Shown one piece after another: positions 1 to 64,000 of a stretch of 64,000 nt of DNA (positions are counted from its first letter, which is position 1; the number at the start of each line of letters is the position of its first letter). This DNA comes from Amycolatopsis thermalba (GTDB taxonomy: Bacteria; Actinomycetota; Actinomycetes; Mycobacteriales; Pseudonocardiaceae), in contig NZ_PQHW01000009.1 in NCBI RefSeq assembly GCF_003385215.1, forward strand, positions 1 through 64,000, read 5' to 3'. Both the position numbers and the translations under genes were made by a program. The notes beneath the pieces were generated by a model. The model was given only the letters and a program-made list of their open reading frames with translations, did not search any database and was not told the DNA's origin.

Positions 1-283
1 GCGCACCGGTGGTCGCGAACCCGCCGGCGACCGCACCCAGCCCGAACGCGACGAGCCCGCCGCCCAGCGTCCCCCGCTGCCCCCACCGGTCCACCAGCGT
101 CCCGGCGACCAGGAGCAGGCCGGCGAACGGGAGCATGTACCCGATGCTGACCCATTGGAGCGTCGCGAGGTCCAGCGAGAGGTCGTGCCCGATCGAGGGC
201 ACCCCGGCGGCGACGATCGTGTTGTCCAGGGTCGTCACGAACGCGCCGAGCGCGACGACCAGCAGCGTGCGGCCCGGGTTCAC
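1..283 (-). CDS. MFS drug-type transporter, N-terminal part (runs off the window)
   Basis: The leftward reading frame from the GTG at 283 encodes the first 94 residues of a major facilitator superfamily transporter. It opens with a hydrophobic helix containing the DHA2-type motif TLDNTIV near residues 18-24, then helix 2 ending in LVDRWGQR, which is the conserved MFS motif A loop (D-R-x-G-x-R/K). This family exports drugs or small metabolites by proton antiport in the inner membrane. The start lies only 6 bp after the stop of the R2-like oxidase gene, so the two are probably one transcript. The substrate cannot be told from this fragment. Confidence 0.8.
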   Translation of the reverse strand, partial: MNPGRTLLVVALGAFVTTLDNTIVAAGVPSIGHDLSLDLATLQWVSIGYMLPFAGLLLVAGTLVDRWGQRGTLGGGLVAFGLGAVAGGFATTGA

Positions 284-289
284 GGCCGC

Positions 290-1222
290 TCACCGCGCCG
301 CGTCTTCGTCGTGGAAATCCTCTTCCAGCTGTTCCGGGCTGTAGTCGAGGTCGATCTGGTGCACCGGCATGCCGCGCGCGGCCTCGATCGCCTTGAGGCG
401 GCGCATCGCGTGGTCGGCGGCGTACTCCATCACCCCGTCCAGCCGCAGGTCGAACGGGTCGCCGTCGAGCTTCTTCGTGGTCCACTCGATCTGCGCGATG
501 GCGTGCGGCAGCAGCGCCTGCATCTCGTCCTGCACGACCTGCCAGTTCGCGTCGTCGGCGGCGACGTGGCGGCGGCAGGTGAAGGTGCCCCACGCCATGT
601 GGCGCCGTTCGTCGTCACCGATGCGGCGGATCAGCTCCTGCATCCCGGGCAGGATCCCGTGCACCCGGCAGGCCCGGTTCCACACGAAGTAGCCGGTCAG
701 CGCGAGCACGCCCTCGACGACGTGGTTGTAGACCACCGAGGCGCGGACCTGGTTGGCCGGGCTGGGGTCGTGGCGCAGCCGCTCCAGGGCGGCGGGCAGC
801 GCGTCGTAGAAGATGGCCCGGTAGCCGGGGTTGTCCTCGACGTGCTCGTGCAGGTTGCCGGTGACGCCGACGGCGTCCAGCCACAGCCGGAAGACCTGCG
901 TGTGCTTGGCCTCCTCGAAGCAGAACTGGGTCAGGTACATCTCGTCGGCGAACCGGCCCTCGGCGGCCATCGCGGACAGGAACGGCTGGATGTCGTGCGT
1001 GACGGCCTCCTCGCCACCGGCGAACTGCGCGCACAGCATGGTCGCGGCGAACCGCTGCGCGTCCGACAGCGCCGCCCAGTCCCGCGCGTCCTGGCCGAAG
1101 TCGATGTCGGCGGGGTTCCAGAACTTCGCGTTGCCCTTGGCGAACAGGCGCAGCGGCAGGACGTCCCAGTTGAGGCCGCCCGCGCGCAACGCGGTGAACT
1201 CCTCGCGGATGGTGGTGGTCAC
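290..1222 (-). CDS. R2-like ligand-binding oxidase (R2lox)
   Basis: A 310-residue ferritin-like di-metal protein of the R2lox group (compare M. tuberculosis Rv0233), not a true ribonucleotide reductase subunit. All six metal ligands are visible with a +3 offset from the Mtb numbering: E71, E104, H107, E170, E205 and H208. The Val-Tyr pair that forms the R2lox ether cross-link is present as V74 (GGEEAV) and Y165 (YNHVVEG). R2lox proteins bind a Mn/Fe cofactor and a fatty-acid-like ligand; their substrate is unknown. The GTG start overlaps the stop of the upstream hydrolase gene by 4 bp (GTGA), indicating translational coupling, and an MFS gene follows after 6 bp. Confidence 0.9.
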
Positions 1223-2796
1223 AGCGTCCTCCCGGGGTGCACGGGTACGTCGAGCCAGGCCGGGTCGGCGGCGGTGGAGGCGAATCCGAGCCGGCCGCCG
1301 CCGGAGTTCCAGTCCAGGAACAGCGGGTCCGTGGAGTCGATGACGAGCGCGAGGTGGTGTCCCGCGGCGACGGTGTAGGCGGTGGGGGTGAACACGAAGT
1401 CGACCGGCAGCGGCTGCCCCGGCGTCGCGGTTTTCCAGCTGTAGGGCAGGTAGCTGATCAGGCTGCCCAGGCCGAGCCGGTCGACGTCGTAGACGTAGGC
1501 GACCGCGGTGCCGGTCGCCGCGGGCGGGACCACCGTGAGGTGCGCGTGCATCGAGCCGCGGATTTCCACCGGCCGACCGGTCGGCGCCTGGCTCCACACC
1601 GCGCCGCTGCCCGGATCGACCTGGGGCAGGAAGATGTTCGGCGGGTTGCCGGTCATCGCCTCCAGGCTGTAGGTCGCCAGCGGCAGCCCGCCGTCGGCGA
1701 CCGTGTCCCGGTTGGCCGCGACGCCGTGGGTCCACGCGGCCGGCTGGTCCTGCAGGGTGTCCGCGCCCAGATACGTCCGGTGCGGCTCGCCGAGCACCTC
1801 GTCCCAAGTGGACTGGTACACCGGTGGCTGCATGCCGGGCCGGGCGCGGGTGACGACCGGTGGTTCGGCGGTGATCGAGGTGTCCGTGCCGGCCACGTGG
1901 GCGTCGAACCAGCGGTAGACCGAGGTCCAGGTGTCGCTGGGCAGGCCGAGCAAGCCGCCGGATTCGGTGGCGGCGTGGTCGCCGGGCAGGAACTCGGCGC
2001 GCTTCGGCCCGGTCAGGCGCTGGTAGAAGGCGGCCATCTGGCCCGGCGGGAACACGGTCTCGCTCCAGGTCTGGATGGCCAGCACCGCAGGGCGGTTCGC
2101 GTTGATCCGGTCCAGGTACGTCGCGGGCGAGCGGGGCCGGGCCCACGCGATCACCGCGGCGGAGTCGGCGTCGGAGATCCGCGGTTGCAGGTAGGTCCGC
2201 AGCATGGCGTCGGTTTCCGCGCTGAGGGTGCCGTTGGCCTTGCCGGACAGGTAGAGCACCAGTCCGGCGAGCCCGTGCCGGGTGTCGTTCGTGCTCAGCG
2301 ACGCGACCAGGTCCGCCCAGCCGCTCAGCGAGGCAACCGCGCGGATCCGGGGGTCGAAGCCGGAGGCGATCAACGCGATCCCGGCGCCGTAGGACACCCC
2401 GCCGACGCCGATGCGGGAAGGATCGGCGCCGGTGTTGCGCAGCGCCCAGTCGATGACGGTCGTGACGTCGCTGATGTCGTCCCGACCGGCCACCTCGACC
2501 TCTCCGGTGGATTCGCCGAAACCCCTGGCGCCGTAGGAAACCACCACGTAACCGCGGTTCGCGAGGTCGCGCGCGGGGATGATGTTCTGCGTCCGGCCAC
2601 CACCCCACGCTCCGATGAGGACGGCCAGCGGGTGCGGTCCCGGTGACGACGGCTCCATCACCATCGCACCGAGCGCGACCCCGTCGGCCGCGTGGATGTC
2701 GAGGAACTCGGTGTCGAACCCCTCGGCCGCGGCGGGCACTCCGGGGAGCACGGCCCCCAGCAACGCGAGAACGACGACGGTCACGCGGTGTTTCAT
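1219..2796 (-). CDS. Secreted CocE / X-Pro dipeptidyl-peptidase-type alpha/beta hydrolase
   Basis: A 525-residue protein starting at the ATG at 2796, directly followed by a signal peptide (basic MKHR, hydrophobic core, AAA-type cleavage region near residue 25). The nucleophile elbow GGVSYGAG gives the catalytic serine, and the C-terminal third has the jelly-roll pattern of the X-Pro peptidase/CocE family (conserved PF02129-like core then PF08530-like domain). Members cleave esters or peptides outside the membrane. The stop overlaps the R2lox start by 4 bp and the MMPL gene ends 32 bp upstream, so it sits inside a four-gene leftward operon. The actual substrate is unknown. Confidence 0.85.
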
Positions 2797-2828
2797 GCGG
2801 CCGACGCTAACGATCAAAGCCCTGCCGC

Positions 2829-4779
2829 TCAACGGATCCACCCGGCTTTGTCACGTGCGGCAGGAATCGGCGCGGCCGGATGCTCACGCCGGCGCGAGGG
2901 CCACCAGTTCGCCGCGCCCAGCTTGACCATGACGGCGGGCACGAGCAGGCAGCGGATCACGATCGCGTCCAGCAGCACCGCGACGGTGAGCCCGACGCCG
3001 GCCTCACGCACCACCCGGCTGTCCACGAACGCGAACGCCGCGAACACCAGCGCCATGATCAGCGCGGCCGCGGTGATCGTCCGTCCGGTCGAGACGAGTC
3101 CCTCGACGATCGCGGCCCGCGTGTGCCCGGTGCGGCGCCACTCCTCCTGGATGCGGGAGATCAGGAAGACCTCATAGTCCATCGACAGTCCGAACAGGCC
3201 GGCGAACAGGAACACCGGCAGGTACGGCTCGATCGGACCGCCGAACACCGCGACCACCACCCCGATCGTCGCGCCCGCGGTGAGCAGGTTCATCACCGCC
3301 GCCGTCAGCGGGATCAGCACGCTGCGGAACACCAGAGCCAGTACCAGCACCGAAATCGCCACGACGGCGGCCAGGAAGAGCGGCAACCGGCTGGTCACGG
3401 CGGCCGAGAAGTCGGCCTGCACGGCGACCGCGCCGCCGACGTGCCAGCCCGGGCCGGCGACCTCGCGCAGCCACCCCACCAGCTCGGCCGTCGCCGGATC
3501 GTCCGGTCCGGTGCGGGGTGTGACGGTGAGGACGGGTCCCGGCGCGACACCCGCCCTGGTGGCGACGATCTTGCGGAGGGCTTCGGCGGCCGCCGGATCG
3601 GGCCGCTCGGGGACGAGGACGAGCTGACCGTTCGCGCCCGGGCCGAACGCCTCGGTGAGCAGCGTGTCGGCGATCTTCGTCGGGCTGCCTGGTGGATCGT
3701 GCGCGGCGCCGGGCATGCCCAGCCGCAGCCCCAGCGCGGGCGCCGCCTCCACCGCGATGACCAGCACCGCGGCGACGGCGTACGGCGCGGGCCGCCGCGT
3801 GACCGAGCGGGCCAGCCCGGCCCGGCGCGGAATGCCTGGGCAGCGTGCGCATGCCGGTGAGCCGCAGCAGTGCCGGGAGCAGCGTGAGCGCCGCCAGCAT
3901 CGTGAGGGCGACCGAGACGGCCGAAGTGATCGCGATACCGTCGAGGAACGCCATGCCGACGGTGAACATGCCGGCCAGCGAGACGCAGACCGTGACCCCG
4001 GCGAAGACCACGCTGCGACCCGAGGTGGCCGCGGCGCGTTCCAGCGCTTCCGCCGGTGGCAGTCCTTCACGCAGGCCCTGCCGGTAGCGGGTGAGCACGA
4101 ACAGCGCGTAGTCGACGCCCACGCCGAGCCCGAGCAGCGCGGCGATCTCCGTGCTGATCTTCGGCACGGTCAGCACGTGCGACAGCAACACGACCACGGC
4201 CAGCGCGGAGCCGACCGACACCGCGGCGGTCACCACCGGCAGCACCACGCACGTGAGCGAGCCGAACGTGATCAGCAGGACGACCGCGGCCGCGAGCAGG
4301 CCGATGCCGGCGTTGCCGAGGTTGGGCGCGCCGACGGTCATCGCGGCGAGCTGGCCCGAGACGCCGGCGGTGAGGTTGTCCGTTTGTGCGGTTTCGACGA
4401 GTTGGCGGGCCAGCTCGGGCCCGAGTTGTTCGGCGGGCGCGTCGAAGGTGACGGCGATGACCGCGGTCCGCCGGTCGGCCGACACGAGTGGCGGCGCGAC
4501 CTGGACGACGTGGTCCACAGTGGACAGCCGGCGGATCAGCGCGTCCACCTGGTCCCTGGCCGCGTCGATCGTGCCGGGCGTGGTGACGACGACGCGTTCG
4601 GTGTCACCCGTGGGCAGCAGCTCCGCGGCTCTGGTGCTGTCCGCGGCGGGCAGCGCGACCGTGTCCCGGTACGCGGCGCCGGTGTGCTGCGCGGCGAGCA
4701 CGAGACCGGCGAGGGTGAGCAGCCACAGGACGATCACCCAGGGCGCGTGCCGGAAGCACCGCGACGCGAGTCCTGCCAT
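2829..4779 (-). pseudogene. MMPL/RND-family transporter, interrupted by one frameshift
   Basis: The coding region is split: the N-terminal half reads from the ATG at 4779 (good GGAGGAGGTG ribosome site just upstream) to about 3830, and the C-terminal half continues in another frame to the stop at 2829. The joined product would be about 650 residues with an N-terminal TM helix, a periplasmic loop, TM2-6, a second loop (PERPD, TRAG) and TM7-11, as expected for MMPL lipid/siderophore exporters. The total is one base out of frame; the shift lies near the RTLPR-H segment around 3825-3855. It could be a real mutation, leaving a non-functional transporter, or a sequencing error. It is the first gene of the R2lox operon, divergent from the PucR gene. 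Confidence 0.8.
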
Positions 4780-4954
4780 CCACCTCCTCCCAACCTGGCC
4801 GGAGCGCCAACCTAACCGCGGGGCCCGCCCGGGAACAGGGGTGACGAGGTTTTTCGCTTGACGGTGACACATTTTCCGCGGCGGGTGCGTCCAGCCGTGA
4901 CAGTCTCGGCGGCGAGCGTTGCGCGGCCTGGGCGGATGTGCGTTGATTCCGGGC

Positions 4955-6145
4955 ATGGCGACGACGGCCGGAAACAGTCAGGCAAGCCGACTGTGGTTCT
5001 CGCTGCCCGCCGAGCTGGCCCGGCGGTTCCGTCCGCACGCGGACCGGCTGGCGACGAAGATCCTCGACGAGATCCAGCACGCGGTGCCCGAGTACGCCAA
5101 GCCGCTGGAGGGGCAGTTCGGCGAGGTGATCGTGCGCGCGATCGAGCAGGCCGTGCTGAGCTGCCTGGACAGCATCGAGGACACGAGGTCCACACCGGAC
5201 CGCTGGGGCAAGCTGTTCCACGAGGTCGGCAGGCGCGTCTACCACGACGGTGGGAGCCTGAACTCGTTGCAGGCGGCCTACCGCGCGGGTGGTCAGGCGG
5301 CGTGGCGGTACGTGTCGAGCTTCGGCCAGTCGATGCGGCTGCCGGTGCCGATGCTGTGCGTGAGCGCGGAGGCGATCTTCGCCTACGTGGACGAGATTTC
5401 GTCGTACTCCGTGGAGGGGTACACGCTGGCCCAGGCGCGCGCGACGGGCACGCTGGAACGGCGGCGGCGACGGCTGCTGGAGCTGATCCTCGCCACGCCG
5501 CCGTCGTCCCCCGCGGCGGTGGCGTCGATGGCGAAGGCCGCGCAGTGGGAGGTGCCCGAGTGGGTCACGGTGGTGGCGCTGGAACCGTTGGCGGAGGAGC
5601 AGTTCGCGCCCGCTGTCGGCGAGGACGCGTTGCTGGACCTGGAAGGCGCTTCGCCGTGCCTGCTCACGCCCGACCCGGCGCGTGACCTGGCGGAGATGCC
5701 CCACTGGCGGGCGGCGGTGGGCCCGCGGGTGCGGGTTTCGGACGCCGCGACGTCGCTGCACTGGGCGCGGCGGACGCTGGAACTGGTGCGGGCGGGGGTC
5801 ATCCCGGCCGCGCCGGTGGTGCACAGCGCGGACCACCTGACGACGTTGTGGCTGCTGCAGGACCGGTTCCTGGTGGACGAGCTGTCAGCCCGGGTGCTGG
5901 CCCCGTTCGGCTCGCTGACACCGAAGCAGCGACTGCGGCTGGCCGAGACGCTGCTGGCGTGGCTCAAGTGCAACGGAAGCACACTGGAAATCGCGCGGCT
6001 GCTGGACATCCACCCGCAGACGGTGCGGTACCGGGTGGCGCAGCTGACGGAGCTGTTCGGCGACCGGCTGGGCGACCCGGAGGAGCGGCTGAAGATGCAG
6101 ATCGCGTTGGAGGCGCACCACCTGCTGGGCACGCGGCCGGAGTAG
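4955..6145 (+). CDS. PucR-family transcriptional regulator
   Basis: A 396-residue regulator. The N-terminal 170 residues resemble the helical RsbRD-like sensor domain seen in actinobacterial PucR proteins, the middle is a GGDEF-like non-catalytic module, and the last 60 residues hold the PucR helix-turn-helix (LLAWLKCNGS, IARLLDIHPQTVRYRV). The ATG at 4955 is chosen because the sensor domain starts shortly after it; earlier in-frame codons lack a ribosome site. It is divergent from the MMPL-hydrolase-R2lox-MFS operon with about 175 bp between, so control of that operon is a reasonable inference. It converges with the methyltransferase gene with a 6 bp gap. Confidence 0.85.
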   Translation: MATTAGNSQASRLWFSLPAELARRFRPHADRLATKILDEIQHAVPEYAKPLEGQFGEVIVRAIEQAVLSCLDSIEDTRSTPDRWGKLFHEVGRRVYHDGGSLNSLQAAYRAGGQAAWRYVSSFGQSMRLPVPMLCVSAEAIFAYVDEISSYSVEGYTLAQARATGTLERRRRRLLELILATPPSSPAAVASMAKAAQWEVPEWVTVVALEPLAEEQFAPAVGEDALLDLEGASPCLLTPDPARDLAEMPHWRAAVGPRVRVSDAATSLHWARRTLELVRAGVIPAAPVVHSADHLTTLWLLQDRFLVDELSARVLAPFGSLTPKQRLRLAETLLAWLKCNGSTLEIARLLDIHPQTVRYRVAQLTELFGDRLGDPEERLKMQIALEAHHLLGTRPE

Positions 6146-6151
6146 GTGGCC

Positions 6152-7087
6152 CTATCCGTCCAGCTGATCCAGCTCCTCACGGAGCAGCTCCCGCTGCCAC
6201 GGCGTCAGTCGGCGCAACTGCAGGTCCAGCACTGCGCGTGCCTGCGGTTCGCTGACGTCGAGCACCCGTTCCACCGCCGCCTGCGCCGACTCCAGGTCCG
6301 CGGACGCCCAGAGCGCGTCCAGCAGCTCGCGGCGGTGGTCGTACGCCCTCAGCAGCCCGCGCAGCACCGTGGCGCGGGCATCCCGCGCTCGGCTCGCCCG
6401 CGCGCGAAACAGCGCGGTGCGCAGGAAGGACTTCCCGAACAGCGCCGAGTCCTCCGGCTGCTCCGCCATGACCCGCTGCTCCACCACGTCGAACTCCGCG
6501 AAGATGTCACGCAGCTCCACCGCCGAGTAGGCCAGACCGCCGCCGAGGCTGCCCTGCGCGTACACCTCGGAATCGGACATCGCGGACCCGCCGTCACCGA
6601 AGGCGACCAAGCCGAAGTGGCCTCCCGGCACCAGCGCGCGCCGCAGCAGCGCGACATAGCTCAGCCGCCGGTGCGGCGCCAGGTGGTGGAAGCACCCGGA
6701 GTCGTAGACCAGGTCGTAGCCACCCCGCAACGGCGTCTCGAACACGTTCCCGCAGTGGAACGTCACCGACGCGCCGGCCGGCGTGCGCTCGCGTGCCCAC
6801 GCGATCGCTGTGGACGACATGTCGACCGCGTCCACCTCGAAGCCCTGCTCAGCCAGCCACCGCGCGTTCCGCCCCGGCCCGCAGCCGACGTCCAGCGCTC
6901 GCCCCGGCGAAATCAGCCCCTGCGAGACCCACGAGACCAGGTTCTCGTCCGGTTTGTCCACCGAGAACGGCACGTCCCGGTCCGCATAGAACCCGTCCCA
7001 CCCGCCGGTGGAAATCCCCGGTGCCACCATCCCGTCCAGCAGGCGCAGCACGTCCTCGACCGAGCGGATCTCCCGGGCCACCGTCAT
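6152..7087 (-). CDS. SAM-dependent methyltransferase with a GyrA-like C-terminal extension
   Basis: A 311-residue protein in two parts. Residues about 25-235 form a class I methyltransferase: motif I ALDVGCGPGRN at 64-74, the acidic loop VDAVDMSS, and a YDSGCFHHL post-motif region as in thiopurine/tellurite-type enzymes. The last 75 residues are different and match the DNA gyrase A exit-gate helices: RATVLRGLLRAYDH, then VSEPQARAVLDLQLRRLT, which parallels the GyrA pattern (I/L)xxQAQAILDxxLxxLT. The start is 12 bp after the DUF336 gene stop, making this the last gene of the diol dehydratase operon. Its substrate is not evident; the tail may serve as a dimerisation arm. Confidence 0.8.
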   Translation of the reverse strand: MTVAREIRSVEDVLRLLDGMVAPGISTGGWDGFYADRDVPFSVDKPDENLVSWVSQGLISPGRALDVGCGPGRNARWLAEQGFEVDAVDMSSTAIAWARERTPAGASVTFHCGNVFETPLRGGYDLVYDSGCFHHLAPHRRLSYVALLRRALVPGGHFGLVAFGDGGSAMSDSEVYAQGSLGGGLAYSAVELRDIFAEFDVVEQRVMAEQPEDSALFGKSFLRTALFRARASRARDARATVLRGLLRAYDHRRELLDALWASADLESAQAAVERVLDVSEPQARAVLDLQLRRLTPWQRELLREELDQLDG

Positions 7088-7099
7088 GGCCCGACTCTG

Positions 7100-7519
7100 T
7101 CAGCGGCGCCCCCGCTTCGGCAAGGCCGCCACGCCCGCCTCCGCCACCTCGGTGTCCTGCTCGACCGAGCCCGCGCTGACCCCGATGGCCCCGACCACCT
7201 CCCGGCCCCGCACCAGCGGAATCCCACCACCGAAGATGACCAAACCGCCGTTGGTCACCTCGATCCCGGACAGCGGCGCGCCCGGCGCGGCGGCCTCCCC
7301 CAGCTGGGCCGTCGTCATCTTCAGCAGCGCCGCCGTCCGCGCCTTGCGGATCGCGATGTCGATGCTGCCCAGGATCGCGCCGTCCTGCCGGGCGAACGCG
7401 ATCAGGTGCCCGCCGTCGTCGACGACGGCCACGTTCATCGGCTGCCCGATCTCCTCGGCCTTCGCCAGCGCGGCCTCGAGAACCGGCTGGGCATCGGCCA
7501 GTGCGAGACGTGGTGCCAC
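7100..7519 (-). CDS. GlcG/HbpS-type DUF336 protein (PduO C-terminal-like)
   Basis: A 139-residue DUF336 protein: ALAKAEEIG, MNVAVVDDGG, FARQDGA near residue 45 and the Gly-rich stretch GGLVIFGGGIPLV. Relatives include HbpS, GlcG and the C-terminal domain of PduO, several of which bind haem or cobalamin. The GTG at 7519 is preceded by GGAGG. It lies 10 bp after ddrB in the dehydratase operon. A role in cofactor handling or redox sensing fits the context, but no ligand is shown by the sequence. Confidence 0.85.
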   Translation of the reverse strand: MAPRLALADAQPVLEAALAKAEEIGQPMNVAVVDDGGHLIAFARQDGAILGSIDIAIRKARTAALLKMTTAQLGEAAAPGAPLSGIEVTNGGLVIFGGGIPLVRGREVVGAIGVSAGSVEQDTEVAEAGVAALPKRGRR

Positions 7520-7529
7520 GTTTCCTCCT

Positions 7530-7841
7530 TCACTTGAGCGGAATTCCGACGACCATGCGGGCCGCGTTGTGCCCGAGCACCCGCGCGCGCGACAGCGGCC
7601 CGGTCAGCGCGGGCGAACCGGCCGGGCGCTTGGCGTGGTGGACGCACACCTCGTCCGCCACCCCGATCCCCACATCCAAAGTGGACCGGCAAGCAGCCGC
7701 GTACGCCAGGACGAGCGCGTCCCCCGCGGACACTTCCTCCACCACCAGCGGCACCCCCTCCTCCTCCATCCCGGCGCGGATCTCCCGCAACCAGGGCGAC
7801 GAAGCGTCCCGGCACCGCACCACCACCGCAGGACCGCGCAT
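7530..7841 (-). CDS. ddrB: Diol/glycerol dehydratase reactivase, small subunit
   Basis: A 103-residue protein resembling the small reactivase subunit (DdrB/PduH), itself folded like the dehydratase medium subunit. Visible features are the start VVVRCRDAS, the EEEGVP loop, and the conserved C-terminal arginine/alanine region ARVLGHNAARM. With DdrA it exchanges damaged cobalamin in inactivated holo-dehydratase for fresh coenzyme B12. The ATG at 7841 overlaps the ddrA stop by one base (TGATG), so the two subunits are translationally coupled. Confidence 0.85.
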   Translation of the reverse strand: MRGPAVVVRCRDASSPWLREIRAGMEEEGVPLVVEEVSAGDALVLAYAAACRSTLDVGIGVADEVCVHHAKRPAGSPALTGPLSRARVLGHNAARMVVGIPLK

Positions 7842-9676
7842 CAGCCCGCCGTCTCCAGCGAAAGGTCCAGCGCGTGGCTCGCGACCAGCCCGGTGGCCAC
7901 CGCGTTGCGCGGCCCCTCGGTGCCGCGCACATTGCCCGTCCCGCACACGATTCCCATCCCCGCCACCGCTTCGGCGATCATGTCCGGAATCTCGAAGTCC
8001 AGCGCGGACCCGCCGAGCACCACGACGAACCCGATCTGCCGCAGGTTCCCGCCCGGCGCCACCTGCTCCAGCGCGCGCACCGCGTTCACCACGAACACCT
8101 TGTGCTTCGCCGCGCGCCGCACCTGCCGGATCTTCTCCAGGTTGTGCCGCGTCGGCACCGGCCGCATCCCGGACTCGGACAGCACGACCACCCGCGCGAA
8201 CGCCTCCGCGGGCAACGGCTCGTCGAAGAACCGCGCGGTGCCGTCCTCCATCCGCACGTGGAAGAAGCTTTCGGCCTTGGCCAGCGGGTACTTCTTGATG
8301 TCCTCGGCCAGCTCGCGGTTGTCCAGGCCCAGCTCGGAGTCGATCAGCTTCGTCACCAGGTCCCCGGCCCCGGCCAGGTGCACCGACCGCACCACGCCGT
8401 CCCCGGCCACGGCCGCGTCGGTGGACCCGCCGCCGAGGTCGAGGATCGCGACCGGCCGCCCGGTGCCCGGTGTGGTCAGCGCGCCCAGCACCGCCATGTC
8501 GGCCTCGACGCCGCCGATCAGCACCTCCACCCCCAGCGCCTCCCGCAGCTTCTCGGCCAGCAACCGCATCGGTCCCCGGCTGGTGCGCACCATCGCGGCG
8601 AGCGCGACGGCGTTCTCCAGCGCGAACTCGCCGGCCAGCGCGCCGGTGACCTCCTGCGGCACGAACGTGTCCACGGCCAGGACGTCCTGGATCCGCACCG
8701 CCCCCACCGCGGTGCCGGTCAGCTCGGACATCGTGTCGCGGACGCGCGCGAGCATCCCGCCGACGTGGGTGCCGGCCTCGCCCGTCGCGTCGGTGAGCGG
8801 CCGGACCCGGCGCAGGGTCGCCATGATCTCGGCGGCCCCGGCGTCGATCGCCACGGACCGGTTGACCTGCTCACCGATCAGCGTCAGGCTGCCGGCCGGG
8901 ATGCGGCGGCCCGTCACGTCCCCGCTGGGCGTCCGCACCACGACCGCCGACCGGTTGCCGACCAGCGCCCGCGCGACCGGCGCGATCATCCGCGTCTGCT
9001 CGGCGTCCAGGTCGAAGACGGTCGCGATCCCGTACGAATTGGACAGGGTCCGGATGGTCCGACCCGGCTCGGCGACCTCGACCGCGGCCGGCATCCCGAG
9101 CGGCACCTTCTCCACCAGCGTGACCTCGTCGACCACCGGGATCGGCCGCGACAACCGGTTCGCGATCAGCGTCGCGTCGTCAGCGTGCACGATCGCGCCG
9201 GTGACCTCGACCCCACGCGCGACGGCCGCGTCGATGCCCGCGGCCGCGTCCTCGAAGTCCACTCCGGACCCGACCACGCAGATCACCTTCGAGCCCGGCA
9301 CGCACCCGTCGAGCGATCCGAACGCGACGGTCTCACCGACACCCAGGCCCACCCCGCCGGGAGTGTCCGGGTTGTGCCCGATCATCGTCGACTCGGTCAC
9401 GATCGTCTCGGTGATCGTCTCCATCGCCAGGCCGCTGATCACCGGCGTGGCCTCGTTGACCAGCACCGCGCTCAGCTCACGCACCCCACGCCCGGCGGAG
9501 GACAACGCCCGCCGCACGACCTCGACCACTCCGGGCACGTTGTCGGTCGTGCCCTTCACCCCGGACGTCGGCGTCAGCGCGCCGGACAGGTAGGTCACGT
9601 GCCCGCCCGGCGCGATCTCCGCGACGCAGGCCTCCGTGGTCGAGTTCCCGATGTCGACGCCAACCACGAGCGTCAT
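7841..9676 (-). CDS. ddrA: Diol/glycerol dehydratase reactivase, large ATPase subunit
   Basis: A 611-residue protein, the usual length for DdrA/PduG/DhaF. It starts with an actin/Hsp70-type phosphate loop, GVDIGNSTTEAC, at residues 6-17, and has a second nucleotide loop LDLGGGSTDAAV around residues 407-418. The family uses ATP to open inactivated diol dehydratase and release modified cobalamin. It is the fourth gene of the leftward dehydratase operon, 5 bp after pduD, and couples directly to ddrB. Confidence 0.93.
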   Translation of the reverse strand: MTLVVGVDIGNSTTEACVAEIAPGGHVTYLSGALTPTSGVKGTTDNVPGVVEVVRRALSSAGRGVRELSAVLVNEATPVISGLAMETITETIVTESTMIGHNPDTPGGVGLGVGETVAFGSLDGCVPGSKVICVVGSGVDFEDAAAGIDAAVARGVEVTGAIVHADDATLIANRLSRPIPVVDEVTLVEKVPLGMPAAVEVAEPGRTIRTLSNSYGIATVFDLDAEQTRMIAPVARALVGNRSAVVVRTPSGDVTGRRIPAGSLTLIGEQVNRSVAIDAGAAEIMATLRRVRPLTDATGEAGTHVGGMLARVRDTMSELTGTAVGAVRIQDVLAVDTFVPQEVTGALAGEFALENAVALAAMVRTSRGPMRLLAEKLREALGVEVLIGGVEADMAVLGALTTPGTGRPVAILDLGGGSTDAAVAGDGVVRSVHLAGAGDLVTKLIDSELGLDNRELAEDIKKYPLAKAESFFHVRMEDGTARFFDEPLPAEAFARVVVLSESGMRPVPTRHNLEKIRQVRRAAKHKVFVVNAVRALEQVAPGGNLRQIGFVVVLGGSALDFEIPDMIAEAVAGMGIVCGTGNVRGTEGPRNAVATGLVASHALDLSLETAG

Positions 9677-9681
9677 CGCGA

Positions 9682-10272
9682 TCAGCCCGCGTCGGCCAGC
9701 TGGATCCGCACGTCCAGCTCGACGGGTCCGGCGCCGGGCACCACGAACTCGGTCTCCTTGATGTGCAACAGCGCGGCCTTGGCCTGCCAGCGCGGGCGGG
9801 CCATGAAGTCGTTGCGCGAGGGCACCGGTTCCGGCGACTCGCCCTTGGCGTAGCGGGCGGCGTTGCGGCCGACCTTGCGGAAGGTTTCCAGGTCCATCAG
9901 CGGCGCCTGCGGGAACAGCTCCAGATTGGACAGCCGCACCAGGTCCTTCTGGTGGATCATCGTGGTGCCGCGGGACAGCAGGCCGATCGCGATGCCCGAT
10001 CCGGACAGCTTCGCCGCCGCGTGCGCGATCACCGCGAGGTCCGAGCCGCCGCGGAACCGGATCACCCGCGCGTGCACGCCCTGCTCCTCGATGCCGGCGA
10101 GCAGCTCGCGCAGCACCTCGGCGTGCGGGATGTCCACGATGGTCTTGGTGAAGAAGTCCCCGAAGGCGGGCGACAACCCGATGACCACCTCGTCACTGCG
10201 CGTGCCCGGCCCGGCCGGCCCGCGCTCGTCGAGGGTGAGCGTGCGCCGGCTGCCCACACTGGTGTCCGTCAT
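9682..10272 (-). CDS. pduD: Propanediol/glycerol dehydratase, medium (beta) subunit
   Basis: A 196-residue medium subunit (PduD/DhaC-type). Conserved stretches include [36 protein letters not shown] and [15 protein letters not shown]. The family's beta subunit forms the lower part of the adenosylcobalamin pocket. A strong AGGAGG precedes the ATG at 10272. The length is close to glycerol dehydratase beta chains and lacks the long N-terminal extension used by PduD for microcompartment encapsulation, which agrees with the absence of shell genes here. Confidence 0.93.
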
Positions 10273-10283
10273 GGCACTCCTCC

Positions 10284-11972
10284 TCAGACGACTTCCTGCT
10301 CGGGGTTCTGGGCGCTCACCACGTGCCGGAGCCGTTTCATCTCTTCCCAGCGCGCTCCGGTGGGCCGGTAACCGCTGCCCGGGCCGGCGTAGTCGTTGAC
10401 GTCGTTGATCGCGGACAGCGTCTCCAGCTCGGGCGTCAGGATCGCCGACGTGTGCAGCAGGTCCCCGGACACCCGCTGCCGCAACACGGCCAGCAGCGAC
10501 TCGGCCATGTCGGTGAACCCGGCGCCGTCCAGGGCCTTGACGATGTCCACGCCGGTCACGCCGCGGTCCATCACCGACTGGGCCGCCTTGAGGTCCTCCA
10601 GCACGTCCCGCAGCGGCAGGTCCTTGCTGCCGTGCGCGTAGGTGACCGCCTCGACCTCCTTGTCGGTGATCGGCGGCAGGTCCAGCTGCGCGAACACGCC
10701 CTGCAGGGCACGCGCGGCCCGGTTGCGGGCGGCCAGGATCTCCGCCTCGGGCACGTGCCGCAGGCCGCCATCGACCTGGAGGTCGCGCTGCAGCACGTTC
10801 CAGTCGTCGTAGTCCTCGGCGTCCACATTGGATCCGGCGAACATGTTGTCGTAGTTGGGGGTCGAGGAGTAGCCCGAGCAGACGAAGTCGGTGCCGGGCA
10901 GCAGCTGCGGCAGCAGCCGGGCGACCCGGCGCATGTCCGAGTGCGAGAACGACTGGTCGTTGCCGGAGGCGCACTCCAGGTCGACCATGCTCGCGATCAG
11001 GTTCTCCGCGAGCACCGCGCGGATCCCGGCCGGCACCGCGCCGGGCACGCCGATGCAGCTGATCGACCCGTTCTGCAGGCCCTGCACCCCGGCGCCCTTG
11101 GTCACCAGGATGCAGCGGATCTCCAGGTACAGCATGGACTTGCCCTCGGCGTTGCCCATCTGCACCTCCGACCCGGTGCCCGAGGTGAACCGCATCTTGA
11201 TGCCGCGCGAGGCGTAGGCCGAGGCGAGGAACGCCTTGGACCACGGGGTGTCGTCGCCGTCGCAGAACACCGGTTCGGTGCCGTACACCGAGATCGTCTC
11301 GGCGTAGGCGGTGATCCCGCGCATGCCCAGCTCCAGCTCGGTGGCCTCTTCGAGCGCGCACTGGGTCAGCACGCCGGGCGTCCCGGCCTGGGCGCCGACC
11401 TGCAGCGCGATCGCCACGAGCGGCGCGTACCGGACGACGCCGAGCGTGGTCTCCAGCTCGCGGAACCCGCGCAGCGAAGCCTCGGCGGCGTCGGCCGCGA
11501 CCTGCACCGGGTTGTCCCGCGCGCTGGTCGCGTGGGCTTGGTTCGCCGGGGTGCGGCGGGCGCGCATCTTCTGCAGCGCCATCATCATCTCGACCACGTT
11601 CATGGTCTTGACGACCTCGAGCAGCTTCGCCGGGGTGAGCCCGCGGGTCAGCGCGAGCACGTCCTGCCGGGTGGCGCGCGGGTCGACCAGCAGGTGCGCG
11701 ATCTCCACCGCGGGCACGGCCATCGCCTGCTCAGTGACCTCGGCGTCGATCGCGTGGTCGGCGATGAACTGGTCGAGGAAGTCGAACTCGGCCCGCGGCT
11801 TGCCGTCCATCTCGACGATCACGCCGTTCTCGACGCGGACGCCGGGCTCCGGGTCGTACGGGCTGTCCATCGCGACCATGCCGACCTCGGGCCACTCCTC
11901 GACGAACCCGTCGAGGTTGACCGGCCGCTGCTCCAGTGCCTCGGTCCGCTTGGACCGCCGTGCGCCCGTCAT
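10284..11972 (-). CDS. pduC: Coenzyme-B12 propanediol/glycerol dehydratase, large (alpha) subunit
   Basis: A 562-residue catalytic subunit. The Klebsiella diol dehydratase active-site residues are all found with a +4 offset: Q145 and H147 (ANQAHATS), E174, E225 (AYAETIS), Q300 and D339 (ASGNDQSF), as are S305 and Q340 near the substrate. The TIM-barrel enzyme makes propionaldehyde from 1,2-propanediol or 3-hydroxypropionaldehyde from glycerol by a radical mechanism. The sequence does not settle which diol is preferred. The ATG overlaps the pduE stop by 4 bp (ATGA). Confidence 0.95.
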
Positions 11973-12412
11973 CGGCCGTCCTCCCGTGCCAGGATGTCGC
12001 GGCGTTCGTACACGTCGGCGGCTTCGCGGACGAGCTGCGCGCACAGCGTCGCCGAGTAGGTGGTTTCCAGCTCGTCGGCGATCGCGGCCAGCTGTTCCTT
12101 GGTGGAGGCGCACGGCCGGAGCGAGTTGTAGATCGACAGCACCAGCTCGTCGGGCAGCGCAGTCAGCTCCGCCGCGCGGCGGAAGTTCTGCGCGAGCTGC
12201 GGGCGGCCGACGCGCTCGGCGATCTGGGCCTGCAGGCGCAGGGTCTCCGGCGCGATGCGCAGGTCCTCCGGCGCGACCTCACCGGCCAGCACGGCCGCCA
12301 TGGTGAGCTCGTCGAGGCGTTTTCCGGTCGGGGTCTTCAGCAGTTCGGGGCGCCGCGCCGCGAGCGGGTAGTCCCGGCCCGGGTCGAGGTCCACCTGGCT
12401 CGGAGTAGTCAC
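11969..12412 (-). CDS. pduE: Propanediol/glycerol dehydratase, small (gamma) subunit
   Basis: A 147-residue gamma subunit with the typical DYPLAARRPELLKTPTG N-terminal motif, the LRIAPETLRLQA helix and the C-terminal AADVYERRDIL region. The GTG at 12412 is preferred over the GTG at 12436, because a -10 hexamer TACGGT lies exactly 7 bp before it and the 12436 codon overlaps the shared operator; the mRNA is then leaderless. It is the first gene of the dehydratase operon, so the order is E-C-D rather than the C-D-E of enteric pdu operons. Confidence 0.88.
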   Translation of the reverse strand: MTTPSQVDLDPGRDYPLAARRPELLKTPTGKRLDELTMAAVLAGEVAPEDLRIAPETLRLQAQIAERVGRPQLAQNFRRAAELTALPDELVLSIYNSLRPCASTKEQLAAIADELETTYSATLCAQLVREAADVYERRDILAREDGR

Positions 12413-12453
12413 GGGCCGGACCGTAAGCGGCGTCACGTTGCATCAACGTTGCA
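12413..12453 (-). promoter_or_regulatory. Promoter/operator of the dehydratase operon (TGCAACG direct repeat)
   Basis: Read leftward: TGCAACG (12453-12447), TTGA, TGCAACG (12442-12436), 10 bp, TACGGT (12425-12420), 7 bp, GTG start of pduE. The two heptamers repeat with an 11 bp period, and the second sits where a -35 element would be. The same layout occurs before the channel gene and before the aldehyde dehydrogenase gene. Confidence 0.7.
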
Positions 12454-12477
12454 CGTCAGCGGAGGGACCAACCCCAG

Positions 12478-12812
12478 GAGACGCGTTGGCCACCCCGCGC
12501 GGCGTGCTCCCCACTCGTCTCGGCGAATCGACCCGGTCCCGGCACCGAGTTCGCCGCCCCGGGTGCCGTGTGGCGATTCCGGGCAGCGAGTCGGCACCTC
12601 CCGCGCGGCGAGTTGCCGCTCCCGGCGGCGAGCTGGCCCCTCCCGGCGCCGCGTTCGCCCCTCCCGCTGGCGTGTTGGCCGCCTCGCGCGGCGTGCTCCC
12701 ACTCGTCCCCGGTCCCGGCGACGCGTCGGCCCCCTCGCAGCGGCGCGTCGGCCACTCCCAGCGGCGAGTCCGCCGCCCCGGCGACGCGTTCGCCGCCCCC
12801 GGCGCGTTCCCA
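12478..12812. repeat. Imperfect tandem array of about 21 bp units, intergenic
   Basis: The 12,454-12,859 interval has no convincing gene. Most of it is a degenerate tandem array whose best units follow CGGCGAGTTGGCCCCTCCCG (for example near 12606, 12627, 12648), about 15 copies in all. Several frames stay open because 21 is a multiple of three. It is similar in style to the 23 bp array at 53.8 kb. Confidence 0.6.
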
Positions 12813-12859
12813 AACCCCCCGGCGGCGACCGCGCCGGGCCACGACGGCCGGGGCAGCGG

Positions 12860-12893
12860 CGCAACGTCGGTGCAACCCGCGTCTTCGCATCGT
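12860..12893 (+). promoter_or_regulatory. Promoter/operator of the glycerol-facilitator gene
   Basis: CGCAACG (12860-12866), TCGG, TGCAACC (12871-12877), then exactly 10 bp and CATCGT (12888-12893), a weak NANNNT -10. This matches the element before pduE and before the aldehyde dehydrogenase gene, with one change in each heptamer. The GTG start follows 32 bp after the hexamer, behind AAGGAGG. Confidence 0.6.
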
Positions 12894-12925
12894 GTGCGGC
12901 ACCCGACTGCGTCAAGGAGGACCCA

Positions 12926-13795
12926 GTGACCGATGTGGCACCCCTGCGCCGACCCTCCGCCCTGAACCGGCTGACCGGTGGCCGCGGCGATCTGCTCGCC
13001 GAGTTCTTCGGCACGTTCCTGCTCATCGGGCTCGGCGACGCGTGCGTCGCGATGGCCGTGGCCGGTCTGCCCGGCTCCGGCCGCACCGCCGGGGCCACCA
13101 CGATCTTCCAGGGCACCGGCGACTGGCTGCTCATCGTGTGGGGCTGGGCGTTCGCCGTGGCCTTCGCGGTGTACGTCGCGGGCGGGGTCAGCGGCGCGCA
13201 CCTCAACCCGGCGGTGACGCTCGCGATGGCCGTGCGCCGCCGGTTCCCGTGGCGCAAGGTGCCCGGCTACTGCGGCGCGCAGCTGGCCGGCGCGTTCACC
13301 GGCGCCGCGCTCGTGTACGCCGTTTACCACCCGGCGATCAGCGCGTTCGACGCCGCGGCCGGGACGCCGAAGAGCGAAGCCACGTTCTCGATCTTCGCGA
13401 CCGTCCCGGCGCCCTACTTCTCGAACTGGTTCGGTCCGCTGCTCGACCAGGTCGTGGGCACCGCCGTGCTGCTGGTCGTGGTGCTCGCCCTGATCGACGC
13501 GCGCAACAAGGCCGTGTCGCCGAAGATGGGCCCGCTGCTGATCGGGTTCACGGTGGCCGCGATCGGGCTGTCCTACGGCGCGAACGCCGGGTATGCGATC
13601 AACCCGGCGCGCGACTTCGGGCCGCGGCTGTTCGCGTTCTTCGCCGGCTGGGGCGACACCGCGATGACCGGCTACCTGTGGGTGCCGATCGCCGGCCCGC
13701 TGGTCGGCGCCGTTGTCGGGGCCGTGCTGTACGACTTCTTCATCGGCGACGTGCTGCACGCGCGGCAGGTGGCCGAGGAGAAGTTCGTGAGCTAG
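12926..13795 (+). CDS. MIP-family glycerol/diol facilitator
   Basis: A 289-residue aquaglyceroporin-type channel with six TM segments and both NPA boxes: HLNPAVTLA in the first half and AINPARDFGPR in the second. The aspartate after the second box (NPARD) is the usual mark of glycerol facilitators over water channels. The GTG at 12926 follows AAGGAGG. Position between the dehydratase operon and its probable regulator, and the shared promoter element, suggest it brings glycerol or propanediol into the cell. It converges with the regulator gene, overlapping by 4 bp. Confidence 0.9.
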   Translation: MTDVAPLRRPSALNRLTGGRGDLLAEFFGTFLLIGLGDACVAMAVAGLPGSGRTAGATTIFQGTGDWLLIVWGWAFAVAFAVYVAGGVSGAHLNPAVTLAMAVRRRFPWRKVPGYCGAQLAGAFTGAALVYAVYHPAISAFDAAAGTPKSEATFSIFATVPAPYFSNWFGPLLDQVVGTAVLLVVVLALIDARNKAVSPKMGPLLIGFTVAAIGLSYGANAGYAINPARDFGPRLFAFFAGWGDTAMTGYLWVPIAGPLVGAVVGAVLYDFFIGDVLHARQVAEEKFVS

Positions 13796-15285
13796 TCCTC
13801 GCCGAGGAGCCACTCCAGGCGGGCCGTCGCGACGGCCCGCCTGGGGTCGGCCGCCGGAAGCCGCCGGGTCAGGTGCTCGAACACCTCGACGTCGTCCCGG
13901 CCGGTCTCGCTCTGCGCGAACGCCCACAGCACGTCCGGGCCGGGGTGCCCGAGCACCGCGGCGAGCACGGCGGCCACCAGCTGCTCCCGCTCGGCGCGGA
14001 TGGCCGGCGCGTCCGACCGGTTCAGCAGCGGCGCCGGGCAGGCCGCCACCGCCGCCGCCACGTCACCGCTGTTCAACGCCGCGCGCACGCGCAGGAAATC
14101 GGCGTCGACCTCGGCGCGCAGCTGGTACGGCTTGGCCCGCATCGCGTCGCCGCCGAGCTGGCCGCGCAGCCGGTGGATCTCCGCCCGCACGGTCGTCGGG
14201 TTGCCGTCGTCGCCGTAGAGCTGGAACGCCAGCTGCTCGGCGGTCAGCCCGGACGGGTGCAGCGCGAGCAGGGCCAGGATCTCCGCGCGCCGCAGGGTGA
14301 GCGGCAGCTCGCGGCCGTTGATCACGGCGGCCGGGTTGTCACCCAGGAAGGACAGCTCCAGCGTCGGCCGCCGCGTGGCCGTCGTCGACCGGACCCGCAG
14401 CAGGTAGCCCTCCGGCAGCGGCTCGACGTGCGCCTCCCGGCCGTCGTCGAGCAGCACCCGGTCCGCGTCCACCGCGACCCGCTTCGGCAGGCGCCCGAGC
14501 CGGTCGGCGGCGATCACCCGCCCGGTCGGGGTGAGCAGCGCGCCCGGCTCGCCACGCAGCCGCGCGAGGTGCGGCATGTTCTTCGTCAGCAGCTGGCCGT
14601 CCAGCCACTCCATCCGCCGCCGCAGGTGGCTCTCCGCGAGCTGCGCGGTGGCGTTGACCAGCGAAATCGTCGCCGGGTGCAGCGTGTCGAGCAGGCCGCT
14701 GACGTCGATCGCGCCGAGCAGGTCGCCGGTGTCCGGGTCGTGGATCGGGGCCGCCGCGCAGGTCCAGCCGTGGTAGGTCCGCACCAGGTGCTCGGCCGAG
14801 TAAATCTGCACCGGGGCGTCCAGCGCGAGCGCGGTGCCCATCGCGTTGGTGCCGATCGCCCGTTCCGACCAGCCGGTCCCCTCGCACAGCCCGACCGGGT
14901 CCGCCTGGCTGCACAGGCTCGCCGGGCCCTCGCGCCACAGGATCGTGCCGTCGGCGTCGGTGACGATCATGACGTGGCGGGACTCGTCGGCGATGCTGCC
15001 CAGCAGTTCGCGCAGGGTCGGCAGAACGGCGTGCAACGGGTGGGCGTCGCGGACGTCGGCCACCTCGTCGGGTGCGTAGACGATCGGCGGCCGGAAGTCG
15101 TCCGGATCGATGTGCGCGGCGAGTGACCGCTGCCAGGATTCGTGAATCACCGGACGGGGTGACACGGGCGCGCGGGAACCACTCAGGGTTGCTTCGCGAA
15201 CCTGTTGCAGCACTTCGAACTGTGCCATCGGATCCGACGCCAGGTGCAGCGCCGTGGGGGCGGTGTTCACGGTTTCGGCGTCCAT
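13792..15285 (-). CDS. GAF-domain regulator with C-terminal winged helix (AcoR-like sensor half)
   Basis: A 497-residue protein. Residues about 90-220 are a GAF sensor of the AcoR type ([32 protein letters not shown]). Residues about 318-380 form a winged helix of the OmpR/SARP kind ([35 protein letters not shown]). There is no AAA+ sigma-54 domain. Actinobacteria often carry this architecture next to acetaldehyde dehydrogenase genes. SARP/OmpR winged helices bind tandem direct repeats at about 11 bp period, exactly the element found at the three neighbouring promoters, so it is the best candidate activator of the diol regulon. It is divergent from the aldehyde dehydrogenase gene. Confidence 0.82.
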
Positions 15286-15356
15286 TCAGCACTCCGGCGG
15301 CATCGGCGGGACTGGCCCCAGCAGCATGCCGGGCGGATCGCGGATTCGGCAACCGT

Positions 15357-15390
15357 TGCAACGACGCTGCAACGTCGCCTTCCCTAGCTT
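15357..15390 (+). promoter_or_regulatory. Promoter/operator of the aldehyde dehydrogenase operon
   Basis: TGCAACG (15357-15363), ACGC, TGCAACG (15368-15374), 10 bp, TAGCTT (15385-15390), a good -10 hexamer. CGTTGCA at 15354-15360 overlaps the first heptamer and makes an additional inverted arrangement. This site lies in the 161 bp between the divergent regulator and aldehyde dehydrogenase genes and could also serve autoregulation. Confidence 0.72.
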
Positions 15391-15446
15391 GGCGCCCGGT
15401 GCGCCGAAGCCGTTCGCACCGAACACCCGATCCAGGAGGCAGGCTC

Positions 15447-16970
<1,524 letters not shown>

Positions 16971-16972
16971 TC

Positions 16973-17341
16973 ATGAGCCGGGTGGATCTCACCGACGCCG
17001 CCGCCGACCTGCTGCGGCGGCTGGCCGGACGGCACGGTCCGCTGATGTTCCACCAGTCCGGTGGGTGTTGCGACGGCAGCGCACCGATGTGCTACCCGGC
17101 CGGGGAGTTCCGCACGGGTGGGTCCGACGTGCACCTCGGCGATCTCACGGTCGCCGGCGTGCCGGATCCGATCCCGGTGTGGATGTCGGCCGCCCAGTTC
17201 GAGTACTGGAAGCACACGCACCTGACCATCGACGTGGTGCCCGGCCGGGGCAGCGGGTTCTCACTGGAGGCCCCGGAGGGTGTGCGGTTCCTGATCCGGT
17301 CGCGGTTGCTGACCGACGAAGAGTTGTCTCGATTGGACTGA
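16973..17341 (+). CDS. DUF779 protein, aldehyde dehydrogenase partner
   Basis: A 122-residue DUF779 protein with a cysteine cluster QSGGCCDGSAPMC at residues 24-36, PVWMSAAQFEYWKHTHLTID in the centre and the ending GVRFLIRSRLLTDEEL. The gene is very often next to acetaldehyde dehydrogenase genes; its biochemical role is not established. The ATG follows the dehydrogenase stop by only 2 bp, so co-translation is likely. Confidence 0.88.
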   Translation: MSRVDLTDAAADLLRRLAGRHGPLMFHQSGGCCDGSAPMCYPAGEFRTGGSDVHLGDLTVAGVPDPIPVWMSAAQFEYWKHTHLTIDVVPGRGSGFSLEAPEGVRFLIRSRLLTDEELSRLD

Positions 17342-17351
17342 AAGGACGGGC

Positions 17352-19202
<1,851 letters not shown>

Positions 19203-19214
<12 letters not shown>

Positions 19215-19553
19215 GGATTCGCCGGATCCTCGATGCCCCAGGCGAAGTTCCACGTCCACCCGCGTCCCGTCCCGCAGCACGGCACGCGTCAGGACGCCGT
19301 CGCGCTGCCGGAGCAGCTGGGTGATCGCGTCATCCCGCGGCTTCTTGCGGACACTCTTGCCAAGCCGCCGTGCGCGATGCCGGATCCGCTGGGTTGCCCC
19401 GGCCTCGGCCAGATGTTCCAGGAGGTCGATCAGCCCCGCGACCCCACACCAGCGCGAGCCTGAGCAGCCGGTCCCAGGGCGGCGGAGTGGGCGCCCCCGC
19501 GGTCAGCCGCGCGACGTCGGAACAGCGCTGTTCGAGGACAGGGAGCAGGTCTC
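19203..19553 (-). pseudogene. Possible remnant of a hypothetical gene (no start, one frameshift)
   Basis: Leftward, about 35 codons beginning DLLPVLEQRC and ending LLRLALVWG are open, preceded directly by a stop with no start codon. After a one-base shift the reading continues as VAGLIDLLEHLAEAG through a basic helix RRLGKSVRKKPRDD to a stop at 19203. The two parts have plausible protein character, but no family is recognised. It may also be non-coding; nothing better is seen in the 19,215-19,564 interval. Confidence 0.3.
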
Positions 19554-19564
19554 ATACTGATCAC

Positions 19565-19945
19565 GTGAGGCTGCGGACCCACATCGCCAACTCGCCGGAG
19601 GTGTCCGACCACCGGTTGGCCCCCTACCGCGAGCGCGTCGCGCGGCTGCTCGACTCGGACGGCCACCCGGCGGGCTACCTGATGTTGGTCGCGGACGTCT
19701 GGTACGAGGCCCTCGGCCCGTGGTGGCGCCGCCGGTGGTCCGCGGGCCAGGAGCGGCTCAACTGGTGGGCAGAGGTGCTCACCGACGGCGAGTGGACCTG
19801 GAGCGACGGCGGCTGGCTCGACATCGAGGAGGCGGTGGCCGAGCTGTCCTCCGGCACCTTCGACTTCTACGGCCGCGAACTCACGATCGCCTGGCTGGAC
19901 GGCGAGGAGGCCGCCGAGGTGCGAAACCGGATCTTCGGCCGCTGA
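19565..19945 (+). CDS. Hypothetical protein, Trp-rich
   Basis: A 126-residue protein of unknown function from the GTG at 19565. It is acidic and rich in Trp and Tyr in the middle (ALGPWWRRRWS, RLNWWAEV, GEWTWSDGGWLDIEE). No signal peptide, TM helix or known motif is seen. It stands alone and converges with the next hypothetical gene. Confidence 0.6.
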   Translation: MRLRTHIANSPEVSDHRLAPYRERVARLLDSDGHPAGYLMLVADVWYEALGPWWRRRWSAGQERLNWWAEVLTDGEWTWSDGGWLDIEEAVAELSSGTFDFYGRELTIAWLDGEEAAEVRNRIFGR

Positions 19946-19963
19946 GCGCGCCGCCACTCCACC

Positions 19964-20320
19964 TCAGGCCGACTCGTCGCGCACGAGCCGGCGAAGCCGC
20001 CTGACCTCGGCGATGAGCCGTGGCACGTCGGTTCTGGCCGCAGCGATGAAGCGGGCGTTCTCGTCCCACCGCTCGTCGGCACCGCACACGTACCGCGGGT
20101 GCTGGACCAACGTGGCGGCGATGACCGTCCCGGGGTCGAAGTTCGCCCGGTCGCCGACATGCTCCTCGTCAGGGATCGTGCTGATCGCCACGAGGTTCAT
20201 CGCCCAGTCGTCGTCGAGGAGGTGGAAGTACCAAGGCCCCGGAGTGGTCGCGTTGATCCGGGCTTCGATCGAGCTCAACTCGTGGTCGCTCAACGATCCG
20301 GATTCATCCGCCATCGCCAC
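19964..20320 (-). CDS. Hypothetical protein of the ATTPGPW / AARTDVPRL type
   Basis: A 118-residue protein. The GTG at 20320 is chosen because GGGAGG lies 8 bp before it. It contains IEARINATTPGPWY and ends in FIAAARTDVPRLIAEVRRLR, a pattern shared by many uncharacterised actinobacterial and phage proteins. No function can be assigned. The gene lies between a tRNA and a convergent hypothetical gene. Confidence 0.6.
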   Translation of the reverse strand: MAMADESGSLSDHELSSIEARINATTPGPWYFHLLDDDWAMNLVAISTIPDEEHVGDRANFDPGTVIAATLVQHPRYVCGADERWDENARFIAAARTDVPRLIAEVRRLRRLVRDESA

Positions 20321-20493
20321 GGGAACATCCTCCCTCGGACCCCGACGCGCAAGGCGCAATGCAGCCGAGGCGACCTGAAGACGCCGGGTGCGGTCCAAGC
20401 GCGATGTCGTTACCCGAGAACACCACTTCCTGTGAGTCCCCGGGACCGGGGGGCCGACGATCCTCAGCCCCAGCCCGCTGACCTGCGGTTCAG

Positions 20494-20567
20494 TGCCCCC
20501 GACGGGGTTCGAACCCGCACTGAATCGATTTTAAGTCGACTGCCTCTGCCGGTTGGGCTACGGGGGC
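20494..20567 (-). tRNA. tRNA with apparent anticodon UAA (nominal Leu, but class I shape)
   Basis: Leftward 74 nt cloverleaf: perfect 7 bp acceptor stem GCCCCCG/CGGGGGC, D-arm with GG in the loop, anticodon stem AGTCGA/TCGATT, anticodon loop CTTAAAA, five-base variable loop, T-arm with TTCGAAC, discriminator A, CCA not encoded. The central triplet is TAA, which would read UUA leucine codons. True tRNA-Leu has a long variable arm; this one does not, and the D-stem is only 3 bp in the best fold. Identity is therefore uncertain. Confidence 0.75.
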
Positions 20568-20636
20568 ACCGTCAGCCTAAGCGAACGGTGCCCGCGACCC
20601 CAGCGCAGGTCAGCACATCCCGGCCCGCACCGCAGG

Positions 20637-21962
20637 TCAGGACTTCGAAGCCCGCGCGAACTCTTCCTTCGGGTTGTTGATCTGCCCCAGCGACACGACC
20701 TCACGCCGGAACAGGCCGCCCAGCATCCAGTCCAGCAGGATGCGCACCTTGCGGTTGAACGTGGGCATCGCCTTGAGGTGGTAGCCCCGGTGGAACAGCC
20801 AGGCCGGGAAGCCCTTGATCTTCAGGTTCAGCGCGTCCGCCACACCCTTGTGCAGGCCCAGCCCGGCCACCGCACCGAGGTTCTTGTGGAAGTAGTCCGT
20901 CGGCTGGCCGCCGCGCAGCACCTTGATGATGTTCTTCGCCAGGTGCCGCGCCTGCCGGACCGCGTGCTGCGCGTTCGGCGGGCAGGTGGCCGTCGGGTCG
21001 GACTCGGTGCGCGACAGGTCCGGCACGGCCGCGTTGTCACCCGCGGTCCACACGTCCGGGTGGCCGACGACCTGCAGCGCGGCGGTCGCCTCGACGCGGC
21101 CGCGCTTGTCGATCGGCAGGTCCGAGTTGGCCAGCACCGGGTTGGCCTTCACACCCGCGGTCCAGATGATCGTGTCGCTGTCGAACTCGGTGCCGTCGGA
21201 CAGCACGACGTGCCCGTTCTCGAACGACTTCGCCGCGGTCGACAGGTAGACCTCGATGCCGCGCTTCTCCAGCTGCTCGACCGTCCACACGCCGAGGGTC
21301 TCACGGACCTCGGGCAGGATCCGGCCGGCGGCCTCGACCAGCACCCAGCGGATGTCCTCCGGCTGGATGTTCTCGTAGTACCGCGTCGCGAACCGGGTCA
21401 TGTCCTCGAGCTCGGCCAGCGCCTCGATGCCCGCGAACCCGCCGCCGACGACGGTGAAGGTGAGCAGGCGCTTGCGCAGCTCCGGATCCAGCGTGCTGGC
21501 CGCCTCGTCGAGCTTGGTCAGCACGTGGTTGCGCAGGTAGATGGCCTCACCGATGGTCTTGATGCCGATGCCCTCTTCGGCCAGGCCGGGGATCGGCAGC
21601 AGCCGGGCGACGGCGCCGAGCGCGACCACGAGCACGTCGTAGTTCAGCTGCTCGATGTGCCCGTCGGCGGCCTCGACCGTGACGGTCTTGCGCTCGTGCT
21701 CGATCTTGTTGACCCGCGCCGTGAGCACGTGGCAACGCTTGAGCACTCGCCGCAGCGGCACCACGACGTGGCGCGGTTCGATGGCCCCAGCCGCCGCTTC
21801 CGGCAGGAACGGCTGATAGGTCATGTGCGGCTGAGGGTCGACGATCGTCACGGAGGCTTCGTTGGCGCGGAGCTTCTTCTGGAGTCCCAACGCGGTGTAG
21901 AGCCCGACGTAACCGCCACCCAGAATGAGGATCCGAGTCGGTTCCGACTTCGCTGCGGCCAT
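20637..21962 (-). CDS. ndh: Type II NADH dehydrogenase
   Basis: A 441-residue two-dinucleotide-binding flavoprotein. The FAD site RILILGGGYVGLY is at residues 9-21; the NADH site FTVVGGGFAGIEALAEL follows near residue 160; the second FAD loop VWTAGDNAAVPD lies near residue 300. The C-terminal amphipathic region with KMRILLDWMLGGLFRRE-like spacing fits membrane attachment. It passes electrons from NADH to menaquinone without proton pumping. The ATG at 21962 is preceded by GGGAAG. Confidence 0.92.
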   Translation of the reverse strand: MAAAKSEPTRILILGGGYVGLYTALGLQKKLRANEASVTIVDPQPHMTYQPFLPEAAAGAIEPRHVVVPLRRVLKRCHVLTARVNKIEHERKTVTVEAADGHIEQLNYDVLVVALGAVARLLPIPGLAEEGIGIKTIGEAIYLRNHVLTKLDEAASTLDPELRKRLLTFTVVGGGFAGIEALAELEDMTRFATRYYENIQPEDIRWVLVEAAGRILPEVRETLGVWTVEQLEKRGIEVYLSTAAKSFENGHVVLSDGTEFDSDTIIWTAGVKANPVLANSDLPIDKRGRVEATAALQVVGHPDVWTAGDNAAVPDLSRTESDPTATCPPNAQHAVRQARHLAKNIIKVLRGGQPTDYFHKNLGAVAGLGLHKGVADALNLKIKGFPAWLFHRGYHLKAMPTFNRKVRILLDWMLGGLFRREVVSLGQINNPKEEFARASKS

Positions 21963-22046
21963 AGACACATCTTCCCACTCCCACAAGCCGGGCGCGCGTA
22001 GACCCTCCCCACCTGTGACCAGGGTCGCGGACCAGCGCGAAACGAT

Positions 22047-22754
22047 TCAGAGGAGCCCGGCCACCGCGCCCGCACGGCCCAGCACGTCCCGCAACTTGGC
22101 CGGGGTGAGGCGTCCGGTGAAAGTGTTCTGCTGCGAGACGTGAAATGACCCAAAAAGGTGAAGATCAGGGGTCCCCGGCAGGACGAAGTGAGCGCCGTGG
22201 CCGAACTTGGGCGCCGGTTTCGGCACCGTCCAAGTCTGCGCGAGCACCGGCAGCAGCGCCTGCCAGCCGAACGCGCCGAGCACGACGACCGCGCGGAGTG
22301 TCGGAAGTAACAGCTCGAACTCCCGCACCAGCCAGGGACGGCAGTTGTCCCGCTCCGACGGCAGCGGCTTGTTGGCCGGCGGGGCGCACTTGACCGGCGC
22401 GGTGATCCGCACGCCCTTGAGTTCCAGGCCGTCGCCGATGTGGGTCGAGGTCGGCTGGGAAGCCAGGCCCAGGTCGTAAAGCGCCTGGTAGAGGAAGTCG
22501 CCGGAGCGGTCACCGGTGAACATGCGGCCGGTGCGGTTGGCGCCGTGGGCGGCGGGCGCGAGCCCGACGATGGCCAGCGACGCGTCCGCCGGCCCGAACC
22601 CGGGCACCGGCCGTCCCCAGTACGTCCAGTCGGCGAAGGCGGCCCGTTTGGTCGCGGCGACCTCCTCGCGCCAGGCCACCAGGCGCGGGCAGCGGCGGCA
22701 CCCGGTGACCGCCGTGTCCAGTTCGGCCAGGGTGTGGAGCTTTCGTCGGGTCAC
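22047..22754 (-). CDS. udgB: Uracil-DNA glycosylase, family 5
   Basis: A 235-residue family 5 (UdgB) enzyme. The iron-sulfur cysteines appear in GCRRCPRL near residue 18 and in APVKCAPPANKP; the catalytic loop is GLAPAAHGANRTGRMF, and the C-terminal HVSQQNTFTGRLTP motif is the leucine-loop equivalent. It removes uracil and related bases from DNA. The GTG at 22754 gives the family N-terminus; an ATG at 22787 would add 11 residues. It is divergent from the peptidase gene. Confidence 0.88.
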   Translation of the reverse strand: MTRRKLHTLAELDTAVTGCRRCPRLVAWREEVAATKRAAFADWTYWGRPVPGFGPADASLAIVGLAPAAHGANRTGRMFTGDRSGDFLYQALYDLGLASQPTSTHIGDGLELKGVRITAPVKCAPPANKPLPSERDNCRPWLVREFELLLPTLRAVVVLGAFGWQALLPVLAQTWTVPKPAPKFGHGAHFVLPGTPDLHLFGSFHVSQQNTFTGRLTPAKLRDVLGRAGAVAGLL

Positions 22755-22788
22755 ATCGTCAGTGTGCTCCGCTAGGTTGGCGATCATG
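22750..22788 (+). promoter_or_regulatory. Leaderless promoter of the S10 peptidase gene
   Basis: GTCACA (22750-22755), 17 bp, TAGGTT (22773-22778), 7 bp, then the ATG at 22786. There is no ribosome binding site, and the -10 to start distance is that of a leaderless actinobacterial transcript. Confidence 0.55.
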
Positions 22789-24258
22789 CCGGAAACCCCC
22801 GAAGAGGAGACGAAGACCGAGGCCGCGCCCGAACCGAGCGACGACCTCGTCACCACCCAGCACACGCTCACCGTCAAGCGGCGCAAACTGTCCTACACCG
22901 CGCAGACCGGACGAATCGTGCTGCGCAAGGAAGTGCACACCGACGGCAAGTTCGACGGGCACGCCGCCAAGGCCGAGGTGTTCCTCACCTCCTACACGCT
23001 CGACGGCGCGGAGCCGGGTTCGCGGCCGGTGACGTTCGCCTTCAACGGCGGCCCGGGCTCGGCGAGCGTGTGGCTGCACATGGGCGTGCTGGGGCCGCGC
23101 CGGGTGGTCTCCGGCGACGTCGACTCGCCCGAGCCGCCGCCGTACCGGGTGGCCGACAACCCGGAGACGCTGCTGGTGCACAGCGACCTGGTGTTCATCG
23201 ACCCGGTGTCCACCGGCTACTCGCGGCCGAAGAAGGGCGAGAGCGCCAAGGACTTCCACGGGTTCACCGCGGACGTGGAAGCGGTCGCGGAGGTCATCCG
23301 GCTGTGGACGTCGCGCAACGGGCGGTGGCTGTCGCCGAAGTACCTGGCCGGCGAGTCGTACGGCACGCTGCGCGCGGCGGCGCTGGCCGGGCACCTGCAG
23401 GAGCGGCACGGGTTCTACCTGAACGGGCTGATGCTCATCAGTTCCGTGCTGGACATGGGCACGATCCGCTTCACCGAGGGCAACGACCAGCCGTACCCGC
23501 TGTTCGTGCCGACGTACGCGGCGATCGCGCACTACCACGGCAAGCACGGCAAGCGGAAGCTGGCCGACGTGCTGGCCGAGGCGGAGGAGTTCGCCGCGCG
23601 CGAGCTGCCGTGGGCGCTGCAGCGGGGTTCGCGGCTGACACCGGAGGAGAAGGCGGCGGCGGTGCGCAAGCTGGCGTCGCTGACCGGGCTGGACGAGTCC
23701 TATGTGGACCGGGTCAACCTGCGGATCGAGCACGTGCGGTTCTTCACCGAGCTGCTGCGGGAGCGCGGGCTGACCACGGGCCGGATGGACGGCCGCTTCA
23801 CGACGTGGGAGCCGGACGGCGGACGCGAGCTGATGAGCGACGACGCGTCGGTGTCGCGGATCATCGGGGCGTATTCGGCTGGTTTCAACCACTACGTCCG
23901 GTCCGAGCTGGGGTACGAGAACGACCTGCCGTACGAGGTCCTGTCGATGGACGTGGTGCGGAACTGGTCCTACTCGGAGTTCGAGGGCCGCGCGGTGTCG
24001 GCGGTGGAGGCGCTCAGCGCGGCGATGCGGGCGAACCCCCACCTGAAGGTGCACGTGGCCCTGGGCTACTACGACGGCGCGACGCCCTACTACGCGGCCG
24101 AGCACGTCCTGGCGCACCTGCAGATCCCGGAGAACCTGCGGAGCAACATCGAGTCGGCCTACTACCCGGCCGGGCACATGATGTACGTGCACGAGCCGTC
24201 GCGGCTGCAGCAGTCGAAGGACCTGGCTGACTTCGTGACTACCAGCTCAAACAGGTAG
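22786..24258 (+). CDS. S10-type serine carboxypeptidase-like protein (3' end supplied by the prophage)
   Basis: A 490-residue serine carboxypeptidase-like hydrolase. FNGGPGSASVW near residue 86 is the family oxyanion motif, LAGESYGTLRAAALAG near residue 187 holds the nucleophile serine, and YYPAGHMMY near the end holds the catalytic histidine. It has no signal peptide. The last 20 codons after the att core come from the integrated prophage: the protein now ends LADFVTTSSNR, while the stranded host tail at 48.3 kb reads LADFVRSSSNR. Function is thus probably preserved. Confidence 0.88.
   Translation: MPETPEEETKTEAAPEPSDDLVTTQHTLTVKRRKLSYTAQTGRIVLRKEVHTDGKFDGHAAKAEVFLTSYTLDGAEPGSRPVTFAFNGGPGSASVWLHMGVLGPRRVVSGDVDSPEPPPYRVADNPETLLVHSDLVFIDPVSTGYSRPKKGESAKDFHGFTADVEAVAEVIRLWTSRNGRWLSPKYLAGESYGTLRAAALAGHLQERHGFYLNGLMLISSVLDMGTIRFTEGNDQPYPLFVPTYAAIAHYHGKHGKRKLADVLAEAEEFAARELPWALQRGSRLTPEEKAAAVRKLASLTGLDESYVDRVNLRIEHVRFFTELLRERGLTTGRMDGRFTTWEPDGGRELMSDDASVSRIIGAYSAGFNHYVRSELGYENDLPYEVLSMDVVRNWSYSEFEGRAVSAVEALSAAMRANPHLKVHVALGYYDGATPYYAAEHVLAHLQIPENLRSNIESAYYPAGHMMYVHEPSRLQQSKDLADFVTTSSNR
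24206..24227 (+). other. attL core
   Basis: The 22 bp core starting TGCAGCAGTCGAAGG is identical to attR. Homology between the two junctions extends over 24179-24237 (matching 48297-48355) with only four differences, which are synonymous or conservative in the peptidase reading frame. Confidence 0.88.
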
Positions 24259-24284
24259 TCGAAGATGATCTAGACCGAGACGGG

Positions 24285-24344
24285 CGTGGGACAAACGTGG
24301 GACGGACCTGGGGTCCGACCGAGAGGAATCCCCCGTGTCCCACG
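24285..24344. repeat. Left arm-type integrase repeats CGTGGGAC
   Basis: CGTGGGAC occurs at 24285-24292 and 24296-24303 (11 bp apart) and inverted at 24337-24344. Three more copies lie near attR at 48123-48152. The second left copy and the last right copy share the longer string CGTGGGACGGACCT. This is how arm-type binding sites of lambda-like integrases are laid out. Confidence 0.6.
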
Positions 24345-24820
24345 CCTGCAGCGGCTGGCAACGCGTCCTTGTATTCATGGCGGCGCTGACAACCGTCGCT
24401 CTGCTGTTGCCGCCGCCGCCCGCCGCCAGCCAGACCCCCGGCGCACCGCGGTGTACGTGGGCGACGGAGTACAACCGCACCCTGGACGAGCTCGGCGAGG
24501 ACCGGGCGCTGTGGCGCGTCGGCGACGTGCCCGATACCGGTTGGGGTGAGGCCAGCGACGAGGGCGCGGTGGTGGACGCGCTGGTGCCGTGCAGGTATGT
24601 CGCCGACGTGGTGCGGCACGAGCACATGCACCTGCAGCAGGTGCGCCAGTTCGGGTCGGGTCGGTTCGCCGCGTTCGTGCTCGGTGCGGACCGGATCGAG
24701 ATCGTGGCGGACTGCGCGTCGCTGCTGGCGGGGTCTCGGTACACGCCCTACGTCGATTCCGCCGGCGGGTGCTCTGAGCGGGACCTGCGGGATGCGCGGC
24801 AGCTGCTGCGCGAGCGTTAG
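24335..24820 (+). CDS. Secreted prophage-borne protein with an HExxH motif
   Basis: A 161-residue protein from the GTG at 24335 (GAGAGG site 8 bp upstream), on the strand opposite to the structural genes. A signal peptide covers about residues 1-32 (VLVFMAALTTVALLL, then PAASQ). The mature part has VVRHEHMHLQQ, which fits the zinc-protease pattern HExxH, and a downstream acidic ADRIEIVADC that could supply the third ligand. Two or more cysteines may form a disulfide. No named family is recognised. Position beside attL suggests a lysogenic-conversion (moron) gene. Confidence 0.65.
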   Translation: MSHACSGWQRVLVFMAALTTVALLLPPPPAASQTPGAPRCTWATEYNRTLDELGEDRALWRVGDVPDTGWGEASDEGAVVDALVPCRYVADVVRHEHMHLQQVRQFGSGRFAAFVLGADRIEIVADCASLLAGSRYTPYVDSAGGCSERDLRDARQLLRER

Positions 24821-25065
24821 CGCTCGACGACGAACGTGCCCTTGCCGGGCAGGGTGATGACCAGGCCGCGGTCGCGGAGTTCCTGGATCGCGCGCCGGAC
24901 GGTGCCGGTGGCCACGCCGTACTCCTCCGCCATGACCCGCTCGTTCTGCAGGCGGGCGCCGGGCGCCAGGTCGCCGTCCTCGATCCGCTTCTGGACGTGG
25001 TCGGCGACCTGCTGCCAGATGTAGGCCGGGCGGGAGTGGTCGGGCACGAAGTCGGCAGGGCTCAC
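24817..25065 (-). CDS. Short GntR-type DNA-binding protein
   Basis: An 82-residue protein that is only a GntR winged helix: PAYIWQQVADHVQKRI, VMAEEYGVATGTVRRAI, LVITLPGKGTFVVE. The effector domain of full-length GntR proteins is missing. The GTG at 25065 is chosen because the DNA-binding domain starts soon after it. Such short GntR proteins are common in actinobacterial phages and integrative elements. It is divergent from a two-gene plus-strand unit and converges with the secreted HExxH gene. Confidence 0.75.
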   Translation of the reverse strand: MSPADFVPDHSRPAYIWQQVADHVQKRIEDGDLAPGARLQNERVMAEEYGVATGTVRRAIQELRDRGLVITLPGKGTFVVER

Positions 25066-25115
25066 TACTGCACCGTAAACATGCCCTGAGCTGCATCGTT
25101 CCGTAGAACGCTGTC

Positions 25116-25135
25116 TAGTGCTGTACGCCGCACTA
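25116..25135. promoter_or_regulatory. Inverted repeat at the start of the small plus-strand genes
   Basis: TAGTGC (25116-25121), 8 bp, GCACTA (25130-25135) is a perfect 6 bp inverted repeat whose right arm reaches the ATG at 25135. It lies between the divergent GntR gene and the small-gene pair and is a candidate operator. Confidence 0.4.
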
Positions 25136-25416
25136 TGGAGCGGCATAGAGTGGACGCCGTGCCGACCGTGTCCGTCTCCCACGTCGAGCCTGAGTGGCTG
25201 GTGATCGCAGAGCGCCTTCACCTGCGGATCCAGCGCGCCATGCGCGAGGGTTACCTGGACGAGATGTGCGCCACCGCCTGCGGGTTGATCGCCGCCCGCT
25301 CGGCGCTCGACCTCCGCCTGGACCCTGACCAGGTCCAGCGCTGCCCGGCCTGTCGCCTGCTCGAACCCGGCATGGCCCAGGGAGTCGACGCCTACCTGGC
25401 TGCGAGGACCTCATGA
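25135..25416 (+). CDS. Hypothetical prophage protein with a CPAC motif
   Basis: A 93-residue protein with an alpha-helical middle (RLHLRIQRAMREGYLDEM) and two cysteine groups, CATACG and RCPACR. No family is recognised. It is the first gene of a two-gene plus-strand unit; its stop overlaps the next ATG by 4 bp (ATGA). Confidence 0.55.
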   Translation: MERHRVDAVPTVSVSHVEPEWLVIAERLHLRIQRAMREGYLDEMCATACGLIAARSALDLRLDPDQVQRCPACRLLEPGMAQGVDAYLAARTS

Positions 25417-25586
25417 CGTTCTCGTACTCGGAGTTCCAGAAGGATCCGCTGGTCAAGGACGTGAACCGAGCACGCCGCTCGTCGTACTTCGAGGCCCACG
25501 ACGGCACGATCACCCTGCTGGACACCGGCGAGACCCTGCCCCCGGAGCCGGGCGAGCACGCCGGCGAAGACGTGCGCCGTCCCTGA
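25413..25586 (+). CDS. Hypothetical 57-residue prophage protein
   Basis: A small gene starting FSYSEFQKDPLVKD and ending DVRRP, coupled by ATGA to the previous gene. Composition is acidic with a plausible codon pattern (G/C third positions). No motif is recognised. A strong hairpin follows 30 bp downstream. Confidence 0.5.
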   Translation: MTFSYSEFQKDPLVKDVNRARRSSYFEAHDGTITLLDTGETLPPEPGEHAGEDVRRP

Positions 25587-25615
25587 TCAGGGGGACAGAC
25601 CAGGCGCGCGAGGAG

Positions 25616-25653
25616 CCCCCGGCCCGTACACCTCCAAGTCCCCGGGCCGGGGG
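25616..25653. terminator. Bidirectional terminator hairpin
   Basis: CCCCCGGCCCG (25616-25626) pairs with CGGGCCGGGGG (25643-25653), an 11 bp perfect stem with a 16 nt loop. It separates the plus-strand small genes from the end of the leftward late operon. Confidence 0.75.
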
Positions 25654-25659
25654 TTCCGC

Positions 25660-25842
25660 CTACTCGGCCTTGTTCGGCACGCGCCACACGCCGTAGATGG
25701 TGGCGCCAGCGGCGACGAGCGCGGACAGGGCGGCCGGAAGTTCCCCGGCGCCGATCACGTTGTCGGCGACGATCGGGGCGAGCGCGGTGCACAGCCCGCC
25801 GATCGCGGCGACGATCGCCTTCGCGGCGTTGCCGAGGTTCAC
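25660..25842 (-). CDS. Holin-like small membrane protein
   Basis: A 60-residue protein with two hydrophobic segments (IVAAIGGLCTALAPIVA and LSALVAAGATIYGVW) and a charged C-terminus. The GTG overlaps the endolysin stop by 4 bp. Last gene of the late operon; the size and position fit a phage holin. Confidence 0.65.
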   Translation of the reverse strand: MNLGNAAKAIVAAIGGLCTALAPIVADNVIGAGELPAALSALVAAGATIYGVWRVPNKAE

Positions 25843-26621
25843 GCCGCATCACCCAGCTTCGCGAGGACCTGGTCGACCTTGTTGCGCAGCTCGGTGAGCG
25901 CGGCCCGGTCCTCGAAGGTCCACTTCGCGTGGTCGAACGCGAGGTCGACGAGGTTGGTCTTGTTCTTGTCCCCGGCGATACGGGACGGCTTGTAGCCCAG
26001 CACCGCGTCGAGCAGGGTGCGGACCATGTCGACGAGGGTCTTGTTGCCGGCCACGGTGGGCCAGCCGGGGTACTCGCCGTTCTTGAAGGAGCCGGCGAGC
26101 TGGTTGTAGATGGCGTCGAGCTTGGCGCTCTGGTCGGGGGTCAAGTCGTCCTCCTCGGTTCCGGTGGTCAACGCCGCGAGCACGTGGGCGCAGAACGCCT
26201 CGTCCTCGACGATCTCGAAGTGCATCGGGTCCTTGCGGCCCTGGTAGTCGCCGCCCCACCGCACAGCGCCGCGGGTGGCGGCGACGATCTCGCGGATGGC
26301 GCGGATCTGCGCCGCGCTGAAGTTCGCGGCCGGGTCGGTGCCGAGCGGGTGTCGGGTGGCGTTGGCGTCTGCCGCAGTCCCGGATGCATGGTTGGACAGC
26401 GTGGTGCTGCTGCCGCGGATGGTGCGCTCGGCGTAGCCCCAGTCGTCGAGCTGCCCGTCGTCGAGATCCTCGACGCGCGCGTGGAACTGGGCCAGCACCC
26501 ACACCAGCAGCTCACCGGCCGGGCCCTTGCGGAGCCGGATCGTCCGTGTCGTGCCAGGGATGGTGTAGACCGTGGTCAGGTTGATGTCGTTGGCGGGGTA
26601 GCCGTTCTGCGACTTGGGCAT
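25839..26621 (-). CDS. Endolysin with an M15-type peptidase domain
   Basis: A 260-residue protein. Residues about 45-145 are an M15 (VanY/L-Ala-D-Glu) metallopeptidase: SSTTLSNHASGTAADANATR gives the first zinc His and Asp, and DPMHFEI gives the HxE-type third ligand. The C-terminal 110 residues are helical and may bind cell wall. It would cut the peptide stem of peptidoglycan. No mycolyl-arabinogalactan esterase (LysB) is found, as expected for a host without mycolates. ATG 26621 follows AGGAGG. Confidence 0.82.
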   Translation of the reverse strand: MPKSQNGYPANDINLTTVYTIPGTTRTIRLRKGPAGELLVWVLAQFHARVEDLDDGQLDDWGYAERTIRGSSTTLSNHASGTAADANATRHPLGTDPAANFSAAQIRAIREIVAATRGAVRWGGDYQGRKDPMHFEIVEDEAFCAHVLAALTTGTEEDDLTPDQSAKLDAIYNQLAGSFKNGEYPGWPTVAGNKTLVDMVRTLLDAVLGYKPSRIAGDKNKTNLVDLAFDHAKWTFEDRAALTELRNKVDQVLAKLGDAA

Positions 26622-26623
26622 GC

Positions 26624-26869
26624 TCACCCTCCTGTGAATGCGGTGATGAGGGCGCCGGCGAGCGCGCCGAGCGCGCCACCGCCCCCGGTGGCGACCCACA
26701 CGCGCCGCTCGAGCGCGCGGATGCGGGTTTCGTGGTCCGCGCTCTGGGCCTTGACCTCTTCGCGCAGGGTCTTCATCTCGCCGCGGATTTCCTTCACGGC
26801 GTCGTGCGTGGCGCGCACCTCGTCGTACATCTCCTTGGTGGTGATCACCACGTCACCGGGCTGTGCCAT
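26624..26869 (-). CDS. XhlA-like coiled-coil membrane protein (lysis accessory)
   Basis: An 81-residue protein with a long charged coiled coil (EMYDEVRATHDAVKEIRGEM onward) followed by one C-terminal TM segment rich in Gly and Ala. This is the plan of haemolysin XhlA/holin-partner proteins. It is 2 bp upstream of the endolysin start and belongs to the lysis cassette. Confidence 0.6.
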   Translation of the reverse strand: MAQPGDVVITTKEMYDEVRATHDAVKEIRGEMKTLREEVKAQSADHETRIRALERRVWVATGGGGALGALAGALITAFTGG

Positions 26870-26880
26870 GACTGCTCCCC

Positions 26881-27597
26881 TCAGTCCTTGATCTTGTAGG
26901 CCCAGAAGCGAGTCAGGCCGCCGCCGTTGTTGCCGGTCGTGCCGCCTTCCAGCCACCGGTTGCTGCCGGAGGTGTGGCCGACGTTCATCCGCAGCACGTC
27001 GTTGACGGCGAGCCGGTCCACGCCGGTGGCTTCCTGCCCGTTGCCCTCGGCGGCGTTGGTCGAGGACGGCAGCAGGGTGTAGGCCAACGTCGCGTCGCGG
27101 ATGAACCCGCCGGACGCGCGGTTCTTCGTGACGCCCATGATGCGGTAGCCCACGGTGTCGGCCGACCACTGCGCACGGCAGCCGTAGGCGTACAGCCCGG
27201 GCTCACGGATGATGAGCGCGAAGTCGTCACCGCCCGATGCGCTTGGCCGCCACATCGGGTTGCCGCCGACGCTGTCGTTCTGGATCGCGCCGGTCATGGG
27301 GACGGTCTGCGGGGTGCCCGGCGAGATCGAGCGCGCCGTGTCGTTGTAGAGCACGCACGCGGGCATGCCGGGGTTGAGCGGCACCCACGCGCTGCCGGTC
27401 CACCGGTAGGTGCGCCAGTCCACCGAGGACACGAGCAGCTGGCCGGCCACGCCGGTCGCGGGCAGCGCGGACACCACGCGCAGGGTCTTGAGGAACTGGC
27501 TCTCGACCGCCTCGGCGAGTTCCTGGAGGTCCGCGGGCACGTTGGGCGGGTCGGTCAGCGCCGGGTACGGGAGGGCGTAGGTGGGTGTGCTGGGCAT
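26881..27597 (-). CDS. Distal tail protein, possible fibre / receptor-binding protein
   Basis: A 238-residue protein. The N-terminus (YALPYPALTDPPNVPADLQ, LAEAVESQ) is the usual start of actinophage tail-fibre proteins. The C-terminal 130 residues are beta-rich with a C1q/TNF-like look (GLYAYGCRAQWS, RIMGVTKNR, LNVGHTSGSN-type end). As the last tail gene before lysis it may contact the host surface. Assignment rests on position and general features. Confidence 0.55.
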   Translation of the reverse strand: MPSTPTYALPYPALTDPPNVPADLQELAEAVESQFLKTLRVVSALPATGVAGQLLVSSVDWRTYRWTGSAWVPLNPGMPACVLYNDTARSISPGTPQTVPMTGAIQNDSVGGNPMWRPSASGGDDFALIIREPGLYAYGCRAQWSADTVGYRIMGVTKNRASGGFIRDATLAYTLLPSSTNAAEGNGQEATGVDRLAVNDVLRMNVGHTSGSNRWLEGGTTGNNGGGLTRFWAYKIKD

Positions 27598-27611
27598 GGA
27601 TCTTTCCCCTT

Positions 27612-28304
27612 CTAGAACGGCATGACCGTGAGCGTGCGTTTTCCGAAGAAGGTGATGGCGGAGCCGCCGTGCGCCTCGAAGCGGTACTTCATGGTGAAGG
27701 TGTGCAAGCCCTGTTTCAGGCCATCGGCGGCGGTGAGCAGCGTGGTGTTGGTGGCGGTGAACGTGACCGCGCCGGGGTTGACGGAGTCGGACACGCCGAA
27801 CGCGGCACGGGAATCGGACGCGGCGATAGAGGATGCCCCGCTCACCTCGACATCGAAGTAGCCTCCGGAGCCGTTGACCGCGATGCGCGAACTCGCGATG
27901 ACCAGGCATCGACGGGACGATCCGATGTAGACGTTCGACACCCGAGGGCCGACAGTTGCAAGGTCGCTATACGCGGTGTTGCCGGTGCTCTCGTTCGGCG
28001 AGACGTTGTCCGACCGCCAGTTCAGCGCCGCGCCTTCGCCTGGCGCCTGGATCCGGCCCAGCACGAAATACTGGGACTGCACCCGCATCAACGCGACCGT
28101 GTCGCCTGGGCTGATCATGATGCTGTTCGAGGTCGACAGCACGGACAGGTTGTTGAACGTGTTGCCGTTGATGAGGATCGAGTTGAGGCCGGTCTGCTCG
28201 TCCCAGGCTTGCACCACTCCGGTGTGCCAGCCAATGTCGCTGTTGCCGTTGCCCTGCTGCTGCATGCCCTGCACCAGAAGGGCGGCGATGTCCGCGGACC
28301 TCAC
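27612..28304 (-). CDS. Minor tail / tail-tip protein
   Basis: A 230-residue protein. The N-terminal 100 residues look like an OB-fold tail-spike base (TGVVQAWDEQTGLNSILI, SIMISPGDTVALMRVQSQY), and the rest is beta-rich. A GGAGGTG site precedes the GTG at 28304, which overlaps the previous stop. Located in the tail-tip cluster; exact role not known. Confidence 0.55.
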   Translation of the reverse strand: MRSADIAALLVQGMQQQGNGNSDIGWHTGVVQAWDEQTGLNSILINGNTFNNLSVLSTSNSIMISPGDTVALMRVQSQYFVLGRIQAPGEGAALNWRSDNVSPNESTGNTAYSDLATVGPRVSNVYIGSSRRCLVIASSRIAVNGSGGYFDVEVSGASSIAASDSRAAFGVSDSVNPGAVTFTATNTTLLTAADGLKQGLHTFTMKYRFEAHGGSAITFFGKRTLTVMPF

Positions 28305-29413
28305 GCCACACCTCCGAGGATCTGTTCGCGGGTAGTGGCCTGCATGACGCCGCCGGCGTCCAGCGGGACCGTCAGCGTCTCGATTACGTGCCGCTCGACG
28401 TTGAGCCGGTTCGAGTAGGACAGCTCGATGGGGTCGAGAGGTTCGAGCGCGACATTGGGCACCATGGAGAAGTCGACGTTGTACGGAAGCCCCAGCTGCC
28501 GGACCAGCATCGCGTCTGCGGCGGCCTGCGCTTGCTCGGTGGTGGTGATGAAGGTCGAGCTGTAGAACCGCGGCACCTTGCCGAACGGGCCGTTCCAGTA
28601 GGTCGGGCTGCTCGGGTTGAGGTCGTAGGCCACCGCCCGCACCGGTGGTGCTTCCCCGACGGGCTCGCCTGTGGCGACGACCGCGTTGTAGACGCCGTCG
28701 CGCTTCAACCGGCGCGACACCGTCGCTACGACGCCCCCGCGGCCGTGGTTGACGGAGAACACCGGCACCGTGGGGTCCGGCGCGGTCTCGACCCGCAACC
28801 GGCCCGCATAGTCCCAGTACATGACCTTGCCGAACGAGTCGGCGATGTCCTTCAGGAACTTGTACCGGTCGTCCTCCAGCACGTGGCTGGACGGGAACGT
28901 GGTGGCCCCGGCGTCGAAGTCGAACAGGATGATCGCGCCGGGGTAGACCTCGCCCACGAGGAAGTCGAAGATCGCCGCGACCGAGGTGCCGGCGCCGAAC
29001 TCGCGTGGCGCGAGCGGGCGCGCGTCGATGATCCCGGACATCCGGTCGCGGCCGTCGAGCTGGATCTGCCCGTCCGGCGCGTTCTGCTGGTCGGTCTCGT
29101 ACATGCGGAAGTAGCCCTGCGAGACCCATTCGGTGCCGCCGTCGCCGTAGACGATGCCCCGCTCGACGAACACCTCGTTGCCGTAGGGGGTGAGCAGCCC
29201 GCCGGCGCTGGCCGGGAACTCCCACTCGGTGGTGAGGTCGAGGGTGGCGCGGATGTCCGCCGTGGCGTCCAGCTTCACGTCGCCGGACACGATCGGGATT
29301 TCCACCCCGAGCGGGTTGACGCCGGTCTGGCCGGGCGAGCACACGCGGGCGCGGGAGGCCATCGCGTGCGAGCCGCGCACGGTGGTCAGGAACCGGTCGG
29401 AGACGGGGCGCAT
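28301..29413 (-). CDS. DUF5047-type minor tail protein
   Basis: A 370-residue tail-tip protein beginning RPVSDRFLTTVRGSH, then a beta-rich domain with WEFPASAGGLLTPYGNEVF and a module around GRDRMSGIIDARPL. This is the pattern of DUF5047-type minor tail proteins of actinophages. TGATG couples it to the upstream gene. Confidence 0.65.
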   Translation of the reverse strand: MRPVSDRFLTTVRGSHAMASRARVCSPGQTGVNPLGVEIPIVSGDVKLDATADIRATLDLTTEWEFPASAGGLLTPYGNEVFVERGIVYGDGGTEWVSQGYFRMYETDQQNAPDGQIQLDGRDRMSGIIDARPLAPREFGAGTSVAAIFDFLVGEVYPGAIILFDFDAGATTFPSSHVLEDDRYKFLKDIADSFGKVMYWDYAGRLRVETAPDPTVPVFSVNHGRGGVVATVSRRLKRDGVYNAVVATGEPVGEAPPVRAVAYDLNPSSPTYWNGPFGKVPRFYSSTFITTTEQAQAAADAMLVRQLGLPYNVDFSMVPNVALEPLDPIELSYSNRLNVERHVIETLTVPLDAGGVMQATTREQILGGVA

Positions 29414-30810
29414 CAGGGCACCACCACGTCGGAGGGGTCGGCGATGCGGTCGAGCACGTCGGCGTACTGCGGCTCGGCGGCGAGCAGGTCGGCGTAGGTG
29501 GCGAACGCGGCCAGGATGTCGGCGTAGAGGACCGTTTCGCCGACGATCGTTCCGGCCGGGGCGGCGACCTCGGTCAGGGGCAGGTCGAAGAACCGCCGCT
29601 TGGTGCGCTTGGAGTGCCGGTCCATGGTGATGTCGCCGATCACGTAGTAGCCGCCCGGGAACGGGGCGCCGGCCGGGACGTGCAGCAGCACCGGCTCGCC
29701 GGTCGAGAAGCACAGGTCCAGGTCCTCGGCCACGTCGAGGTTGACCGCGGTGATGGTGAGCGTGTACCGCTTCGAGCCGCGCAGGTCGGTCACGGCGACC
29801 GGCAGGGACCGCGAGATCACGTCGATGATCCCGGCGCGGGCCGGGCGCGTGATCGCGGACCAGTCGGTGACCGTGACCGCCCGGTTCAGGTAGGGGCGCT
29901 GCACGTTCTTGATCCACGCCACCTGCATGTCCGGCGTGATCGCGGTGGTGTCGCGGGTGACGTAGTCGGCGCGGCGGAACGTCGCGAGCGTGGCCTTGGA
30001 GACCGCGGCCGCCCCACCGGTCACGGTGACGGTGCCGGCCGGGATCGTCGTCGGGTAGGCGGCGAGGAAGACGAACAGGCTGTCGCCGGATCCTGCGGTG
30101 TTGCTGACCCGGGTCACGTCGACGAACCCGCCCGGGGTGCCCCACCCGGTGTGCTGGGCCTGCTTCCACGCGAACAGCACGGTGAGCCGGTCGCCCGCGC
30201 CGCCCGCGGTGATGCCCGGGTAGGCGATGTTCTGCGCGGAGGCGTTGTTCTGCCACACCGACACCTGCGGCGCCAGCTCGGCGTTGCGCAGCGCAAACAC
30301 CACCGCCGTGGTCGAGTCGCCCGCGGCGCCGCCGGTGAACGTGACCGTGGGGGCGGCGTCGCCCGGGATGTAGCGGCGGCCGAAGATCTTCGTGCTGCCC
30401 GTGGTGTGCAGGGTCCGCCAGCCCGCCGGGGCGTTCGGGGCGGCCGCGGTGTTGCGGATCGTGGCGAACAGCAGCAGCAGGTCCCCCGCCGCGACCGCGG
30501 TCGGCAGCGCAGGTGAGAGCGGCGCGTTGTCGCCGGTGACCGGCCCGGCCGGGGTGACGCCGACGGAGGTGATCGCGCCGGAGTCCACGTAGGACGCGCG
30601 GTAGTAGTTCGCCACCCCGGGGGTGAACTCGTAGTCGTCGAGCTGCCCGGCGCCGCCCGACAGCGCGACAGTGTCACCGCCACGCACGGTGGCCCAGGTG
30701 ATCTGGTCGGTGCTGCGCTCGATCAGCGCGTAGTCGGCCTGCGCCGGGGCGCCAGTGATCGACAGGCGCACGCGGGACAGGTCGTCGGCGTAGGTCGCGG
30801 TCAGGGTCAT
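29413..30810 (-). CDS. Minor tail protein, multi-domain beta-rich
   Basis: A 465-residue protein: an Ig/FN3-like start (YADDLSRVRLSITG, YALIERSTDQITW), a jelly-roll-like middle (FGRRYIPGDAAPTVTF), and a C-terminal region with GGYYVIGDITMDRHSKRTKR that resembles distal-tail docking proteins. It overlaps the tape measure stop by 4 bp. Likely part of the tail tip. Confidence 0.6.
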   Translation of the reverse strand: MTLTATYADDLSRVRLSITGAPAQADYALIERSTDQITWATVRGGDTVALSGGAGQLDDYEFTPGVANYYRASYVDSGAITSVGVTPAGPVTGDNAPLSPALPTAVAAGDLLLLFATIRNTAAAPNAPAGWRTLHTTGSTKIFGRRYIPGDAAPTVTFTGGAAGDSTTAVVFALRNAELAPQVSVWQNNASAQNIAYPGITAGGAGDRLTVLFAWKQAQHTGWGTPGGFVDVTRVSNTAGSGDSLFVFLAAYPTTIPAGTVTVTGGAAAVSKATLATFRRADYVTRDTTAITPDMQVAWIKNVQRPYLNRAVTVTDWSAITRPARAGIIDVISRSLPVAVTDLRGSKRYTLTITAVNLDVAEDLDLCFSTGEPVLLHVPAGAPFPGGYYVIGDITMDRHSKRTKRRFFDLPLTEVAAPAGTIVGETVLYADILAAFATYADLLAAEPQYADVLDRIADPSDVVVP

Positions 30811-32822
30811 CGCGCGGCCCCCACTCCCGCCGTCAGCGCACGGCGGGTCTGCCGGTCGCGCCGTTCGAGCTGGATCTGCACGACCTGGCTGATGCCCTCG
30901 CCGAGGTCCAGGTGCAGCTCCAGCACCTCCGCGCCCCCGGCGCCGCCGCCGATCGCCTCGGCCGTGGTGTTCGCGTTCGTGACGCGCCCGGTGCGGCCCG
31001 GGGTGAACAGCTCCGGACCGCGCTCGCCGACAAGGTAGGACTGGCCGGCCCGGGCGGTACCGCCCTTGGCGAGGTAGGGGATCGACGGGATGGCCGGGAT
31101 CCCGACGACGCCGGTGATGTTGTTCACGCCACCAATCGCGCCGTTCACCACGCGGATCACGGAGTTGATCGCCGACTTGACCCCGGACACGATGCCGCCC
31201 CAGATCCCGCCGGCGAAGTCGGCGAGCCCGGAGAAGAACCCGCGCACCGCGGACACCGCGCCGTCCCAGGCGCCGCGGAACCAGTCGATGACCCCACCGA
31301 CGATGTTGCGGGCGCCGTTCCAGATCCCGGAGAAGAACCCGCCGAGCCCGCCGAGCAGGCCGGTGAACCAGCCCCACACGTCGTTCCACCGGTCGCGGAA
31401 CCAGCCGACGACCGCGGTGATCACGTCCGAGACGAACTTCCATACCGCGTCCCACACGCCGCGGAAGAAGTCCAGGTTGGACACGATCAGCACGATGACC
31501 GCGATCAGCGCCGCGATCCCCGCGATGATCAGCCCGATCGGGCTGGCGGTCATGGCGGCGTTGAGCGCCCACTGCACGACGGTGTAGGCGGCGACCGCGG
31601 CCTTCCACAGGTTCACCGCCGTGGTCACGGCCTGGATCCCGAGCGCGAGCCCGCCGATCGCGATGACCAGCGGCCCGATCCAGGTCATGTTCTGCGACAG
31701 GAACAGGGCCAAGCCCTGCAGCAGCGGTCCGAGGGTCTGGATCGCGGGCACGAGGAACGCAGCCACCTGGGTGGCGAGCTGGGCGAAGGCGTCGAGCAGC
31801 GGCGGCAGGGCGGGGGCGATCGCCTTCAGCGCCGCGCCCAGCACCCCGGACACCGCCTGGCCGACGGTGCCGACCGCCTGCGCCAGCGCCACGATCGCGT
31901 CGTGGCCCTCGGCGGACTCGACGAACTCGCGCACCTGCTTGATGACCGGGCCGAGCACGCCGCCCAGGCCCACACCGGCGTCGGATAGGGCGCCGAACAC
32001 CGCGGAGACGATGCCGCCGATGTCGCCGAGGATCGCGAACAGCTCGCGGAACGCCTCGATGGCGTTCCGGATCCACTGCTCGATGTTGCCGGTCTCGGCC
32101 ATCCGGTCGACCCACGCCTTGAACCGCTCACCGACCGCGCCGAGCCCCGAGGTCAGCTCGACCAGGATGGGCGCCGCGACCGCGCCGATGCGCACGAAGG
32201 CGGCGATCACCGGCGCCAGGAACGCGCCGATGTTCTGGATCACCCGTGCCGTGGCCGAGAGGATCGTGTTCACCTGCCCGATCGCGGCCGGGGTCTTCAG
32301 CCAGGCGGTGATCTTGGTGAGCACGCCGCCCATCGCGGTCGCGATCTGCTGGAAACCGCCGGTCAGCTGCGGCAGCGCGACCTTCAGGTTGTTCACCGCG
32401 GGTGTCAGCGACTTCTCGAACGAGTCCGACACCTTCGCCTTGAGCCCGTCCAGCGTCGGGCCCAGGCCCTCGAACGCGCGCTGGATCCCCTCGCCGCCCA
32501 GCTTCACCGCGATCATCGCCGCGGCCGCGCCGAACATGGCCGCTGGGATGAGCCCGGCCGCACCGGACATGGCGATGAGCGCGGTCGTCAGGCCCATCAC
32601 GACGGCGATGCCGCCGGACAGGTTGGAGATCGCCAGGGCGCCGCGGGCGAGCGCGCCGAACGTGCTGTTGACCGCGGAGGTGAACTTGCCGAGGTTCTTC
32701 CGGTTGGTCTCGGTCTGCTGCTCCAGCGCGCGCAGCTGTGCGGAGGCAACACCGGTCGCGGCGACGAGACCTTTGGCGGTGCCGTCGAACTTGATCGTGA
32801 TCGTGCGGGTTCCGGCGGCCAT
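30807..32822 (-). CDS. Tape measure protein
   Basis: A 671-residue protein with many hydrophobic and helical repeats (ALIAMSGAAGLIPAAMFGA; IGLIIAGIAALIAVIVLI), repeated W-rich WFRDRWNDVWGWF segments and a C-terminal Gly-rich region (YLAKGGTARAGQSYLVGERG), which is characteristic of tape measure proteins. It is short for a siphovirus, predicting a short tail. ATG 32822 is coupled by TGATG. Confidence 0.85.
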   Translation of the reverse strand: MAAGTRTITIKFDGTAKGLVAATGVASAQLRALEQQTETNRKNLGKFTSAVNSTFGALARGALAISNLSGGIAVVMGLTTALIAMSGAAGLIPAAMFGAAAAMIAVKLGGEGIQRAFEGLGPTLDGLKAKVSDSFEKSLTPAVNNLKVALPQLTGGFQQIATAMGGVLTKITAWLKTPAAIGQVNTILSATARVIQNIGAFLAPVIAAFVRIGAVAAPILVELTSGLGAVGERFKAWVDRMAETGNIEQWIRNAIEAFRELFAILGDIGGIVSAVFGALSDAGVGLGGVLGPVIKQVREFVESAEGHDAIVALAQAVGTVGQAVSGVLGAALKAIAPALPPLLDAFAQLATQVAAFLVPAIQTLGPLLQGLALFLSQNMTWIGPLVIAIGGLALGIQAVTTAVNLWKAAVAAYTVVQWALNAAMTASPIGLIIAGIAALIAVIVLIVSNLDFFRGVWDAVWKFVSDVITAVVGWFRDRWNDVWGWFTGLLGGLGGFFSGIWNGARNIVGGVIDWFRGAWDGAVSAVRGFFSGLADFAGGIWGGIVSGVKSAINSVIRVVNGAIGGVNNITGVVGIPAIPSIPYLAKGGTARAGQSYLVGERGPELFTPGRTGRVTNANTTAEAIGGGAGGAEVLELHLDLGEGISQVVQIQLERRDRQTRRALTAGVGAAR

Positions 32823-33277
32823 CAGGCGTCCTCGCTGAAGTCGCGGATGATCCCGTCGGCCACCGCCGTCCACTTCGCGGCGATCTCGGCCTGGCTGCTC
32901 TCGACGACCGGGAAGAACCAGTAGGCGTCACGGCCCTGGTGCGGGCGGCGGAACTGGCGGTAGTAGTTCGAGCCGAACACCGAGCCGAACAGCAGCTTGA
33001 ACGCCGGGGCCCGGTTGCGGCCCAGCCGCTTGGTGCCGCCCGCCCGGATGGCCGGCACCCGGTCGCGCACCGCGGCGACCGTGGTGGCGACGAGGCGCGA
33101 CTGCGGCGCCTCGTCGGCCATGCCCTCGGCCTTGACCTTGGCGGCCAGGGCGCGAGACAGCTCGAGCGTCGCGTCCTTGAGCCGCTTCGTGGCGTCCTTC
33201 GGCAGGTCGTTGAAGGCGCGCAGCGTCGGGCGCAAACCGACGATGCTCATCTTCACCGTGAGCGAGGTCTTGGCCAC
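32822..33277 (-). CDS. Head-tail/tail-completion-like protein
   Basis: A 151-residue basic protein with an N-terminal beta strand (LTVKMSIVGLRPTL) followed by a helix (LPKDATKRLKDATLELSRAL), like HK97 gp10-type proteins, and a C-terminal HQGRDAYWFFPVVE. The GTG at 33277 has a GGAGGTG site. Its place between the chaperone and tape measure is not usual for gp10, so the role is uncertain. Confidence 0.5.
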   Translation of the reverse strand: MAKTSLTVKMSIVGLRPTLRAFNDLPKDATKRLKDATLELSRALAAKVKAEGMADEAPQSRLVATTVAAVRDRVPAIRAGGTKRLGRNRAPAFKLLFGSVFGSNYYRQFRRPHQGRDAYWFFPVVESSQAEIAAKWTAVADGIIRDFSEDA

Positions 33278-33303
33278 GAGGATCACCTCCGGGGACGGGC
33301 CGG

Positions 33304-33776
33304 TCAGCCTGAGTACTGCGGGCCCCCGGCCCCGGGCTCACGGTGGGCGGTTGTGCCCTTGCCCCGTGAGGCGGCTTTCTCGCGTTCCTCCAAGATGGAC
33401 AGTGCGGTGACGACGGTCGCGTGGTGCTGGTCGTCCTCGGCAACCCAGACGCTGGGCGGAATCCCGGTCTCGATCGCGAGGGCGATCAGGGTCCGGCGCA
33501 GGCTGCCTACTGGGTAGGGTCCGGCTCCTTCACCGTCTCCTCCAGCTCGAACTCGAGGTCGCAGCTGGCCTCGAACTCCTGGAGCGTGCCGGTGAACTGC
33601 TGGGTGCGGCGGGCGGCGAAGTGCGCCACCTTGTACAGGTCCGCGGTGTGCAGGTTCTCCATCAGCTGCTTCAGCGAGCCACCCTTGGTGGTGCGCTCCC
33701 AGTTCAGGATGTCCCGCGTGGTGGCCTTGACCTCGAACTTCTCGCCGCCGTCCGGCGCGATCTTGAAGTCGATCAC
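33304..33776 (-). CDS. Tail assembly chaperone, frameshift product (G-T form)
   Basis: The shorter G product ends at a stop at 33507, but the -1 frame beyond it is open to 33304 and encodes a plausible extension starting VGSLRRTLIALAIETGIPPS and ending GGPQYSG. The T part has no start codon of its own, so it is probably made by -1 frameshifting near GGACCCT (about 33510-33522). This G/T arrangement upstream of the tape measure is typical of siphoviruses. Confidence 0.65.
33507..33776 (-). CDS. Tail assembly chaperone, G product
   Basis: An 89-residue protein from the GTG at 33776 with FKIAPDGGEKFEVKATTRDI and LKQLMENLHTADLYKVAHF, then an acidic end EETVKEPDPTQ. These features fit the first tail chaperone of actinophages. 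It also gives rise to the frameshifted G-T form listed separately. Confidence 0.7.
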   Translation of the reverse strand: MIDFKIAPDGGEKFEVKATTRDILNWERTTKGGSLKQLMENLHTADLYKVAHFAARRTQQFTGTLQEFEASCDLEFELEETVKEPDPTQ

Positions 33777-34117
33777 AGCGTGAACACTCCCCTCGTAACG
33801 TCCGTGACGGACGAGTAGTCGACGTAGGCGCGGCCGACATCGGCGCTGCCGGTGAGCTGCCCGAACGTGGCGCGCGACAGCGGCCCGATCAGCCGGGTGC
33901 CGGCCGCCGGGACGGACACGACCAGGTCCTCCAGGTCCAGGCCGTCGACCTCGACCGTGGCCTGGACGGTGACGGTGACCGGCGAGCCCCCGCCGTTGGT
34001 CACCTGCAGGAACACCCGGCCGGTGTCGATGATGTCCCCATCGGCGACCGGCGCGGTCAGCACCGGGGCCACACCGGTCTTGACGATCGGCTGTGTCGCA
34101 ACGGAAGTGCGCGCCAT
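33773..34117 (-). CDS. Hypothetical tail/decoration protein, beta-rich
   Basis: A 114-residue beta-rich protein (RVFLQVTNGGGSPVTVTVQA, LEDLVVSVPAAGTRLIGPL) resembling Ig-like phage decoration or tail-tube accessory proteins. It lies between the tail tube and chaperone genes; no specific family is recognised. Confidence 0.5.
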   Translation of the reverse strand: MARTSVATQPIVKTGVAPVLTAPVADGDIIDTGRVFLQVTNGGGSPVTVTVQATVEVDGLDLEDLVVSVPAAGTRLIGPLSRATFGQLTGSADVGRAYVDYSSVTDVTRGVFTL

Positions 34118-34118
34118 G

Positions 34119-34547
34119 TCAGGCCACCCTCTCGTAGGTCAGGCCGTCGCCGAGGGTGCCGATGATCTGCAGCGTGACCTCGCTGGTCTCGGTCGCGCGC
34201 GCGTCACCACCGACCGGCGGCGGCTTGAGCAGCACCTGCCCGGACCACCGCACGTGCTCGCCAACCACGTCAGGATGGTGATCAAGGGTGAAGTCGGCGA
34301 CCTCATTGGCGTGCGCCCACAGGTAGTCCGACAGCCCGTTCGAGCGCCAGTCGCTGAAGAACGTCAGCTCCAGCGTGGGCTCGTCGTCGGTCTCCTCGAC
34401 GAAGCTGTTGTCGCCGGTGCTGCAGAACGTGTACTGCCGGTCGCCGTCCTGCACACCCGGGTCCAGGTTCCACGTCTGCACCTGGCACTCGAAGGACTGG
34501 CCATCGATGGTGAAGTTGATGATCTTGAGTCGCCGCTGATGCACCAT
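34119..34547 (-). CDS. Major tail (tube) protein
   Basis: A 142-residue beta-rich protein: INFTIDGQSFECQVQTWNLD, a strand-turn segment with CSTGDNSFVEETDDEPTLEL, and LQIIGTLGDGLTYERVA at the end. Size, beta content and place after the head-tail connectors fit a tail tube protein. TGATG couples it to the previous gene. Confidence 0.65.
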   Translation of the reverse strand: MVHQRRLKIINFTIDGQSFECQVQTWNLDPGVQDGDRQYTFCSTGDNSFVEETDDEPTLELTFFSDWRSNGLSDYLWAHANEVADFTLDHHPDVVGEHVRWSGQVLLKPPPVGGDARATETSEVTLQIIGTLGDGLTYERVA

Positions 34548-34903
34548 CAGAGGCTCACCTCCACGGAAAGCGAGTAGCAGGGAAGGTTTTGGCTGCCGGC
34601 GGGGTATGCGCCGGGGTCGGCGCTCTGCACGACCGCGTCCTGCACGGTGTCGAGCGCGGCCGCGACCGGACCGACGAACTGCCACAGCCGCTCCAGCGCC
34701 CGCTCGTCCACCGCGACAACCAGGAACACCAGGAAGGTCGCCGTCGTGGGCGCGGGCCCGTAGCCATCCCACGTCAGCTGCGGCGGCCCGAGTACGAGCC
34801 CGGGCGGGTCGATGTCGTCGTCGTCGAGCTGGTAGAGGCGCAGCTTGTCGACGGTCTTGAGCGCCGTCTCGATCTGCTGCGCCGCCTCGGACACGGTCCT
34901 CAT
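34547..34903 (-). CDS. Tail terminator-like protein
   Basis: A 118-residue protein with TVSEAAQQIETALKTVDKL and a central strand pair TATFLVFLVVAVDERALERL, similar to tail terminator (gpU-like) proteins. It overlaps the connector gene by 4 bp and precedes the tail tube gene. Assignment is from position and general form. Confidence 0.5.
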   Translation of the reverse strand: MRTVSEAAQQIETALKTVDKLRLYQLDDDDIDPPGLVLGPPQLTWDGYGPAPTTATFLVFLVVAVDERALERLWQFVGPVAAALDTVQDAVVQSADPGAYPAGSQNLPCYSLSVEVSL

Positions 34904-35259
34904 GCGAACACCGGTCCTCGGTACTTGCCGATGCCCAGCAGCCGCTCGATGTCCGGGTCGAACGAGGGAACCCGGGCGGAGCCGAGCTCGGGCCCCATCG
35001 TGACGAGCGCGTCCGGCGACCGGCGGCGGGTGTACCACCGCTCGGCCAGCCGGATCGTGCCCAGCACGAGGTCCGGGCCGGGCTTGGGCCGGGGGTTCAG
35101 CTCGTCCTCGGTGTAGTCGATGTCCGACCGCACACGCTCGACGAACGCCACCGCGGCGTCGAGCTGCGTCTGCAGCAGCTCGTCGTCACGGTCGTCGGTC
35201 GGCTCAAGCTTCTTGTCGAGCTTCAGCTCCTCGAGCGTGGGCGGCCAGCTCATCGTCAC
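34900..35259 (-). CDS. Head-tail connector (gp6-like)
   Basis: A 119-residue, mostly helical acidic protein (LTEELKLD-type start, LQTQLDAAVAFVERVR, VLGTIRLAERWYTRRRSPDA), matching the gp6-like connector family that follows the capsid gene in HK97-type phages. The GTG at 35259 overlaps the capsid stop; an ATG at 35253 is also possible. Confidence 0.65.
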   Translation of the reverse strand: MTMSWPPTLEELKLDKKLEPTDDRDDELLQTQLDAAVAFVERVRSDIDYTEDELNPRPKPGPDLVLGTIRLAERWYTRRRSPDALVTMGPELGSARVPSFDPDIERLLGIGKYRGPVFA

Positions 35260-36548
35260 GCGCCCGTGGCGAGGGTGAGCACCTGCACGGAGCCCGGGTT
35301 GCGGACCAGGACGCCGACGTAGCCCCAGATGCCCATCTGGACATCGGCGGGGCCGACGTTCTGCTCGTAGGTGAAGTCGAGCAGGTCCGACTCAGCCAGG
35401 TACACCGCCTGCGAGTACAGCACCGCGAACTTGGTGTTGTCGGCGAAGCCCATCGACGCGTAGGCGTCGGAGCCTTCGATGTCGCCGACGAGCACGTTGC
35501 CCAGGGCGCCGGTGGCGTTGCTCGGGTTGTACCGCGACACCGGCATGAGCGGCCGGTTGGTGGTGTCGCGCAGCTTGCGGAAGGACCCGAACTGCGACGG
35601 GGTGAGCGCGACCAGGTCGGCGCTGCCCCGCTTGTCCTCGGCGACCTCGGTCTGCGCATCGATCACCGCGTCCAGCGCGGCCACCTCGTCGGTGAGGTCC
35701 ACCGGCGTGGCGACCGCCGTGCCGCCGGCCAGGATCGCCGCGCACACCAGGCTCTCGACCTTGGCGTCCCACGCCGCGCGCAGGTCGCCCATGATCAGGC
35801 TGTCCGCGGCCGGGCTGGAGGCGTCGATGAGCTGCCGCGCCACGATCTGCGAAGCCGAGTACGCGGCCGGGGTCAGCGTGTCCTTGTCGGTGGCGAAGCG
35901 GTCCGCCGACCAGCCAGCGTTGTTCTGGCCCTCGGTGGTCTGCGCCGTGATGTTCTGGTCCGTGCCGGCGGTCTGCTTCGGCAGGATCAGCGGGCGCGGG
36001 TCGCGGCCGAGCGAGACGTGGCGCACGCGGTCGGCGATGAGACGCTTGGCCCGGGCGAGGCCCTGGTACTCGTCGGTCAGCCACTTCGGCGGGATGATGC
36101 CGGCGCCGCCGGACGCCTGGGTGACGGCACGCATGTGCTCGTCGAGCCGCTTCTGCGCCTCCGGGTCACGCAGGACCTTCGCGCGGTAGTGGTCGGCGAA
36201 GAACGACCGCTCGCCCCCGTCCTTTTCGGACCGGTAGTGGCCCGGATCGCGGTCGCGGGTAGTGGTGCGGCTACGGTGCTGCTCACCGCCGAGGTTCTGC
36301 TGCTCGCCAGCGTCGCCGTCGAGCGAGGAGGCCAGCTCGCCGACACGGCGGGAGCGGGTCTCGACCTCGGCCAGCTGCTCGATCTGCTCGGACAGGGTGC
36401 GCAGCTGGGTCGCCTGCTCGGTGACGCTGCGCAGCTCGTCCTCGGTCAGGTCACGGTTGCCCTCGGCGGCGCGCGTCTGCAAGCCCTCGATCGAGGAACG
36501 CAGCGCGTCGTGCTGCTCGCGCAACCGGACCAGGTACGGGTTCGGCAT
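35256..36548 (-). CDS. HK97-type major capsid protein
   Basis: A 430-residue protein. Residues 1-110 are a charged coiled coil (delta scaffold domain), followed by the HK97 fold: GAGIIPPKWLTDEYQGLA, ASQIVARQLIDASSP, the DTTNRPLMPVSRYN loop and the ending VGVLVRNPGSVQVLTLA. The scaffold would be removed by the protease encoded just upstream. GGGAGG precedes the ATG. Confidence 0.88.
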   Translation of the reverse strand: MPNPYLVRLREQHDALRSSIEGLQTRAAEGNRDLTEDELRSVTEQATQLRTLSEQIEQLAEVETRSRRVGELASSLDGDAGEQQNLGGEQHRSRTTTRDRDPGHYRSEKDGGERSFFADHYRAKVLRDPEAQKRLDEHMRAVTQASGGAGIIPPKWLTDEYQGLARAKRLIADRVRHVSLGRDPRPLILPKQTAGTDQNITAQTTEGQNNAGWSADRFATDKDTLTPAAYSASQIVARQLIDASSPAADSLIMGDLRAAWDAKVESLVCAAILAGGTAVATPVDLTDEVAALDAVIDAQTEVAEDKRGSADLVALTPSQFGSFRKLRDTTNRPLMPVSRYNPSNATGALGNVLVGDIEGSDAYASMGFADNTKFAVLYSQAVYLAESDLLDFTYEQNVGPADVQMGIWGYVGVLVRNPGSVQVLTLATGA

Positions 36549-36685
36549 GGGCGCCGTCCTCCCGGTGTCGAAACGAATGGGGTCATTCGCACCGATTGGC
36601 CGGGGTGCTCGCTTCCGTGAGCGGCGAGGGTGTCGGCGTCCTGCGCTACTGCCGTCCAGTGTAACCGATGAACGCTCTTGGACGG

Positions 36686-37510
36686 TTATGCCGCGTGACC
36701 TCCGTGGTGCTTGGCGTACAGCGCCCGGCCGGCCGGAGTGGCCTGCATGATGTTGGTGGCCAGGCCATCGGCCATGCTCGTCGGCGCGCCCTCGGCGATC
36801 AGCGCGTCCCGCAGCGCGGTCCACGGGTGCGGGGACGCCGCGTACCGCGCGAACCCTTCCGGCCCCACCCAGTACTCCCACAAGGACGAGCCCGGCCCGT
36901 ACTTGAGATTCGAGCCGCCGTGGCTGCTGGCGCGGGTCAGCGCCTCGGCATCCGCGGACAGCACCGGCAGCGCGGCGACGATCTGGTTTAGCTGCGCCCG
37001 CCGGTCCACGGTGGCCGCACTCCGGACGGCGGTCACCGTGGCGGCCTCGCCGTAAGCGCCGGCCATGACGATCGCGACCTCCGTCAGCGTCGCCGAGACG
37101 CGCTCGATCACGCCGCCGGGCAGCTTCCGGTTCTGGCCTTCTCGAAACCCGACCGACAGTTCGGACAGCGCGCCGTCCTTGATCAGTTCGAGGGTCTCGT
37201 CACCCTTCTCCGTGCGGGACACCCGGAACTCGGTGTAGAGCCCGGCAGCGTCGTCGCGCAGCTCGGTTGCGCGCCCGATCAGAGAACCGCCGTGCGGGCC
37301 GTGGTCACGCATGAACGGAACCCGATGGGCAGCCCTGATCTGCGCCGCGAAGGCGCCTCGGGCGAACTGTTCGGTCAACCGGCTGTCGATCGGCTGCGGG
37401 CGGCCGTAGGGCACGGCGATACCGCACACCGTCCGGCCGTCACCACCCTTCGCGGCCGAGCGGACCTCAAGGTCCGGCATCCACTGGCGGGTGAACGTCT
37501 CGGCGGTCAT
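36686..37510 (-). CDS. HK97-type prohead protease
   Basis: A 274-residue protein. Residues about 25-165 are the protease: GIAVPYGRPQPIDSRLTEQF, the catalytic His in FMRDHGPHGG and Ser in ALSELSVGFR. The last 100 residues are a separate tail ending AKHHGGHAA. It cleaves the capsid scaffold during head maturation. It overlaps the portal stop by 4 bp; 137 bp without a gene separates it from the capsid gene. Confidence 0.87.
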   Translation of the reverse strand: MTAETFTRQWMPDLEVRSAAKGGDGRTVCGIAVPYGRPQPIDSRLTEQFARGAFAAQIRAAHRVPFMRDHGPHGGSLIGRATELRDDAAGLYTEFRVSRTEKGDETLELIKDGALSELSVGFREGQNRKLPGGVIERVSATLTEVAIVMAGAYGEAATVTAVRSAATVDRRAQLNQIVAALPVLSADAEALTRASSHGGSNLKYGPGSSLWEYWVGPEGFARYAASPHPWTALRDALIAEGAPTSMADGLATNIMQATPAGRALYAKHHGGHAA

Positions 37511-38742
37511 GCGGTCGCTCCCGTCTGCTCGTCGGTCTCGCTGGCCTGCCCGTGCGGCGCGGGCCGCACCGGTTCGGGGTCGTCGTCAATGCCCGGCACC
37601 GGCGGGTAGTCCTCGATCTCGCGCACCTCGGACTTGAGCAGCCACCCGTTGCGCACCGCGATCTCGTGCGCCTGGTAACGGGTCAGCGTGTCGGCGCGCA
37701 GCACGGCATCGAGGTTGGCCTGCACCCAAGTACCGCGGGGGAAGTGCAGCGACAGCGTCTGCTCGAAGCGCCCCACGTGCCCGCCGAGGGAGAACTTCAG
37801 CAGGTCGATGCTCTCGGCCTCGGCGTTGGTGTAGTCCATCGACCCGCCCGACGGGGCACCCAGGAACCGGGGCGGCAGACCGAAGATGTTGGCGACCTCC
37901 AGCAGCGACAGCTTGCGCGCCTCGATCAGCTGCAACTCTTCCGGGTTCCACGCCAGCGCCTGGAACTCGGTACTCGGGCCGAGCGCCGCGATCGTGCGAT
38001 CCCGCTGCGACCTGATCCAGTCCTCCTTCGACGCGGTCAACTGCTCGCGCGTCACGTCCGGGCTGGTCGCCTTGAGCACGCCGGTGGGGATGCCGGTGTT
38101 GCCCAGGTTGCGCGCCTGCCGCGCCAGCTCCTCGGCCAGGTCGAGCGACCCGTGACCGTTGAGGTGCTTCTCCAGCACACCGACACCGCGCAGCGCGCCC
38201 GGCTCACACGGACCCTTGACGTGGATCACCTCATCGGCGGCGAAGGTCAGGCCGCCGATGCTGTACTCGATCGCCCCGGTCGGCAGGGCCGAGTACGTGG
38301 AGCCGCCCGCCCGCCGCACGCCGACGTTGCGCGCCGGGACGGGCGCGACCGCGGTCGGCAGCCCGGCGGCGTTCCGCTCGGCGATGACGCCGATGGCGTT
38401 GCCGTTCAGCACCAGATCAGCCGCCCAGGCCGACATGGTCGCGATCCGCGCTTCCTCAGGGTTCGGCTGCTCAAGCAGGATCGGCCGCGGAGTGACCTTC
38501 TCGGCGTAGTTGCGGCCGCGGTCGGTGTAGGCGTCCCACGGCAGCCCGCCCAGAAGGTCGGCGATCAGCATCACCGCCCGGTCCACACCGGGGATGCCCA
38601 ACACCCGCACGTACCCGCCGCCGCCCCATCCGGTGTCGCCGGTGATGAGCGCGGACGGCCCGATGCGCCACCCGTCCGACACGATCGTGCGCGAGTGCTG
38701 CCGCGGCCCGGCAGCACGGGTGAACAGGCGTCCGAGTCCCAT
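37507..38742 (-). CDS. HK97-type portal protein
   Basis: A 411-residue portal: VDRAVMLIADLLGGLPW, MSAWAADLVLNGNAIGVI, HLNGHGSLDLAEELARQARN, LLEVANIFGLPPRFLG and LKSEVREIEDYPPV at the end. These are the usual HK97 portal landmarks. The start is coupled by TGATG to the preceding small membrane gene. Confidence 0.9.
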   Translation of the reverse strand: MGLGRLFTRAAGPRQHSRTIVSDGWRIGPSALITGDTGWGGGGYVRVLGIPGVDRAVMLIADLLGGLPWDAYTDRGRNYAEKVTPRPILLEQPNPEEARIATMSAWAADLVLNGNAIGVIAERNAAGLPTAVAPVPARNVGVRRAGGSTYSALPTGAIEYSIGGLTFAADEVIHVKGPCEPGALRGVGVLEKHLNGHGSLDLAEELARQARNLGNTGIPTGVLKATSPDVTREQLTASKEDWIRSQRDRTIAALGPSTEFQALAWNPEELQLIEARKLSLLEVANIFGLPPRFLGAPSGGSMDYTNAEAESIDLLKFSLGGHVGRFEQTLSLHFPRGTWVQANLDAVLRADTLTRYQAHEIAVRNGWLLKSEVREIEDYPPVPGIDDDPEPVRPAPHGQASETDEQTGATA

Positions 38743-38924
38743 CAGGCACCCCTCGTGATCTCGGCCAGCACCGCGACGGCGAAGACCAGCACGCCGATGA
38801 CGAGCAGTCCCCAGGCGAGCCCGGCCACCATGAACAACCCGGCCCCGGCCGGGGCCCCGCCGGCGGCCTGCGCGACGGACAGCAGCACGCCCCGGGCGCT
38901 GGTCGTGGTCCTCGTGTCGGTCAT
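38742..38924 (-). CDS. Small prophage membrane protein
   Basis: A 60-residue protein with a long hydrophobic stretch (GLFMVAGLAWGLLVIGVLVF) between terminase and portal genes. GGAGATG precedes the ATG at 38924; a GTG at 38939 overlapping the terminase stop is the alternative. Function unknown. Confidence 0.55.
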   Translation of the reverse strand: MTDTRTTTSARGVLLSVAQAAGGAPAGAGLFMVAGLAWGLLVIGVLVFAVAVLAEITRGA

Positions 38925-38935
38925 CTCATCTCCGT

Positions 38936-40435
38936 TCACACCACGCCGAACCACGGCGCGGGTTGCTCCTCGGGCAGGGTCAGGACGGTGTGCACCGCGC
39001 CCGCGGCGGCGTAGGCAGCGTCCACGTGGCCGGCGCCGCGCCGGACGAAGCGCCACCCGTCGCCCTGGTAGTACTTCGACGCCCCGGCGATGTGGGCGTC
39101 CAGCAGCGGGTCCCCGGGGTGGATCACCCGGCGCGCGCGGACGAGGTCGGCCAGCCCCTGGCAAGCCTCGGCCACCGCCGCGCCCTTGATCTCGACCCAC
39201 TCCGGCCACGACCGCAGCAGCGGCGCCAGCGCGGCCGCCGGGCCGGACGGAAACCAGGCGCCGGCCTTGGGCTGGTATTCCTCGCGCAGCGCGGGCAGCT
39301 CGTCGCGGGCGGCCTCGGTGGAGTCCCACGCCTCGACGACCTCGACGCGCACCACCCCGGCGACCTCACCGGCGGCGAGCAGCGCGACGTGTTTGCCGTC
39401 CGGGGCCACGTCCAGGCACAGCACGATCCGGTCCTGCACGGCGTCGAGGGTCATGCTCGGGTCGCGGCACGCCTTCCACGCGGCGAGGTCCACCGCGCCG
39501 TCGAGCTGGTCGACCTTCTGCGACAGCACCTCGGTGCGGAACACCTCGGGCGGGTCGGTAGCCAGCGCCGACCGGATCGCGGTGTGGGAGAGCGTGCGGC
39601 CCAGCGCCGGGTTCGCCTGCGCCCACGCCTGCTCGTCGTCCAGCTCGCACCCCTCGGGGGCCGACCACTCGAACAGGGCGATCGACTCGTCGCGGGCGTC
39701 GCCCATGACGGTCACCCCGTCGCCGCCGTCGACGGCACCGGCCGCGGCGCGCAGGTGGTTCAGCACCACCGATTGATCGTCACCTGCGTTGCTCAGCGCC
39801 CAGATCTGCCCGTTCGCGCGGGCCATGATGGTCTTCGACAGCGACGACCAAGCCGCCCAGTCGCGCTGCTCGCGCACCTCGTCCAGCGTGAGGTGATCCA
39901 CCGACAGCCCGCGGCCGGCCGACCGGTTCGACGCCTTGATCAGGTAGCGGCGTCCGCCGTCGAGGTTCAGTGACTCCTTGCCGTTCGCGGTGAGGTAGCT
40001 CAGCTTCTCGTCGGCCAGCTCGGCCACCTCGTCGACCGACTCGTTCGCCTTGTCCAGCACCTCGCGCGCGATGCCGAGGTCCTGCGCGGCGCCGAGCACC
40101 AGGCGCGCGCCGTCGACGAACAGGCGCCACAGCGCCAGCACCTTCGACAGGTGGGTCTTGCCGTTCTGCCGCGCCACGATCGCCAGCACCGTCCGGAAGC
40201 GGAAGGTGCCCTCTGGCAGCAGCTCCAGGCCGTGGATCACCGCGAACTCCTGCCACGGCAGCAGCGGCTCACCGAGCACCTCGCGGGCGAAGTCGATGAC
40301 CTCGTACCCGCGGGTCGTCTTGCGGGTCAGCGGGCGCAGCGGCGGCGTCCACAGCCGCGGCTCGGTCCGGCCCAGGAGCTTCTTACCCGGCGCGACTTTC
40401 CCGGATCGCCGCGAGCTTGCCGCCGCGTTGGCCAC
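38936..40435 (-). CDS. Terminase large subunit
   Basis: A 499-residue ATPase-nuclease. Walker A-type VLAIVARQNGKTHLSKVL near residue 80, Walker B-type GLSVDHLTLDEVREQ near residue 160, and nuclease acidic residues in VLCLDVAPDGKHVALL and HVDAAYAAAG. It packages DNA into the prohead. Its start overlaps the small subunit gene; GTG 40435 is preferred but 40444 is possible. Confidence 0.87.
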   Translation of the reverse strand: MANAAASSRRSGKVAPGKKLLGRTEPRLWTPPLRPLTRKTTRGYEVIDFAREVLGEPLLPWQEFAVIHGLELLPEGTFRFRTVLAIVARQNGKTHLSKVLALWRLFVDGARLVLGAAQDLGIAREVLDKANESVDEVAELADEKLSYLTANGKESLNLDGGRRYLIKASNRSAGRGLSVDHLTLDEVREQRDWAAWSSLSKTIMARANGQIWALSNAGDDQSVVLNHLRAAAGAVDGGDGVTVMGDARDESIALFEWSAPEGCELDDEQAWAQANPALGRTLSHTAIRSALATDPPEVFRTEVLSQKVDQLDGAVDLAAWKACRDPSMTLDAVQDRIVLCLDVAPDGKHVALLAAGEVAGVVRVEVVEAWDSTEAARDELPALREEYQPKAGAWFPSGPAAALAPLLRSWPEWVEIKGAAVAEACQGLADLVRARRVIHPGDPLLDAHIAGASKYYQGDGWRFVRRGAGHVDAAYAAAGAVHTVLTLPEEQPAPWFGVV

Positions 40436-40790
40436 GTGCCCCACCACCCTTCGCGGCAGCAGCACGCGCCTTCGGCGAGGCGCCCAGCGCGTCGAGCGCG
40501 GCCAGCAGCTTCGGCCCGAGGTCGGACACTGCGGTGCGCTCGGCCAGCTTCGCCTTCAGCGCGGCGACCTGCTCGTACAGGTCCGGGTCCTCGGCCTGGT
40601 CGACAGCGCGCAGCACACGGTCAGCGTGCGCGGCCGCGCCCGCGGCCTGGTCGATCTGCCGGGCGTAGGTCTCGGCCAGCCGCGAAAGCGCCTGGTCCTC
40701 CTCGGACAGCTCCAGTTTCCCCAGAGACGCCTGGATCGCGGGCACAAGCAGCCGATCCGCGGACCGAAGCCCCGCCGACTCACGCGCCAC
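40383..40790 (-). CDS. Terminase small subunit-like protein
   Basis: A 135-residue helical protein (LVPAIQASLGKLELSEEDQA, LAETYARQIDQAAGAAAHAD) with a basic Gly-rich C-terminus (AKGGGARGQRGGK). The gene directly precedes and overlaps the large terminase gene. The GTG at 40790 has a strong GGAGG site. Assignment is by position and form. Confidence 0.65.
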   Translation of the reverse strand: MARESAGLRSADRLLVPAIQASLGKLELSEEDQALSRLAETYARQIDQAAGAAAHADRVLRAVDQAEDPDLYEQVAALKAKLAERTAVSDLGPKLLAALDALGASPKARAAAAKGGGARGQRGGKLAAIRESRAG

Positions 40791-41026
40791 CCCGCCACCT
40801 CCGACCGGTATAGAAATACCGATACAAGAATACCGCACGCCACCGACAGAACCCGCCCATCCGCTGCTCACGCGCCCGCGCCCGGCACGCCCCGCACGCT
40901 CCCGGGGAGAGAGGAAGACAAGGGCGTGGATCACCGGGGCGCCCCAGCCACCCAAAAACCGCAGGTCAGAGGCACTGTCCACTGTGGCGCTGTGTTTGCG
41001 CAGGTCAGGGGCTTGTGTTGTGGTGA
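40791..41026. other. Non-coding stretch with short repeats, between terminase and HNH genes
   Basis: No gene is supported in these 236 bp. Visible structure: an inverted repeat GGTAT-AGAA-ATACC (40807-40820) with another ATACC at 40830, next to the start of the late genes; and a 13 bp near-direct repeat GCAGGTCAGAGGC (40961-40973) / GCAGGTCAGGGGC (41000-41012). A late promoter and the cos region could lie here. Confidence 0.4.
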
Positions 41027-41317
41027 TCACTGGGTGGGCCTTGCTCGTCGTCGGCGTGGTCGTGGTCGTGGGTCTGCTGCCTGCCTGGCCTGCACCCCTG
41101 CCGCCCTGTTGCAGGACCGGTGCTCGGGGCCTTGGTATTGGGCCTTGCCGGTGCCGTCCACGTGTCCGAGGTCCCAGGGCTGGCCCGGTTGGATGGTGTG
41201 GCCGCAGCGGGCGCAGTCGACACCACCAGCAGCGACCCGGTCTGCCCACGCCTTGCGCAGGCGCTGGTGCGCGGAGCCGTAGCCCTGGCTGCTGGTGGTG
41301 CCGTAGCGGCGGTCCAT
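41027..41317 (-). CDS. HNH endonuclease, terminase-associated
   Basis: A 96-residue HNH nuclease: DCARCGHTIQPGQPWDLGHV supplies the first cysteine pair and the catalytic His region, and YQGPEHRSCNRAAG the second part. HNH proteins beside terminase genes help cut cos sites in HK97-type phages. The C-terminus is Arg/Pro-rich. Confidence 0.82.
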   Translation of the reverse strand: MDRRYGTTSSQGYGSAHQRLRKAWADRVAAGGVDCARCGHTIQPGQPWDLGHVDGTGKAQYQGPEHRSCNRAAGVQARQAADPRPRPRRRRARPTQ

Positions 41318-41340
41318 CTAGATCCGTCCAATGTAGAGGG

Positions 41341-41431
41341 AGTGGTGGATAGTGACGGTTTTCCCGTATACCCGCGCGCACACATATACGAAGGACTCAT
41401 ACGGAAAGTCCACCACTATCCACCACTTTCC
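41341..41431. repeat. Inverted and direct GTGGTGGA repeats downstream of the helicase gene
   Basis: AGTGGTGGATAGTG (41341-41354) is perfectly inverted at 41414-41427. The right arm also holds two tandem copies of GTGGTGGA on the minus strand and a 7 bp inverted pair GGAAAGT/ACTTTCC (41403-41409, 41425-41431). Between the arms lies an AT-richer stretch around GTATACCC and CATATACG. Candidate replication origin or regulatory site. Confidence 0.5.
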
Positions 41432-41435
41432 CTGG

Positions 41436-42878
41436 TCAGAGCGGCAAACCCGCTTCGGCCTCTTCCTCTGCCCGGATGGCGATCCCGAGGTACTGAGCGC
41501 CGCTGCTGGTCGCCTTCTTCTCGAAGCGCTCGCTCATGCGCCGACCGAACTCCTGGTTGGTCATCGCGGGCAGCCCCTGCTTCATCGCCCAGGCCGCCCA
41601 CGCTTCGTAGAGCGCCTTCGCCTTCACCTTCATGAGCGGGTTGCCGTTGACGCACTCCTCGGCGATGAACTGGCTCAACGGGTCGCTCTCGCTGCGGTAG
41701 GACTCTGTGCGCTCCAGGACGGCCGCAGGCGGGTTCAAACCCTGCCGTTGGTAGTCCACCCACCCCTGGTACACCCATGCGAGCACAGCGGGCAGCTGGC
41801 CCTTGAGCTTCTCCGGCAGCTTCACGTCCGGCTCGGCGACGGTCACGTCGAACGGCACCACCGACAGGCGGCGCCACATCGCCTTGTCGTCTGCGGACAC
41901 CTGCGGCTTGTGGTTGGTGACGTACACCAGCGAGTGCGACGGGGTGAACTCGAAGGTGTTCTCCCGCATGCGGTTCGCGCGGATCTTGTCACCGCCGGTC
42001 AGCCGCTTCACGGTGGCCGCGGCGATCACGTCGCCCTCGTCGGTCTCCGAGGTCACCACGAGACGGGCACCGTGGAGGTCGGCGAGGAACGTGGCGTGCC
42101 GCTCGTGCTTCGTGCGCATGATCAGCTTGGGGTCGACGGTGATCCCGTAGTCGCCGAAAGCGGCCAGCACGGCGTCGATGCACACGGACTTGCCGTTGCC
42201 GCCGGTGCCGGTGAGGATCGGCAGCATGTGCTCGCGCACCGTGCCGAGCATCGCCACACCGAACACGCGTTGCAGGTAGTTGCGGACGCCTTCGTCTGGC
42301 AGCACCTCCTGCAGGAAGTTCTCCCACAGCTCCGAGTGCGCGTCCGGCCGCACGCTGGTGCCCGCGCACTTGGTGATCATGTTGCGGGGGTTGTGCGGCT
42401 GCAGCTGCCCGGTCTCCAGGTTCAGCGTGCCGTTCAGCGCGTTGAACAGGTGGGGGTGGGCGTTCGTCTCCTCCGCGGAGACCGTCATCGGCCGCATGTG
42501 CTTCGCGAGTTCCAGCACGCCGGTGATGCCGCCGCTGGACTCGCACTTCTTCACGTCCGCCAGCAGTTGGTCCCGCTGCTTCGGTGGCATGTCGACGGAC
42601 TCGTGTCGGATGTCCTTCAGCAGCGCGATGACGCGCCGGCGGGCCTTGCCGTCCTTGTCCTCGACCCAGTGGGTTCCGGTCCAGTAGTGCCAGCCGATGC
42701 CGTGGACGAACAGCAGCTTGTGGCCGTAGGCGCGGACGAACCGCTCGGCGATGCGCAGCTGCCCGCTGTGCATCTCCTTGTTGAACGGCAACACCTGAGC
42801 CTCGTCGCTCTGTGCCTCCTGGACTGCCCCGTCCTGGTCGACCCACTGGTCGGCGTCGGCGTGCTCGGTGCCGATCAC
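41436..42878 (-). CDS. P4-type primase-helicase / SF3 helicase
   Basis: A 480-residue protein of the phage/plasmid P4-alpha-like family. The D5-N region surrounds LFNALNGTLNLETGQL; the SF3 helicase has Walker A ILTGTGGNGKSVCIDAVL near residue 230, Walker B-like ARLVVTSETDEGD, and VYVTNHKPQV (motif C). It is the main replication gene of the prophage. The GTG at 42878 overlaps the preceding stop by 4 bp. Confidence 0.85.
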   Translation of the reverse strand: MIGTEHADADQWVDQDGAVQEAQSDEAQVLPFNKEMHSGQLRIAERFVRAYGHKLLFVHGIGWHYWTGTHWVEDKDGKARRRVIALLKDIRHESVDMPPKQRDQLLADVKKCESSGGITGVLELAKHMRPMTVSAEETNAHPHLFNALNGTLNLETGQLQPHNPRNMITKCAGTSVRPDAHSELWENFLQEVLPDEGVRNYLQRVFGVAMLGTVREHMLPILTGTGGNGKSVCIDAVLAAFGDYGITVDPKLIMRTKHERHATFLADLHGARLVVTSETDEGDVIAAATVKRLTGGDKIRANRMRENTFEFTPSHSLVYVTNHKPQVSADDKAMWRRLSVVPFDVTVAEPDVKLPEKLKGQLPAVLAWVYQGWVDYQRQGLNPPAAVLERTESYRSESDPLSQFIAEECVNGNPLMKVKAKALYEAWAAWAMKQGLPAMTNQEFGRRMSERFEKKATSSGAQYLGIAIRAEEEAEAGLPL

Positions 42879-43210
42879 GCGGCCCCCTTCAAGGCTCGTT
42901 CCACCCGGGCCCAGGACCACGCGGTCTCGGCCCGGATCTGTTCTGGTGTTCGGGGTGCCCGCTCATAGTGGCTGCGGCGCTCGCGGAGTACGGCGTAGGT
43001 GGGGACGCTGGCTTCGCGCCGCCAGTCGACCATCCGCGCCATCTCCGCCGTGGACTCGCTCATGTCCTTCCGGTGCGCCCATTCGATCCACTCGGACAGG
43101 ATCTCCGCTACGTGCGGGCTGGTGTTGAGGAGCCGCCACGCCCCCGCGTCGAGCAGCAACAGCTGGTACTCGGCGCGGGGGATGGTGACGGGCTCGTTCA
43201 GGCCGTCCAC
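42875..43210 (-). CDS. Hypothetical early protein (111 residues)
   Basis: A 111-residue protein with VTIPRAEYQLLLLDAGAWRL and a basic, Trp-containing end (TPEQIRAETAWSWARVERAL). It couples by GTGA to the helicase gene, so a replication role is possible. No family recognised. Its start overlaps the previous gene by 13 bp. Confidence 0.5.
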   Translation of the reverse strand: MDGLNEPVTIPRAEYQLLLLDAGAWRLLNTSPHVAEILSEWIEWAHRKDMSESTAEMARMVDWRREASVPTYAVLRERRSHYERAPRTPEQIRAETAWSWARVERALKGAA

Positions 43211-43461
43211 GCGGGCTCGGCTTCGGCGTACTGCTGCAGGTGCTCGACCGTGTACTTCACCGCCGCCGGATCGGCGCCGGTGATAGTGAGGTTCCATCCG
43301 AGCGACCAGGCCAGCGTCCGCAGCTTGGAAAGGTCGACCATGTCGGGCCAGCCGCCGCCGATGTGGATCTCGACAGGAAAGTTCCCCACCCAGCGACGGT
43401 TTCGACCGTCGCGAAGGTCAGCCAGTTCGAGGCGCACGGCGCCCTTGATTCCCTCGGTCAC
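43198..43461 (-). CDS. Hypothetical early protein (87 residues)
   Basis: An 87-residue protein with a beta-alpha pattern (AVRLELADLRDGRNRRW, NFPVEIHIGGGWPDMVD, SLGWNLTITGADPAAVKY). GGAGGTG precedes the GTG at 43461, which overlaps the previous stop. Unknown function. Confidence 0.5.
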   Translation of the reverse strand: MTEGIKGAVRLELADLRDGRNRRWVGNFPVEIHIGGGWPDMVDLSKLRTLAWSLGWNLTITGADPAAVKYTVEHLQQYAEAEPAWTA

Positions 43462-44003
43462 CGGGCCACCTCCAGACGGGCCTTGCGGTGCCACGCTTCG
43501 TTATCGGCCGTGATCTGCCGGTAGATGGTCGGCAGGGCGATCAGCAGCGCGTCGCGAAGATGGGCTCCCATGTCGCCGCGCAGCTCCTCGACGAGGCCGT
43601 CGACGTGCTCCCGCTTGTCGTCCTCGGACATCTGCTCGAAGTCCTCGGCCTTCGTCACGCACCCGGCCCAGGCGAACTCGACGCTGATGATCGCCTCGGC
43701 CAGGGTGGGGGACTGCGCCGGGTACTGGCGCAGCATTTCCTCCTGCAGGCGGTTGATGTGGCACTCGGCGTGCAGCACGTCGTCGCGGTCGCGCGGGGGC
43801 TTCCCGACGCGCTGCAGGGCCAGCGCCGTGATCTGCAGGGTGTCGAGGCCGCCCTCCCACGGCTCGTTGATGTCGTCGTGCCCGCTGTTGTGCTCGCGGG
43901 TGATCTCGTCGTAGGCCCGCAGCAGCGGGAACAGGGCGTGGTAGTGCGAGCGGACCAGGTCGGCGGTGCGCTGCTCGAACGGGATCTCGTGCAGGTCGGT
44001 CAT
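43458..44003 (-). CDS. Hypothetical early protein (181 residues)
   Basis: A 181-residue, mostly helical acidic protein (DLVRSHYHALFPLLRAYDEI, DDVLHAECHINRLQEEMLRQ, GLVEELRGDMGAHLRDALLI). GGAGATC precedes the ATG. No motif or family recognised. Confidence 0.55.
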   Translation of the reverse strand: MTDLHEIPFEQRTADLVRSHYHALFPLLRAYDEITREHNSGHDDINEPWEGGLDTLQITALALQRVGKPPRDRDDVLHAECHINRLQEEMLRQYPAQSPTLAEAIISVEFAWAGCVTKAEDFEQMSEDDKREHVDGLVEELRGDMGAHLRDALLIALPTIYRQITADNEAWHRKARLEVAR

Positions 44004-44021
44004 GATGATCTCCGGGGAGGT

Positions 44022-44375
44022 TCAGGCGGCGCGCGCGGCGGACGTGTTGAGGCGGTACAGGCGACACGGCTTGCCGGTGTTGCGGCCCGCCCGGTCTTCC
44101 GACACGGTCCAGCCGTCGACGACCAGCAGCCCCTTCTTGGCGAGGGTCAGGTAGGTCGCGCCGATCACACGCGGGTAGACGTTGTCCGGGATGAGCTTGC
44201 GGACGGCGTTCGGATCGACCCGTCCACCGTCGGCGGCCGCGGCGGCGAGGATGGCGCGCACCACGGCGGCGCGGTCGTCCTCGTGCAGCGGGTCGCCAGC
44301 GACCAGCTGCAGGATCGACTCGGTGTCCGCATCGACGGGCGCGGACGGGAAGCGGAGAACCAGCTGGTCAGCCAC
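44022..44375 (-). CDS. Winged-helix-like early protein
   Basis: A 117-residue protein whose C-terminal half looks like a winged helix (NVYPRVIGATYLTLAKKGLL, VVDGWTVSEDRAGRNTGKP, RLYRL). The GTG at 44375 follows GAGGAGG. It may be a replication or regulatory protein; no specific assignment. Confidence 0.5.
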   Translation of the reverse strand: MADQLVLRFPSAPVDADTESILQLVAGDPLHEDDRAAVVRAILAAAAADGGRVDPNAVRKLIPDNVYPRVIGATYLTLAKKGLLVVDGWTVSEDRAGRNTGKPCRLYRLNTSAARAA

Positions 44376-44544
44376 GGACGTCCTCCTCACCCGCGTCGGA
44401 GTCCGCCCCGGCGCGCATCCGGCTGATCAACGCGTCCGTCGCGCGGCTCCAGCGCCGCCGCTCAACCGTCAGCCCGACCTTCATTCCGACCGCCACACCA
44501 GCGAGGAACAGCGCGGCCATCCAGAGGATCACGTCCAGCGTCAT
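44368..44544 (-). CDS. Small membrane protein (58 residues)
   Basis: A 58-residue protein with one N-terminal TM helix (LDVILWMAALFLAGVAVGM) and a basic cytoplasmic tail. TGATG couples it to the upstream gene. Unknown function. Confidence 0.5.
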   Translation of the reverse strand: MTLDVILWMAALFLAGVAVGMKVGLTVERRRWSRATDALISRMRAGADSDAGEEDVRG

Positions 44545-44897
44545 CACGCACCGCCCTTCGCCCGGCGCACCGCGGTGCGCAGCGCCCGGCCCATCCGGTC
44601 GGCCTCGGCCAGCGTCAGCCGCAGCCGCGGCAGGTCCGGTCGCAGCAGCTCGGGCTCGACGAACACGCACGGCTCCGCCTCGCGCCACTCGCGGCGGAAG
44701 AACACCAGCACCTCAGCCGGGTCCACCACCTTGCTCTCGCCGAAGTACCGCACCGTCGGCTCGAAGCAGGTCAGCGTGACCCGGTCCTCCCAGCTCGACT
44801 GGCAGGCCCGGTCGTCCGGGTGGTCACCGTCCTCGTGGTGGCCGATGCAGTCCGGCGCGCACGCGCGGTCCTGCCAGTAAGCACGGTCCTCAGCCAT
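44544..44897 (-). CDS. Cys/His-rich hypothetical protein (DUF6907-like)
   Basis: A 117-residue protein with an N-terminal Cys/His cluster (RACAPDCIGHHEDGDHPDD, then RACQSSW) and a C-terminal LRLTLAEADRMGRALRTAV. The layout resembles DUF6907-type proteins of actinobacteria. It is coupled by TGATG to its upstream neighbour, which has a related pattern. Confidence 0.55.
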   Translation of the reverse strand: MAEDRAYWQDRACAPDCIGHHEDGDHPDDRACQSSWEDRVTLTCFEPTVRYFGESKVVDPAEVLVFFRREWREAEPCVFVEPELLRPDLPRLRLTLAEADRMGRALRTAVRRAKGGA

Positions 44898-45265
44898 CAC
44901 CGACCACCCCCGACCAGCGCGCACGCCTCGGCCGCGGCCGCGTCGAACCCGTCGTCCTCGCCGAGGAGGGCGAGCGCCTGGGTCAGCGTGTCGCGCAGCT
45001 TCCGCACCCCTGCGGGAGCCAGGACAGCCGCGCCAGCCCACCGCCCGACGGCGATGGTCAGGGCGGGCGGCATGTGGGTGTCGTGAGCGGTCAGGCCGAG
45101 CACGAGGGGTTCCGTCAGGTCGGCCTCGTCAACGAGGTCGCACTCGATCACCTCGACCTGCCCGAGGGGCGCGTCATGCCACAGCGCGCCGTCAGCGGGA
45201 CTGTGTTCCTCGCACCACTCGTGCTGCGGACAGGCCGAAACAGGTGTTACCGTGAGTCCGGACAT
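44897..45265 (-). CDS. Cys/His-rich hypothetical protein (DUF6907-like), second copy
   Basis: A 122-residue protein starting at the ATG at 45265 behind GGAGGAG; a coupled ATG at 45367 that overlaps the excisionase stop would add 34 residues. SACPQHEWCEEHSPADG and ALWHDA give a Cys/His cluster, and VRKLRDTLTQALALLGED is like the helix of its neighbour, suggesting an old duplication. Confidence 0.5.
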   Translation of the reverse strand: MSGLTVTPVSACPQHEWCEEHSPADGALWHDAPLGQVEVIECDLVDEADLTEPLVLGLTAHDTHMPPALTIAVGRWAGAAVLAPAGVRKLRDTLTQALALLGEDDGFDAAAAEACALVGGGR

Positions 45266-45366
45266 CCGGGTCTCCTCCTGGTTGTTCACGCGGGCCCGCC
45301 CGGTGTGTGCCGGCAAGCTGTGCCGGGCCGGGTCCGTCTTGGTGTTCGCGGCCGTGGTCATGCGCA

Positions 45367-45576
45367 TCACGCCGCCCGCCGCGACTTCTTGGGCTGCTCA
45401 CCGCGGATCCAGCGGTCGAGGTCTTCCTGGTAAATCCGCCAGGCGCAGTTCGCCCCGCGCTGGTAGCCGACGAGTTCCCCTCGCCGCAGGGCCCGCAGGA
45501 TCGTCTTCTCGTGGCAACCCGCGTACTCGGCGGCCGTCTTGGGTCGAAAGAGCGTGTTCGCTCTCGTGTCACCCAT
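45367..45576 (-). CDS. Excisionase-like helix-turn-helix protein
   Basis: A 69-residue winged-helix protein of the excisionase/MerR type: FRPKTAAEYAGCHEKTILRA, RRGELVGYQRGANCAWRI, YQEDLDRWIRGEQP. A GGAAGGG site precedes the ATG. It is the first leftward gene opposite the repressor and may act as recombination directionality factor or early activator. Confidence 0.75.
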   Translation of the reverse strand: MGDTRANTLFRPKTAAEYAGCHEKTILRALRRGELVGYQRGANCAWRIYQEDLDRWIRGEQPKKSRRAA

Positions 45577-45625
45577 GTCCCTTCCCTTCCCAGATCGTGC
45601 ACTGGTGTCCAGAAGGGTACCGAAC

Positions 45626-45783
45626 TTAGCGGTAAGCCGCTAACGACACCCCCACGATCCGCCAACTTCCTCGCTTTTGGCGGCCCAGCTTGCGCGGTTG
45701 GCGGTAGTTGGTGTCTACTAGTGTCCTGACTTGTCCGCAGAAGGCACCAAGTTAGGGTCAGCCGATGGAAGACGAGCCGCTAA
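45626..45783. promoter_or_regulatory. Immunity-region operators: six TTRGCGG half-sites
   Basis: TTAGCGG-TAAG-CCGCTAA (45626-45643) is a perfect inverted repeat, and CCGCCAA (45659-45665) with TTGGCGG (45677-45683) is a second. Single half-sites lie at 45698-45704 (TTGGCGG) and 45777-45783 (CCGCTAA, inside the repressor start). The consensus TTRGCGG between the divergent excisionase and repressor genes suggests repressor binding sites. Confidence 0.55.
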
Positions 45784-46973
45784 CCGAGGCCGTGGCGTCT
45801 CGCGATGCAGACGACGACGCCGAAGTCGAAGACATGGAAGGTCACGAGGAGACCTACGAGCCGAGGTATCAACCCGGCCCAGAGACGCTCGGAGATGCCG
45901 CCCGTCAACGACGCGAGATCCTTGGACTGACCCAGGAAGATGTCGCCGAGAAGTTTGGCGGCCCGTCGGTTGCGAGCCTTCGCTCTATAGAGAACGCTCA
46001 ATCCGAGAGCTACCGAGCAAAAACCCTCTACGCACTTGACAGTGCGTTGTCCTGGCCCCGCGGAAGCTCTCTGTTCCTATTGTCAGGAGACATCCACAGG
46101 CTTGAGGAACCCGACAAGACAGATTACAAGTACCACGGCGACGATATCTATGAGGGGGCATTTGACACAGGACGAGTTCACCCCTGGCATTTCGACAATT
46201 TCGTGCGCGACATCATTCGCGTAGTACCGGATGAGCTGCTCATTAAATATGACATCTCAATACGGGCCACGCGTCCACGAAAAATGGCAGCAGAAGCAGC
46301 GCCACCTCTGCCTCCCGAGATCCCCGCAAGACCAGACGGAACGTCAACCCTCATCGAGCCTCCACGCCCGTCCCCACCTGCCGGCCAGACCGGGAATTGG
46401 ATGCGGACCACACATTTGGCCGGCAGGACGTACTCAGGCTTCCAGTTCACGAGCAGTAGTGGCGCCTTCATCGGTTACCGTGGACCTGAGAGTGACGCCC
46501 ACCAGGATGTGCCCGCAGTCATAGCCGACATCCTCACGGAACTGACCGTGGACCAGGTCGCCGACGTAATCAGATCGGCTCAGACGATCTACAGGGCGAA
46601 GTTGGCCGACCGCAAACAGTATCTAATTCGGGAAATAGGCCTGCCCGAGCCTTCGCCTGAATTCACGGAGCCACCAAAAGAACTTGAAGATCAAGCTTCA
46701 CAGGCGGCCTATCACCAGCTAGTCGAGGCTGAATACAGCTACGCAAATCAATATCGGCACGCGCAAACTACCCTCGATTCTTGGCAGAGGGCTCAAGATG
46801 CCTGGATGACAGAGATGACCGACCGCAACAGGGCGATTCTAAGGCAAGCCAAGACAAGCCACGATAGGGCACTGGACGAAGCAAGGCACGCTTTCGCGAG
46901 GCTGCAGGCCGCACGCACCAACTACGATTCCGTGGTCGCGGTAGGCGAGGAGGACGATGATGGCGAGCACTGA
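45765..46973 (+). CDS. XRE-family repressor with a long novel C-terminal region
   Basis: A 402-residue protein. An acidic N-terminal leader (EDEPLTEAVASRDADDDAE) is followed at about residues 45-100 by an XRE helix-turn-helix (RREILGLTQEDVAEKFGGPS, VASLRSIENAQS). The rest has no recognised domain: a Pro-rich linker near residues 185-210, then a helical charged end. The DNA is clearly AT-richer and codon use less GC-biased than its neighbours. Placement opposite the excisionase gene and before the integrase makes it the probable immunity repressor. The stop overlaps the integrase start. Confidence 0.72.
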   Translation: MEDEPLTEAVASRDADDDAEVEDMEGHEETYEPRYQPGPETLGDAARQRREILGLTQEDVAEKFGGPSVASLRSIENAQSESYRAKTLYALDSALSWPRGSSLFLLSGDIHRLEEPDKTDYKYHGDDIYEGAFDTGRVHPWHFDNFVRDIIRVVPDELLIKYDISIRATRPRKMAAEAAPPLPPEIPARPDGTSTLIEPPRPSPPAGQTGNWMRTTHLAGRTYSGFQFTSSSGAFIGYRGPESDAHQDVPAVIADILTELTVDQVADVIRSAQTIYRAKLADRKQYLIREIGLPEPSPEFTEPPKELEDQASQAAYHQLVEAEYSYANQYRHAQTTLDSWQRAQDAWMTEMTDRNRAILRQAKTSHDRALDEARHAFARLQAARTNYDSVVAVGEEDDDGEH

Positions 46974-48213
46974 GAAGCTGCCGTCCGGCCGGTGGCGCGG
47001 CCTCTATCGCGACGCCGACGGCCGGAAGCGGCGCGTGTCCGGCACATTCGACCGGAAGTCCGACGCCCTGGACGCGGCGGTCGAGGAGCAGGCGAAGGCC
47101 AAGCGGAAGGCGGCCGCGGCCGACGGGAGGCTTTCCGCCCGGACGCCCTGGGGTGCGTGGTGGGAGATCGTGCGGGAGAACCGGCACTTCGAGTCCGACG
47201 CCGGCCGCACCGAGGCGGCGCTCGTCCGCGGGTACGTGATGCCGCGGTGGCGGGACGTGCCGCTGAACCAGATCACCCAGCGGGACATCCAGCGGTGGGT
47301 CGACCAGCTTGAGCGTGGCAAGGCGCCGGTCGACATGGTGGACCCGAAGTTCGAGCCGCGACCGCTGTCGGCGAGCTACGTGCAGCGGATCTACTCCCCG
47401 TTCCGGGTGTCCATCACCGCCGCCCTCGAGGAAGGCGTGCTCGACGCCAGCCCGTGCGCGGGGGTGAAGCTGCCGAAGCGGCAGAAGCGCCCTAAGAAGT
47501 TCGTCTCGACTGACGAGGCCACGAAGCTGGCCGCAGAGCTGCGCTCGGACTACGCCGACGCGGTGGCGTTCATGCTCGACACCGGCCTGCGTCCCGGCGA
47601 GCTCACCGGCCTGCATGCCCACCGCGTCGACCTCGACGCTGGCGTCATCACGGTCGCGGAGACCTACGTCTACCGCGAGAAGAAGATCCGCCCCTGGCCG
47701 AAGGACCGCGACGCCCGCGAGATCCCGCTGTCCGCCCGCGCCGTCGAGGTGCTGCGACGCCGCCTGGCCGGCCGCGACCTCCGGGAGCCGTGCGGCATCG
47801 AGCACATGCGCGGCGAGAAGTGCCGGCATCCGCTGGTGTTCCTCACCGACGCCAAGCGCCCGCTGAACCGCGACACCCTGGCCTACCACCTTCGCAAGGC
47901 GGCCGAGGCGGTCGGCGTCGAAGCGAAGTCCGGGTACGCGCTGCGCCGCGGGTTCGCGACCCGGCTTGCCGAGGGAGGCCTCGACGTGTTCCAGCTCGCC
48001 GAGGTGATGGGTCACGCCGACATCAACCTGTCCCGGGAGTACGTCCAGGCGACGAGCACGGCGCGCGCCCGCGTGCTGGCCGCGCTCGGTGACTCGCCGA
48101 AGCTCACCGCGATCGACGGTGGCGTGGGACGGCGTGGGACGGAGCGTGGGACGGACCTCGACAACCAGCCGTCCCGAAGCGCTCCCAAGCGAGACGATCA
48201 AGATGTAGTCTGA
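46960..48213 (+). CDS. int: Tyrosine recombinase / phage integrase
   Basis: A 417-residue integrase. The N-terminal AP2-like arm-binding part (KLPSGRWRGLYRDADGRKRR) and core-binding domain precede the catalytic domain: Arg in TGLRPGELTGLH near residue 209, the box II Arg in GYALRRGFATRL near 328, the MGHADINLSREYV segment with the nucleophile Tyr near 359. The usual box II His is Tyr here. GAGGAGG lies before the start; the gene begins inside the repressor end. It sits 110 bp from attR. Confidence 0.92.
   Translation: MASTEKLPSGRWRGLYRDADGRKRRVSGTFDRKSDALDAAVEEQAKAKRKAAAADGRLSARTPWGAWWEIVRENRHFESDAGRTEAALVRGYVMPRWRDVPLNQITQRDIQRWVDQLERGKAPVDMVDPKFEPRPLSASYVQRIYSPFRVSITAALEEGVLDASPCAGVKLPKRQKRPKKFVSTDEATKLAAELRSDYADAVAFMLDTGLRPGELTGLHAHRVDLDAGVITVAETYVYREKKIRPWPKDRDAREIPLSARAVEVLRRRLAGRDLREPCGIEHMRGEKCRHPLVFLTDAKRPLNRDTLAYHLRKAAEAVGVEAKSGYALRRGFATRLAEGGLDVFQLAEVMGHADINLSREYVQATSTARARVLAALGDSPKLTAIDGGVGRRGTERGTDLDNQPSRSAPKRDDQDVV
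48123..48152 (+). repeat. Right arm-type integrase repeats CGTGGGAC
   Basis: Three copies of CGTGGGAC at 48123-48130, 48133-48140 and 48145-48152 lie inside the last codons of the integrase gene. They match the copies next to attL, including the extended CGTGGGACGGACCT. Confidence 0.6.
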
Positions 48214-48296
48214 CCAGCACCAACGTCCCTAACTATTCCCCTAGGTTCCCTACGAGTCCCATTCCCGTTTCCGCAGGTCACGGCCGCTTTGACACG

Positions 48297-48376
48297 TGAT
48301 GTACGTGCACGAACCGTCGCGCGTGCAGCAGTCGAAGGACCTGGCCGACTTCGTGCGGTCGAGCAGCAACCGCTGA
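48297..48376 (+). pseudogene. Stranded 3' end of the S10 peptidase gene
   Basis: The reading frame MYVHEPSRVQQSKDLADFV then RSSSNR and stop is the original host C-terminus of the peptidase gene at 22,786, cut off by prophage insertion. It has no promoter or start of its own and is followed by the host terminator hairpin. Confidence 0.85.
48324..48345 (+). other. attR core
   Basis: The same 22 bp core as attL (24206-24227), within a longer homology 48297-48355. Confidence 0.88.
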
Positions 48377-48419
48377 CGAGTCGGGGGCCGCCTCGCGGTT
48401 CGAGGCGGCCCCCGACTCG
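48377..48419. terminator. Terminator of the interrupted peptidase gene
   Basis: CGAGTCGGGGGCCGCCTCG (48377-48395) and its perfect complement (48401-48419) form a 19 bp stem with a 5 nt loop. It immediately follows the stranded peptidase stop and no longer terminates the intact gene. Confidence 0.85.
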
Positions 48420-48517
48420 CGATAACGGATCAAGAACGGTGTTCAATTCGGTGAAACGACCGTTCCCGCCGTCCCGACACACCTTGGGTGAACGTTGATC
48501 AACCCCGAGAGGCGGCT

Positions 48518-48931
48518 ATGCGGGAGCGCAACAGGAGAACATGGCGGTGGGCGGCCGCGCCCGGAGCGGTTGTGCTCCTGGCGACCGTCGGTGCGTGCGG
48601 AGCCGGAACCTCGCCGGGAACGCCGGGCGGACCGACCGCGAGCAGTTCGGCGGCTCGGGCGAGCGCACCGAGTTCCGCGGCACGCACCACGGCCGGCTCG
48701 GCCGAGCTGATCACCGTGCCTGACGTGTCCGGGCTGAACCACCAGCAGGCCCAGGACACGATGCAGGCCGCTGGCCTGTACAACCTGCGCGAAGTCGACG
48801 GGAAGGGCCTCGGCCGGGTGCTCGTCGTCGACAGCAACTGGGTTCAGGTCGGCCAGGACCCGCCCGCGGGCACCAAGGTCACCGCGGACACGGTGATCAC
48901 CCTGACCGCGATCAAGTACACGGACCGCTGA
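48518..48931 (+). CDS. PASTA-domain lipoprotein
   Basis: A 137-residue exported lipoprotein. The signal segment ends in the lipobox VGAC near residue 27, a Ser/Ala/Thr-rich linker follows, and the last 65 residues form one PASTA domain (ITVPDVSGLNHQQAQDTMQA, WVQVGQDPPAGTKV, DTVITLTAIKY). PASTA domains bind peptidoglycan fragments or beta-lactams. A perfect palindrome GTTGATCAAC (48494-48503) lies just upstream. Confidence 0.85.
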   Translation: MRERNRRTWRWAAAPGAVVLLATVGACGAGTSPGTPGGPTASSSAARASAPSSAARTTAGSAELITVPDVSGLNHQQAQDTMQAAGLYNLREVDGKGLGRVLVVDSNWVQVGQDPPAGTKVTADTVITLTAIKYTDR

Positions 48932-48940
48932 ACGCGAGAA

Positions 48941-48986
48941 GGGCCGCCCCGCCACCACGGGAGCTCCACCGCCGGTGGGACGGCCC
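48941..48986. terminator. Terminator hairpin after the PASTA gene
   Basis: GGGCCGCCCCGCC from 48941 pairs with GGTGGGACGGCCC ending at 48986, with two G-T type mismatches. It lies between convergent genes. Confidence 0.6.
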
Positions 48987-49007
48987 ACCGCGATACTCAT
49001 CGCGCGG

Positions 49008-49166
49008 TCAGCCGCGCTCCTCGCGCCAGCGAACGGTCTCGACCGCGACGCTCACCACGGCCAGCACGCCGAGCAACCAGGCGACCCACGCGGGCCAGCC
49101 CAGTGCGAGCGCGGTGACGGACGAGCACACCGGTGTCACGGCGAAGATGTACGGGCGATGCCGCAT
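49008..49166 (-). CDS. Small membrane protein (52 residues)
   Basis: A short gene from the ATG at 49166 behind GAGGAGC. The product has two hydrophobic segments (YIFAVTPVCSSVTALALG and VAWLLGVLAVVSVAVETV) and ends WREERG. Many actinobacteria carry such orphan small membrane proteins; function unknown. Confidence 0.55.
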   Translation of the reverse strand: MRHRPYIFAVTPVCSSVTALALGWPAWVAWLLGVLAVVSVAVETVRWREERG

Positions 49167-49299
49167 GGCCGCTCCTCACTTTCCCGGTCCGGAACCGGTG
49201 ATCGCGTCCGAGAAGTATAGCCCTGCTGACCTGCCGTGACGGCGCTCTTGGGCGGCCGCCCCGGGGCATCCACGCTCCCCGGAGCGGCCCCTCGACACC

Positions 49300-51018
49300 T
49301 CAGCCGCGCAGGTACGCGGCTCCCCGGGTCATCGCTGCGTACGCGTCCACCGCTCCGTGGCCGTAGAAGCTGTTGAACGAAGGCGTTCCCTGGCAGGTCG
49401 CGGTGTACGTCGCGTCGCGGCCTTCGTCCAGGTAGTCCACCGTCGGTGGCACCGGGCACGGGATCTCCGCCGCCGTCCCCTCGATCACCCGCTGCACCGC
49501 GTCCGGGCTCATCGTGAGACCGCCGCGGCCCGCCCGGCCGTACTCGGACACGATCAGCGCCGCCACCCCCGTCGCGTGCGGGGCGGCCATCGACGTGCCC
49601 TGCAGGAACTGGTAGTACGCGACCCGGCCGTCCTTCGTGACCGCCTTCTGCACTCCCGCGGCCGCACCGTCGGGAGTCACGTCGCCGTCCGCGTCGATCA
49701 TGCCCTCCGCGACGCCCACGTTGCGCGGGTACGCGGACAGGATCTGGTTTTCGTTGGTGCGGTACCAGTCCGTGCCGAACCCGTCGCGGAAGAAGCCGCC
49801 CGGCGCGGACACCGAGATCTGCTCGGTGCCGTAGTTCGAGTAGTCCGCCTTCGCGCCGGACGGGCCGAACGCGGAGACCCCGATGGTGTGCGGCCCCTCG
49901 ACCGGCAGCGACAGGCAGGTCGCGTTGTCGATCGTGCGGGGGTGGTTCGACGACGCCGGGTAGTCCGGGCTCGTCGTGTCCGGCTGCGGGGCGCCCAGGT
50001 CGGTGTGCTGGTTGCCCAGCGCCGCGACCTCGGTGACGCCCTTGCGGTAGGCGTAGTTCATCGCCCGCGTCACGGCCTCGGTGATGGTGCGCTGCTCCAT
50101 CTGCTGCTCGGCCGAGTCGGCCGGGTTCGCGGCGCAGTTGTAGAGCCACGGGTCCACGTAGAAGGACATGTTGACGACGTCGATGCCCGCGTCGCCGGCG
50201 TAGGTCAGGGCGTCGACGACCGGCTGGAGGAAGAAGTACCCGGCGTCCTGGCCGGCGCGCAGGTTCACCAGCGTCACGTTCGGGGCGACCCCGGAGATGC
50301 CGAACCCGTCCGCGGCCGCGTCGATCGTGCCGGCGACGTGCGTGCCGTGCCCGTTGTCGTCGTGGTCGGCGGGGTCGACGCAGCCGCGGAACTCACACGG
50401 CCCGTCCACGACCGCGCCGGTCGGGTCGGCCGGGATGTCGCGGGTGAAGTTGCGGGACGCGGCGCGGTCGAAGTTCGGCGCGATGTCCGGGTGCGAGCCG
50501 TCGACGCCGGTGTCGATGACGCCGACCTTGACGCGCTTGTCGCCCGGCTGCACGGTGCGCGCCATGTCCGAGCGCACCGACTTCAGGCCCCACAGCTGGT
50601 CGTCCAGCGGGTCGGTGCCGGTGGCAGTGGTCGCGCCGCGGCTCCTCGGCGCCTGACGGCCTTCCTTTTCCACGTCGGACCGCTTCGGCGCGACCCTGCC
50701 GGTGGGCGCCTGGCCGATCGCCGTCGCCTTCGCCGCGCCGTAGACGTCGTCGTCGGCCGACACGCGCTGCACGAAACCGTTCGCCGGGGCGCTCGCGGTG
50801 ATCAGGCCGACCGCGCGGTTGGTGCGCAACACGGTTCCGCCGGCGTCGCGGATCGCCTGCTCGGCGGCGGCGACACTCTGCTCACCGGCGGCCAGCACGG
50901 TGAACTCCGTGACCGGCCCGGACGGCGCGGCGGGTTGGGCACTCGCGCTGGGAAGAACGACGGCCCCGCCGATCAGCGGGACCGCGAGCGCCGCGACGAG
51001 CAACCTGGTTCGTCTCAA
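49300..51018 (-). CDS. Secreted subtilisin-like serine protease (S8)
   Basis: A 572-residue protease. The TTG at 51018 is chosen because AGGAGG lies 6 bp before it; an ATG at 51033 would add five residues. A signal peptide (LLVAALAVPLIGGAVVLPSA) is followed by an I9-type propeptide, then the catalytic Asp in VGVIDTGVDGSHPDI, His in GHGTHVAGT and Ser in GTSMAAPHATG. It acts outside the cell. It is a single-gene unit. Confidence 0.9.
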   Translation of the reverse strand: MRRTRLLVAALAVPLIGGAVVLPSASAQPAAPSGPVTEFTVLAAGEQSVAAAEQAIRDAGGTVLRTNRAVGLITASAPANGFVQRVSADDDVYGAAKATAIGQAPTGRVAPKRSDVEKEGRQAPRSRGATTATGTDPLDDQLWGLKSVRSDMARTVQPGDKRVKVGVIDTGVDGSHPDIAPNFDRAASRNFTRDIPADPTGAVVDGPCEFRGCVDPADHDDNGHGTHVAGTIDAAADGFGISGVAPNVTLVNLRAGQDAGYFFLQPVVDALTYAGDAGIDVVNMSFYVDPWLYNCAANPADSAEQQMEQRTITEAVTRAMNYAYRKGVTEVAALGNQHTDLGAPQPDTTSPDYPASSNHPRTIDNATCLSLPVEGPHTIGVSAFGPSGAKADYSNYGTEQISVSAPGGFFRDGFGTDWYRTNENQILSAYPRNVGVAEGMIDADGDVTPDGAAAGVQKAVTKDGRVAYYQFLQGTSMAAPHATGVAALIVSEYGRAGRGGLTMSPDAVQRVIEGTAAEIPCPVPPTVDYLDEGRDATYTATCQGTPSFNSFYGHGAVDAYAAMTRGAAYLRG

Positions 51019-51033
51019 GGAACTCCTCCTCAT

Positions 51034-51356
51034 CAGGGTGAAGAGGAAGTTACCTCCGCGAACAGGCGAACCGGTACGAAAACCCTACCTTCGTCGGGTG
51101 CCGAACGGACCGCGCGCTCGGCGGCACCGGCCCCGGCGATCTGCCCGGCCTCGCCGAACGCGGGCGCTGCTCGGCCTCACGGGATTCGCCGGTATCGCCC
51201 CCGGCGGCGACCAGGCCGTGGCGGTTGCGCATCGCCGGCGGCCGCCGGCCGCCGCGTCCGGATTGGGGGTGCCGTCGATCATGACGGCGCCGAGTTCGAA
51301 TGCCTTGCCGCCGGCCTCCCCGCGGCCGACGTGAGCCGGGTCTGGCGAACCGTGGC
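51034..51356. other. Intergenic stretch without a supported gene
   Basis: Between the protease start and the exopolyphosphatase stop the sequence is GC-rich with some inverted Gly/Pro-coding runs. Open frames exist on both strands but none has a start with ribosome site and protein-like composition. It should hold the protease promoter. Confidence 0.5.
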
Positions 51357-52310
51357 TCAGACGAGCGAGAGCGCGATACCGTCGAGGATGTCGTGCTCGC
51401 TGACGACCAGCTCGGCCGGCCCGCCGCGGCGGCCGATCTCCTCGGCGAGGATCTGCACGATCAGCCCGCCGCCGCCGATGACGTCCACCCGGCCGGGGTG
51501 GATCACCGGGTTCGCGGCGCGCGCCTCGTGGTCGGCCTCCAGCAGCTGTCCGGACACGCGCGTGATGTCGGCCGGGGTCAGGCGCGACAGGTGCGTCCGC
51601 TCCGAGTCGTACTCGGGCAGGTCCTGCGCCACCGCCGACAGCGTGGTCACCGTGCCCGCGACACCAATCCACGTCCGGGCCTTCGACACGTCCACCACGT
51701 CGAACGCCTCGGCCAGCACGCCGGTCGCGAACTCGCGCGCGGCGACGATCTCGTTGGAGGTGGGCGGGTCCGACTGCAGCGCCCGCTCGGTGATCCGCAC
51801 GCAGCCGATGTCCACCGACTTCGCCGCGGTGATCGAGGCGCGCTTGCCGTCCCAGTCGCCGAGCACCAGCTCGGTCGAGCCGCCGCCGACGTCGACCACC
51901 AGGAACGGCCCGTCGTCGGGGTCCTGCTCGCCGACCGCGCCCAGGAACGACAGCCGGGCCTCCTCGTCGCCGGAGATCACCTCGGCTTCGACGCCCAGCA
52001 CCTCCCGCGTCATCGCGAAGAACTCGTCGCGGTTGCTCGCGTCGCGGGTCGCCGAGGTGGCGACCATGCGCACCTTCTCCACGCCCTTGCGGCGCGCGGC
52101 GATGGTGTAGTCCGTCAGCGCGTCACGGGTGCGCTGCAGCGCCTCGGGAGCCAGCCGGCCGCTGGCGTCCACGCCCTGCCCGAGCCGCACGATCCGCATC
52201 TCCCGATGCAGGTCACGCAGGTCGAAGGTGCCGTCGTGACGCTCGGTCAGCTCGGCCACCAGCAGACGGATGGAGTTCGTTCCACAGTCGATCGCGGCAA
52301 CACGGGGCAT
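51357..52310 (-). CDS. ppx: Exopolyphosphatase (Ppx/GppA family)
   Basis: A 317-residue ASKHA-fold phosphatase. The phosphate loops AIDCGTNSIRLLVAEL at residues 6-21 and VVDVGGGSTELVLG near 135-148 are diagnostic. The size is that of the short actinobacterial Ppx1 form. It degrades polyphosphate or pppGpp. It follows the transglycosylase gene at 9 bp, in the conserved eno-ftsB-DUF501-ppx neighbourhood. Confidence 0.88.
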   Translation of the reverse strand: MPRVAAIDCGTNSIRLLVAELTERHDGTFDLRDLHREMRIVRLGQGVDASGRLAPEALQRTRDALTDYTIAARRKGVEKVRMVATSATRDASNRDEFFAMTREVLGVEAEVISGDEEARLSFLGAVGEQDPDDGPFLVVDVGGGSTELVLGDWDGKRASITAAKSVDIGCVRITERALQSDPPTSNEIVAAREFATGVLAEAFDVVDVSKARTWIGVAGTVTTLSAVAQDLPEYDSERTHLSRLTPADITRVSGQLLEADHEARAANPVIHPGRVDVIGGGGLIVQILAEEIGRRGGPAELVVSEHDILDGIALSLV

Positions 52311-52319
52311 GCGCCCACC

Positions 52320-53477
52320 CTACGGGGTGGGCCCGGTCGTCGATCCCGTGGTCGAGGTCTCCGCGCCCGTCTCCGGCGGCGCGCACGGCGACGGCGTCTC
52401 CGATGCCGGGGGTGTCGTGGTGGTGGTCGTCGAGGTCGGCGACGTGGTGGTCTCGCAGGTCGGCGAGGTTTCCGGTGGCGTGGTCGTCGTCGTGGTTGTC
52501 GTGGTCGTGGTCGTCGTGGTGCTGCCGGTGGTCGTGGTGGTGTTCAGGTCGGTGCGCCCGGCCGGCGAGGACGGGGTGGTGACCGGTGGGGCCGCGAGGA
52601 TCGTCGGCGGCGGCGTCACCGCGGGCGGGGTGGGGACGGCGGTCGCGGAGGGCGCGCCGATCGGCACGTCGCTGTCCGGCAGCAGTGCGACGCCGCTGCG
52701 GTAGGCCTCGGCCCAGCGGATCACGGTCTCGACGTAGGCGTCGGAGTTGTTGTAGCGGTAGATGGCGGCGCGCAGCTGGGCCGGGTCGGCGAGGTCCAGT
52801 CCGCCGGAGCACAGGTAGCGCGCGGTGGCCAGGGTGGCGTCGTAGATGTTGTTCGGATCGGCGACGCCGTCGTGGTTGCCGTCGGCGGCGTAGAAGTTCC
52901 AGGTGGTCGGGATGAACTGGGTGGGGCCGACCGCGCGGTCCCACACCGTGTCGCGGTCCCAGCGGCCGTCGTCGCTGTCCGGGATCGCGGCCACCGGGCC
53001 GACGCCGTTGAGCTGCGGGCCGAGGATGGGCTCGCGGGTGGTGCCGTTCGCGTCGACGTACCCGCCGCGCGCGTGGTTGGACTCGATGCGGCCGATGCTC
53101 GCGATCAGCGCCCAGTCGATGTGGCAGTCCGGCCGTTCGAGGGCCATCAGGTCGGCGGCGTTGCGGTAGGCCTTGAGCGCGGTGCCGGGGATGCCGAGCG
53201 GGCCGGCGGGGAGTTCCTCGGCGGGCACTGGTTCCGGCGGTTTGGGCAGCTCGCCGTTGACGCTGACGCGCAGGATCTCCGGTGGCGACCCTTGTACTGG
53301 GCCGATCGCGCGGGTCTGGTCGACCGGCGTGGTGGTCGACCAGGTCTCGGTGCCCCCGCCTGCCAGGCCGGCCGGGATGACGGCGAGGACGCCCCCCATC
53401 GCGGCGAGCGTGGTCTTGTGGGCGAGGCCGATTCTTCGCGCCTTGCGGCGGGCAGCCCTCACACGAGTCCGGCGCAC
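52320..53477 (-). CDS. Lytic murein transglycosylase with Thr-rich tail
   Basis: A 385-residue exported protein: a basic N-terminus, one TM/signal segment (TLAAMGGVLAVIPAGLAGGG), an MltB/SLT-type domain around residues 105-240 (CHIDWALIASIGRIESNHAR holds the catalytic Glu, then AVGPTQFIPTTW), and a C-terminal tail of about 130 residues rich in Thr, Pro and Ser, including long Thr runs at 52,430-52,560. It cuts glycan strands of peptidoglycan. GGGAGGG precedes the GTG. Confidence 0.85.
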   Translation of the reverse strand: MRRTRVRAARRKARRIGLAHKTTLAAMGGVLAVIPAGLAGGGTETWSTTTPVDQTRAIGPVQGSPPEILRVSVNGELPKPPEPVPAEELPAGPLGIPGTALKAYRNAADLMALERPDCHIDWALIASIGRIESNHARGGYVDANGTTREPILGPQLNGVGPVAAIPDSDDGRWDRDTVWDRAVGPTQFIPTTWNFYAADGNHDGVADPNNIYDATLATARYLCSGGLDLADPAQLRAAIYRYNNSDAYVETVIRWAEAYRSGVALLPDSDVPIGAPSATAVPTPPAVTPPPTILAAPPVTTPSSPAGRTDLNTTTTTGSTTTTTTTTTTTTTTPPETSPTCETTTSPTSTTTTTTPPASETPSPCAPPETGAETSTTGSTTGPTP

Positions 53478-53764
53478 ATTCTCTTCCCTCCCCGAGCAGA
53501 CGACACATCCGATGCTGAACGGCAGGATGTGAAGTCCGTGTTACTGCATGGTGCATCGCGGCGAGGGGGCGGAAGTGTTAGCCGGAAGTTCCAAAGCCGG
53601 TGGCGGTTCTTGTCGGCCGGATGCGGGTTTTGGCTCGTACGAACGGACCATTCGTGGGTGAGCGAGGGGAATCTCGTGGAGCGCGAGGTGCCCAGCCGCG
53701 TGCCGTTGAACGGACCTTTCAAGCGGCGCGCGGCCAGTGGACGTTTTGGTTGGTGCGCGAGCGG

Positions 53765-54248
53765 CCCACTCGGACGGTTGCGAACGGTCAGCTCGCGCGG
53801 TTGCCACTGGCCCACTCACGCGGGAACGAGCGGGCCACTCACGCGGTTGCCACTGGCCCACTCACGCGGGAACGAACGGCCCACTCACGCGGTTGCCACT
53901 GGCCCACTCACGCGGGAACGAACGGCCCACTCACGCGGCTGCCACTGGCCCACTCACGCAGGAACGAACGGCCCACTCACGCGGCTACGACTGGCCCACT
54001 CACGCGGGAACGAACGGCCCACTCACGCGGTTGCCACTGGCCCACTCGCACAAGTGCGAGCCGTCCACTCGCGCGGTTGCGAGCCGGTCCGCTCGCATGG
54101 TTACGACTGGTCCACTCACGCGGGGTTGAACGGTCCGCTCCCGCAGGACCGAACGGTCCACTCACGCGAGCACGACTGACCCACTCGCACGAGATCGAAC
54201 CGTCCACTCGCCCGGTTGCGACTGGCCCATTCACGCGAGAGCGGGCGC
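53765..54248. repeat. Tandem array of 23 bp units, about 21 copies, intergenic
   Basis: The 53,478-54,355 interval has no supported gene. From 53765 it is a tandem repeat of CCCACTCACGCGG + five variable bases + ACTGG or ACGG. Units 3-12 alternate between a TTGCCACTGG and a GAACGAACGG type, making a 46 bp higher-order period; flanking units are degraded. There are no unique spacers, so it is not CRISPR. Since 23 is not a multiple of three, open frames across it are artefacts. Confidence 0.8.
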
Positions 54249-54355
54249 TGGTTCCCCCGCGAGTGCGGGAGCCGCGAGTACGGGCGCCACAACCGCCCCC
54301 CTCCGACCCAGACCCCAGCCCCCACGGGCGGACCGCCGCGAACGACCCCAGGCGG

Positions 54356-54877
54356 CTACCCCTCCGCGGCGCCGGCCGCGCAGTCGCCGCTTGGCCAGTC
54401 GTCCTTCAGCAGCTCCAGCGTCTCGTCGCCGAAGGGGTTCACCCCCGGGCCCATCGCGAGGCTGTGCGCGAGGTGCACGTGCAGACACTTGACCCGCCCC
54501 GGCATGCCGCCCGCCGTGACCTCGTGCCCCAGCGGCTCCAGCGCGTCCCGCTGGGCGAGGTACGACTCGTGCGCCCGCCGGTAGGCCGCCGCCAGCTCCT
54601 CATCGACCGCGAGCCGGTCGGTCATCTCCTTCATGATCCCGGACGCCTCGAGCCGCCCGACCAGCGACGTCAGCCGGGGGCACGTCAAGTAGTACAGCGT
54701 CGGGAACGGGGTGCCGTTCTCCAGCCGCGGGTTGGTCTGCACGACGGACGGGTGCCCGCTCGGGCAGCGCGCGGCCACCGCCCGCAGCGCACGCGCGGGC
54801 CGTCCGAGCTGCTCGGAGATGATGATCCGGTCGGCCTCGGTGACCGGTTCGAACGAGGGCAGGTCCGTCTTGCTCAC
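54356..54877 (-). CDS. DUF501 protein
   Basis: A 173-residue DUF501 protein: ADRIIISEQLGRPARALRAV, RCPSGHPSVVQTNPRLENGT, PTLYYLTCPRLTSLVGRLEA and the C-terminal VKCLHVHLAHSLAMGPGVNP. It is conserved next to ftsB and eno in actinobacteria; function unknown. The GTG at 54877 lies 27 bp after the ftsB stop. Confidence 0.88.
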   Translation of the reverse strand: MSKTDLPSFEPVTEADRIIISEQLGRPARALRAVAARCPSGHPSVVQTNPRLENGTPFPTLYYLTCPRLTSLVGRLEASGIMKEMTDRLAVDEELAAAYRRAHESYLAQRDALEPLGHEVTAGGMPGRVKCLHVHLAHSLAMGPGVNPFGDETLELLKDDWPSGDCAAGAAEG

Positions 54878-54904
54878 GAACCCATTGTCGCAGCCACCGC
54901 CCGC

Positions 54905-55447
54905 TCAACCGCCGACGGTGCTCCACAGCTGCTGGTACCACGCGCCGTCACCGGAGGCCACCGGGTCCGGCTGCGCCTGCTCCTGCGCCTTGGGCGCGTC
55001 CTCGGGCAGCTGCACCATGTAGGGCGTCTCGCCGGGCATGACGTACCGCAGCCGCCGCCGTGCCTCCGCCTCGACCTGCGCCGGGTCGGACACCGCGGCC
55101 TTGCGCTGCTCCAGCAGTGCGACGTCGTGCTGCAGCTGCGCCTGCCGCTGCTCCTGCTCGGCCACCTCGGCGCGCTGCGCGAGGTAGGTGCGCAGCGGCA
55201 CGGCGACCGTGAACGCCAGCGCGCACACCACGATCGCGAGCACCGCGGCCCGCCGCGTCGTGGACATCCCGAGCACGCGCGCCGCACCGGTGCCCGGCTT
55301 CCCCTGGCTCCGGCGCAGGCGCGCCTTCCCGGCGGCGACCCGCCGGGCGAGCTGCGGACGGCGCGCGGGCGCCCCCTCCGCACGACGGGCCGGTGAGCCC
55401 TCCGTGCGGCGGGGGCGCCTCGCGCGCTGGGTTCCGCGTTGCGTCAT
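54905..55447 (-). CDS. ftsB: FtsB/DivIC-type septum formation initiator
   Basis: A 180-residue bitopic protein: a long Arg/Pro-rich cytoplasmic N-terminus, one TM helix (AAVLAIVVCALAFTVAVPL), then a coiled coil (RAEVAEQEQRQAQLQHDVAL) and the conserved EARRRLRYVMPGET motif of FtsB/DivIC. It belongs to the divisome. It follows enolase at 9 bp. Confidence 0.85.
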   Translation of the reverse strand: MTQRGTQRARRPRRTEGSPARRAEGAPARRPQLARRVAAGKARLRRSQGKPGTGAARVLGMSTTRRAAVLAIVVCALAFTVAVPLRTYLAQRAEVAEQEQRQAQLQHDVALLEQRKAAVSDPAQVEAEARRRLRYVMPGETPYMVQLPEDAPKAQEQAQPDPVASGDGAWYQQLWSTVGG

Positions 55448-55456
55448 CTACCCCGG

Positions 55457-56752
<1,296 letters not shown>

Positions 56753-56821
56753 TCATCGGTTTGTCCAGCGAAGACGCGACCAGCGTAGCCGCCATCGCCG
56801 TTCACCCGGTGGAGGCACGCG

Positions 56822-57274
56822 TCACTCGCCGGCCCGGACCTCCTGCCACCCGGACGGCAGATCCGCGGTGTCCGAGATCTGCTGCCAGAACGTCCAGCTG
56901 TTGCCCCCGCAGTCCAGCACGGTGAACACGCGCGCGCCGTAGGGCTGGTCCTGCGGCGGCGGCACGTCGCAGCCCTCGCCCAGCGCCGCGCAGACGTGCT
57001 CGTGCTGCGCGTCGGCGTCGGGCACGTACACGACGTTGAGCTGCCCGACCGGACGGTCCACGCCCTTGGCCTCCCAGTAGTCGGAGCCGACGGCGGCGAG
57101 CAGGATCTCGGCGTCACCGGCGCCGACCACGGCCTGGAAGACCTGGCCGGAGGCGTCCACGTAGCGGACCTTCTCGGTGAAGCCGAAGACGCGCACCAGC
57201 CAGTCCAGCGCCTCCGTGGCATCCGTGTAGTACAGGTAGGGCGAGAGTCCCAGATACCGCGGTTCTTCGCTCAT
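56822..57274 (-). CDS. VOC-superfamily protein (glyoxalase/bleomycin-resistance fold)
   Basis: A 150-residue VOC protein: LSPYLYYTDATEALDWLVRV and FGFTEKVRYVDASG in the first module, GARVFTVLDCGGNSWTFWQQ in the second. The metal ligand pattern is incomplete, so enzymatic activity is uncertain. Converges with no gene and precedes enolase by 78 bp. Confidence 0.75.
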   Translation of the reverse strand: MSEEPRYLGLSPYLYYTDATEALDWLVRVFGFTEKVRYVDASGQVFQAVVGAGDAEILLAAVGSDYWEAKGVDRPVGQLNVVYVPDADAQHEHVCAALGEGCDVPPPQDQPYGARVFTVLDCGGNSWTFWQQISDTADLPSGWQEVRAGE

Positions 57275-57358
57275 GACCGGTTAGTGCATCATGCCGCCCC
57301 GAGCCACCCTCTTCGCCCCTGCCGAAACGCGCTTGTCGGGGGTAACGTCGATCAGAAG

Positions 57359-57763
57359 ATGGATGACTCAGAGACCCCGCGGGGAACAGCAGGCCGGCAC
57401 CCGCTGCACGCGTTTCGCGAGGCGGAGGATCTCGTCGAGAAGCGCCGTCCGCTGGACGCGCTGAAGGCGCTCCAACCGGTGCTGGAGGCCGAGCCGGACA
57501 AGCCGAGCGTCCAGCTGCTGGCCGGGCGCGCCTACTTCCACTCCGCGCAGCTCAACCGCGCCGAGCAGGCGCTGACGCGGGTGCTGGAACTCGATCCGTC
57601 GGACCACTACGCCCGCTTCGTGCTGGGACGCACGCTCCAAAGGTTGGGACGGCTGGTCGAAGCTCTGGGACAGCTGCGCATGGCCTGGGCGATGAACCCG
57701 GTGCCGGAGTACCAGGACGCGTTGTCCGAGGTGAATGCGCGGGTTCGGTTGCGGGAGGGCTGA
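57359..57763 (+). CDS. TPR-repeat protein
   Basis: A 134-residue protein with about three tetratricopeptide units (AEDLVEKRRPLDALKALQPV, LAGRAYFHSAQLNRAEQALT, FVLGRTLQRLGRLVEALGQL). TPR proteins mediate protein contacts. It starts at 57359 without a clear ribosome site. Confidence 0.72.
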   Translation: MDDSETPRGTAGRHPLHAFREAEDLVEKRRPLDALKALQPVLEAEPDKPSVQLLAGRAYFHSAQLNRAEQALTRVLELDPSDHYARFVLGRTLQRLGRLVEALGQLRMAWAMNPVPEYQDALSEVNARVRLREG

Positions 57764-57803
57764 TCTCGGGCGTCCGCTGGGCACGTCGCCGTGTTGGGTG
57801 GCG

Positions 57804-57884
57804 GTTCAAAGATCAAGGGATGTCCTCACCGGACGGGCAGGCTCCGGGATGACCACCCAGCTCGGGTTGTGTTCAAAGATCAAG
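57804..57884. repeat. Two copies of GTTCAAAGATCAAG
   Basis: The 14 bp string occurs at 57804-57817 and 57871-57884, the second overlapping the end of the next leftward gene. Distance 67 bp. Meaning unknown. Confidence 0.4.
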
Positions 57885-58548
57885 CGCGTGGCGCTGCCTT
57901 GGCGAGGGTGGTGGCGGTGTCGAAGATCAGCTGCGCCTGCGGCGCCAGAGTGGGGCTGCCGGTGATCGCGGCCCACCAGCCTTGCGGGGTGGCCAGGTCG
58001 GCGCCCGTCGAGCAGAGGGATCTCGCCACCGTCAGCGCCGCGTCGTCGATGTCCTTCGGGTCCGGTTGCTTTCCGTCGCCCGTGGCGCGGGCCGACCACT
58101 GCTTCCACGTCTCCTCCGGCACCGGGAGCGGGCCGGTGCCGACCGCTTCCGCCTGGCCGATCGCGGCGAGCGTGGTCCAGGACAGGTGGCATCCGGACCA
58201 CTCCGCGCGCATCCACATCTCCGCCCGGCCGTAGCCGGCGAGCAGGCGGGCCGGCAGCTTCGTCGCCGCGGCGACCTCGTTCGACCAGGTGTCCAGCGCC
58301 TTCAGGTCCGACTCGCGCGGGCGGTCCTCCGGGGCGAGCCGGGCCGGCGGCGGTGCCGTCGCGCCCACCGGCGGCTCCGAGGTCCGCGCGGCCAGCGCCG
58401 GCTGGACCGGCGGCGGGTCCTCGCCGGGACGCGTCACGCCGATGGTCAGGATGAGCACCAGCCCGGTGCCGGCCACCGCCGCCCCGATGAGGACGCGGAG
58501 GGAAAACCGCCGGATCCGGGCGTCCCCCGGCTGAGTGGGTTCTGCCAC
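57880..58548 (-). CDS. Transglycosylase-like membrane protein, degenerate
   Basis: A 222-residue protein with one TM segment (RVLIGAAVAGTGLVLILTIG) and a C-terminal half resembling the MltB-type protein at 52.3 kb: GCHLSWTTLAAIGQAEA aligns with its catalytic region. The following SxHG part of the motif is missing, so activity is doubtful. It lies upstream of mazG on the same strand. Confidence 0.6.
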   Translation of the reverse strand: MAEPTQPGDARIRRFSLRVLIGAAVAGTGLVLILTIGVTRPGEDPPPVQPALAARTSEPPVGATAPPPARLAPEDRPRESDLKALDTWSNEVAAATKLPARLLAGYGRAEMWMRAEWSGCHLSWTTLAAIGQAEAVGTGPLPVPEETWKQWSARATGDGKQPDPKDIDDAALTVARSLCSTGADLATPQGWWAAITGSPTLAPQAQLIFDTATTLAKAAPRA

Positions 58549-58680
58549 TCGAACAGGTTATCCAGTCCCCCTGCCGGAGGGATCACACAACCGAAAAGTA
58601 GCGGCCGATCGGCGAGGTTACCCGATCCGGCGAACAAGATCGGGATGAACTCCCGGAGCAGCGGGGCCGGCGCTGTCCGG

Positions 58681-59637
58681 CTACTGGGGCGAGTCGCTGT
58701 TCGGCTGAGGCCAGTGGGCGCGCCACGCGTCGGCGGCCATCGACGCCGGGTCGAGGCCGGCCGCGCGGGCCGACTTCTCCGCCGACCGCACGTCCGCCGC
58801 GAACCGCTTCGCCACCGCACGCAACTCGCCCTCCGGATCGACGCCCGAGCGCCGCGCGGAAGCTGCCAGCCGGAACAGCTGCTCGGCGGACGAGTCGCCG
58901 CCGGGGAACAGGTCCGCGGGCAGCCCGGCACGGCCGGTGCGTTGCCCCAGCTTCCCCGCCAGCGCCACCGCCGGCTGGCCGAGCGCCACACCGTCCACAC
59001 TGGACTCACGTCGCTTCTCGGCCTGCTTCAGCTCCTCCCAGCGCACCTGCTGGTGCGCCGCGGTGTGCACGCGCTCGGCGTCGGTGAACACGTGCGGGTG
59101 CCTGCCGACCAGCTTGGCGACCAGTGCGTCGGCCACCGCGTCGATGTCGAACGGGTCGCCGGCGTCCTCGGCCGCGACGCGCGCGTGGAACAGCACCTGG
59201 AGCAGCACGTCACCCAGCTCCTCGCGCAGCGCGGCGCGGTCGCCCTCCTCGATCGCGTCCAGCAGCTCGTAGGTCTCCTCGACCAGGTACTGCCGCAGCG
59301 AATCGTGCGTCTGCTCGGCGTCCCACGGGCACCCGCCCGGCGAGCGCAGCCGGTCCATCACCCGCGCGGCCTCGACCAGGCCCGCCCCGGGCGGCTGCGT
59401 GATCACCCGGGAACCGGCCCGCACCAGGGCGGCCACCGCCGGATCCGCGGCGTCCGCGGCGAAGGTCTCCACCGGCCCGGGCTCGGCGGCCAAGTCCTCC
59501 GGCGCCGGCTTCGCGCCCAGCAGATCGGCCAGCTCACTGTCGAGACCCGACGCGTACACCGCGTGCGCGCCACGCAGGAACGGCATGGCCGCCGGCGGGA
59601 TCCCGGCGTCCGGGTAGGGCAGGAGCACGACCGTCAC
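58681..59637 (-). CDS. mazG: Nucleoside triphosphate pyrophosphohydrolase MazG
   Basis: A 318-residue MazG. The first 100 residues are a divergent extra domain; the MazG fold follows: MDRLRSPGGCPWDAEQTHDSL, the metal-binding EETYELLDAIEEGD and EELGDVLLQVLFHAR, and DAERVHTAAHQQVRWEELK. It hydrolyses NTPs to NMPs and removes aberrant nucleotides. The GTG at 59637 overlaps the surA-like stop by 4 bp. Confidence 0.9.
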   Translation of the reverse strand: MTVVLLPYPDAGIPPAAMPFLRGAHAVYASGLDSELADLLGAKPAPEDLAAEPGPVETFAADAADPAVAALVRAGSRVITQPPGAGLVEAARVMDRLRSPGGCPWDAEQTHDSLRQYLVEETYELLDAIEEGDRAALREELGDVLLQVLFHARVAAEDAGDPFDIDAVADALVAKLVGRHPHVFTDAERVHTAAHQQVRWEELKQAEKRRESSVDGVALGQPAVALAGKLGQRTGRAGLPADLFPGGDSSAEQLFRLAASARRSGVDPEGELRAVAKRFAADVRSAEKSARAAGLDPASMAADAWRAHWPQPNSDSPQ

Positions 59638-60623
59638 GGCTGCGCGGCACCCTTCACCGGCACCACGACGCCGGTGGTCTCGGCGCTGCTCGGGGCGAGG
59701 TTCATGGCCACAGGATCCCACACGCCGTAGCGCGGGTTGATGCGAACGCCGGCCTCCTCGACGTACGGCTGGAGCAGCCGCTGCCCGATGGCCGCGAGCT
59801 GCGCCGGCGACGGCTGCACGGCCTGCTCGCCCGACGACGGCGCGTTCAGGTTCCGCTCACGCACGATCGCCACGATCCACACCGCCTGCTCCTGGCTCGG
59901 CTGGAACGCGACCACCGTGCCCGGCGGCACCCCGAACAGGACCAGCGTGGCGAGGTCCGGGGCCTGCGCGGCGGGAACCGCTTCACCGACGCTCGTCCGG
60001 ACCCCCGCGGCCGCGTCGGCGCGGATGACCTCGGCGGCCGCCGCCGGGCTCGCGGCCATCTGCTCCGCCTTGGCGATCGCCTGCTCCCGCCGGTCGAGCG
60101 GCTGGGCGCCGCCGAGGTCGGAGGACACCGAGGTGTAGTCGAAGGTGACCGACATGCGGTCGAGGTACTTCTGCCCCAGCGCCTGCAGCAGCAGGCTGTC
60201 GGTGATCACCTCGCGGTGGTCGCGCACCCGGTTGGCGATCTGCTGCGCCAGCTGCGACGGATCCGCGCCCGCCGTGGACACCGGGTCGGCCAGCGGGTCG
60301 TCGGCGAGGAACTGGTCGAGCAGCCGCGGGTCGACGGCCAGGCCCTCCCGCTGGGCGGCGCGCGCGAGGACGTCGTGGACCACCAGCTGACGCACGATCT
60401 CGCGGCCGAGCAGGTCCAGCTTGTGCTGCTGGGACAGCTGCTGCGCGGCCGGCTGCTCCAGCACGGCCTTGTCCAGCAGGTCCTGCACCTGGTCGACGGT
60501 GATCTCGCGGTCGCCGACGATCACGGCGGCGCCCACCTGGCTCGGCCCGGACCCGCACCCGGCGAGCAGCAGGCAGGCGGCGAGCGCGGCGAGGAGCGAT
60601 CGGGAGCGACCCATGATCCGCAT
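59634..60623 (-). CDS. SurA-like foldase lipoprotein
   Basis: A 329-residue lipoprotein (signal LLAALAACLLLAGCGSG with lipobox LAGC) carrying the SurA N-terminal chaperone domain (AVIVGDREITVDQVQDLLDK, LLGREIVRQLVVHDVLA). No intact PPIase domain is evident. It likely assists folding of exported proteins. It precedes mazG in the conserved mfd-mazG-eno block. Confidence 0.8.
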   Translation of the reverse strand: MRIMGRSRSLLAALAACLLLAGCGSGPSQVGAAVIVGDREITVDQVQDLLDKAVLEQPAAQQLSQQHKLDLLGREIVRQLVVHDVLARAAQREGLAVDPRLLDQFLADDPLADPVSTAGADPSQLAQQIANRVRDHREVITDSLLLQALGQKYLDRMSVTFDYTSVSSDLGGAQPLDRREQAIAKAEQMAASPAAAAEVIRADAAAGVRTSVGEAVPAAQAPDLATLVLFGVPPGTVVAFQPSQEQAVWIVAIVRERNLNAPSSGEQAVQPSPAQLAAIGQRLLQPYVEEAGVRINPRYGVWDPVAMNLAPSSAETTGVVVPVKGAAQP

Positions 60624-60769
60624 CACAGGCGTTACCCTCTCACACCCGCCAGCGCCGCGGGACTCCCGCGCGGAAAATGCGGACGAATATTGTTGAACGA
60701 TCCTCTTGTAGATTCGCCCCTGGATTCAGTACCTTCCGCTGCGTCGACATCGAACCGGGAGGACGGATC

Positions 60770-61171
60770 ATGAAACTGCGCAAGACCCTGCTCACCGCGG
60801 GCACGATCGCCACCGTCACCACAGCCGTACTGGCGGGAACGGGCGTCGCCTCAGCGGACGTGGACTACGACCACGTCTGGCCGGACAACGACGGCACCGC
60901 GAAGGTCTACGTCAAGGAAAACGGCGACGTGCTCAGCGTGTGCGACACGAAGGCCGACGGGAAGGCGGCCCGGATGCACGTGTACGTCGGCGACGAGGGG
61001 GATCCGCGGTACTCGGCCTACGCCACGAACGGCAAGGGGACCTGCGTGACGCGCCGCGCCAAGGACGGAGGCGCCTACAACCTCCCCGAGGGGAGGCGGA
61101 TCTGGGTCTACTTCGGCAACGAGGACGGCGCCGGCAACTGGACCAGCAGGTCCTACGTGAACGACCACTGA
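60770..61171 (+). CDS. Small secreted protein
   Basis: A 133-residue protein with a signal peptide (LLTAGTIATVTTAVLAGTG, cleavage near ASA) and a mature part of about 105 residues with two cysteines (LSVCDTKADG, GKGTCVTRRA) and an Asp/Tyr/Trp-rich end. GGGAGG precedes the ATG. The upstream 60,660-60,740 stretch is unusually AT-rich. No family recognised. Confidence 0.65.
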   Translation: MKLRKTLLTAGTIATVTTAVLAGTGVASADVDYDHVWPDNDGTAKVYVKENGDVLSVCDTKADGKAARMHVYVGDEGDPRYSAYATNGKGTCVTRRAKDGGAYNLPEGRRIWVYFGNEDGAGNWTSRSYVNDH

Positions 61172-61183
61172 GCCGACCGAGAC

Positions 61184-61216
61184 GGGCCCCACGACCAGGC
61201 GGGTGTCGTGGGACCC
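61184..61216. terminator. Bidirectional terminator
   Basis: GGGCCCCACGAC (61184-61195) pairs with GTCGTGGGACCC (61205-61216) with one mismatch. It separates the convergent secreted-protein and GNAT genes. Confidence 0.7.
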
Positions 61217-61221
61217 GGACG

Positions 61222-61506
61222 TCACTGCCCGTCCGGCCACCGCACGTGCGCGTCGTGCTCGGGGTGCTTGCGCAGGTGGGCCGCGATGAACGGGCACAGC
61301 GGCACGATCGTCTTGCCGCGCCGCACCGCGTCCTCGATCACCGCGGACGCCAGCTTCGAGCCGAGCCCCTGCCCGGAGAACGCGTCGTCGATCTCGGTGT
61401 GGGTGAAGATCACGTTGTCCCCGCGCTCGCGGTACTCGGCGAACCCGCCCAGCTCGTCCCCGACGAAGATCTCGTAGCGGCTCTTCTCCTCGTTCCGCGT
61501 GACCAC
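61222..61506 (-). CDS. Small GNAT-type N-acetyltransferase
   Basis: A 94-residue YjdJ-type minimal acetyltransferase: IFVGDELGGFAEYRERGDNV, FTHTEIDDAFSGQGLGSKLA (acetyl-CoA loop QGLGS), IVPLCPFIAAHLRKHPEHD. The substrate is unknown. AGGAGA precedes the GTG at 61506; mfd ends 8 bp upstream. Confidence 0.82.
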   Translation of the reverse strand: MVTRNEEKSRYEIFVGDELGGFAEYRERGDNVIFTHTEIDDAFSGQGLGSKLASAVIEDAVRRGKTIVPLCPFIAAHLRKHPEHDAHVRWPDGQ

Positions 61507-61514
61507 GGGTTCTC

Positions 61515-64000
61515 CTAACCGACGGGTGCGGGTTTCTTGGTCAAGTTGATCAGGAGCTTGGTGCACCAGTCCAGCAGGGCGTCGTCACGCAACGCGGGAG
61601 CGCCCATGCGGCCACCCGCCGGGCCCTCGGTCGGCTTGGGCACCGACACCATCCGCATCGCGGCCTTGTAGTTCGCCTTCGGGTACAGGCGCTTGAGCCG
61701 GACCATCTGCGAATCCATCAGCTCCAGCGGCGCGAACCGGATGTTGTTGCCCTGGGCGGAAACCTCGGTGACGCCCGCCGCGCGGCAGACGTGCCGGAAC
61801 CGCGCCACCGCGAGCAGCCGCTGCACCGGGGCGGGCGGCTGGCCGTACCGGTCGATCAGCTCCTCCTCGACCGCGCGCAGCTGGTCGTCGTCCACCGCCG
61901 CCGCGATCTTGCGGTAGGCCTCCAGCCGCAGGCGCTCGCCGGGGACGTAGTCGTGCGGGATGTGCGCGTCCACCGGCAGGTCCACGCGGACCTCGCGCAG
62001 CTCCTCCTCCTCGGCGGGCGCGTCGCCGGCGCTGCGGCGGAACACGTCGACCGCCTCGCCGACCAGCCGCACGTACAGGTCGAACCCGACGCCCGCGATG
62101 TGCCCGGACTGCTCGGCGCCCAGGATGTTCCCGGCGCCCCGGATCTCCAGGTCCTTCATCGCGACCGCCATGCCCGCGCCCAGCTCGGTGTTCTGCGCGA
62201 TCGTCGCGAGCCGGTCGTGCGCCGTCTCGGTCAGCGGGCTCTCCGGCGGGTACAGGAAGTAGGCGTACCCGCGCTCCCGCCCGCGGCCGACGCGACCGCG
62301 GAGCTGGTGCAGCTGCGCCAGCCCGAGCAGGTCGCCGCGCTCCACGATCAGCGTGTTCGCGTTCGAGATGTCCAGACCGGTCTCCACGATCGTGGTGCAG
62401 ACCAGCACGTCGTACTCGCGCTCCCAGAAGCCCTGGATGATCTTCTCGAGCTTGTCCTCGTTCATCTGGCCGTGCGCGGTGACCACGCGTGCCTCGGGCA
62501 CCAGCTCGCGGATCCGGCGCGCCGCCTTCTCGATCGAGGACACCCGGTTGTGCACGTAGAACACCTGGCCGTCACGCAGCAGCTCGCGCCGGATGGCGGC
62601 GGCGACCTGCTTGTCGTCGTAGGCGCCGACGTAGGTCAGGATCGGGTGCCGGTCCTCCGGCGGGGTCAGGATCGTGGACATCTCGCGGATGCCGGCCAGC
62701 GACATCTCCAGCGTCCGCGGGATCGGCGTCGCCGACATGGTCAGCACGTCGACGTGCGTGCGCAACGCCTTGATGTGCTCCTTGTGCTCGACGCCGAACC
62801 GCTGCTCCTCGTCGACGATGACCAGGCCCAGGTCCTTGTAGCGGATGCCGGTCTGCAGCAGCCGGTGGGTGCCGATCACGATGTCGACCGTGCCGTCGGC
62901 CAGCCCGGCCAGCGTCGCCTCCGCCTCGATCTTGTCGGTGAACCGGGACAGGCCCTTGATGTTGACCGGGAACGACGCCATCCGGCCCGCGAACGTGTTG
63001 AGGTGCTGCTGGGCCAGCAGGGTGGTCGGCACCAGCACCGCGACCTGCTTGCCGTCCTGGACTGCCTTGAACGCCGCGCGCACGGCGATCTCGGTCTTGC
63101 CGTAGCCGACGTCACCGCAGATGACGCGGTCCATCGGCACCCCGCGCTCCATGTCCGCCTTGACCTCGTCGATGGCGGCGAGCTGGTCGTTGGTCTCGGT
63201 GAACGGGAACGCGTCCTCCAGCTCGCGCTGCCACGGCGTGTCCGGGCCGAACGGGTGGCCCGGCGAGGCCTGGCGGGCGGCGTAGAGCTGCACCAGCTCG
63301 GCGGCGATCTCCTTGACCGCCTTGCGCGCCCTGGCCTTGGTGTTCTTCCAGTCCGAGCCGCCCAGCTTGTTCAGCGTGGGCAGCTCGCCGCCGACGTAGC
63401 GGGACACCTCGTCGAGCTGGTCGCTCGGCACGTAGAGCCGGTCGCCCGGGTGGCCGCGCTTGGACGAGGCGTACTCCAGCACCAGGTACTCGCGGGTGGC
63501 GCCGCCCACCGTGCGCTGCACCATCTCCACGAACCGGCCGATGCCGTGCTGGTCGTGCACGACGTAGTCGCCCGGCTTGAGCGCCAGCGGGTCGACGGCG
63601 TTGCGGCGGCGCGAGGGCATCTTCGCGCCCAGATCACGGGTCGACGATCCGGCGGTGGCGCCGCGGCCGGTCAGGTCGGCCTCGGTGAGCACGACCAGCC
63701 GCAGCTCGGGTGCGACGAACCCCTCGGCGAGGCCACCGCAGGCGACCGTCACGATCCCCGGCGCGGGCGGGCTGAGGAGGCCGTCCGCGGCGTGCGTGGC
63801 GGAGATCCCGGCGGTGGACAGCTGCTCGACCGCGCGGGTGGCGGTGCCGTGCCCGGCCACCACCAGCACCGCGGTGCCGCCCGCGGCCAGGTGGGCGCGC
63901 AGGTCGGCGACCGCGCGCTCCAGGTCGCCGCGGTAGGCGGGCGAGGCCTCCACACCGATCTGGATGACGTCGGCGTCCTCGCTGGTCAGCTGCGACAGCG
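61515..64000 (-). CDS. mfd: Transcription-repair coupling factor Mfd (5' part missing)
   Basis: The window holds the C-terminal 827 residues of Mfd. Visible are the RNA-polymerase interaction domain ([20 protein letters not shown]), the helicase Walker [20 protein letters not shown], the DEEQ box [16 protein letters not shown], motif [19 protein letters not shown], and the C-terminal TRCF domain ([11 protein letters not shown]). Mfd removes stalled RNA polymerase and recruits UvrA. The start lies outside the window. Confidence 0.95.

Follow-up and report, generated by a model that had tools for sequence, protein, structure and literature searches.

Enteric pdu and dha operons, which are regulated by PocR and DhaR, encode diol dehydratase subunits, a reactivase, and a diffusion channel, and promoter activation of the SARP (Streptomyces antibiotic regulatory protein) type is known from regulators of antibiotic genes. 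In the account of AfsR in PMC10936776, the afs box spans -40 to -19, with the upstream repeat lying over the -35 position and the downstream repeat in the spacer. That paper and one on PimR (PMC5930380) describe two 11-bp direct repeats, each consisting of a heptamer and a 4-bp spacer, an arrangement shared by the sites described here. AfsR binds DNA through an OmpR-type winged helix with the recognition helix VRxxxxRLR, and in SARPs the DNA-binding domain is N-terminal.

The locus considered here lies in a window of 64,000 nucleotides (the whole stretch of DNA that was analyzed) from the soil actinomycete Amycolatopsis thermalba and has the same types of genes as the enteric operons. On the minus strand are a gene for a pduE-like diol dehydratase small subunit (11969..12412; Pfam PF02287) and the remaining pdu genes (7841..11972), recognized by profile matches as those for the diol dehydratase large subunit (10284-11972), the medium subunit (9682-10272), and reactivase alpha PduG (7841-9676). 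On the plus strand, a MIP-family, aquaglyceroporin-type channel (12926..13795; Pfam PF00230, NCBIfam TIGR00861) is followed, on the opposite strand, by a regulator of 497 amino acids with a GAF domain and an OmpR-type winged helix (13795..15285, minus strand; Pfam PF01590, with PF00486 below threshold). Beyond it are genes for an ExaC-type acetaldehyde dehydrogenase, hereafter ALDH (15447..16970, plus strand; NCBIfam NF050026, 957 bits against a cut-off of 900), a DUF779 protein beginning 2 bp later (16973..17341, plus strand; Pfam PF05610), and, after a further 10 bp, an acyl-CoA synthetase (17352..19214, plus strand), for which the best model is propionate--CoA ligase (NCBIfam NF007815, 738 bits, below the cut-off of 955). 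The locus has one promoter type common to its units. Unlike the enteric operons, it has a regulator of another family and an ExaC-type ALDH together with a propionate-CoA-ligase-like enzyme. It also differs in the lack of a microcompartment shell gene, as BMC shell proteins (PF00936) gave no matches in the genome, a 98.5% complete draft, while the control genomes of E. coli and Synechococcus were positive.

The sequence-only reading had proposed that the pattern TGCAACG-N4-TGCAACG-N10-(T/C)ANNNT precedes three transcription units, with the heptamers recurring every 11 bp, and both statements hold. The pattern is exact before pduE (12420..12453, minus strand; heptamers at 12453-12447 and 12442-12436, -10 TACGGT at 12425-12420) and before the ALDH operon (15357..15390, plus strand; -10 TAGCTT), and it has two mismatches, one per heptamer, before the channel gene (12860..12893, plus strand; CGCAACG-N4-TGCAACC, -10-like hexamer CATCGT). 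Scanning the window for this 34-bp pattern with up to three mismatches returned four matches where 0.18 were expected, and none of 100 shuffles reached four. The fourth match (15371-15338, minus strand, three mismatches) is a by-product of the palindrome CGTTGCAACG at the ALDH site. If the -10 hexamer is assigned to -12 to -7, the box extends from -40 to -19, in agreement with the afs box and with the likeness to SARP and OmpR-type activators that had been suggested. The upstream heptamer then occupies -40 to -34, overlapping the -35 position, and the second occupies -29 to -23 in the -35/-10 spacer; the earlier view that the second heptamer takes the place of the -35 is thus incorrect. Compared with SARPs, the heptamer itself is different, the sites stand at genes of primary carbon catabolism rather than antibiotic genes, and the distance from heptamer to -10 is 10 bp rather than the 8 bp quoted for SARPs in general, a difference that hinges on where one sets the end of the repeat.

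The whole genome (7,237,143 bases; 7.24 Mb) was searched as well. When the -10 is left aside, TGCAAC-N5-TGCAAC occurs exactly at only two places, both in the window, and with one mismatch at eight further places; two of these are the channel site and the by-product of the palindrome, and the other six lie elsewhere. When the -10 is counted with the two hexamers, seven places fall within two mismatches; the three within one mismatch are exactly the pduE, channel, and ALDH promoters, and the four at two mismatches do not exceed chance, the reversed control giving 12. None of the six outlying places remains within one mismatch once the -10 is included, and one of them, C25:19504, is among the four at two mismatches. 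Gene context was examined for two of these six, and neither was accepted as a regulon member: C90:51930 is upstream of a methylisocitrate-lyase-like gene but points away from it and has no -10-like hexamer at the correct spacing, and C2:48803 sits within a DhaR-like regulator gene. A general enrichment of loose matches was likewise rejected, with 156 places at up to two mismatches without the -10 versus 256 in the reversed control.

The regulator encoded between the promoters combines parts of several described proteins. Its GAF domain occupies residues 84-219 and its winged helix residues 324-380, followed by a C-terminal tail, so that, unlike in AfsR and the SARPs, DNA binding is C-terminal and follows a sensor domain. 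The winged helix scored 21.5 bits against PF00486 (Trans_reg_C), under the Pfam cut-off of 26.2, while an hhalign comparison of 97 distinct winged-helix segments from regulators of this type with nine SARP domains from the same genome gave a probability of 92 and a pairwise E of 6e-7. The recognition helix, at about residues 364-376, lines up with that of AfsR, with which it has VRxxxxRLR in common, R367, R372, and R374 corresponding to AfsR R87, R92, and R94. A profile search of the PDB listed, up to E 1, weak matches to OmpR-type response regulators (8hml, 8hig) and no SARP; the regulator resembles these proteins in its winged helix, whereas in place of a receiver domain, for which Pfam returned no family at E values up to 0.01, it carries the GAF domain. 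In SARPs a BTAD (bacterial transcriptional activation domain) follows the winged helix. Here Pfam BTAD did not match the C-terminal region, and a profile of the tail scored 17.4 and 18.8 against BTAD, values that column shuffles exceeded in 2 of 60 and 1 of 100 cases as judged from top scores; a BTAD in the tail, which looks likely by eye, is therefore not claimed, the profile tests being suggestive only. The nearest named relative of the N-terminal region is DhaR, which activates the dihydroxyacetone kinase operon of E. coli and is also the nearest solved relative of the GAF domain in a profile search (PDB 4lrx). That match is confined to the N-terminal region (residues 40-215 against NCBIfam NF008485, 63.3 bits, far below the cut-off of 551), and the DNA-binding part is instead the OmpR-type winged helix. 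We propose that the protein is SARP-like in its mode of action, though it would not be filed as a SARP. Searches of open-licence PubMed Central papers turned up none describing this family of GAF and winged-helix regulators. For C42, a paralogue encoded elsewhere in this genome, no operator could be recognized within 9 kb.

The arrangement of sites and regulator is kept in many related bacteria. Among 120 genomes of the family, the full pattern was found in 59 of the 66 with a close regulator (a homologue at E < 1e-85) versus 2 of the 54 without. In each of the seven regulator genomes missing the full pattern, a near-site is present and is correctly spaced from a -10-like hexamer; of the two opposite exceptions, one has the regulator split beside the site, and in the other the stretch around the match contains no relatives of the genes that were looked for. 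As read from coordinates, 71 of the 77 matches in the 120 genomes are within 3 kb of a regulator homologue, and the reversed pattern gave no matches in these 120 genomes or in 296 genomes. In the phylum sample, 4 of the 10 matches outside the window's genome had no regulator found within the fetched stretch, which extended at most 1.5 kb to either side. Promoter conservation was assessed on distinct upstream regions from loci picked by regulator homology; a count of 74 out of 74 was kept out of the evidence because many of its loci had been chosen by the pattern itself. At ALDH promoters, both hexamers were exact in 45 of 45 regions, and the -10-like hexamer followed at an unvarying distance (all 45 have A at position -11 and T at position -7; YANNNT in 43, with G first in two), while the N4 and most spacer bases varied, the four bases between the heptamers carrying 0.08-0.67 bits. 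At pduE, the hexamers were exact in 17 of 22 regions and within one mismatch in 20, of which 19 had the -10-like hexamer at the same spacing, and all nine channel regions were at one mismatch of TGCAAC-N5-TGCAAC.

Site and protein have also changed together. In one clade the repeat is of CCAAC type and regulator residue R372 is replaced by H (11/11 rows), versus R372 in 83 of 83 rows of the TGCAAC group. The aligned residue of AfsR, R92, contacts a base (PMC10936776). This switch is confined to one clade and counts as one event, and further winged-helix residues (R333, A353) are changed there too.

Judged from these genomes, the double-repeat site is very probably the target of the sensor protein whose gene lies between the promoters. 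Co-occurrence, conservation at fixed spacing, distant pdu sites (in two Prauserella species, those at pduE and the channel gene are about 192 and 223 kb from the regulator), and the single covariation event all favor the proposed single regulon under its direct control. Most probably, the protein acts as a GAF-sensor activator on tandem heptamers and switches the three units by the mechanism of AfsR, which is probably that of other SARPs as well. The GAF domain would bind a small-molecule signal; the pathway would suggest a short-chain diol, alcohol, or aldehyde. Two winged helices, each on its own heptamer, would then lie next to each other on a single face of the DNA from about -40 to -19, standing in for the missing -35 and retaining RNA polymerase that carries the housekeeping sigma factor at a -10-only promoter. 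The polymerase contacts, which in SARP-type sigma adaptation are made by a dimer with sigma region 4 and the core enzyme, are predicted, as are the transcription starts. The pdu genes for dehydratase and reactivase, the channel gene, and the ALDH-DUF779-acyl-CoA synthetase operon would be switched together, allowing diol uptake, dehydration to the aldehyde, oxidation to the acid, and formation of the CoA ester. It is unlikely that the same protein instead represses by sitting on the core promoter and blocking polymerase until a ligand frees it. Many repressors do block from the stretch that the heptamers cover, -40 to -23, but the weakly conserved bases between the heptamers leave no conserved -35 with which the promoter could work alone, and both the constant distance to the -10 and the tandem with its 11-bp period are those of SARP activators. 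The genome also has 14 BTAD and 37 Trans_reg_C matches, and as SARPs use such repeats, a true SARP or an OmpR-type response regulator might bind them with the GAF protein merely adjacent; we consider this quite improbable, since the pattern follows the presence, location, and recognition helix of the regulator. Chance matches, or shared ancestry without function, have nothing beyond the shortness of the motif to recommend them and are scarcely credible given the shuffles, the empty reversed controls, and spacers that diverge while the hexamers do not.

The nature of the signal is more evenly balanced. The sequence-only reading had described a diol catabolism regulon, and its three promoters, including those of pduE and the channel gene, stand; the term is too narrow, however, because the conserved core is the regulator with the ALDH, and within the family pduC is absent from 50 of the 66 genomes that carry a close regulator (match threshold E <= 1e-150). 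There is about an even chance that, by the same mechanism, the regulator responds to an aldehyde or an alcohol and not to glycerol or propanediol, the pdu genes having joined an older aldehyde/alcohol regulon. Consistent with this, further sites stand upstream of genes for iron-containing alcohol dehydrogenases and beside mycofactocin genes, and in Parafrankia a site lies directly before an acyl-CoA synthetase gene. Against it, the link to diols is not loose, as all 16 pduC-bearing genomes of the 120 have a close regulator, and the nearest solved relative of the GAF domain belongs to the dihydroxyacetone kinase operon. The site is present at pdu in 13 of these 16 (12 exact, one at one mismatch); the other three (G042, G075, G118) have no site with up to two mismatches in 4 kb around the pdu start, and pdu is therefore not always a target. 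The best reading of the sequences is a GAF-sensing, SARP-like putative activator of aldehyde metabolism to which diol genes have been added.

More broadly, we lean toward the view that in many Actinomycetota the breakdown of aldehydes, alcohols, and diols is under the control of an undescribed ligand-sensing, SARP-like family, whose members join a GAF sensor to an OmpR-type winged helix and act at tandem heptamers taking the place of the -35, and that the operator has switched between TGCAAC and CCAAC at least once together with a base-reading arginine of the recognition helix. SARP geometry would thus appear to serve everyday carbon catabolism over many genera, with a built-in small-molecule sensor. 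The three promoters of this genome form a clean, testable regulon and offer a design for inducible promoters in actinomycetes as well as a means of identifying what an orphan GAF family binds. The natural operator switch makes it possible to test directly which residues of the helix recognize the heptamer.

Searches of open-licence PubMed Central papers turned up nothing specific on actinomycete diol dehydratases or on leaderless mRNA in Amycolatopsis. The start of pduE is probably the GTG at 12412, and as this is only 7 nt past the -10, a leaderless or nearly leaderless mRNA is predicted. A longer pduE open reading frame has its start at 12436, within the operator.

The sequence-only reading had placed one promoter architecture, TGCAACG-N4-TGCAACG-N10-(T/C)ANNNT, before pduE, the channel gene, and the aldehyde dehydrogenase (ALDH) gene, and this holds at all three: the 34-bp pattern is exact before pduE (12453-12420, minus strand) and ALDH (15357-15390, plus strand) and carries two changes before the channel gene (12860-12893, plus strand). 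At up to 3 mismatches, four matches were found in the window against 0.18 expected, a number reached in 0 of 100 shuffles. The exact hexamer pair TGCAAC-N5-TGCAAC occurs at two places in the whole genome, both in the window, and with the -10 included and at most one mismatch, the genome-wide search returned three places, which are the three claimed promoters only. Loose matches are not enriched genome-wide, either for the hexamer pair without the -10 (156 vs 256 in the reversed control) or with it (7 vs 12). The genome also encodes a second GAF plus winged-helix paralogue (contig C42, 2560-3666) that keeps the recognition-helix residue R372; a 9-kb stretch there yielded neither a recognizable TGCAAC site nor an exact repeat of heptamers accompanied by a -10.

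The three promoters stand before the pdu genes (7841-12412, leftward), a MIP channel gene (12926-13795, rightward), and a run of ALDH, DUF779, and acyl-CoA synthetase genes (15447-19214, rightward) separated by 2 and 10 bp; the regulator gene is leftward at 13795-15285. The ALDH passes the ExaC acetaldehyde dehydrogenase model, the acyl-CoA synthetase fits propionate--CoA ligase best with a score under that model's cut-off, and no microcompartment shell gene was found in the genome. In light of established pathway knowledge, the locus reads as uptake and B12-dependent dehydration of a diol, followed by oxidation of the resulting aldehyde to the acid and CoA activation, with no microcompartment involved. 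The pdu run ends in a small protein (7100-7519) with a weak match to NCBIfam NF007275, which we take to be HbpS-like; such a protein is kept with pdu genes in Prauserella, Sciscionella, and Sphaerisporangium loci and in loci L246-L249. Beyond the pdu genes, a PucR-type (HTH_30) regulator gene (4919-6145) possibly encodes an additional regulator of the region. The pduE-channel intergenic region contains degenerate GC-rich tandem repeats (12578-12804; period 21, 5.5 and 4.3 copies), and the two sites are much closer to each other in several relatives.

A search of relatives beside the regulator orthologue, as that reading had proposed, ties the pattern to the regulator. In 61 of 120 family genomes there are 77 occurrences of the full pattern (reversed control, 0), and by coordinates 71 of these are no more than 3 kb from a homologue of the regulator. 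The pattern is present in 59 of the 66 genomes with a close regulator (E < 1e-85, a line drawn after the hit list was seen) but in only 2 of the 54 others (Fisher p 1.5e-23, ignoring relatedness; the genomes are related, and the counts are not independent events). Those two are G002, in which the regulator is split beside the site, and G038. All seven close-regulator genomes lacking the pattern have a near-site and a -10-like hexamer at the right spacing: G046, G079, and G101 differ by one mismatch, G035, G072, and G097 by two, and G088 has exact repeats followed by GACGCT. Of the six occurrences outside that 3-kb distance, two are the pduE promoters of Prauserella endophytica and P. flavalba, where the regulator is ~192 and ~223 kb away and the likewise distant channel promoter has a site too. 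Two more are in G040: an iron-containing alcohol dehydrogenase-like gene begins ~370 bp downstream of one, and the other adjoins mftR of a mycofactocin cluster near a contig end; the G038 match is in a stretch without a relative of the genes sought, and the sixth is in G114. These patterns predict that the regulator binds the repeats and controls the promoters. Passages of PMC11166783 and PMC11778925 make no mention of this regulator.

Conservation of the promoters was assessed in 62 loci picked by regulator homology alone (L031-L092, some species twice), with identical 100-bp upstream stretches merged before counting and ALDH starts kept at ≥45% identity, a match starting ≤5 residues from the start, and ≥100 bp upstream. 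The hexamers are exact in 45 of 45 ALDH upstream regions, all with A at -11, T at -7, and an identical distance to the hexamers; at -12, 39 regions have T, 4 have C, and 2 have G, and the four inter-heptamer bases hold 0.08-0.67 bits vs 2.0 in the hexamers. Among 22 pduE upstream regions, several of which are near-copies, the hexamers are exact in 17 and within one mismatch in 20, and a -10-like hexamer follows with the same spacing in 19 of the latter; the two exceptions, L064 and L065, both Streptosporangiaceae, have 3 mismatches. All nine channel upstream regions have one mismatch, so the channel site is conserved in its weaker form. The 45 exclude loci that have no ALDH start next to the regulator; among those excluded, L053, L056, L089, and L092 have a one-mismatch site and a correctly spaced -10-like hexamer, L057 has a one-mismatch pair without that hexamer, no site was found in L052, and Parafrankia (L074) has an exact site immediately 5' of an acyl-CoA synthetase gene.

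With the -10 hexamer put at -12 to -7, the two 11-bp units occupy -40 to -30 and -29 to -19, the same coordinates as the afs box of AfsR, a Streptomyces antibiotic regulatory protein (SARP). As described in PMC10936776, that box is 22 bp and centered at -29.5, and its upstream repeat, at -40 to -30, overlaps the -35. Because the coordinates are identical, the earlier statement assigning the place of the -35 to the second heptamer needs correcting. Profile comparison relates the winged helix to SARP DNA-binding domains, and the tail may or may not be related to the SARP activation domain (BTAD); we therefore propose that the regulator would work like a SARP and do not file it as one. The pduE GTG (12412, minus strand) is 7 nt after the -10 (both within 12410-12425), so the mRNA should be (nearly) leaderless; this spacing is the same in several close relatives, and the longest pduE ORF would begin inside the operator.

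Operator and recognition helix appear to have changed together. The ALDH, sought in 53 of the 54 family genomes without a close regulator (G002 left out), was found at 65-79% identity in 14. Twelve of these have CCAAC-type repeats (most often GCCAAC; ALDH upstream regions L215-L226) that keep the 11-bp period, and their (T/C)ANNNT hexamer is at the usual distance to within ~1 bp, and the other two have CGCAAC repeats. Among the 11 readable regulators beside CCAAC operators, H replaces R372 in all and K replaces R367 in 10, with R at both positions in all 83 TGCAAC-group rows used, a few of which come from members lacking a verified operator; R333 and A353 are likewise exclusive to the CCAAC-type group. 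According to PMC10936776, AfsR contacts a base through a hydrogen bond from R92 and phosphates through R87 and R94; R367, R372, and R374 correspond to R87, R92, and R94 by profile alignment via SARPs of the same genome, one SARP-AfsR alignment, and the shared VRxxxxRLR. The CCAAC operators and H for R372 would be a natural specificity switch. In a tree of a subset of 58 rows, the 11 regulators group as a single clade (support 100/100), so this was one event.

The diol genes are the more restricted target. The large subunit gene pduC (E ≤ 1e-150, same 120 genomes) is present in 16, all among the 66 with a close regulator, and 12 of the 16 have the exact full pattern at the pdu genes. G004 has a one-mismatch site there with a -10-like hexamer starting with G, and in G042, G075, and G118 no site within 2 mismatches was found in the 4 kb fetched at the pdu genes. 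These three are of one genus, with pdu genes 76-77% identical and in a different order, and their ALDH has its site; their pdu genes seem to be outside the regulator's control. They count against a universal pdu link, and the claim for the window's genome is not based on them. In L246, L247, and L248, the arrangement is the small NF007275-like protein, MIP channel, pduE, and pduC; no site was found at these pdu genes, although the regulator is present in the genomes. As 50 of the 66 close-regulator genomes have no pduC, ALDH is the core target and the diols are an addition.

Across a phylum sample of 296 genomes, 12 matches were found in 9 genomes (control, 0). Of the 10 outside the window's genome, 4 have no regulator homologue in the stretch fetched, and 6 adjoin a distant homologue (34-55% identity to one of two queries), and for 5 of these an ALDH gene is adjacent to the homologue (in one case just 43% identical). 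In locus L128, where mycofactocin genes adjoin an iron-containing alcohol dehydrogenase-like gene, a site lies 5' of the latter, and a 35%-identical regulator has a one-mismatch site 5' of its own gene. Sites at alcohol dehydrogenase-like, regulator paralogue, and mycofactocin genes are at L128 3885-3918 and 6629-6596, L131 3390-3357, and L132 3868-3901; the mycofactocin genes by them are mftC, mftD, mftE, and mftR (NCBIfam), and mycofactocin-linked alcohol oxidation may be part of the regulon.
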